32,208 bases of DNA. Source: an uncultured Actinomycetes bacterium. GTDB taxonomy: Bacteria; Actinomycetota; Actinomycetes; Nanopelagicales; Nanopelagicaceae. The translations under genes and the position numbers were made by a program. Of the stretch, positions 1 to 32,208 are shown piece by piece. Every line of letters starts with the position of its first letter. The first letter of the stretch is position 1. Under the pieces are notes generated by a model. It saw only the letters and a program-made list of their open reading frames with translations. It ran no database searches and had not been told where the DNA came from. The DNA lies in the NCBI GenBank assembly GCA_903844115.1, contig CAIMSI010000130.1, positions 1 to 32,208 of the forward strand, read 5' to 3'.

Positions 1-571
1 CAATTGCAGCTAACGGAGATTTTTCTGATGCAACCACTACGCATGTATTTCAAGTAGTGAGCACTCCTACAACTGCGCTTACGAGTGAAAGAAGGGGAGA
101 TTTTTCGCTTGCAAAAATCGTTACAACGCCAATAGCTTCTGGAATAGTAAAGTTATAAAAAGGTCCAGAAACTTGGTTTGTTGAACCGGCAATTGTAGAA
201 ATTTTATCGCTCCAACCTGCATACCAAACCCACATATCAATTGCCGCAGATACTTCAGAGGTCGCTGCACTTACGCTCTTACCTTCGGATGCAACAATCA
301 CATCGATAAATTCACTCTTGCGCGATTCCATCATTTCTGCAACACGGTAAAGAATTTGACCTCGCAAATATGCTGTGGCCGAAACCCATCCAGCTTGTGC
401 GCCACGTGCTGCAACAACTGCTTCACGAAGATCTTTACGAGATGCTTGGCAAGGATTAGCAAGAAATTTTCCTTTGCTGTCCTTCACTTCGTACACGCGG
501 CCTGATTCACCACGTGGAAATGCACCATTGATGTAGAGCTTGTAAGTTTTCATTACATCGATACGTGACAT
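1..571 (-). pseudogene. Aldehyde dehydrogenase family gene with in-frame TGA, cut by left window edge
   Basis: This is the N-terminal part of a second aldehyde dehydrogenase (NAD-binding Rossmann region). The frame opens at ATG 571, directly after the TAA of the upstream dehydrogenase (TAAATG), so the two are translationally coupled; ATG 553 is an alternative start. Residues about 12-25 (LYINGAFPRGESGR) and 147-172 resemble the start and the cofactor-binding region of the family. At codon 174 (positions 50-52) there is a TGA. The same frame then stays open to the window edge and reads NTCVVVASEKSPLAAI, the expected continuation of the family (normally G-N-T at this point). One GGA to TGA change would explain it. 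The catalytic Cys and Glu would lie beyond the edge. Partner genes suggest acetaldehyde oxidation downstream of DeoC. It could be a true pseudogene, a recent mutation or a base-call error; the stop codon itself is certain. Confidence 0.8.
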
Positions 572-2014
572 TTATTTGACCACCTTTACATAAGCAGATA
601 AACCATGACGTCCACCCTCGCGGCCCCAGCCCGATTCTTTATATCCTCCGAATGGGCTTGCTGGATCAAACTTGTTAAATGAATTGGTCCAAATGACACC
701 TGCCTTTAAACGCTGGGCTGTCCACAAAATCTTGGAACCCTTATCGCTCCAGATTCCTGCAGATAGTCCGTAAGGAGTGTTATTGGCCTTCTCAATCGCC
801 TCTTGTGGTGTTCTAAATGTAAGAATAGAAAGAACAGGTCCAAATATTTCTTCCTGCGCGATGCGATGAGATTGTGCAACCCCAGAAAAAATTGTTGGTT
901 TAAACCAGAATCCCTCAGTAGGAAGCTCACATTGTGGGCTCCATCGTTGGGCTCCTTCTTGATCTCCAGAATTCGCTAGCTCATGAATTTTTTCAAGCTG
1001 AGCTTTGCTGTTAATCGCTCCCAAGTCCGTGTTTTTATCGAGTGGATCACCCACGCGAATGAGCTCCATCCGTGCCTTTAATTTACTTGTTACTTCATCA
1101 AGAACACTCTCCTGCACTAGCAATCGAGATCCGGCACAACAGACGTGCCCTTGATTGAAGAAAATACCGCTAATGATGCCCTCGACTGCCTCATCCATTG
1201 CCGCGTCTTCATAAATAATATTTGCGCCCTTACCGCCAAGTTCCAATGTGAGAGCTTTTCCGGAACCAGCGATTGCTCGTGCGATTCCTTTTCCAACCTC
1301 AGTAGATCCAGTAAATGCAATCTTTTGGATACCCGGATGATTCACAAGGTAGGCGCCCGTTGTTCCGTCACCCGTCACAATATTTACTACACCCGCCGGC
1401 AGCCCTGCCTGCTGACAAACTTCTGCAAATAAAAGCGCAGTCAGTGACGTGGTCTCAGCGGGTTTTAATACAACGGTATTTCCCGTAGCCAGCGCTGGCG
1501 CAACTTTCCATGAAAGCATTAAGAGTGGGAAATTCCAAGGAATTATTTGGCCTACCACTCCATGAGGTTTTGGAGAACTTCCAAGTCCAGCAAAATCTAA
1601 CTTATCAGCCCAACCTGCGTGGTAGAAAAAGTGCCCAGCTGCAAGTGGAATATCAACATCACGAGTTTCACGAATTGGCTTTCCGTTATCCATTGTCTCA
1701 AGAACGGCAAATTCTCGAGAACGTTCTTGGAGAATTCTGGCAATGCGATAAAGATACTTCCCACGTTCAGAAGCTGGCATCTTTGACCAGATTTTTTTAT
1801 AAGCATCTGTTGCAGAATTTACTGCCTTATCTACATCCGTATTTGACGCAAAGGCAATGCGGGCCAATGGCTTTCCAGTAGCAGGATTGATGGTTTCAAA
1901 GCTCTTGTTTCCTTTGGCAGGCTGGAACTTTCCATTGATGAAGAGCCCGTACTCACTTTTTATATCAACAATGGAAGTTGACTCTGGGGCTGGTGAATAT
2001 TCGAATTTAGTCAT
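572..2014 (-). CDS. NAD(P)-dependent aldehyde dehydrogenase
   Basis: A full-length aldehyde dehydrogenase of 480 residues, the usual family size. The cofactor-binding motif PWNFP is at 159-163, the GSTEVG turn at 236-241, the general-base glutamate in LELGGK is E258, and the catalytic cysteine is C292 in the motif NQGHVCCAGSR (287-297). EEIFGPVL in the C-terminal third is also typical. It lies 19 bases after deoC and abuts a second, broken dehydrogenase gene, so all three are probably one transcript. DeoC makes acetaldehyde, so acetaldehyde to acetate (or acetyl-CoA) is the likely reaction. That substrate is inferred from context; the family covers many aldehydes. The start ATG at 2014 has only a weak Shine-Dalgarno sequence. 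Confidence 0.93.
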   Translation of the reverse strand: MTKFEYSPAPESTSIVDIKSEYGLFINGKFQPAKGNKSFETINPATGKPLARIAFASNTDVDKAVNSATDAYKKIWSKMPASERGKYLYRIARILQERSREFAVLETMDNGKPIRETRDVDIPLAAGHFFYHAGWADKLDFAGLGSSPKPHGVVGQIIPWNFPLLMLSWKVAPALATGNTVVLKPAETTSLTALLFAEVCQQAGLPAGVVNIVTGDGTTGAYLVNHPGIQKIAFTGSTEVGKGIARAIAGSGKALTLELGGKGANIIYEDAAMDEAVEGIISGIFFNQGHVCCAGSRLLVQESVLDEVTSKLKARMELIRVGDPLDKNTDLGAINSKAQLEKIHELANSGDQEGAQRWSPQCELPTEGFWFKPTIFSGVAQSHRIAQEEIFGPVLSILTFRTPQEAIEKANNTPYGLSAGIWSDKGSKILWTAQRLKAGVIWTNSFNKFDPASPFGGYKESGWGREGGRHGLSAYVKVVK

Positions 2015-2033
2015 TTTTGGTCTCAGCTACCTT

Positions 2034-2984
2034 CTAGTCCAGTGTCACATTGTTCATACTTGAATACCTACCATCGCGCATTTTCATTCTTTGCATTATG
2101 AGATCGTTGAGAAGCGCACTTGCTCCAATTCTAAATAACGAAGGATCAAGCCAATCTTCTCCAGCAGTTTCTTTAACAAGAACAAGCTGTTTTATTGCAT
2201 CTTTTGTCGTACGAATTCCACCGGCTGGCTTTACGCCAATTTTGCGCCCTGTGAGCGCGTGGAAATCGCGAACAGCTTCTAGCATGACCAGAACCACAGA
2301 GGGCGTTGCTGCTGGAACAACTTTCCCTGTACTTGTCTTTATAAAGTCCGCGCCAGCTAACATTGCGATATATGAAGCTTTCCGCACATTATCGTAAGTG
2401 ACTAGTTCACCGGTTTCGAAAATAACTTTTAAATGGGCCTTTTCACCACACAAAGATTTAATCAGAACAATATCGTCATAAATTTTTCCATACTTACCAG
2501 CAAGAAAGGCGCCTCGATCAATGACCATATCAATTTCGCCAGCTCCAGCATCTAACGCATCTTGCGTATCCTGGATTTTTACCGCTTGGCTAGCGCGACC
2601 AGATGGAAATGCCGTCGAAACCGCCGCTACTGGAACATCTTTTCCTCCAATAGAATCAAGATGTGTTCGAGCAATCGAAACCATATCGTTATAAACACAG
2701 ACGGCCCCAACATGGGGAACTGTGGGATCAGAAGGGTCTGGACGTACTGCTTTGTTACAAAGCGCTCTCACTTTTCCAGGGGTATCAGCGCCTTCAAGTG
2801 TTGTGAGGTCTACCATTTTGATTGCAAGATCAATGGCTAAATTTTTACTAGAAGTCTTGATAGAGCGAGTGCCCAACATTGCCGCTCGTGCATCCACACC
2901 AACCTGATCGACAGGCGAAAGCTTTAATAGGAACTTTTTGAGAGAAGTTTCATCATGAACAAGTTCCGGACTTTTCGTTTGCAC
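2034..2984 (-). CDS. deoC: Deoxyribose-phosphate aldolase (DeoC)
   Basis: DeoC cleaves 2-deoxyribose-5-phosphate into glyceraldehyde-3-phosphate and acetaldehyde, the last sugar step of deoxynucleoside breakdown. The 316-residue protein has the class I aldolase TIM-barrel signatures: the Schiff-base lysine K216 in DFIKTSTGK (213-221), the second active-site lysine K252 in GVKPAGGIR (250-258), and D152 in EIDMVI. The N-terminal extension of about 50 residues compared with the E. coli enzyme is usual in actinobacterial homologues. The start is GTG 2984, the only plausible initiator before the conserved region. A -10 box lies exactly 6 bases upstream of it, which suggests a leaderless mRNA. It heads an apparent operon with two aldehyde dehydrogenases and is divergent from a nucleobase permease. 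Confidence 0.96.
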   Translation of the reverse strand: MQTKSPELVHDETSLKKFLLKLSPVDQVGVDARAAMLGTRSIKTSSKNLAIDLAIKMVDLTTLEGADTPGKVRALCNKAVRPDPSDPTVPHVGAVCVYNDMVSIARTHLDSIGGKDVPVAAVSTAFPSGRASQAVKIQDTQDALDAGAGEIDMVIDRGAFLAGKYGKIYDDIVLIKSLCGEKAHLKVIFETGELVTYDNVRKASYIAMLAGADFIKTSTGKVVPAATPSVVLVMLEAVRDFHALTGRKIGVKPAGGIRTTKDAIKQLVLVKETAGEDWLDPSLFRIGASALLNDLIMQRMKMRDGRYSSMNNVTLD

Positions 2985-2990
2985 TTGTCT

Positions 2991-3019
2991 AATCTAGTCG
3001 CAGTTTCTCACCTCATCAA
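2991..3019 (-). promoter_or_regulatory. Predicted sigma-70-type promoter of deoC (leaderless)
   Basis: Read on the minus strand there is a -35 TTGATG (3019-3014), a 17-base spacer and a -10 TAGATT (2996-2991). Six bases (AGACAA) separate the -10 from the GTG start at 2984, so transcription would begin at or next to the start codon. No Shine-Dalgarno sequence sits at a useful distance. Prediction from sequence only. Confidence 0.55.
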
Positions 3020-3039
3020 GCACGAGCCAGTGATTCCAC

Positions 3040-3045
3040 TAGAAT
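3040..3045 (+). promoter_or_regulatory. Predicted -10 box of the NCS1 permease gene (leaderless)
   Basis: TAGAAT (3040-3045) is followed by GTGAGG and then ATG at 3052, the same 6-base spacing seen before deoC. No good -35 is visible; the expected position (about 3016-3022) overlaps the -35 of the divergent deoC promoter. The spacing supports ATG 3052 over GTG 3046 as the translation start. Confidence 0.45.
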
Positions 3046-3051
3046 GTGAGG

Positions 3052-4494
3052 ATGACTTCTCGGACTTCTCGGACATCTACCATCGAATTAAATGGCGCAA
3101 ACTTCATTGAAAGCCACGAGCGTCACGGCTCAGCACGATCACTCTTTTGGCCATGGGCAGCAGGAAATGTTTCCTTTCTCGCACTCTCCTATGGTTCATT
3201 TTTCTTGGGCTTTGGAATCTCTTTCTGGCAGGCGACATTTGCCGCAGCTTTCGGCACCGTTGGGTCATTCGTTCTTGTCGGGGTTAGTTCACTAGCAGGC
3301 AAGCGAGCCAACGCTCCAACGTTGACTCTTTCACGCGCAGCATTTGGCGTAAAAGGAAATATCCTCCCTGGATTGCTTTCTTATTTGATTTTCGTGGGAT
3401 GGGAAACAGTTTTGGTTTCTCTGGCTACTCTTGCATTTCAAACTGTGTTTATTCGAATCGGGCATCTAAACCATAATCTTTCAGCAATCATTGGATTTGC
3501 AATCGCCGCTGGCCTCACTATTTTTGGTGGAGTCTTGGGATTTAAGACAATCATGAAGCTTCAACGTTGGCTCACACTTGCAACAATTTTACTAACGTTT
3601 GGGTATATCGCTCTTACTGCGCATTCCATCAATTGGAAATTAGTCTCTCACTTGCATCATGGAAATGCTCAGGCACTTATCGGAGCAATTATTTTTGGAG
3701 TCACTGGAATCGGTTTGGGTTGGGTTAACTCTGCTGCGGATTATTCGCGTTATCTTCCTCGCACCACTTCTAGTAAAGCTGTCGTTGGGTGGACTGTTTT
3801 TGGCGCCTCTATCGTTCCGGTACTTCTTGTTATCTACGGCAGCGCACTTGCTGGCAGCAGCGCTGACCTTAATTCGAAAATTGCGTCAGACCCGATCGGA
3901 GCACTCACAACCTTACTTCCTACTTGGTATTTAATTCCCTTTGCCCTGGTTGCAGTTCTAGGCCTTATTGGTGGATCAATATTGGATTTGTATTCATCGG
4001 GCATCGCCCTTGTAGCTATTGGATTGCCCGTTAAACGCCATATCGCGGCTTCTATTGACGGATTAATTATGACGATGGGCACTATTTATATTGTTTGGAT
4101 TAAGAAGGACTTCTTTGGGCCATTCCAAGGTTTTCTCATCACTCTTGGGGTCCCAATTGCCGTATGGAGTGCAATCTTTGTTGCTGATGTCATCATGCGT
4201 AAAAAGGATTACGCGGAAGAGGAGTTATTTGATTCCAATGGCCGTTATGGTTCATGGAATATGCGCGCAACTATTTTGCTAATTGTGGGCTCAATTGTTG
4301 GTTGGGGCTTTGTGACAAATTCCTTTGCTTCCTGGCTCTCTTGGCAGGGGTACTTCATGGGGCTTATTGGAGGTAAGACCGGTTCATGGGCTTACGCCAA
4401 CGTAGGCATAATCTTTGCTTTAGTTATAGGCTTCCTCGGACACATACTTTTATCACATCAGGAAATTAGAAAGCAGGAGGGTCGAAATGGCTGA
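3052..4494 (+). CDS. NCS1-family purine/cytosine-type permease
   Basis: A polytopic membrane protein of 480 residues with about twelve hydrophobic segments, typical of nucleobase:cation symporter-1 transporters such as CodB. Family features are the N-terminal [10 protein letters not shown] region, the [13 protein letters not shown] segment after the second helix, and a glycine-rich [12 protein letters not shown] loop in the middle. The likely role is uptake of cytosine, purines or a related base, in line with the divergent deoC operon; the exact substrate cannot be read from sequence. ATG 3052 is chosen because a -10 box lies 6 bases upstream; GTG 3046 is possible. The last 8 bases overlap the start of yajQ, whose ribosome-binding site lies inside this gene. 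Confidence 0.88.
4475..4480 (+). promoter_or_regulatory. Strong Shine-Dalgarno site of yajQ
   Basis: AGGAGG lies 6 bases before ATG 4487, inside the last codons of the permease gene. It is the clearest ribosome-binding site in the window and fixes the yajQ start. Confidence 0.85.
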
Positions 4495-4975
4495 TTCCAG
4501 TTTCGATATTGTTTCAAAGATTGACCACATGGAGGTTGATAACGCCTTCAACCAGACGGATCGTGAAATTGCTACACGATTTGATTTTAAGAACACTGGA
4601 ACAAAGATTGAGAAGACCGGTGAGAAGGTCAATATTGAAGCCGATGGTGAAGAACGCGCAAAGGCAGCACTTGAAGTTTTCAAGGAGAAGCTCATCAAGC
4701 GTGGAGTTTCACTCAAACACTTAGATGCAAAAGAGCCTCAACTCAGTGGCAAAATTTACAAAATCGCTTGCGAGTTTAAAGAAGGTCTATCGACTGAAAA
4801 TGCTAAAAAGATCGCAAAGTTTCTCAAAGATGAAGGTCCTAAGTCCCTTAAGACTCAGATTCAGGGAGATGAACTTCGCGTTATAAGCAAGAGCCGTGAT
4901 GATCTTCAAGAAGCAATGGCTAAAGTTAAAGAGAATCCATGGGATTTTGCAGTTCAATTCGTTAATTTTAGATAG
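4487..4975 (+). CDS. yajQ: YajQ family nucleotide-binding protein
   Basis: A 162-residue cytoplasmic protein, almost exactly the length of E. coli YajQ (163). The start [20 protein letters not shown] and the later [13 protein letters not shown] are hallmark YajQ segments, as is the C-terminal [13 protein letters not shown]. The family folds as two similar RNP-like alpha/beta domains and binds nucleotides; a Xanthomonas member binds cyclic di-GMP, but the role in actinobacteria is not settled. It starts inside the end of the permease gene and is followed 8 bases later by the proposed ATT start of rarD, so the three are probably co-transcribed. No functional tie to the permease is evident beyond being in one operon. 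Confidence 0.95.
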
Positions 4976-4977
4976 GG
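4974..4977 (+). promoter_or_regulatory. Shine-Dalgarno-like AGGG before the ATT start of rarD
   Basis: AGGG overlaps the yajQ stop codon and lies 6 bases before ATT 4984. It is the only ribosome-binding-like motif near the 5' end of the rarD frame and supports initiation there. Confidence 0.4.
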
Positions 4978-4983
4978 CATAAA

Positions 4984-5892
4984 ATTACACATCAACGTAA
5001 TTACAAAGTTGGATTAACTCTAGGTTTTGCTTCCTATTTAACCTGGGGTCTCTTTCCTCTTTATTGGCCGCTTCTTGAACCCGCAAATTCAATCGAAATT
5101 GTTGCACACAGAGCTGTCTGGTCACTTGTGTTTTGCCTGGCTTTACTTGCGTACACGAAGCAGTTAAGACCAACTCTTGCCCTTCTCAAAAATCCATATG
5201 TCATGAAGCGTCTGACACTTTCTACAATGCTTGTCTCAGTGAACTGGTTGACGTATATCTGGGGTGTAAATCACGGACATGTCGTGGAGTGCGCACTTGG
5301 TTATTACATAAACCCACTTATCATCATTGCATTCGGAGTTCTCTTGCTCAAAGAGAAGATGCGCAAACTGCAATGGTTTGCAGTTGGATGTGCTGCAATC
5401 GGTGTCATAATCTTGACTGTTGATTACGGTCGCCCGCCTTGGATTGCACTGGCCTTAGCAACATCATGGGGAAGCTACGGACTTGTGAAGAAACAATTAG
5501 GTCTAGGCGCACTTGAGGGCCTAACAATTGAGACCATCATTTCCTTTATCCCTTATGCCGGATACCTGGTCTGGATGGGAACGCAAGGTACGGGGCAGTT
5601 CGCTCGCAACGGCGGGCTGACATTTCTTCTGATTTTGGCAGGAGCAGTAACTGCAATACCTCTCTTGATGTTTAATGGCTCCACAAACCGCCTACCATTT
5701 ACGATAATTGGATTGCTCCAATACATAACACCGACTGTCCAATTTCTTATTGGAGTGGTTGTTCGTCACGAAGCAATGCCGTTGGGAAGATGGATAGGAT
5801 TTCTTATTATCTGGATTGCATTGATTGCTCTTGGTACCGACCTGGTGAAATCAGGAAGTACGAGTAATAATCGCGTCACACAAACTGACTAA
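4984..5892 (+). CDS. rarD: RarD-like EamA/DMT family permease with probable ATT start
   Basis: A ten-helix membrane protein of the drug/metabolite transporter superfamily, similar to RarD (chloramphenicol-sensitive protein family; true substrate uncertain). Conserved stretches include GLFPLYWPLLEPA, EIVAHRAVWS, NWLTYIWGVNHGHVVE, GYYINPL, DYGRPPWIAL and GLLQYITPTVQF. RarD homology runs unbroken upstream of the first standard start (GTG 5128) to about 4999, yet the frame from the in-frame TAG at 4969 to 5128 has no ATG, GTG, TTG or CTG. ATT at 4984 is the best initiator: it has AGGG 6 bases upstream and gives 302 residues, against 296 in E. coli. A point change from ATG or a base error is also possible. 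Its last 42 bases overlap the end of the convergent polyprenyl synthase gene. Confidence 0.85.
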   Translation: MTHQRNYKVGLTLGFASYLTWGLFPLYWPLLEPANSIEIVAHRAVWSLVFCLALLAYTKQLRPTLALLKNPYVMKRLTLSTMLVSVNWLTYIWGVNHGHVVECALGYYINPLIIIAFGVLLLKEKMRKLQWFAVGCAAIGVIILTVDYGRPPWIALALATSWGSYGLVKKQLGLGALEGLTIETIISFIPYAGYLVWMGTQGTGQFARNGGLTFLLILAGAVTAIPLLMFNGSTNRLPFTIIGLLQYITPTVQFLIGVVVRHEAMPLGRWIGFLIIWIALIALGTDLVKSGSTSNNRVTQTD

Positions 5893-6837
5893 AGCATTTT
5901 TTGCAGCTCCATCAGCAAGATCTGCTACCAATTTCTTCGCCTCATTGGCATATTGCGTAAGCAATTCTCGAGATATTTCCATCGCCTTATGAGTCCGCAG
6001 CGTTTTTAACGTAGATGCAACTAGCGCTTCATCATGAATTGGCGCTGATAGCAAAGCTTTTAATTGAGCATCGGAGGGATCATTGGAGGCGAGAATGTGA
6101 ACTGTCACCATTGTTGGAACACCCTCACGCAGATCTGTTCCTGGTGTTTTACCTGACTCGGCAGTCTCACTCGCAATATCAATGATGTCATCGGCGAGCT
6201 GGAAAAGTATGCCAATTTTCTCACCGTACTCCGTCAAAATATTTATATCTCGCTCTGAAGCACCGGCAAATATGGCGCCATAACGAGCACTTGTTGCAAT
6301 CAAAGATCCAGTTTTGTCAGCAATAACTTGCGTATAGTGCTCAAGCAGTGAAACGCCTTTCGATGTTCCTTGGGTTTCCATAATCTGCCCTATTACAAGT
6401 CGTTCAAAGGTATGCGCATGAATTCGAACAGCCTCTGGACCAAGGTCAGCCAATAGCGCCGATGTTTTTGCAAAAAGGTAATCGCCAGTAAGAATCGCTA
6501 CGGTGTTATTCCAACGGCTGTTAGCACTTTCAACCCCGCGGCGAAGTGGTGCTTCATCCATAACGTCATCGTGATACAGGGTTGCAAGATGCGTAAGTTC
6601 GCAGACGACAGCTGCCGCAATGATTTGGTCGTTTCCAGGTTTACCAAACTGGGCGGCGAGAAGAGTCAATAGTGGCCGCAACCGCTTGCCGCCAGCCTCA
6701 ACTAGATGTCGTGAGGTTTCGATAACGAGTGGATATTTTCCTACGATGTGGGAACGAAGCAACTCCTCAACTTTCGCCATATCGGCAATAAGTGTTTTCT
6801 CAAGTGTTGCATCTAACCCAGGTATACCCAATGACAT
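5851..6837 (-). CDS. Polyprenyl diphosphate synthase (menaquinone side chain)
   Basis: A trans-isoprenyl diphosphate synthase that builds the long isoprenoid tail used by MenA. All family motifs are present (numbering from the upstream GTG, 9 bases longer): GGKRLRP at 52-58, first Asp-rich motif DDVMD at 93-97, GQIMETQG at 153-160, and second Asp-rich motif DDIID at 219-223. The small residues before the first motif (HLATLYHDD) fit a long-chain product, but chain length cannot be set from this. ATG 6837 is preferred because AGGTG lies 6 bases upstream; GTG 6846 is part of that motif. It follows nuoN by 9 bases and ends the nuo operon. The gene end overlaps rarD tail to tail by 42 bases. Equivalent names are hepT, ispB or grcC. 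Confidence 0.93.
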   Translation of the reverse strand: MSLGIPGLDATLEKTLIADMAKVEELLRSHIVGKYPLVIETSRHLVEAGGKRLRPLLTLLAAQFGKPGNDQIIAAAVVCELTHLATLYHDDVMDEAPLRRGVESANSRWNNTVAILTGDYLFAKTSALLADLGPEAVRIHAHTFERLVIGQIMETQGTSKGVSLLEHYTQVIADKTGSLIATSARYGAIFAGASERDINILTEYGEKIGILFQLADDIIDIASETAESGKTPGTDLREGVPTMVTVHILASNDPSDAQLKALLSAPIHDEALVASTLKTLRTHKAMEISRELLTQYANEAKKLVADLADGAAKNALVSLCDAIITRTS

Positions 6838-6843
6838 CTGATG

Positions 6844-6848
6844 CACCT
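6844..6848 (-). promoter_or_regulatory. Shine-Dalgarno site of the polyprenyl synthase gene
   Basis: AGGTG on the minus strand overlaps the nuoN stop codon (TAG) and lies 6 bases before ATG 6837. It decides against the upstream GTG (6846), which it contains. Confidence 0.6.
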
Positions 6849-8361
6849 ATCGAATGAAGGTGGCAAAGGTTTGTGCAGTATCAAGCAGAAGTGAAGGAGC
6901 AACACCAAGCACGATTGTTACGAGCGCACAGACGGCAATTGCCGCGCGAGTCATAAATGAAGGTATCACAACGCTCACTGAATCATTCTTAGGGTCTGTG
7001 AAGAAGAGCATGACTACGACGCGCAAGTAGAAGAATGCAGTGATGGCAGAAGTAAGAACACCCACAACGACAACAACGGTATTTCCAGATTCATATGCAC
7101 CCGTGAAGAGTGAGAACTTTGCAATAAACCCACTTGTAAGTGGAATTCCGGCAAAGCTAAGTAAAAATAGGGTGAATATTGAGGCCGCAAGTGGAGACTT
7201 TTTGCCCAACCCTACCCAGCGATTGAGATCTGTTACTTCGCCACTTGAATCACGTACTAACGTAATAATGCCAAATGCGCCAAGTGTTGTGAACCCGTAG
7301 GTTGCAAGATAAAACAGTGCACCTTTAAGGCCATCGGTGTTGAGAGCTAAAACAGCTGCGAGTAGAAAACCAGCATGCGCAATGGAAGAGAAAGCGAGCA
7401 TTCGTTTTACATCGCGCTGTGCTATAGCCGCTATGCCTCCCACAACCATTGTAAGAATTGCAATCACCAAAATGATTGGCTTCCACTGCCATTCTGCCTG
7501 TCCGAATGCAACATAAAATATGCGAAGAGTCGCACCCATCGCTGCAATTTTCGTACATGCAGCCATAAATCCTGTGATGGGAGTTGGGGCCCCTTGATAT
7601 ACATCTGGCGTCCAGGAGTGGAATGGAACAGCGCCAATCTTGAAGAGAAGGCCAACGGAAAGAAATGCAATACCTATAAGTAGGAATACATCATTGGAGG
7701 AGTTTGCCGAAATTGCAGAAGCGATTCCATCCAAACTCATTGATCCTGAATATCCGTAAAGAAAGGCTGCTCCAAAAAGAAAAAATGCCGAAGAAAATGC
7801 TCCGAGAAGGAAGTACTTAAGCGCTGCTTCTTGTGAGAGCAAACGCCGACGGCGGGAAAGGCCAGCCATCAAATAAAGCGGAAGGGAAAGAACTTCTAGA
7901 GCGACAAAAAGAGTAATGAGATCACTGGCGATTGGGAAAAGAAGCATTCCACTAACAGCAAAGAGAGTAAGAGGGAAGATTTCAGTCTGTTGTTTTCCAG
8001 CAAGAACTGAAGCGCGTTCATCCTCTGAACCCGGAACCGCTGATGCTTGAGCGGCAAAATTATCTGTGTCTGCAATAAAGAGGACGGCTATGAAGGAAAG
8101 AATCAGAATCGTTCCTTGGAGAAAGATTCCTACTCCATCAATCGATACCGAATTAACAGCCGCAGTCTTAGAGGATTGACCGTGAATCTTCCACAAGAAT
8201 GCAAATGAAAGAACGAGTGTTCCAAGAGCAATTGCAGTTTGAATCGCCGCTCGGGATCCTTTTTTCATCACTGCCTCGACGAGCACCCCAAGAAGGGCGC
8301 CACCAAGCACAATAAGAATAGGAGCAAGTAGCGAATAGGAAAGTTGAGGAGCGATAAGCAT
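6847..8361 (-). CDS. nuoN: NADH-quinone oxidoreductase subunit N
   Basis: An antiporter-like membrane subunit of complex I, one of three that pump protons. The 504-residue protein has about fourteen hydrophobic helices. Key charged residues are in place: E156 in the FVALEVLSLPLY helix and K241 in GLLFKIGAVPFHSWTPD, followed by the broken-helix region GAPTPITGFMAACTK. The ATG overlaps the nuoM stop by one base (TAATG). The stop TAG is 9 bases before the next gene. It is the last of the fourteen nuo genes, in the usual place. Confidence 0.97.
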   Translation of the reverse strand: MLIAPQLSYSLLAPILIVLGGALLGVLVEAVMKKGSRAAIQTAIALGTLVLSFAFLWKIHGQSSKTAAVNSVSIDGVGIFLQGTILILSFIAVLFIADTDNFAAQASAVPGSEDERASVLAGKQQTEIFPLTLFAVSGMLLFPIASDLITLFVALEVLSLPLYLMAGLSRRRRLLSQEAALKYFLLGAFSSAFFLFGAAFLYGYSGSMSLDGIASAISANSSNDVFLLIGIAFLSVGLLFKIGAVPFHSWTPDVYQGAPTPITGFMAACTKIAAMGATLRIFYVAFGQAEWQWKPIILVIAILTMVVGGIAAIAQRDVKRMLAFSSIAHAGFLLAAVLALNTDGLKGALFYLATYGFTTLGAFGIITLVRDSSGEVTDLNRWVGLGKKSPLAASIFTLFLLSFAGIPLTSGFIAKFSLFTGAYESGNTVVVVVGVLTSAITAFFYLRVVVMLFFTDPKNDSVSVVIPSFMTRAAIAVCALVTIVLGVAPSLLLDTAQTFATFIR

Positions 8362-9875
8362 TACTTACCTGCCTTCGGTAGTGGATCTACAGAGCCAGCA
8401 TGTGTCATGACTTCATGAGAAGCAGGATTAAGTACATCAGTAATTGGCTTTGGGAAGAATCCAAAAATCACGAGTATCGCTATAACCGGAGCAATTGCAA
8501 TTTTTTCACGTAGATTCAGATCAGTAAGAGATTCATTACCAGGCGTCGTTGGTCCATGTAGTGAACGCTGAACTGTTATCAAAACGTAGAGAGCTGCAAG
8601 GACTATTCCAGTTGTTCCAATAATTGCTGCGATTGGGTAACGAGTAAAGGTCCCCACAAGCACAAGAAATTCACTTACAAAACTTGAAAGACCAGGTAGC
8701 GCCAACGCTGACATTCCTGCGATAAAAAAGGTCCATGCCATAACGGGAGTAACGCGTTGTAATCCACCGAAATCTTCGATTTTTGTGGAGCCTCGACGCG
8801 AGGCCATCCACCCTGCCACCAAGAAAAGTGCAGCAGTAGAAAAACCGTGGTTAACCATATACAAAGAGGCGCCTGTTAGACCTTGAGATGTCATAGCGAA
8901 GATTCCCAAAGTGATGAACCCAAAGTGGCTGATCGAAGTGAATGCAATCAACCCATTAATATCTTTTTGACCGATAGCTAGGAAAGCGCCATACAAAATC
9001 GAAATAAGCGATAGCACGATAATAGCTGGCGTAAATGTATGTGCAGCATGTGGGAATAAAGTGATGCAGAATCGAATCATTCCGTAAGTTCCGACCTTAT
9101 CTAGAACTCCAAGAAGCAACACTGATGTCGCAGGTGTTGCAGACTTCGCAGCAGTTGGAAGCCATGTGTGAAGTGGCCACAATGGAGCTTTGATTGCAAA
9201 GGCAATAAAGAAGCCGAGGAAAAGCATGTTCTCTGTCGCTGAATCAATATGAAGTCCAGAAAGTGCAGTCACATCAAAAGTAGAGCCGATTTGGTTTGTT
9301 GCAATTACATAAGTACCAATAACTGCTGCAAGCATGAGGAGCCCACCAGCCAAGCTATAAAGCAGGAACTTCATTGCTGCTTGCGCGCGTTCACCGCGGC
9401 CGTAACCACCGATGAGGAAGTAGACCGGGATAAGCATCGCTTCAAAGATTACATAGAAGAGGAAAACATCTGTTGCGGCAAATACTCCAACCATCATGGC
9501 TTCAAGTACCAAAATCAAGGCGTAGTAGACGCGAGGCGACCAGCGTCCATTTTCTGATTCTTTCCAACCTGCGAGTAAAACAATAGGTACTAAAACTGTC
9601 GTCATCAAAATAAGAACTAGCGCAATTCCATCAATTCCAACTGCATATTTAATTCCGAAGCTAGAAATCCAATTACGAGATTCCACAAATTGCATTGCAG
9701 CAACACCACGATTGAATCGAAGTGCCATCAAGATTGAGATTGCAAGGTCGACAACTGAAACACCTATTGCAAACTGTTTAATGAGTTTTGTTGAACCTTT
9801 TGGAAGAAGGAAGAGGCCAATTACACCGGCTAGCGGCACAAGTTCAAGAACTGTCACGATACTCAACTGACTCAT
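8361..9875 (-). CDS. nuoM: NADH-quinone oxidoreductase subunit M
   Basis: An antiporter-like proton-pumping subunit of complex I, 504 residues from the chosen ATG, with about fourteen membrane helices. Numbered from that ATG, E145 ([11 protein letters not shown]) and K229 ([15 protein letters not shown]) match the conserved E144 and K234 pair of E. coli NuoM, and SHFGFITLG and [11 protein letters not shown] follow. ATG 9875 overlaps the nuoL stop as ATGA; a TTG five codons upstream (9890) is open but has no reason to be preferred. It ends in TAATG with nuoN. Confidence 0.97.
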
Positions 9876-11758
9876 AGGGTCACCATCCAAATTGTTGTGA
9901 GGAGGGCCAAGACGCCAACCACCATAATGAGCGCGTAACTACGGACGTAACCATTTTGAATTCTACGAAGATTTGTAGAAGTCAGAGCGATAACTCCTCC
10001 TACCCCGCGAACAATTCCATCAATAAAGGAATTATCCATTCCAACAAAGAATCGTGTGAGTGCTTGACCAGGGCGAACAAGAACGCGGTCGTTGAAATCA
10101 TCTTGTAGGAGATCGCGGCGAACTATCTTTGTGAGGATATTGCCCGCTGGTGCCTCGACTGGAACAGTGCGGTACTTAGTTATTGCAATTGCGACACCGA
10201 CCGCTACAACTCCCAAAGCCATAAGTGAAATAGTTGTCGCTGGCAAGAATTCTTTTTCGCTATGAACTCCAGCGGCATTCACTACTGGCGCCAACCAATT
10301 AACAAGAGCTCGTCCAGAATTGAAGAGAAAACCTGATGCAACAGATCCAATAGCAAGAATTACCATTGGAATCCACATCAATGATGGAGATTCATGTGGA
10401 TGAGCTTCATCATCCCAACGCTTTGTGCCCGTGAAAGTAAGAACGATGACTCGAGTCATGTAGAAAGCAGTGATTGCAGCGCCCAGTAGTGCTGCGCCAC
10501 CAACAAGAATTCCTTTTGTTCCACCAGCGTTAAATGCCGTTTCAATAATTTTATCTTTTGAGTAGAAGCCCGCGAATGGAGGAACTCCAATAATTGCAAG
10601 GTAACCCAAACCAAATGTCACGGCGGTGATCGGCATAACTTTTCCGATCGCTCCGTATCGGCGCATATTTACTTCATCATTCATGCCATGCATGACCGAA
10701 CCAGCACCAAGGAACATGCCTGCTTTGAAGAAGCCGTGTGTAAGCAAATGCATAATCGCAAATGCATAACCAACTGGGCCAAGTCCAGTTGCAAGAATCA
10801 TGTAGCCAATCTGTGACATGGTCGACGCTGCGAGCGCCTTCTTAATATCATCTTTTGCCGTACCGACAAGTGCGCCAAACAAAAGCGTGACTCCACCAAC
10901 AATAAGCACCATAGTCTGCGCGGTAGGTGATGCATCAAAAACAAAATGAGAACGGGTAATCAGGTACACACCCGCGGTCACCATCGTCGCTGCGTGAATG
11001 AGCGCCGAGACTGGAGTTGGGCCGGCCATTGCATCGCCAAGCCATGATTGCAATGGGAACTGTGCGGATTTACCAGCAGCAGCCAATAACAACATCGCTC
11101 CAAGCCCAGTTAAAGCTGCGGTAGAGGCGTGAGGTACGCCTGCGGCAACGCCAGTGAATGAAACAGTTCCAAATTGAGCGAAGGCAATCATGATTGCCAA
11201 TGAGAGTCCGATGTCACCAACGCGGTTGGCTACAAATGCCTTTTTGGCAGCCACCGCATATGCAGGCTTCTGGTTCCAGAAACCAATCAATAGATAGGAG
11301 GCAAGACCAACACCTTCCCATCCAACATAAAGGTTGAGATAGGAATCTCCCAGTACCAATAGAAGCATTGCTGCAACGAAGAGATTGAGATACGCAAAGA
11401 ATCGGCGACGATCGTGATCGTGGGACATATATGCGATTGAGTAGATATGAATGAGCGTACCTACGCCCGAAATCAATAATACAAAACAAATTGAGAGCTG
11501 ATCTAAGAGAAGTGAAGCATGGACATTAAATGATCCGACCGATATCCAGGTAAACAAATCCTGAGTAACCGCTCGAGCATCCCCAGTGCGTTGACGCATT
11601 GCAAAGAATTCGATGGCAGCAATCACAAAGGTAGAAGCTGAAACAAGCGTGGCTAGGAGGTGTCCCCACTTATCAGCAATACGCCCTAAAAGAAGAAGTA
11701 TTGCCGAACTTACCAAAGGTAGGGCGATGAGATAAACGAGATTCGATGATGTGGTCAT
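9872..11758 (-). CDS. nuoL: NADH-quinone oxidoreductase subunit L
   Basis: The distal antiporter-like subunit of complex I, 628 residues, with the long C-terminal lateral-helix region expected of NuoL. Conserved features are E148 in [16 protein letters not shown]230 in [19 protein letters not shown], and the [20 protein letters not shown] broken helix. [10 protein letters not shown] in the second half is diagnostic for NuoL rather than NuoM or N. The start ATG is 2 bases after the nuoK stop. The end overlaps nuoM as ATGA. Confidence 0.98.
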
Positions 11759-11760
11759 GA

Positions 11761-12060
11761 CTATCGCTTCAACAAACTTGCGTCATCAATTGACGCCGAA
11801 CGACGTGAGCGATACATGGTCACGATAATTGCTAAACCAACTACTACTTCACACGCGGCAACAACCATGGTGAAGAAGGAAGCCACTTGACCGACCAAGT
11901 CACCATTAACGCGTGAGAAAGTTACGAAAGCTAGGTTCGCGGCATTGAGCATAAGCTCGACACACATGAAGACGACAATTGCATTTCGACGAAGTACTAC
12001 GCCGACAGCACCAATGGTAAAAAGAATTGCCGAAAGGTAGAGGTAATTTGAAATATCCAT
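11761..12060 (-). CDS. nuoK: NADH-quinone oxidoreductase subunit K
   Basis: A small three-helix membrane subunit of complex I, 99 residues, the standard NuoK length. The two conserved membrane glutamates that form part of the proton path are E35 ([13 protein letters not shown]) and E71 ([14 protein letters not shown]), matching E36 and E72 of E. coli. The start ATG directly follows the nuoJ stop (TAAATG), and 2 bases separate it from nuoL. Confidence 0.97.
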
Positions 12061-12858
12061 TTACTTCTCCTCTTCCTGAATATCAGTGCGCTCAAATGGC
12101 GCAGAAGCAATCATGTCTCCGCGCGCTTCAAGGACTTTGGAAACCGAAGCTTGTACCGGAAGTCCATCAGGACCGAGTGCTGGAGCGTCGACAGCATTAT
12201 GCAGGGCGAAAATTCCTGAACCTGGCAATCCAGCTGCAGTTGCGAGTGATTCTCCACGGAATCGCGAAATAGAAAGATCGCGTTGAGAAGTGCGCGACTT
12301 TATTTTTTGGCTATGTGCCAAAACCATCGCACCAAGTGCGGCGGTAATTAAGAGGGCTGATACAACTTCAAATGCCCAGACATACTTAGTGAAAAGCTCT
12401 TTTGCTAAACCTTGAACATTGCCGTTTGCATTAATGGATTCCACGCCGGTAGCCGGATGATTCAATGTGGCTCGACCGATTAATGAAATCAATAAGCCAC
12501 CAATTCCAACGGCGGCGGTTATAGCGGTGGCGCGCTGGCCTTTAATATTTTCAATAAGTGAATCGGATGAATCTACTCCGACAAGCATCAAAATAAATAG
12601 GAAGAGCATCATTACCGCACCGGTGTAAACGACGACTTGAACAATTCCTAAAAAGAGAGCGCCTTGGGCAATATAAAAAATAGCAAGAGTAATCATGACC
12701 CAAGCAAGAAGTAGGGCGGAGTGCACTGCCTTTTTTACAAGCAACATTCCAAGAGCCGCTGCAACTGCGAGTGGTGCCAAAATCCAAAATTGCACGGCTT
12801 CTGGGGTTGCGGTGCTGCCTACGTGCAACTGAGTCGAAAAGGCAAAAAGATTATGCAT
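12061..12858 (-). CDS. nuoJ: NADH-quinone oxidoreductase subunit J
   Basis: A membrane subunit of complex I with five N-terminal helices. The [21 protein letters not shown] segment holds the conserved tyrosine and pi-bulge helix of NuoJ. At 265 residues it is longer than E. coli NuoJ (184), because a soluble C-terminal tail of about 80 residues follows the last helix; long tails are usual in actinobacterial NuoJ. The ATG overlaps the nuoI stop by 8 bases (ATGCATAA), and the TAA abuts nuoK. Confidence 0.95.
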
Positions 12859-13456
12859 CCGGAGTTTTCACTTCCTGGGATGGGTGAGATCCTGTTACTT
12901 CTCCCTTGTAATAAGAAGTATCAGTAGTTCCTGGATACATCGGATGAGGAGGTTGCAACATTCCTGAACGAAGTGGAGCTAACAAATCTTCTTTTTCAAA
13001 GATTAATTTCCCGCGATTATTTTCAGCGAGCTCATATTCACTTGTCATGGTGAGAGCGCGAGTTGGGCATGCTTCGATGCAGAGCCCACAGAAAATACAA
13101 CGTAAATAATTGATTTGATATACCTTGCCATAACGCTCACCAGGTGAAAATTGAGCATCGGCTGTGTTATCTGCACCCTCTACCAAAATTGCATCCGCTG
13201 GACATGCCCATGCACAAAGCTCGCAACCAATACATTTCTCTAAGCCATCTTCATAGCGGTTGAGCTGATGGCGTCCATGGAAACGTTCTGCCGTTGGTTG
13301 ACGCTCTTCTGGGTATTGGATTGTTTCGACTTTCTTAAACATTGTTGCGAAAGTTAGCCAGAAACCTTTGAGCTGAGTGAGGAAAGGTGCAGGTGATTGC
13401 TCAGGAATTTGGGTGCTCTGCTGTATCGCTTTCTCAATACTGAAATCGTCAGTCAT
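12851..13456 (-). CDS. nuoI: NADH-quinone oxidoreductase subunit I (2x 4Fe-4S)
   Basis: The peripheral-arm ferredoxin-like subunit that carries clusters N6a and N6b toward NuoB. Two classic motifs are visible in the 201-residue protein: C75-x2-C78-x2-C81-x3-C85 ([12 protein letters not shown]) and C120-x2-C123-x2-C126-x3-C130 ([12 protein letters not shown]). An upstream in-frame ATG at 13474 exists, but a strong GGAGG site lies just before ATG 13456, which is therefore chosen. This start overlaps the nuoH stop by 8 bases. Confidence 0.97.
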
Positions 13457-14687
13457 GGATCTCCTCCGTGCCATTCGTTAGCGATGCGGTTAAAGAAGGA
13501 ACTGGGAAACTAGGGGTTGGAAATGCCTTCAGTGATTGCGCGCTCTCTTTTTTGATTCGTTCCTTCGAGCGCTCAAAGAGTGATGCGGCGGCAAATATTA
13601 AAAGCAATATTCCGAAAGTGAATGCAATGATCACTGTTCTCGAAGCGCCTTGTTGTGCCATCACGCGAAGGGTTGAGACCACCATAATCCAAAGCAAGCT
13701 CACTGGGATCAGAACTTTCCATCCAAATTGCATGAATTGGTCATAACGAAGTCGTGGAAGTGTGCCGCGCAACCAAACAAAGAGGAAGAAAAAGAGGATT
13801 ACTTTTGCAAAGAACCAAACCAAAGTGAACCAACCACCAAGCCATGTTTCTGTGAAACCAAGTCCTGGAAGTGCGTGATATCCACCAAGAAATAGCGTCG
13901 TTGCAAGTGCTGATACTGAAACCATATTGACGTATTCAGCAAGGAAGAAGAGAGCAAATTTTAATGAAGAATATTCAGTGTGGAATCCGCCAACAAGCTC
14001 GCCTTCAGCTTCGGCAAGATCAAATGGCGCGCGGTTTGTTTCCCCGACCATCGAAATAACATAAATAATGAATGAAGGGAACAAAACGACGCCAAACCAC
14101 CATTTGTTTTGCGCATCAACTATTGCGGAAGTTGACATGGATCCTGAATAAATAAATACGGCGACAAGCGAGAGGCCCATAGCAACTTCATAAGAAATAA
14201 CCTGAGCACTAGAACGAAGTCCACCAAGAAGTGGATAAGTAGAACCTGATGACCAGCCTGCTAGGACAATTCCATAAACTCCGACGGAGGCAATAGCGAG
14301 CACGTACAGAACACCAACCGGAAGATCGGTGAGCTGCATTGCAGTGGTATGACCCAAGATCCTTACTTTCCCAGTCATTGGAATTACAGCAAAAGCCATA
14401 AAACATGTAGTCGCAGAAATAATTGGAGCGATTACGAAGACGATCTTGTCTGCAGCCTTTGGAATTAAATCTTCCTTAAGCGCAAGTTTTACACCGTCGG
14501 CAAGGCTTTGAAGTAACCCAAACTTGCCTGCTCGGTTAGGACCGACTCGAACTTGCATGCGAGCAACAATGCGACGCTCAGCCCAAATTGAAAGCAAGGT
14601 TGCTACAACGCAAATAACAAAAATTAGTACGCCCTTGAGAATGATCATCCAACCTGGATCTGCTCCAATAAGTTCTGCAGTACTCAT
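13449..14687 (-). CDS. nuoH: NADH-quinone oxidoreductase subunit H
   Basis: The membrane subunit that forms the quinone chamber with NuoB and NuoD, here 412 residues with eight or more helices. Family hallmarks are [19 protein letters not shown] near the N-terminus and [20 protein letters not shown] in the middle loop. ATG 14687 is chosen because it overlaps the nuoG stop as ATGA and because upstream in-frame codons to 14771 give a Cys/Arg-rich stretch unlike NuoH. The C-terminal tail of about 50 residues past the last helix is common in actinobacteria. Confidence 0.96.
13461..13467 (-). promoter_or_regulatory. Shine-Dalgarno site of nuoI
   Basis: GGAGGAG on the minus strand ends 4 bases before ATG 13456. 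It lies within the 3' end of nuoH and inside the possible longer nuoI frame, and it decides the start. Confidence 0.75.
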
Positions 14688-17002
14688 GCCTTCACCACCG
14701 ATACAAGACATCCTTCGGCAGCGCCAAAGGCAACGATTGTTTGTGAACCTTGCGAGTTGCGTGGCAGCCAAACTTTTTCATCAGAAATATCTGCAATCTG
14801 CGCAGGCACAACCACACTTCCCCGCTCATTCGATACCTTCAAAAGATCTCCGTTAGAAACGTTTAATCCTTCAGCACGCTTTGCCGAGATAACAGCAACA
14901 GCCGGACGAGCTGTTGCAGCAAGATTTTCTTCACCGGCTTGCAAGGAACCAAGGTCAATGAGTTGGCGCCAAGAAGTTAGTACGGCTTGGTTTCCAGATA
15001 CAGGTGTTTGCTTACTTGAAGGAAGCGATGGTTTAGCAACCTTTGCTCCATCCCACTTACCAAGTGAAAGAAGTTCTTTTGCAGCAGCCGTGACTGAAGG
15101 CAAGAGAATTGGTTTCTGCATTTCATCTGCAATCATAGAAAGAATGCGCACATCACTTCGTGTGAGTGTTCCATCAATAGCTTGATCAAAGCTACGTTCA
15201 CGTCCCTCCCAGTCAAGGAAAGTTCCAGCTTTTTCGGTAACCGCAGCGACCGGAAGCACTACATCTGCAATAGCTGTCACTGCGCTGTGTGAAATTTCAA
15301 GTGAGACTACAAAACTATTGAGAAGTTGTCCCAGAGCATCTGCAGAGATGTCGACTGGATCAACTCCCCCAATAACAACAGCTTCCAATCCACCAGCAGT
15401 GTTCAGTGATGTAAGAATCTCGGCACTTGAGCGACCAGCTTCGGCTGGAAGTGACTCCACACCCCACGCACTTTGTACATCGATACGAGCAGCTGCGTCA
15501 GTAACAGGACGTCCTCCTGGAAGAATATTTCCAAGTGCTCCTGCTTCAAGTGCTCCGCGCTCTCCTGAACGTCGTGGAATCCACGCAATTTTTGCTGATT
15601 TTGTCGCTGCAATCGCTGAAAGCAAACCAGGAACTTCTGCAGCTCGCTCGCCTACTAGTACGACTGATTTCTCCGTGAGGTTTTTTACATCATCGAAAGT
15701 TGAAACAATATTTGCATTGAGCTTCTGGCTCCCACGTGAGGCAAATGGCGCAACCGTTGTGACGTTTAAGTCGCGCTTACGAACTTGCTTGTACACACGC
15801 AAGAAAACAATAGGTGACTCATCTTCAGGTTCAAAATTCACTAAAACAACGTGATCGGCTTTATCTATATCTAAGTAGGTTGTTTTTAGATCAATTGCTG
15901 TCGAGGCCAAGAATGTTGCTTCTTCATCTGTGTGTGGGCGGGAACGGAAATCAATATCGTTTGTTCCCAAAGTAACGCGGGCAAACTTTGCATATCCATA
16001 CGCGTCTTCAACAGTTACGCGGCCACCGACAAGAACTCCGGCACGCTTACCAGCTAATCCGGCAGCAACTCGAGTGATTGCTTCTGGCCACGATGCTTCG
16101 TGAAGCTCACCGTCTTCCCCACGCACAAGTGGAGAAGTAACACGTTCTTTACTTGAAAGATATTTAAAAGCCCATCGGCCTTTATCGCAATTCCACTCTT
16201 CATTCACTGATGCATCATCACCAGCAAGGCGACGTAAAGTTTTACCGCGGCGAACGTCAGTACGAAGTGCGCAACCAGACGCACAATGTTCGCAAGCAGA
16301 AGGTGTGGAGACAAGATCAAATGGACGAGCTCGGAATCGATAAGAAGCTCCAGTGAGCGCTCCTACGGGACAGATTTGAACAGTGTTTCCGGAGAAGTAA
16401 GAATTAAATGGGTCCTTCTCATATATGCCAACTTGTTGCAGAGCCCCGCGTTCATTCAATGTGATGAATGGATCTCCTGCTATTTGTTCTGAGAAACGTG
16501 TACAGCGCGCACATAGTACGCAACGCTCACGATCGAGCAAAACTTGTGAAGAAATATTTATTGGTTTTTCAAAGGTTCGCTTTACTCCGGTGAAGCGACT
16601 TTCGCTGCGACCGGTACTCATTGCTTGATTCTGAAGGGGGCACTCGCCACCTTTATCGCAGACGGGGCAATCGAGTGGGTGGTTGATCAACAACAACTCC
16701 ATCATTCCCTGTTGAGCTTTTTCTGCCACGGGAGATGTGAGTTGAGTTTTTACAATCATGTTTGGTTCTACTGGAATTGTGCAAGAAGCCTGAGGTTTTG
16801 GAAAAGCGCGACCATTAATTTCCACATCGACCAAACATTGGCGACATGCTCCGGCTGGTGCAAGAAGCGGGTGATCACAAAAACGAGGAATTTGAATTCC
16901 AAGTTTTTCTGCTGCGCGAATAATTAAGGTTCCCTTTGGAACTGTTACTTCAAATCCGTCAATGACGACGGTGATCATCTCAACTGCTACATCAGTCGTC
17001 AT
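14684..17002 (-). CDS. nuoG: NADH-quinone oxidoreductase subunit G
   Basis: The large iron-sulfur subunit of the complex I electron-input module, 772 residues. Cluster ligands can be read off: 2Fe-2S at C42, C53, C56, C74; the His-ligated 4Fe-4S at H108, C112, C115, C121; a 4Fe-4S at C161, C164, C167, C211; and a fourth set C237, C240, C244, C272 matching the N7 cluster found in several bacteria and lost in mitochondria. The rest is a molybdopterin-oxidoreductase-like domain without obvious cofactor residues, as usual for NuoG. Both ends overlap their neighbours as ATGA (nuoF before, nuoH after). Confidence 0.98.
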
Positions 17003-18300
17003 GCGCGCGCTCCAGAAAATAGAGTTGAAGCAATTGGATCAAATGGGCAACTACCAAGATCGAGGTGACGTTGGTATTCCTCACGGAAATACTTCATTGA
17101 AGAAACGATTGGACTAGCTGCGCCATCTGCAAGAGCACAGAATGAGCGACCAGCAATGTTGTCCACGATATCAAGGAGCTTGTCTAGGTCAGCAGATGTT
17201 CCGCGCCCCGCTTCAAGTTCTTTCAGCGCTTGGACCAGCCACCATGTACCTTCGCGGCAAGGTGTGCATTTGCCACAAGACTCATGCTTATAGAACTCTG
17301 TCCAGCGAAGTACGGCGCGTACAACGCAAGTGGTCTCATCAAAAATTTGAAGTGCTTTTGTTCCAAGCATTGATCCTGCTGCTCCGACGCCCTCGTAATC
17401 AAGTGGGACATCGAGATGTTCTTGGGTAAACATTGGAGTTGAGGATCCTCCAGGAGTCCAGAATTTCAATGTATGTCCTTCACGCATTCCGCCAGCCATT
17501 TCAAGAATTTCGCGAAGTGTGATTCCTAATGGAGCTTCAAACTGTCCAGGATTCTTCACGTGACCAGAAAGTGAGTACAGAGTGAATCCCTTACTCTTTT
17601 CAGTTCCCATAGCTTGGAACCACTCCACACCATTACCAATGATGGCCGGAACAGAAGCAATGGATTCAACGTTATTAACAACAGTTGGGCGTGCATAAAG
17701 TCCTGCAATCGCAGGGAATGGTGGGCGAAGTCGAGGTTGTCCGCGGAATCCTTCGAGTGAATCGAGGAGCGCCGTTTCCTCACCGCAAATGTAAGCGCCG
17801 GCACCGGCATGAAGAACTAGTTCTAGATCAAAGCCTTTTCCATTCACATTCTTGCCAAGCAATCCGGCGGCATACGCATCTTCTATCGCTTGCTGTACTC
17901 GACGAAAAACATGTACTACTTCACCGCGAAGATAAATAAATGCATAATTTGCGCGAATTGCATACGAACCAATGATGATTCCTTCAATGAGCGAGTGCGG
18001 ATTAGCCATCAAAAGAGGCATATCTTTACAAGTTCCTGGTTCTGACTCATCAGCATTCACAACGAGGTAATGGTCCTTGCCATCATTTTGTGGGATGAAT
18101 CCCCATTTCATTCCGGTTGGGAATCCTGCGCCACCACGTCCACGCAGTCCGGAATCTTTTATTAATTGAATGACCGCATCTGGATCCATATTCAACGCAG
18201 TCTTTGATGCTTTATATCCACCGTTACGACGATAACCCTCAAGTGTGAATGAATCTGCATCATCCCAATTTGCTGAAAGAACTGGCTTTAGTTTGCTCAT
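16999..18300 (-). CDS. nuoF: NADH-quinone oxidoreductase subunit F (NADH- and FMN-binding)
   Basis: The catalytic entry subunit of complex I, which oxidises NADH through FMN. The 433-residue protein has the FMN/NADH glycine-rich loop GRGGAGFPTGMKW at 54-66, the acidic NADESEPGTCKD at 82-93, GAGAYICGEETAL at 166-178 and the N3 cluster ligands C342, C345, C348 (CGKCTPC) and C388. It starts 2 bases after the nuoE stop and overlaps nuoG by ATGA. Confidence 0.98.
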   Translation of the reverse strand: MSKLKPVLSANWDDADSFTLEGYRRNGGYKASKTALNMDPDAVIQLIKDSGLRGRGGAGFPTGMKWGFIPQNDGKDHYLVVNADESEPGTCKDMPLLMANPHSLIEGIIIGSYAIRANYAFIYLRGEVVHVFRRVQQAIEDAYAAGLLGKNVNGKGFDLELVLHAGAGAYICGEETALLDSLEGFRGQPRLRPPFPAIAGLYARPTVVNNVESIASVPAIIGNGVEWFQAMGTEKSKGFTLYSLSGHVKNPGQFEAPLGITLREILEMAGGMREGHTLKFWTPGGSSTPMFTQEHLDVPLDYEGVGAAGSMLGTKALQIFDETTCVVRAVLRWTEFYKHESCGKCTPCREGTWWLVQALKELEAGRGTSADLDKLLDIVDNIAGRSFCALADGAASPIVSSMKYFREEYQRHLDLGSCPFDPIASTLFSGARA

Positions 18301-18302
18301 GG

Positions 18303-18929
18303 TTACTTGCCCTCTTTCGATAACTTCAAGCCAAGCTTTGAAGGTTCACCAGCTGATACGCCTTCACCGGCAAGACCATCAGAAATACCGGCAAGGACAG
18401 CGGAATTCTGTTTCCATGTACGAAGAGTTTTTGGGCCACGCGTTGGGGCAGGTGGATTGCCACTTCGAATACCGTCAACAAGATCCTTGGCACTTTGTGG
18501 TGTCTGATTATCAAAAAATTCCCAGTTGACCATTACGACTGGAGCAAAATCGCAAGCCGCATTACATTCGATACGTTCGAGTGAAACTTTTCCATCTTTT
18601 GTGACTTCATCGTTTCCAAGTCCGAGGTGTTCGGAGACAGACTTGTAAATTTCATCTCCGCCCATCACTGCGCACAAGGTATTGATACAAACCCCAACGT
18701 GGAACTCTCCTACCGGCTCACTCTTATATTGCGTATAAAAGGTGGATACGGCAGTGACTTCAGCGGTCTCAAGTTCAAGCATTTTGGCAATAACTTCAAT
18801 TCCTTGCGAAGTTACATAACCCTCAATTGCTTGTACAAAGTGGAGCAAAGGCATAATTGCAGAGCGCTTGCGTGGGTAACGAGCGATGATTGAATTCATT
18901 GTGGCGATATTTTCAGATGAGTAAGCCAT
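18303..18929 (-). CDS. nuoE: NADH-quinone oxidoreductase subunit E (2Fe-2S)
   Basis: A thioredoxin-like subunit holding the N1a 2Fe-2S cluster beside NuoF. Ligands are C81, C86 (CINTLC) and C122, C126 (CNAAC). At 208 residues it is longer than the E. coli protein (166); the extra C-terminal tail is rich in Pro, Gly and Lys and probably flexible. The ATG shares one base with the nuoD stop (TAATG). Confidence 0.96.
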   Translation of the reverse strand: MAYSSENIATMNSIIARYPRKRSAIMPLLHFVQAIEGYVTSQGIEVIAKMLELETAEVTAVSTFYTQYKSEPVGEFHVGVCINTLCAVMGGDEIYKSVSEHLGLGNDEVTKDGKVSLERIECNAACDFAPVVMVNWEFFDNQTPQSAKDLVDGIRSGNPPAPTRGPKTLRTWKQNSAVLAGISDGLAGEGVSAGEPSKLGLKLSKEGK

Positions 18930-20263
18930 TAGCGATCTACACCTCCCATGACAGGATCAATAGAAGCAACAGCGGAAATTACGTCAGCAATCATGCCGCC
19001 TTCACACATCGCTGCAGTTGATTGCAAATTATTAAATGATGGTTCACGGAAGTGAACGCGATATGGACGCGTTCCACCATCTGAAACTGTGTGAACACCA
19101 GTCTCTCCGCGAGGAGATTCAACGGCTGCATAGGCCTGGCCTGCAGGTACGCGGAAACCTTCGGTGACAATCTTGAAGTGATGAATTAACGCTTCCATAG
19201 ATTCGCCCATAATTTCGCGGATATGTGGAAGTGAATTACCAATGCCATCAGCTCCGACAGCTAATTGGGCAGGCCATGCAATCTTTTTATCTGCAACCAT
19301 AACTGGAGCACCGTTTAACTTATCAAGGCTGTCGCAGCACTGTTCGATAATGCGAAGCGATTGTTCAAGTTCACCAAGGCGCACAAGGAATCGACCATAT
19401 GCATCACAGGTATCCGTTGTAATGACATCAAATTTATAATTCTCATAGCCAGAGTACGGTTGTGATTTACGAAGATCCCATGGCATACCCGCTGCTCGAA
19501 GAATTGGGCCGGTAACACCAAGAGTCATGCAACCAGCAAGATCGAGGTATCCAATATCTTTTGTGCGCTTCATCCAAATTGAGTTACCAACCAACAAAGT
19601 TTCATTGTCCTTAAAGCTTTTACGCATATTTCTGCATGCTTCACGAATATGAGCCACTGAATCTTGTGGAACATCCTGCGCCACTCCGCCCGGGCGAATG
19701 TAAGCCATATTCATGCGAAGTCCAGAAATTTCTTCAAAAATATCGAGAACTGTTTCGCGGTCCCGGAAAGCAAAGAAAATAGGTGTTAACGCGCCAAGTT
19801 CAAGGCCACCGGTACCAAAGGCCACCATGTGGGAAGAAATGCGGTTGAGTTCCATCATCATTACGCGAATTACTTGTGCGCGCTCTGGAATTTGATCTGT
19901 GATACCAAGGAGTTTTTCTGTTGACATGCAGTATGCAGTCTCGTTGAAAATTGGTGCTAAATAATCCATGCGAGTTACATATGTAACACCTTGGGTCCAC
20001 GTGCGGTATTCAGTGTTCTTTTCAATACCTGTATGTAAATATCCAATTGCACATCGAGCTTCTGTGACTGTTTCGCCTTCAAGTTCAAGAATCAAGCGAA
20101 GTACACCGTGTGTAGAAGGGTGTTGTGGTCCCATATTTACTACTACGCGCTCTTCTTTTGTGGCACCAATCTCGGTCGACAGTTCATCCCAGTCACCACC
20201 CGTGACAGAGTAAACGCGACCTTCAGTGGTCTCGCGAGAAGAAGCGTACGGATCAAAAGTCAT
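18929..20263 (-). CDS. nuoD: NADH-quinone oxidoreductase subunit D
   Basis: The 49-kDa-type subunit that lines the quinone site, 444 residues. [13 protein letters not shown] (45-57) carries the conserved quinone-site histidines, and [13 protein letters not shown] follows in the first third. It is a separate gene, not fused to nuoC as in E. coli. It overlaps nuoC by ATGA and nuoE by one base. Confidence 0.98.
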
Positions 20264-20898
20264 TGATAGCTCCTACGCTCACTGGGTGCTGGAATTGTTG
20301 CACCTTGGAATTCAACTGGAATTCCACCAAGTGGATAATCCTTGCGTTGTGGATGGCCTGCCCAATCATCTGGCATCAAGATGCGAGTTAATCCGGCGTG
20401 CCCATCGAAAATGATTCCAAACATGTCAAAAGTTTCGCGCTCGTGCCAATTATTTCCTGCCCATACTTCAACAAGAGATGGGATGTGTGAATCAGCATCT
20501 GGGACAGAAACTTCTAGGCGAATTCGGCGATTGTGAGTCAATGAAAGTAATGGATATACGGCGTGCAGTTCGCGATCAGTTTGTTCTGGGTAATGCACTC
20601 CACTTACACCCAAGCACATTTCAAATGAGAGTTTTGGATTGTCGCGCAGAATTTTTGCGACATCAACAAGTTTCTCACGCTTTACATGGAAAGTTAGTTC
20701 GCCATTTTGAATGACGACACTTTCAATTGCATCATTGAACTCTGGGTAAGCGCGCTCTAAATCATCAGCAACTTCATCAAAATAGCTTCCATAAGGACGC
20801 TCGGCAGAACCAGTCGATGCCCCTGTGCGGACTAATCCACCAAAACCTGATGTATCGCCAGTGCCCTGAACGCCAAACATTCCTTCGTCTTGGCTCAT
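20260..20898 (-). CDS. nuoC: NADH-quinone oxidoreductase subunit C
   Basis: The 30-kDa-type hydrophilic subunit of complex I, 212 residues. The signature [17 protein letters not shown] followed by [20 protein letters not shown] is diagnostic. The first 40 residues are a glycine-rich, low-complexity leader seen in actinobacterial NuoC. Both junctions are ATGA overlaps (nuoB before, nuoD after). Confidence 0.97.
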
Positions 20899-21449
20899 GC
20901 GAGCAAGCCCTTATTTGCATGAGTTGGTTTAGTAGCAAGAGCAGCCGCTTCAACCTCGCGAATGATTTGAATGCGATTTGCTCCAAGTTTTGTATCTGAA
21001 ATTTGTTCATGAAGTTTGATGATTGCGTTCATTAACATTTCTGGACGTGGAGGACAACCTGGAAGATAAATATCAACCGGCACAATGTGATCAACGCCTT
21101 GAACAATTGCGTAGTTGTTGAACATTCCACCTGTTGAAGCGCATGCTCCCATCGAAAGAACCCATTTTGGTCCAGCCATTTGATCATAAATTTGGCGAAG
21201 TACTGGGGCCATCTTGTTAGAAAGTCGCCCTGCAACAATCATGAGATCGGCTTGGCGAGGTGAGCCTCGAAAAACTTCCATTCCGAAGCGTGAAAGATCA
21301 TATTTAGCTGTGGTCGTTGCCATCATTTCAATTGCGCAACATGCAAGACCAAAACTTGCAGGCCAAAGAGAAGTTTTACGAATATAGCCGGCGAGCTTTT
21401 CTACGGTAGTTAGTAGAAAGCCGCTAGGTAATTTTTCTTCTAGTCCCAT
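20895..21449 (-). CDS. nuoB: NADH-quinone oxidoreductase subunit B (cluster N2)
   Basis: The subunit that holds the terminal 4Fe-4S cluster N2 next to the quinone. The four ligands are the adjacent pair C37 and C38 ([10 protein letters not shown]), C103 ([12 protein letters not shown]) and C132 ([10 protein letters not shown]). The protein is 184 residues and starts [10 protein letters not shown], as in other actinobacteria. The ATG directly follows the nuoA stop (TAAATG). Confidence 0.98.
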
Positions 21450-21809
21450 TTAGTCCCATTCCAATCCACCGCGGCGCCAAACATATGCATACGCAACAAA
21501 AACTGTCAGAATAAAAATAACCATTTCGACAAGGCCGAATAATCCAAGCTTGTCGAATGTGACCGCCCATGGATATAGGAAAACTATTTCAATATCAAAA
21601 ACAATAAAAAGCATCGCTGTTAGGAAGTATTTCACTGGGAAGCGACCGCCCCCTGGAGCTTGAGGAGATGGCTCAATCCCACATTCGTACGCATCTGATT
21701 TTGCACGGTTGTAACGCTTTGGACCAGTAACTGAAGTGATGACAACTGAGAATGCGGCGAAGCCAAAACCTATGGCGCCGATGGCAAGAATCGGGACGTA
21801 TGGATTCAT
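21450..21809 (-). CDS. nuoA: NADH-quinone oxidoreductase subunit A
   Basis: The first gene of the nuo operon, a three-helix membrane subunit of 119 residues. Signatures are YECGIEPSPQAPGGGRFPVKYFLTAMLFI (cut here into YECGIEPS, GRFPVKYF and AMLFI) and FDIEIVFLYPWA, holding the conserved acidic residues. A predicted -10 box 9 bases before the ATG would give a very short leader, and no Shine-Dalgarno sequence is apparent. Confidence 0.96.
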   Translation of the reverse strand: MNPYVPILAIGAIGFGFAAFSVVITSVTGPKRYNRAKSDAYECGIEPSPQAPGGGRFPVKYFLTAMLFIVFDIEIVFLYPWAVTFDKLGLFGLVEMVIFILTVFVAYAYVWRRGGLEWD

Positions 21810-21818
21810 GATGTGTGC

Positions 21819-21847
21819 AGTCTACGGGGCAAGAGGCTTAGAAGGAA
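21819..21847 (-). promoter_or_regulatory. Predicted promoter of the nuo operon
   Basis: On the minus strand TAGACT (21824-21819) is a fair -10 box, 9 bases before ATG 21809. The -35 position with a 17-base spacer (21847-21842) reads TTCCTT, a poor match that falls inside an 11-bp tandem repeat, so activation by a bound protein is possible. The gene-free segment 21810-21896 contains this promoter, the repeat and an imperfect inverted repeat (21870-21881), but no terminator after menG. Confidence 0.4.
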
Positions 21848-21861
21848 TTTAGAAGGAATTT
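21840..21861. repeat. Perfect 11-bp tandem repeat at the nuo promoter
   Basis: AGAAGGAATTT occurs twice head to tail (21840-21850 and 21851-21861). The 11-bp period places both copies on the same DNA face, and the proximal copy covers the predicted -35 of nuoA. It may be a regulator site or a chance slippage duplication. Confidence 0.9.
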
Positions 21862-21896
21862 GGCGTAGGTCACATCGGTGAGGGTAAATGCTCGAT

Positions 21897-22592
21897 TTAT
21901 GGCTTATGCCCCACGTGAATAGCCACAATTCCAAAGGTCAGATCCTGCCAACCCACACCTTCCCATCCAGCCGATGCCATAACCGCTGCCAATCCCTTTT
22001 GATTGGGCCATGCCTGAATTGATTCGGCGAGATAAACATATGCATCCGGGTTTGAGGAAGTTTTGCGGGCAATAACGGGTAGAGCCTTCATTAAATAATT
22101 CATATAAATTGTGCGCAAAATTTTATTTGTAGGATGACTAAATTCCACAACAACCATTCGTCCGCCAGGCCTAACAACTCGAAAAGCGTCAGCGAGCGCA
22201 TCCTTGGCGTTACTGGTATTACGAAGTCCAAATGAAATTGTTGCAACATCAAATTCATTATTACCAAATGGCAACTTCAAGGCATCGCCCTGAACAAATG
22301 TTAAGTCAGGATTTCTTTTTCGGCCCGCATCAAGCATGCCCTTTGAAAAATCTAGTGCGACAACATCAGCGCCGCCGTCAGCAAGTGGTCGGCTAGATGA
22401 TCCCGTTCCTGCTGCGATGTCTAGGATTCTCATCCCCTTTGTAGGGGCAATAATCGAAGTGGCAACTTTGCGCCAAGCTTTTGTGCGATTAAGACTTAAT
22501 AGGTCATTAATAAAGTCATAGCGTTTTGCCACGCCATCGAACATAGCTGCGACTTCTCGAGGATCTTTATTCAGATCAGCTTTCTTACCCAC
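21897..22592 (-). CDS. menG: Demethylmenaquinone methyltransferase (MenG/UbiE)
   Basis: Adds the final methyl group to demethylmenaquinone using SAM. The protein shows the UbiE pattern: DPREVAAMFDGVAKRYDFIND near the start (cut here: MFDGVAKRYDFIND), SAM motif I LDIAAGTGSSS at about 57-67, a GDALKLPF acidic loop and FGLRN. GTG 22592 is taken as the start (231 residues) because homology begins there (GKKADLNKDPREVAAMF) and a promoter-like pair sits just upstream. The frame stays open upstream to 23012, but that part is antisense to bioY and is not counted. It lies directly upstream of the nuo operon in the same direction. Confidence 0.93.
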   Translation of the reverse strand: MGKKADLNKDPREVAAMFDGVAKRYDFINDLLSLNRTKAWRKVATSIIAPTKGMRILDIAAGTGSSSRPLADGGADVVALDFSKGMLDAGRKRNPDLTFVQGDALKLPFGNNEFDVATISFGLRNTSNAKDALADAFRVVRPGGRMVVVEFSHPTNKILRTIYMNYLMKALPVIARKTSSNPDAYVYLAESIQAWPNQKGLAAVMASAGWEGVGWQDLTFGIVAIHVGHKP

Positions 22593-22598
22593 GAGTAC

Positions 22599-22627
22599 AT
22601 TCTTCTCGGAGTACCCTTTCTTTACAA
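22599..22627 (-). promoter_or_regulatory. Predicted promoter of menG (leaderless)
   Basis: On the minus strand: -35 TTGTAA (22627-22622), 17-base spacer, -10 AAGAAT (22604-22599), then 6 bases to GTG 22592. Each hexamer matches the consensus at four positions. The geometry is the same as at deoC and menB. Confidence 0.4.
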
Positions 22628-22629
22628 AT

Positions 22630-22674
22630 CCTGTAGGTCCTGTAGGTCCTGTAAAACCTGCAGAACCGGTAGAA
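22630..22674. repeat. Five 9-bp tandem repeat units between menG and bioY
   Basis: Units start at 22630, 22639, 22648, 22657 and 22666. The first two are identical (CCTGTAGGT); the next are CCTGTAAAA, CCTGCAGAA and CCGGTAGAA. Multiples of three leave open frames on both strands: Pro-Val-x in the bioY frame and Gly-x-x (collagen-like) in the menG frame. The repeat starts 3 bases beyond the predicted menG -35. It fills nearly half of the 97-base gap, the longest non-coding stretch of the window. Confidence 0.9.
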
Positions 22675-22689
22675 AGAGGAAAGGTCGAT

Positions 22690-23280
22690 TTGCCAATGAG
22701 CACTACGCAACCAACAACCTTAAGATATGCCCTCATCGCACGCTCCACATTTGCCGTGAATAGCGCTCTTGCCCTTGCTGGCGTTGCCTTTATCTCCCTC
22801 ATGGCCCAAATCTCTTTCCCACTTCCTGGTTCGCCCGTTCCATTCACTGGACAAACTTTGGCTGTCCTATTACTTGGAACTGCATACGGTGCAAATCTCG
22901 GCCTTGCCACTCTCTCTTTATACATTGCTGCTGGAGTTGCCGGTCTACCGGTATTTACCCAAGCCACGCATGGCATCTCGCATTTAACCGGAGCGACCGG
23001 CGGATACCTCATTGGTATGGCAATTGCTTCATATCTTTCCGGATTCCTCGCCCAGAAGAAGTTTGATCAGAAGTTCTCAACAGTTATACCTACGATGATT
23101 TTGAGCAATATCGCAATATTCACATTCGGCTTGCTATGGCTTCAGCACTCAACTTCACAAAGCTGGAGTTGGACATTTGCGCATGGTTTCACTCCATTTA
23201 TCGCTGGTGAAGTGCTCAAGATCGCCATTGCAAGCACATCACTTCCAGTTGTGTGGAGATTCATAAGCCGCCTAAAGTAA
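22690..23280 (+). CDS. bioY: Biotin transporter BioY (ECF S component)
   Basis: A six-helix membrane protein of 196 residues, the substrate-binding S component for biotin uptake. The motif FPLPGSPVPFTGQTLAVLL followed by GAYG-type GTAYGANLGLATLSLYIAAG is diagnostic for BioY, as is GATGGYLIG in the second half. The ECF module (BioM/BioN or a shared EcfT) is not in the window, nor are biotin synthesis genes, which would fit a biotin-importing lifestyle. TTG 22690 is used because AAGG lies 5 bases upstream; ATG 22696, two codons later, is equally credible. It is followed 4 bases later by menF on the same strand, although the two are not linked in function. Confidence 0.94.
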   Translation: MPMSTTQPTTLRYALIARSTFAVNSALALAGVAFISLMAQISFPLPGSPVPFTGQTLAVLLLGTAYGANLGLATLSLYIAAGVAGLPVFTQATHGISHLTGATGGYLIGMAIASYLSGFLAQKKFDQKFSTVIPTMILSNIAIFTFGLLWLQHSTSQSWSWTFAHGFTPFIAGEVLKIAIASTSLPVVWRFISRLK

Positions 23281-23284
23281 GGCT

Positions 23285-24514
23285 GTGTCCACGCGAATAA
23301 CAACTGAGATTCTTGGAGAACTTCCACGGCTCAGCGAAGTAGCAACCACATCCCCACTTTCTACATCGTGGATACGTGGCGGAGATGGCCTCATTGGTTT
23401 TGGAAAATACAAATCCCATTCTGTCGTGGGCCCAAAACGATTTGCTGAAGCATCGCAATGGTGGAGAAATGAACTCTCTCAACTTGAAATTCATAATAAT
23501 GTCCATGGAAGTGGAACTGGCCCGATTCTCTTTACATCCTTTTCATTTCTAGAAAACGAAGAATCAGAACTTATAATTCCTGAAGTAATTGTGGGGCGCA
23601 AAGGTGACAAATCCTGGATCACTTGGGTGGGAAGCGTGCAACAACCTGCGCTCACATCACTCATCCAAAATAAACAATCACTGACACTCTCTTGGGGAGC
23701 GGGTTCGATCTCAGAAGAAGAATGGAAGAACCGAGTTACTCGCGCAGTCGAGAGAATCAAGAATGGTGAACTAGAAAAAGTTGTACTTGCTCGCGATATC
23801 AGTGCAATTAGTAATGAAGCAATAGACCTTCAAATACTTATACAACGCCTTGAAGCAGAGTACCCATCCACCTGGGTTTTTCTCGTTGAAAGCCTTGTCG
23901 GAGCAACACCTGAACTTCTCGTCCGCTTAAGCAAATCACTTGTTACTTCTCGAGTTCTAGCCGGAACGATTCGCAAAACTGGCGATGAAGCCAAAGACCT
24001 TACTCTTGCGGCGACACTTGCAAAGAGCTCGAAAGACCTGGAAGAGCATGAGTATGCCGTGCGTTCTGTAGCAGACGCGCTTGCTCCATTCTGTTCATCA
24101 ACAAACGTCCCAGAATCACCATTTGTTCTGCACTTATCTAATGTCATGCATCTGGCAACTGATGTAACGGGTGTAGTCAATGAATCTGCAACTCCAGTAG
24201 ATATGTTCACCGTGATGAAGGCTCTTCATCCCTCAGCCGCAGTTTGTGGAACACCGACGGATGATGCGCGTGAAATGATTAATGAAATTGAAGGAATGAA
24301 GCGCGGCAGGTACGCGGGTCCGGTTGGTTGGATAGATGCACGTGGTGATGGTGAAGTTGGGATTGCGCTGAGGTGTGGAAAATTATCGAGTGATAAACGG
24401 ACTATACGTTTGTTCGCAGGATGCGGTGTTGTTGCTGGCTCAAATCCAGAGGAGGAACTTGCCGAAAGTCAGGCTAAGTTACTACCAATGCGAACGGCGC
24501 TAATAACTCTCTGA
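23285..24514 (+). CDS. menF: Isochorismate synthase (MenF)
   Basis: Converts chorismate to isochorismate, the first step of menaquinone synthesis. The 409-residue protein has the chorismate-binding C-terminal domain: EKVVLARD with general-base K165, LVGATPELLVR, HPSAAVCGTP (315-324), the signature RGRYAGPVGW (340-349) and GCGVVAGSNPEEELAES near the end. Anthranilate synthase and salicylate synthase share the fold, but RGRYAGPVGW and the men neighbourhood favour MenF. The start GTG 23285 is 4 bases after the bioY stop. Its last 46 bases overlap the end of menD on the other strand. Confidence 0.93.
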   Translation: MSTRITTEILGELPRLSEVATTSPLSTSWIRGGDGLIGFGKYKSHSVVGPKRFAEASQWWRNELSQLEIHNNVHGSGTGPILFTSFSFLENEESELIIPEVIVGRKGDKSWITWVGSVQQPALTSLIQNKQSLTLSWGAGSISEEEWKNRVTRAVERIKNGELEKVVLARDISAISNEAIDLQILIQRLEAEYPSTWVFLVESLVGATPELLVRLSKSLVTSRVLAGTIRKTGDEAKDLTLAATLAKSSKDLEEHEYAVRSVADALAPFCSSTNVPESPFVLHLSNVMHLATDVTGVVNESATPVDMFTVMKALHPSAAVCGTPTDDAREMINEIEGMKRGRYAGPVGWIDARGDGEVGIALRCGKLSSDKRTIRLFAGCGVVAGSNPEEELAESQAKLLPMRTALITL

Positions 24515-26031
24515 TGTAACTCTTTCAAAGTTATCGCATTCGTTTCACGGGTTGGAACTTCAACAATCACAAAATGTAATCCAGAGTGGCCAAAAGCTCT
24601 ATTTAGATCACTCGCACTTTTTACCTTTTCGACCGAATATCCGAATCCCTTAATGATTGCTTCAAGATTCAAGTGGTGCGGGGTACCAAAAACCTTTTCA
24701 AATCCATCCGAGCCTGCTTGTGGCAGCGTTGAGAAAATTCCACCACCATTGTTGTCGATTATGAAAACTGTGTGATTATCAGAAGACGTATTTGTAAGAG
24801 CAGAGAGGTCATGAAGAAAAGTTAAATCTCCCACGATTGAATATGTTCGATCAAATACAGTTGCAATTCCAAAGGCTGTGGAAATATTTCCATCAATTCC
24901 AGCAAGCCCACGATTGGCAAATGTGTGTATTCCTTTTCGTGGCTGAGCAAGTGCTTCTAAATCGCGCACAGGTCTTGATGAACCAACAAAAAGTGCCGAC
25001 CCGTCTGGAATTAGCCGTGCTATCTCACGAGCCACGAATTGTTCCGACCAACCAAGTTCCAATGCTTTTTCCGCAAGTTTGCCTGCTTGATCCCACAAAC
25101 CATTCCACTGCGCATCAATTGAAGTTGGCTGGATTGCTGGAAGTTGAAAAAGGATTTGCGATGCTTCTCTTGCACTATCAATTTCTTCCGCTCGGGGGTC
25201 AATCACGATAGTACGAGCTGCCTGTGCAATATATGAATTAATACTTCTCGATAACGTTGTTCGTCCAATAACAACAATCTCATCTGCTTTAAAGGATTCA
25301 CGCAGAGATGCATCTGATAGAAATAGCGCTGCATGCGCAATCGCACCGCTAAAGGAAAGCGGATCTTCTGCAATGACCGGGAGACCGGACTTTGTAATAA
25401 CTTCGTTAATCATTTCTTCACTGAATCCCGCGCGATCATGTCCTATGACGATTATCGAACGAGGTGAAACATTGAGCTCACCTGAGGTAGTCACAATTTC
25501 CTTGACCTTTGTATGTGTAATTCCGTCTAACCAATCAATGCTGCTATCTTTTTCAAGAAGAGGCTCATCAAATTGAAGATTTACATGAACTGGTCCGCCC
25601 CGCAGAAGTGACGCGCAATCTATTGGCTCGGAAGTATCAGTTGTCTTTAGAGGGACCAAGATTCCGTTTTGTAGCGTTGTTTGATTTGCTCCAGTTTTGC
25701 GCAATCGCGATGGGCGATCAGCGGTTAAAAATAATAGATTCAATTGTGAGTGATAAGCCTCAAGAGCTGCCGGATGATAATTGGCTACTGCTGTTCCACT
25801 GGTGCAAATCAGCGCAACATAATTATTCGTTGCTTTGGCAATACCTAGTGCAAAGTAGGCAGCGCCGCGTTCATCTATCTTTACATGTAGGTCTATTAAT
25901 CCCTTTTCCGAAGCTTCATTGAGAGCTAAAGATAATGGAGCATTTCGAGAGCCAGGTGATAAAACAAAATTACTCACTCCAAGTTCAATGAGTTGGCGAA
26001 TGGTAGAGCGAGCTAGATGTGATGCATTCAC
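24469..26031 (-). CDS. menD: SEPHCHC synthase (MenD), ThDP-dependent
   Basis: Adds a succinyl-semialdehyde-ThDP unit to isochorismate. Motifs (numbered from the GTG start): SPGSRNAPL at 25-33, catalytic glutamate E54 in DERGAA, TSGTAVANYHPA, LTADRP, and the ThDP/Mg motif GDLTFLHD at 401-408 with NNGGGIF at 427-433. GTG 26031 overlaps the menC stop as GTGA, has GGGAGGA 9 bases upstream and gives MNASHLARSTI, which aligns with other MenD starts. ATG 26040 and TTG 26049 are open alternatives. At 520 residues it is slightly short for the family, with no missing motif. The gene end lies inside the end of convergent menF. Confidence 0.94.
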   Translation of the reverse strand: MNASHLARSTIRQLIELGVSNFVLSPGSRNAPLSLALNEASEKGLIDLHVKIDERGAAYFALGIAKATNNYVALICTSGTAVANYHPAALEAYHSQLNLLFLTADRPSRLRKTGANQTTLQNGILVPLKTTDTSEPIDCASLLRGGPVHVNLQFDEPLLEKDSSIDWLDGITHTKVKEIVTTSGELNVSPRSIIVIGHDRAGFSEEMINEVITKSGLPVIAEDPLSFSGAIAHAALFLSDASLRESFKADEIVVIGRTTLSRSINSYIAQAARTIVIDPRAEEIDSAREASQILFQLPAIQPTSIDAQWNGLWDQAGKLAEKALELGWSEQFVAREIARLIPDGSALFVGSSRPVRDLEALAQPRKGIHTFANRGLAGIDGNISTAFGIATVFDRTYSIVGDLTFLHDLSALTNTSSDNHTVFIIDNNGGGIFSTLPQAGSDGFEKVFGTPHHLNLEAIIKGFGYSVEKVKSASDLNRAFGHSGLHFVIVEVPTRETNAITLKELHQRVISAVRIGSNLA

Positions 26032-27002
26032 TGGTCCCATTCCTCCCAATCCTTAATTATTTCTATAACGCGATTCTTCCACCATTGAACGCGATCATCA
26101 CTCACTCGATATTTTTCTATAAGCTTGAAATCAGGCTCCACCCGCTTAACCTCAATCACTCCTTCTTGTGGAATAAGTGGTGGCGTGGCGATATCTGATT
26201 CTAGAAGTGCGATTGTTCCAAGGCCACAGGCATAGTCAAGAGACTCAAAAGATGCGGCAAGGGCAAGTGAATGTGAAATTCCGATTCCTGTATCAAGCGC
26301 GCTCGATACGACTATGGGAAGACCTGCTTGAATCGCAATTGCGTGAGCTGATGCCATCCCGCCAGTAGGCGCCCACTTAACTATGGCTATGTCGGCTACT
26401 TCTTGAAGACTTGAAAAATTACTTCCAAGATTCTTCCGAATGGATTCATCAACAGCAATTTTCATTGGAATTTGCGATTTAAGTTTTCCCAGATCGGCCA
26501 AACTTGTACAAGGTTGTTCTATGTATTCAAATACTTTCCCAAAGCGCAAGTGGAAATCATGTAGATGCAGGAGCGCTTCATCAAGCGTCCAAGATCCATT
26601 TACATCTAATCGAATTTTGGCATTTGGAAGAATATTGAGCGTCTCCTCGACGAGTTCTGATCCACTTACAAAGTCGTTGACTTTAATTTTTACCGTAGTA
26701 CATCCATTAAAACCAGCAAGAATTCCAGCAACGCGGTCGACGGGGACCATCGGAAGTGTGGCATTTACAGCAACTTTGTTTCGATACAACTTTGGCCAAG
26801 GTGTATTCGCCCCCTCAAGTGCTGCACGCAACCATGTAGAAGATTCTTCCTTCTCATATTCAAGAAAAGGTGAGAACTCCGACCAGCCTTCAGACCCACG
26901 GAAAATTGCTGCTTCCCGAACTGTTATTCCACGAAATGGGGTTTTCGTCGGAATAGCAATAACAGTGAAATCCTGAAACTGCTTATCTGGGAAGGAATTC
27001 AT
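26028..27002 (-). CDS. menC: o-Succinylbenzoate synthase (MenC)
   Basis: An enolase-superfamily dehydratase that aromatises SHCHC to o-succinylbenzoate. The catalytic set is visible: K105/K107 (TVKIKVND), metal ligands D133 (RLDVNGSW), E162 (YIEQP) and D185 (AVDES), and the opposite lysine K209 (IVKWAPTGG). With 324 residues it is a normal length for this subgroup. It lies 5 bases after menB and shares four bases with menD, so menB-menC-menD form one operon. Confidence 0.94.
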   Translation of the reverse strand: MNSFPDKQFQDFTVIAIPTKTPFRGITVREAAIFRGSEGWSEFSPFLEYEKEESSTWLRAALEGANTPWPKLYRNKVAVNATLPMVPVDRVAGILAGFNGCTTVKIKVNDFVSGSELVEETLNILPNAKIRLDVNGSWTLDEALLHLHDFHLRFGKVFEYIEQPCTSLADLGKLKSQIPMKIAVDESIRKNLGSNFSSLQEVADIAIVKWAPTGGMASAHAIAIQAGLPIVVSSALDTGIGISHSLALAASFESLDYACGLGTIALLESDIATPPLIPQEGVIEVKRVEPDFKLIEKYRVSDDRVQWWKNRVIEIIKDWEEWDQ

Positions 27003-27007
27003 AAAGA

Positions 27008-27886
27008 TTAAGGACGCTTCGGGAACTTTCCGAAATTTGGCTCGCGCTTTTCTTTAAAAGCATTTCGCCCTTCTTGTCCTTCTTCTGTCAAGTAGAAAAG
27101 AAGTGTTGCATCTCCTGCAAGCTGTTGAACTCCAGCCAGTCCATCATCAGCCGCGTTCAATCCGGCCTTCAACAAACGCAGCGCCATTGGTGAGTGGCGA
27201 AGAATTTCGCGGCACCATGAAACGGTTTCTGCTTCTAGTTCGCTCACTGGAACTACTTTGTTTACCAATCCCATATCGAGTGCTTCTTGCGCATCGTATT
27301 GACGAGCCAGGAACCAAATTTCACGAGCCTTCTTTTGACCGACATGTGCTGCAAGTAGGCCAGCACCATATCCACCATCAAATGACCCAACCATTGGTCC
27401 TGTCTGTCCAAACTTTGCATTGTCAGCAGCAATAGTTAAATCACAGACAACATGCAGAACATGCACACCGCCAATAGCCCAACCTGCAACCATTGCAATA
27501 ATCGGCTTAGGTGTGCGACGAATCTGAACTTGAAGATCTAGAACATTGAGACGGCCAATTCCTTTTTTACCAAGCGCATCCGAACCGATGTATCCATCAT
27601 CTCCTCGAACGTTGATATCTCCACCAGAACAAAAAGCTTCATCCCCGGCACCAGTTAAAATAATTACGCCAACCTGATCATCATCACGTGCTAAATCAAA
27701 AGCAAGGCGAAGCTCGGCCAAAGTTTCTGGGCGAAATGCATTACGAACCTCAGGGCGATTAATAGTTATCTTTGCAATGCCTTCCGCCACTAGATAAGTA
27801 ATGTCACCGAATTTTTCACCGCCAGCACCCTTTTCCCAAGCAGGTATGGTGCGGCTTCCAAATTCGCGTTTGATTGGCTTGCTCAT
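27008..27886 (-). CDS. menB: 1,4-Dihydroxy-2-naphthoyl-CoA synthase (MenB)
   Basis: A crotonase-fold enzyme that closes the naphthoquinone ring from o-succinylbenzoyl-CoA. Close agreement with the family: [10 protein letters not shown] (86-95), [15 protein letters not shown] (160-174), [16 protein letters not shown] and the C-terminal [11 protein letters not shown] tail. One oddity is V141 in [11 protein letters not shown], where almost all MenB have Gly (GGGH); the middle glycine (G140), which by analogy with enoyl-CoA hydratase lines the oxyanion hole, is kept. ATG 27886 has a -10 box 6 bases upstream and no Shine-Dalgarno sequence. First gene of menBCD; only 20 bases separate it from divergent menE. 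Confidence 0.95.
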
Positions 27887-27897
27887 AGAGGTAGCCT
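27870..27897 (+). promoter_or_regulatory. Predicted promoter of menE, overlapping that of menB
   Basis: Plus strand: -35 TTGATT (27870-27875) inside menB, a 16-base spacer, -10 TAGCCT (27892-27897), then 9 bases to ATG 27907. The -10 shares five bases with the menB -10 on the opposite strand. Confidence 0.4.
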
Positions 27898-27898
27898 A
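27893..27898 (-). promoter_or_regulatory. Predicted -10 box of menB (shared with menE)
   Basis: Minus strand TAGGCT (27898-27893) is followed by six bases (ACCTCT) and then ATG 27886, the same leaderless spacing as at deoC. The -35 position (about 27916-27921, TGAAGT) is poor and lies inside menE. Confidence 0.4.
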
Positions 27899-27906
27899 CG
27901 GGGGTC

Positions 27907-28983
27907 ATGGATAAAACTTCACTGCCAGCCCAGCGCGAACTGCTTCACATAACTCCCGAGTGGCAAATCCCACAGGTGATGGAAGCGCTGAAGGCTGCCC
28001 TCGACGGGAATGGCCCGGCTCTGACCTTTGGCCAAACCGCACGTGAATTCGTCCCTGCCAACTGCGCAATTGTTATTCCAACAAGTGGATCTACTGGCGA
28101 GCCAAAAGATGTTGCCCTCTCCGCCGAAGCGCTTCGTTCAAGTGTCCGCGCATCCCATAATTTTCTTGGTGCTAAAAAAGGTGAACGTTGGTCACTTCTA
28201 CTTCCTATCACGCATATTGCAGGAATTAATATCTTGGTACGCGCTATAGAGCTCGGTACCGATCCAGTGGACATGAATGAAGATGCACAATTTACCGCCG
28301 TAGTTCCTACGCAATTGCACCGGGCTTTACATGGTGAAGAAAAGCTTCTTCACCACCTGCAAAGTGCCAAATCAGTTCTTGTTGGTGGAGCTGCATCGAG
28401 TGATGCACTTCTAGACCTCGCTCGAAAAGCAGGAATCAATCCAGTAACAACTTATGGCATGTCCGAAATGAGCGGTGGGTGTATTTACAACAACGCTCCA
28501 CTTGAAGGAGTCGAAGTCCGAATTAATTCTGAAGGAGCAATCGAACTAGCTGGACCAATGCAAGCAATAGGATATCTGAATGCCCCAAAAATGTGGGATG
28601 AAGTTATAGATGGTAAATGGTTTATCACAAATGACGCTGGCGAAATAAAAGATGGCAAAGTTATTGTCACAGGTCGCCTAGATGATCAAATCAATACCGG
28701 AGGAAAAAAGATTTCCTTATCTATTATTGATAACTTCTTACATGAAAAATTTCCTCGCCAGCGGTTTGCAGCCCTTGCTGTTCCAGATAAAGAATGGGGT
28801 GAGAAATTAGTCTTGGCTGTTGATGGGTCTATGGATGAAAACCTTATTAAGGATGCTCTTCGAAATGAATTTGGTGGGCATGCTGTTCCTAAGGAACTAC
28901 GGTTTAACATAGAAATTCCACTCATTTCTATTGGGAAGCCAGATAGAAAGAAACTTCGCGAATTATTTGAGACTATTCGGTAA
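27907..28983 (+). CDS. menE: o-Succinylbenzoate-CoA ligase (MenE), short form
   Basis: Activates o-succinylbenzoate to its CoA thioester through an acyl-adenylate. At 358 residues it is the short actinobacterial type (M. tuberculosis MenE is similar in size), lacking much of the N-terminal domain of the roughly 450-residue enzymes. Motifs are TSGSTGEPK (59-67), TYGMSE (182-187), D243 in TNDAGE, the hinge GRLDD (256-260) and the C-terminal catalytic lysine K344 in SIGKPDRKKL. The usual Gly after TGxPK is Asp here (KDV). Its stop overlaps the menA start by one base. Confidence 0.93.
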   Translation: MDKTSLPAQRELLHITPEWQIPQVMEALKAALDGNGPALTFGQTAREFVPANCAIVIPTSGSTGEPKDVALSAEALRSSVRASHNFLGAKKGERWSLLLPITHIAGINILVRAIELGTDPVDMNEDAQFTAVVPTQLHRALHGEEKLLHHLQSAKSVLVGGAASSDALLDLARKAGINPVTTYGMSEMSGGCIYNNAPLEGVEVRINSEGAIELAGPMQAIGYLNAPKMWDEVIDGKWFITNDAGEIKDGKVIVTGRLDDQINTGGKKISLSIIDNFLHEKFPRQRFAALAVPDKEWGEKLVLAVDGSMDENLIKDALRNEFGGHAVPKELRFNIEIPLISIGKPDRKKLRELFETIR

Positions 28984-29852
28984 TGAATTCTCGTTCTAAG
29001 TGGATAGCTGGGGCACGCCCGCGCACCCTTCCCGCAGCAATATCTCCTGTAATCGTGGGCACAGCACTGGCTCACCGAATCGGCGAGCATGTGAGTTACC
29101 TCAATGCGCTTTTGGCGCTCGTTGTAAGTCTCTCGCTTCAAATTGCAGTCAATTATTCAAATGACTATTCCGATGGAATTAAAGGTACCGATGAGGTTCG
29201 TGTAGGGCCTATTCGCTTAGTTGGTAGCGGCCTTGCATCGGCTCGAGCTGTTAAGAGTGCGGCTTTCATTTCATTTGGTGTGGCTTGCGTTGCTGGATCA
29301 ATTTTAGCAATGCGCACCTCCTACTTACTCATTCTTATTGGAATCGTTGCAATTTTTGCTGCGTGGACTTATACGGGAAGCTCCAAGCCATATGGTTATC
29401 GCGGGTTGGGTGAAATTTCAGTCTTCCTATTTTTTGGAGTAGTCGCAACCGTAGGAACCGCATACGTTGCAACTCAAAGAGTTACTTGGCAATCATTTCT
29501 CTTATCAATTCCCGTCGGAGCTCTCTCGTGTGCGATTCTTGCAATAAACAATTTGCGAGATCTTCCTAAGGATTCCCTTGTAGGTAAGCGCACCCTTGCC
29601 GTGCGCATGGGTGATATCAGTGCAAGAGTTTTCTACATCTCACTTCTTGTGTTTGCTCATGTAGCAAGCCTCGTTGCCATAGTCGTGGCTCCATGGGCAA
29701 TCGCTACCTTGTTCCTCCTGCCAATTACCGCGCAGATTTCACGCTCAATTATCAAGGGTGCACAAGGAGTGGAATTGATTCCACTCTTAGGTAAGACAGG
29801 GCGCCTACAACTACTTCTATCCACAACACTTGCCATCGCGCTACTCATCTAA
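28983..29852 (+). CDS. menA: 1,4-Dihydroxy-2-naphthoate polyprenyltransferase (MenA)
   Basis: A UbiA-superfamily membrane enzyme that joins the polyprenyl tail to DHNA, giving demethylmenaquinone. The 289-residue protein has eight to nine helices. The first Asp-rich motif is N57-x3-D61-x2-D64 (NYSNDYSD), followed by GIKGTDEVRVGP; the second lies in NNLRDLPKDSLVGKRTLA. It is coupled to menE by TAATG. Its partners in the pathway within this window are the polyprenyl synthase at 5851-6837 and MenG at 21897-22592. Confidence 0.95.
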   Translation: MNSRSKWIAGARPRTLPAAISPVIVGTALAHRIGEHVSYLNALLALVVSLSLQIAVNYSNDYSDGIKGTDEVRVGPIRLVGSGLASARAVKSAAFISFGVACVAGSILAMRTSYLLILIGIVAIFAAWTYTGSSKPYGYRGLGEISVFLFFGVVATVGTAYVATQRVTWQSFLLSIPVGALSCAILAINNLRDLPKDSLVGKRTLAVRMGDISARVFYISLLVFAHVASLVAIVVAPWAIATLFLLPITAQISRSIIKGAQGVELIPLLGKTGRLQLLLSTTLAIALLI

Positions 29853-29857
29853 GGGAC

Positions 29858-29863
29858 TAAACT
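29858..29863 (+). promoter_or_regulatory. Possible -10 box before the PLDc_N-type gene
   Basis: TAAACT lies in the 17-base gap after menA and is followed by 6 bases (CAGACC) and ATG 29870, the same spacing as at deoC and the permease. No -35 is visible, so it may be chance. Confidence 0.3.
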
Positions 29864-29869
29864 CAGACC

Positions 29870-30142
29870 ATGATCAAGCTAGATGCATTCGTACTAATTA
29901 TTTCCATCATCATTCAACTGTATTCACTTTTTGATTGCGCCCGAACGGATCAAGAACAAGTACGGAAAGCGCCGAAGTGGGCTTGGTTAATTTTTATTCT
30001 TCTATTTGGTGGTTTCGGTGGCCTCATGTGGCTAATCATTGGCCGACCAAAGCCTACGGGTGGGGGAAATAGCGGCGGCTTTGGGAAGAAGCCTCGCATC
30101 ATTCCTCCGGACGATGATCCAGATTTCTTACGTAAGCTCTAA
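29870..30142 (+). CDS. Small PLDc_N-type membrane protein, function unknown
   Basis: A 90-residue protein with two hydrophobic helices (about 6-22 and 37-57) around a short charged loop with DCARTD, followed by a Gly- and Pro-rich tail ending in an acidic stretch (PPDDDPDF). This matches the short cardiolipin-synthase N-terminal-like family (PLDc_N), seen alone without the phospholipase D catalytic HKD motifs. No enzyme activity should be assumed. It follows menA by 17 bases on the same strand and lies 5 bases from the end of convergent ccsB. The function is unknown; the two helices suggest a membrane anchor or accessory role. Confidence 0.8.
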   Translation: MIKLDAFVLIISIIIQLYSLFDCARTDQEQVRKAPKWAWLIFILLFGGFGGLMWLIIGRPKPTGGGNSGGFGKKPRIIPPDDDPDFLRKL

Positions 30143-30147
30143 AACTC

Positions 30148-31038
30148 TTAAAGCCCAGAGTATGTATGGCGGCCTGTGCCCCAAATATTTACGTACACAT
30201 AATTAAATAAGAAGGTTGAACCGGCGAAGAGACACAACCATGCTGCTCGTCGACCTCTCCAACCTACAGTTACGCGGGCGTGCAAATATGCAGCATATGC
30301 AATCCAAGTAATGAAAGCCCATGTCTCTTTTGGATCCCAACCCCAATAACGACCCCAAGCTGATTCTGCCCAGATTGCTCCAGCAATTACTGCAAAAGTC
30401 CATAATGGAAAAACGAATGCAACAAGGCGATAAGAGAGCTGATCTAAATATTCAAGTGAAGGTAATTTCTTCGCCCAGACATTTCGCTCGCCCCGGGATT
30501 CAATTCGATCAAGAATTAAATAAGTCGCAGCAATTGTATTTGCCAATAGGAAAACGCCGCCTGAAATTATTGCTGATGAAACGTGAATGATTAGCCATGT
30601 AGATTTCAGGGCAGGCACAAGAGGCGCGCTTGGTCGGTATAAAACCGTAACTGCAGTTCCTAGTGTCAGCAAAACCGAAATTGAAACGGGTAGTCCAAGC
30701 CAGCGAATTTTATATTTAATGAGAGCAAATAAATAAGCCCCCGAAAATGCCATTGCCCCTGTTATAGAGAACTCATACATATTTCCCCACGGCGCTCTGT
30801 GTGCACTGAGTCCACGAAGGATCACACCGGATGTTAAGAAAATCTGTCCAAGAATCATCATTGCCGTGCCGATGCGCCCGGATTTGTCAGTCTTTGCAAA
30901 ATCAAATTTTGTGGATTCTTCTGTATGCCGCACAGAGAACGCAACTTCTACTGCGTGGGAAAAGAAAGCAACCGTATAAATAAACATCGCAGAATAAATC
31001 GCATAGTTTGAGAGGTAAGCAAGTTGTCTAGAGCTCAT
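30148..31038 (-). CDS. ccsB: Cytochrome c biogenesis protein CcsB (CcsA family)
   Basis: A heme-handling membrane protein of system II cytochrome c maturation. In the 296-residue protein the WWD heme-binding domain reads WGRYWGWDPKETWAFITW, and conserved histidines are seen in LSAHRAPWGNMYEF, IIHVSSA and the C-terminal YLHARVT. About eight helices are visible. With ResB it exports heme and attaches it to CxxCH apocytochromes outside the membrane. ATG 31038 overlaps the resB stop by 11 bases, so the two are translated together. Actinobacterial entries usually call it CcsB, others CcsA. Confidence 0.95.
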   Translation of the reverse strand: MSSRQLAYLSNYAIYSAMFIYTVAFFSHAVEVAFSVRHTEESTKFDFAKTDKSGRIGTAMMILGQIFLTSGVILRGLSAHRAPWGNMYEFSITGAMAFSGAYLFALIKYKIRWLGLPVSISVLLTLGTAVTVLYRPSAPLVPALKSTWLIIHVSSAIISGGVFLLANTIAATYLILDRIESRGERNVWAKKLPSLEYLDQLSYRLVAFVFPLWTFAVIAGAIWAESAWGRYWGWDPKETWAFITWIAYAAYLHARVTVGWRGRRAAWLCLFAGSTFLFNYVYVNIWGTGRHTYSGL

Positions 31039-32208
31039 CTTCCATCCACTTCTTTAATTGTGCGAGTTCTTCTTCTAATCCAGGAGCACTGTTCTTTGCA
31101 AGACCAGCTATTTCTACCTGATTAGTCGCCTTGACCCAAATTCGCCGTTGCCTTGTAAAGAGTGAAAGCAGCAGACCTAGAATCGCAAGTATGGCGCCAA
31201 CGAGCGCATAAAGCTTGCCTGGATCATCAACTATTTGAAGATTTACCCATGAACGCCATCCATCGAATGTGATGGACCCCTCACCGAAGTTTAAAGTTTC
31301 ACCAAGTGCCAATTGCTTGAGAGCAATTCTCTCCATCTTGGAAGTATCCATCCGGTAAACAGATTGGGGAATTCCACTATCAAGTCCGAGGTTTCCTTTC
31401 CAAACGGATAACAGCAACCTTGGGTCTAGAACTTCGGGGAATGCAGAGAATGCACCTCGCTTGGCGCTGCGATCATAGGTAGGAATAAAAGAACCAACAA
31501 AACCGATTTGAGGGCTCATATCTGGAACTTTTATAGCGCCAATAGAAGTCAGATTCGCATCTTGAGGCAAGAAAGTTACTGGGCCATGAAATGAAATTAA
31601 ACCGGATTTATCCCGAACGGTAACGACAGGTGAATAACCATTTGCCTGTAAATAAATCTTTGTATTCCCGTATGTGAGCGGGCTATTTACTTTAATAATA
31701 GTTTTCTCTTCCGAATTCCCAATAGGTCGAGCAGCGCCAACTGTCAATGAGTAGTCCTGCGGCGCATTTGTGGCTGAATCATATTTAGCAGAAAAGTCTA
31801 TGACGCGAAGAGAAAATGATTGCATGGACTGATCTGATTGAAACTTTCCAAAAGCCAGACTGTCGTAAGACGTTGGAGTATTCACAAAGCGCTCTCCGAC
31901 ATTAACAATCGCCTCACCTTTTGAGCCAAACAGAGCACCAACACCCACGGCTACTAAAATCAATATAAGTGAAAGGTGGAAGAGGAGATTTCCCGTTTCT
32001 CTGGAGTATCCCTTTTCTGCAGAGATTGAATTAGCCTCACGACGAATACGGAAATGTTTCTTTCGAAGCCAAGCTTCTGCTTTATCCAAATCTCCGCTCG
32101 CAAGAACTGTGAAGCCTTCCATGCGGTCAAGATTTTGTGGTGTCAGCGGTGGTTTCTTACCTATCGCACGAAGGTGCTCAATAGTGCGCGGGAGGACACA
32201 ACCAATTA
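31028..32208 (-). CDS. resB: Cytochrome c biogenesis protein ResB, 5' end cut by window edge
   Basis: The partner of CcsB in system II heme attachment. The frame does not begin at the ATG at 32122: it stays open to the edge and the upstream part reads GCVLPRTIEHLRAIGKKPP, a normal ResB segment, so the start and first membrane helices lie outside the window. Visible parts are the ETGNLLFHLSLILILVAVGV helix (cut here after 20 residues), a long extracytoplasmic beta-rich region (VNVGERF, SPLTYGNTKIYLQANGYSP), and a last helix before a cytoplasmic tail. It precedes and overlaps ccsB. Confidence 0.93.
   Translation of the reverse strand, partial: IGCVLPRTIEHLRAIGKKPPLTPQNLDRMEGFTVLASGDLDKAEAWLRKKHFRIRREANSISAEKGYSRETGNLLFHLSLILILVAVGVGALFGSKGEAIVNVGERFVNTPTSYDSLAFGKFQSDQSMQSFSLRVIDFSAKYDSATNAPQDYSLTVGAARPIGNSEEKTIIKVNSPLTYGNTKIYLQANGYSPVVTVRDKSGLISFHGPVTFLPQDANLTSIGAIKVPDMSPQIGFVGSFIPTYDRSAKRGAFSAFPEVLDPRLLLSVWKGNLGLDSGIPQSVYRMDTSKMERIALKQLALGETLNFGEGSITFDGWRSWVNLQIVDDPGKLYALVGAILAILGLLLSLFTRQRRIWVKATNQVEIAGLAKNSAPGLEEELAQLKKWMEDEL

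Follow-up and report, generated by a model that had tools for sequence, protein, structure and literature searches.

A contig-tip TGA, very probably a strain-level nonsense allele or a base error, in the putative split-off pseudo-domain gene of an actinobacterial ALDH16

Why should a reading frame that keeps its family sequence on both sides of a TGA be interrupted at a conserved glycine? We investigated this question in a stretch of 32,208 nucleotides from an uncultured Nanopelagicaceae bacterium (hereafter the window), which is the entire contig C130 of its assembly (G000:C130, positions 1–32208), base 1 being a contig end. The interrupted frame lies on the minus strand and runs for 173 codons from ATG 571 to the TGA at 50–52 (50–571); past the stop it stays open to the window edge (1–49) with sequence that aligns with relatives, giving a 190-codon frame with a single TGA. 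Alignment placed the TGA at the Gly of a G-N-T segment, and the aligned relatives all carry Gly there. These observations reproduced the preliminary description, which had read the gene as a second aldehyde dehydrogenase (ALDH) and had proposed either a young pseudogene, with an intact upstream paralogue doing the work, or a wrong base, while judging recoding unlikely.

We characterized the two ALDH genes by structure matching and motif inspection. The upstream gene (572–2014, minus strand; 480 aa), which carries ELGGK (258) and GHVCC (289), found its best PDB match in 6mvr over chain residues 11–476 (569 bits), with the best non-ALDH16 entry at 422 bits. Similarly, a complete relative of the interrupted gene (G023, L004; 280 aa) matched 6mvu/6mvr best, over residues 501–766 of 767 and thus to the C-terminus; this C-terminal match was made on the relative, the window's own copy being seen only as two overlapping pieces. 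We take PDB entries 6mvr, 6mvs, 6mvt and 6mvu to be LsALDH16. One paper (PMC8160307) identifies LsALDH16 as the ALDH16 of Loktanella sp., and describes the ALDH16 C-terminal domain as a non-functional cofactor-binding domain. On these matches, the interrupted gene is the split-off C-terminal pseudo-domain of an ALDH16, about 280 aa long and without catalytic Cys and Glu motifs, and the upstream gene is the catalytic half of the same split enzyme: a partner, not a spare. Neither the label of an ordinary second aldehyde dehydrogenase nor the idea of a redundant intact paralogue is supported by this comparison. At 569–574, TAAATG sets the TAA of the catalytic half directly against the ATG of the pseudo-domain gene, a junction that suggests coupled translation.

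The same arrangement was found in a scan of related loci, for which we used the best 80 of 562 confirmed candidates; these come from related genomes, some of them recurring in our other set of relatives, and the counts given for them are not independent. The catalytic ALDH frame was separate from the second gene in 79/79 testable loci (the 80th is cut upstream), ending 406–628 bases before the second gene's core motif, at or near the second gene's start. Downstream of that core, both catalytic motifs occurred in 0/80 of these best-matching loci, and a T-x-W-x-x-x-G type tail ended the frame in 78 of the best 80. One exception to this tail is cut by a contig end, and in the other (L087) the second gene ends differently. 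The catalytic half is nearest to the ALDH16 N-terminal domain, and its partner supplies an ALDH-like domain without catalytic Cys or Glu that ends at the ALDH16 C-terminus; the two domains are not in one polypeptide, being encoded by separate abutting genes. Because the halves are separate genes in the window and separate frames in all 79 testable loci, we use the term split ALDH16 rather than treating the pair as a standard member of the family. The catalytic motifs sit in the upstream gene, and the search for a catalytic Cys and Glu farther along the interrupted frame, suggested in the preliminary description, does not apply to a family of this length.

Extending the frame leftwards led to a second contig of the same assembly (144 contigs, 1.44 Mb, completeness 98.13, contamination 2.44%). 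The final 167 bases of contig C52 (3921 bases; C52:3755–3921) match window positions 1–167 with 7 mismatches (96%), and C52 has a Gly codon in place of the TGA. From the overlap onwards the rest of the frame is open on C52, as a 3' part of 145 codons that reaches the gene's natural end, KTVWHPIGV; beyond the gene lie a convergent add, then deoA, cdd and an ABC permease (names by family search). The nearest relative, G023, holds deoC, both ALDH genes, add, deoA, cdd and ABC genes in this order on a single stretch, and the source genome gave matches on C130 and C52 only (E up to 1e-20). Because the G023 gene order is kept across the seam and only these two contigs match, C52 is most likely the continuation of C130. 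Gene order and the absence of a third match also rule out C52 as an unrelated paralogue, and gene order speaks against contamination, which C52 could in principle represent given the bin's contamination value. We infer the intact gene across the overlap, because C52 holds its last 145 codons only. The other end of C130 matched no other contig of the assembly.

The differences between C130 and C52 appear strain-like. Five of the seven are silent third-position changes; the remaining two alter the protein, one being the stop itself and the other a Val at a position occupied by Gly or Ala in relatives, which could reflect relaxed selection on the stop haplotype. On the coding strand, each of these two differences is a G-to-T change. 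We considered an oxidative-damage (G-to-T) artefact and set it aside as a mere lead, there being two such changes only, with differing neighbouring bases.

Comparison of the codon in close relatives, a check that the preliminary description had recommended, returned Gly in C52 and in 12/12 same-genus relatives whose codons could be lined up. The C52 protein was matched in 15 of 32 genus genomes; 13 besides the source genome cover the site, none with a stop (0/13), and the match in G024 is a later fragment only. Furthermore, Gly was scored at the site in 80/80 scan loci (71 G-N, 6 G-S, 3 G-C; best 80 of 562), a score biased towards Gly in that, at loci without a Gly at the fixed offset, the position could be moved by up to 3 residues. 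No other copy that we examined has the TGA. Ahead of the stop, and over the 16 codons compared beyond it, dN/dS against the nearest relative points roughly to coding constraint; silent sites are near saturation and some pairs could not be computed, and these values are read as a rough sign of constraint only. Five relatives (L249–L253) in which another ALDH gene had been flagged for an in-frame TGA were rejected as parallels: in 5/5 the TGA stands immediately ahead of the start codon, which is nothing unusual.

Strain variants can break contigs in metagenome assemblies. We performed a contig-end control on 40 other contigs, whose 80 ends (18 masked, 62 readable) were compared together with the 4 ends of C130 and C52 as 400-base stretches, a length that bounds the visible overlap from above. 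Besides C130/C52, three inexact overlaps were found (98.3%, 98.5% and 96.1%), namely C1/C63, C3/C17 and C33/C69. Third-base differences in an open frame accounted for 5/6 in C3/C17 and 10/15 in C33/C69; in C1/C63, where the open frame is doubtful, they accounted for 4/6. A stop in an open frame was found in none of these three overlaps. The control also returned three exact overlaps (141, 141 and 120 bases), and the other end of C52 has exactly 141 bases in common with C112. Default MEGAHIT ends at k = 141. PMC8121793 reports MEGAHIT with default settings for one lake dataset, which is not necessarily the source of the window. Contigs of this bin seem to have been broken by a mixture of strain haplotypes.

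Four elements of the picture are directly seen: the contig end, the inexact overlap, the second copy without a stop and the conservation of gene order across the seam. Because the contig ends within 52 bases of the site and the C52 copy has no stop, we hold it very probable that the TGA is a single-base difference confined to the tip of a strain-specific contig: either a nonsense allele present in one strain or an erroneous base. The assembler would have stopped where two strain haplotypes diverge; the stop haplotype would encode a pseudo-domain half that breaks off within its cofactor-type fold and is probably lost. Against this explanation, thin coverage at the tip is an assumption, and the three other strain-like tips carry no stop.

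The balance between a true strain allele and an error on a thin tip is near even. A base-call or assembly error, already raised in the preliminary description and one of the two live readings, comes just short of an even chance: the site lies within 52 bases of the contig end and no other examined copy has the stop, whereas random errors should not favour third positions, where 5 of the other 6 differences fall, and the three other inexact tips carry no stop. A real segregating nonsense allele, by which one sampled strain lost the pseudo-domain gene, is a serious candidate, if a somewhat doubtful one. The tip resembles a genuine strain haplotype in its predominance of silent changes, and it bears a second amino-acid change at a small-residue site; however, 13/13 other genus genomes covering the site lack the stop, and the signs of coding constraint on both sides of it mean that any loss would be recent.

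A fixed young pseudogene of the organism, the upstream ALDH serving as the active gene, is improbable, unless C52 is a contaminant or comes from a minority strain. In its favour, the assembly does contain the stop, with another amino-acid change close by, but the same assembly holds C52, which lacks the stop, is open over its 145 codons and has the expected gene order, so that a copy free of the defect exists in the genome; the upstream gene, moreover, is the partner half. The pseudogene proposal is therefore not supported as a settled state of the organism and persists in its weaker form, as the one-strain allele just described. Reading of TGA as glycine or another residue in this organism can be dismissed almost outright: the frame does continue past the TGA, and the called tRNAs of the draft are not a full set (those for Cys and Tyr were not called), so that an unusual tRNA might in principle have escaped it, but prfB (RF2) is present above cut-off, no UCA anticodon, as for Gly, Trp or Sec recoding, was called among the 37 tRNA matches in the draft genome (one weak match was not called by ARAGORN), and TGA is the stop of 11/29 window genes picked from the open reading frame list, including nuoL, nuoH and menF (isochorismate synthase), names that family searches confirmed. 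Neither RF2 loss nor an absence of TGA stops, the marks of genome-wide recoding, was found, in agreement with the earlier judgement. The stop itself matters little, and the wider lesson is that what looks like a pseudogene or a recoded codon close to a contig end calls for a comparison with the bin's other contigs.

The interrupted gene is more interesting than its interruption. Directly upstream of the ALDH16 pair lies deoC (2034–2984, minus strand), encoding deoxyribose-phosphate aldolase (TIGR00126 above cut-off), and deoC holds this position on the same strand in 67/67 scan loci with enough flank (among the best 80 of 562). The other salvage genes vary more than deoC: within at most 5 kb of flank, 44 of the 80 loci (best 80 of 562) had add, 31 had deoA and 32 had cdd. 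A deoxynucleoside salvage cluster is formed by deoC and the split ALDH16 in the window with add, deoA, cdd and the ABC permease on C52 (window positions 572–2984 and locus L023).

That a conserved ALDH16 half lacking catalytic function accompanies deoC wherever the locus could be checked suggests both a substrate, acetaldehyde, and a partner. Gene context and the fused form indicate that the pseudo-domain half most likely pairs with the catalytic half into a working enzyme, since the two are fused in one lineage and encoded by abutting genes in another; the predicted function, from context, is most likely the oxidation of acetaldehyde released by DeoC. Taken as a whole, we rate as slightly better than even the proposal that ALDH16 in Actinobacteria is a two-gene enzyme, in which tandem translation downstream of deoC yields a catalytic ALDH and a separate ALDH-like partner without catalytic function, the two forming a hetero-oligomer that oxidises DeoC-derived acetaldehyde. 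If true, ALDH16, a family that is poorly understood, would gain a definite metabolic role in the salvage of deoxynucleosides, and the role of the pseudo-domain could be tested by simple gene removal. We found no paper on split or deoC-linked ALDH16 among the open-licence PMC papers listed; split forms could already have been reported in the primary ALDH16 structure paper.

The locus can be compared with three known systems. Like other strain-variant contig breaks in metagenome assemblies, C130/C52 is an inexact overlap between contig ends of one bin, and it differs from them in carrying an in-frame stop. Compared with LsALDH16, window gene 1 and the relative of gene 2 match the N- and C-terminal parts, respectively; LsALDH16 is one chain of 767 aa, whereas the window and 79 of the best 80 scan loci have two separate reading frames. 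In the ALDH16 crystal structure the two domains are assembled and a dimer is seen. The third comparison is with rhizobial fused ALDH16 proteins encoded next to deoC. On Agrobacterium tumefaciens pAspH13-3a, deoC is followed by one fused ALDH16 of 798 aa (WP_041694765.1) that contains both halves and is 54% identical to window gene 1 and 36% identical to the G023 relative of gene 2, and Sinorhizobium medicae pSMED01 has a deoC-like frame (43% identical) together with a 794-aa frame. These rhizobial loci share with the window a deoC directly upstream, and differ from it in that ALDH16 is a single reading frame of 798 or 794 aa.
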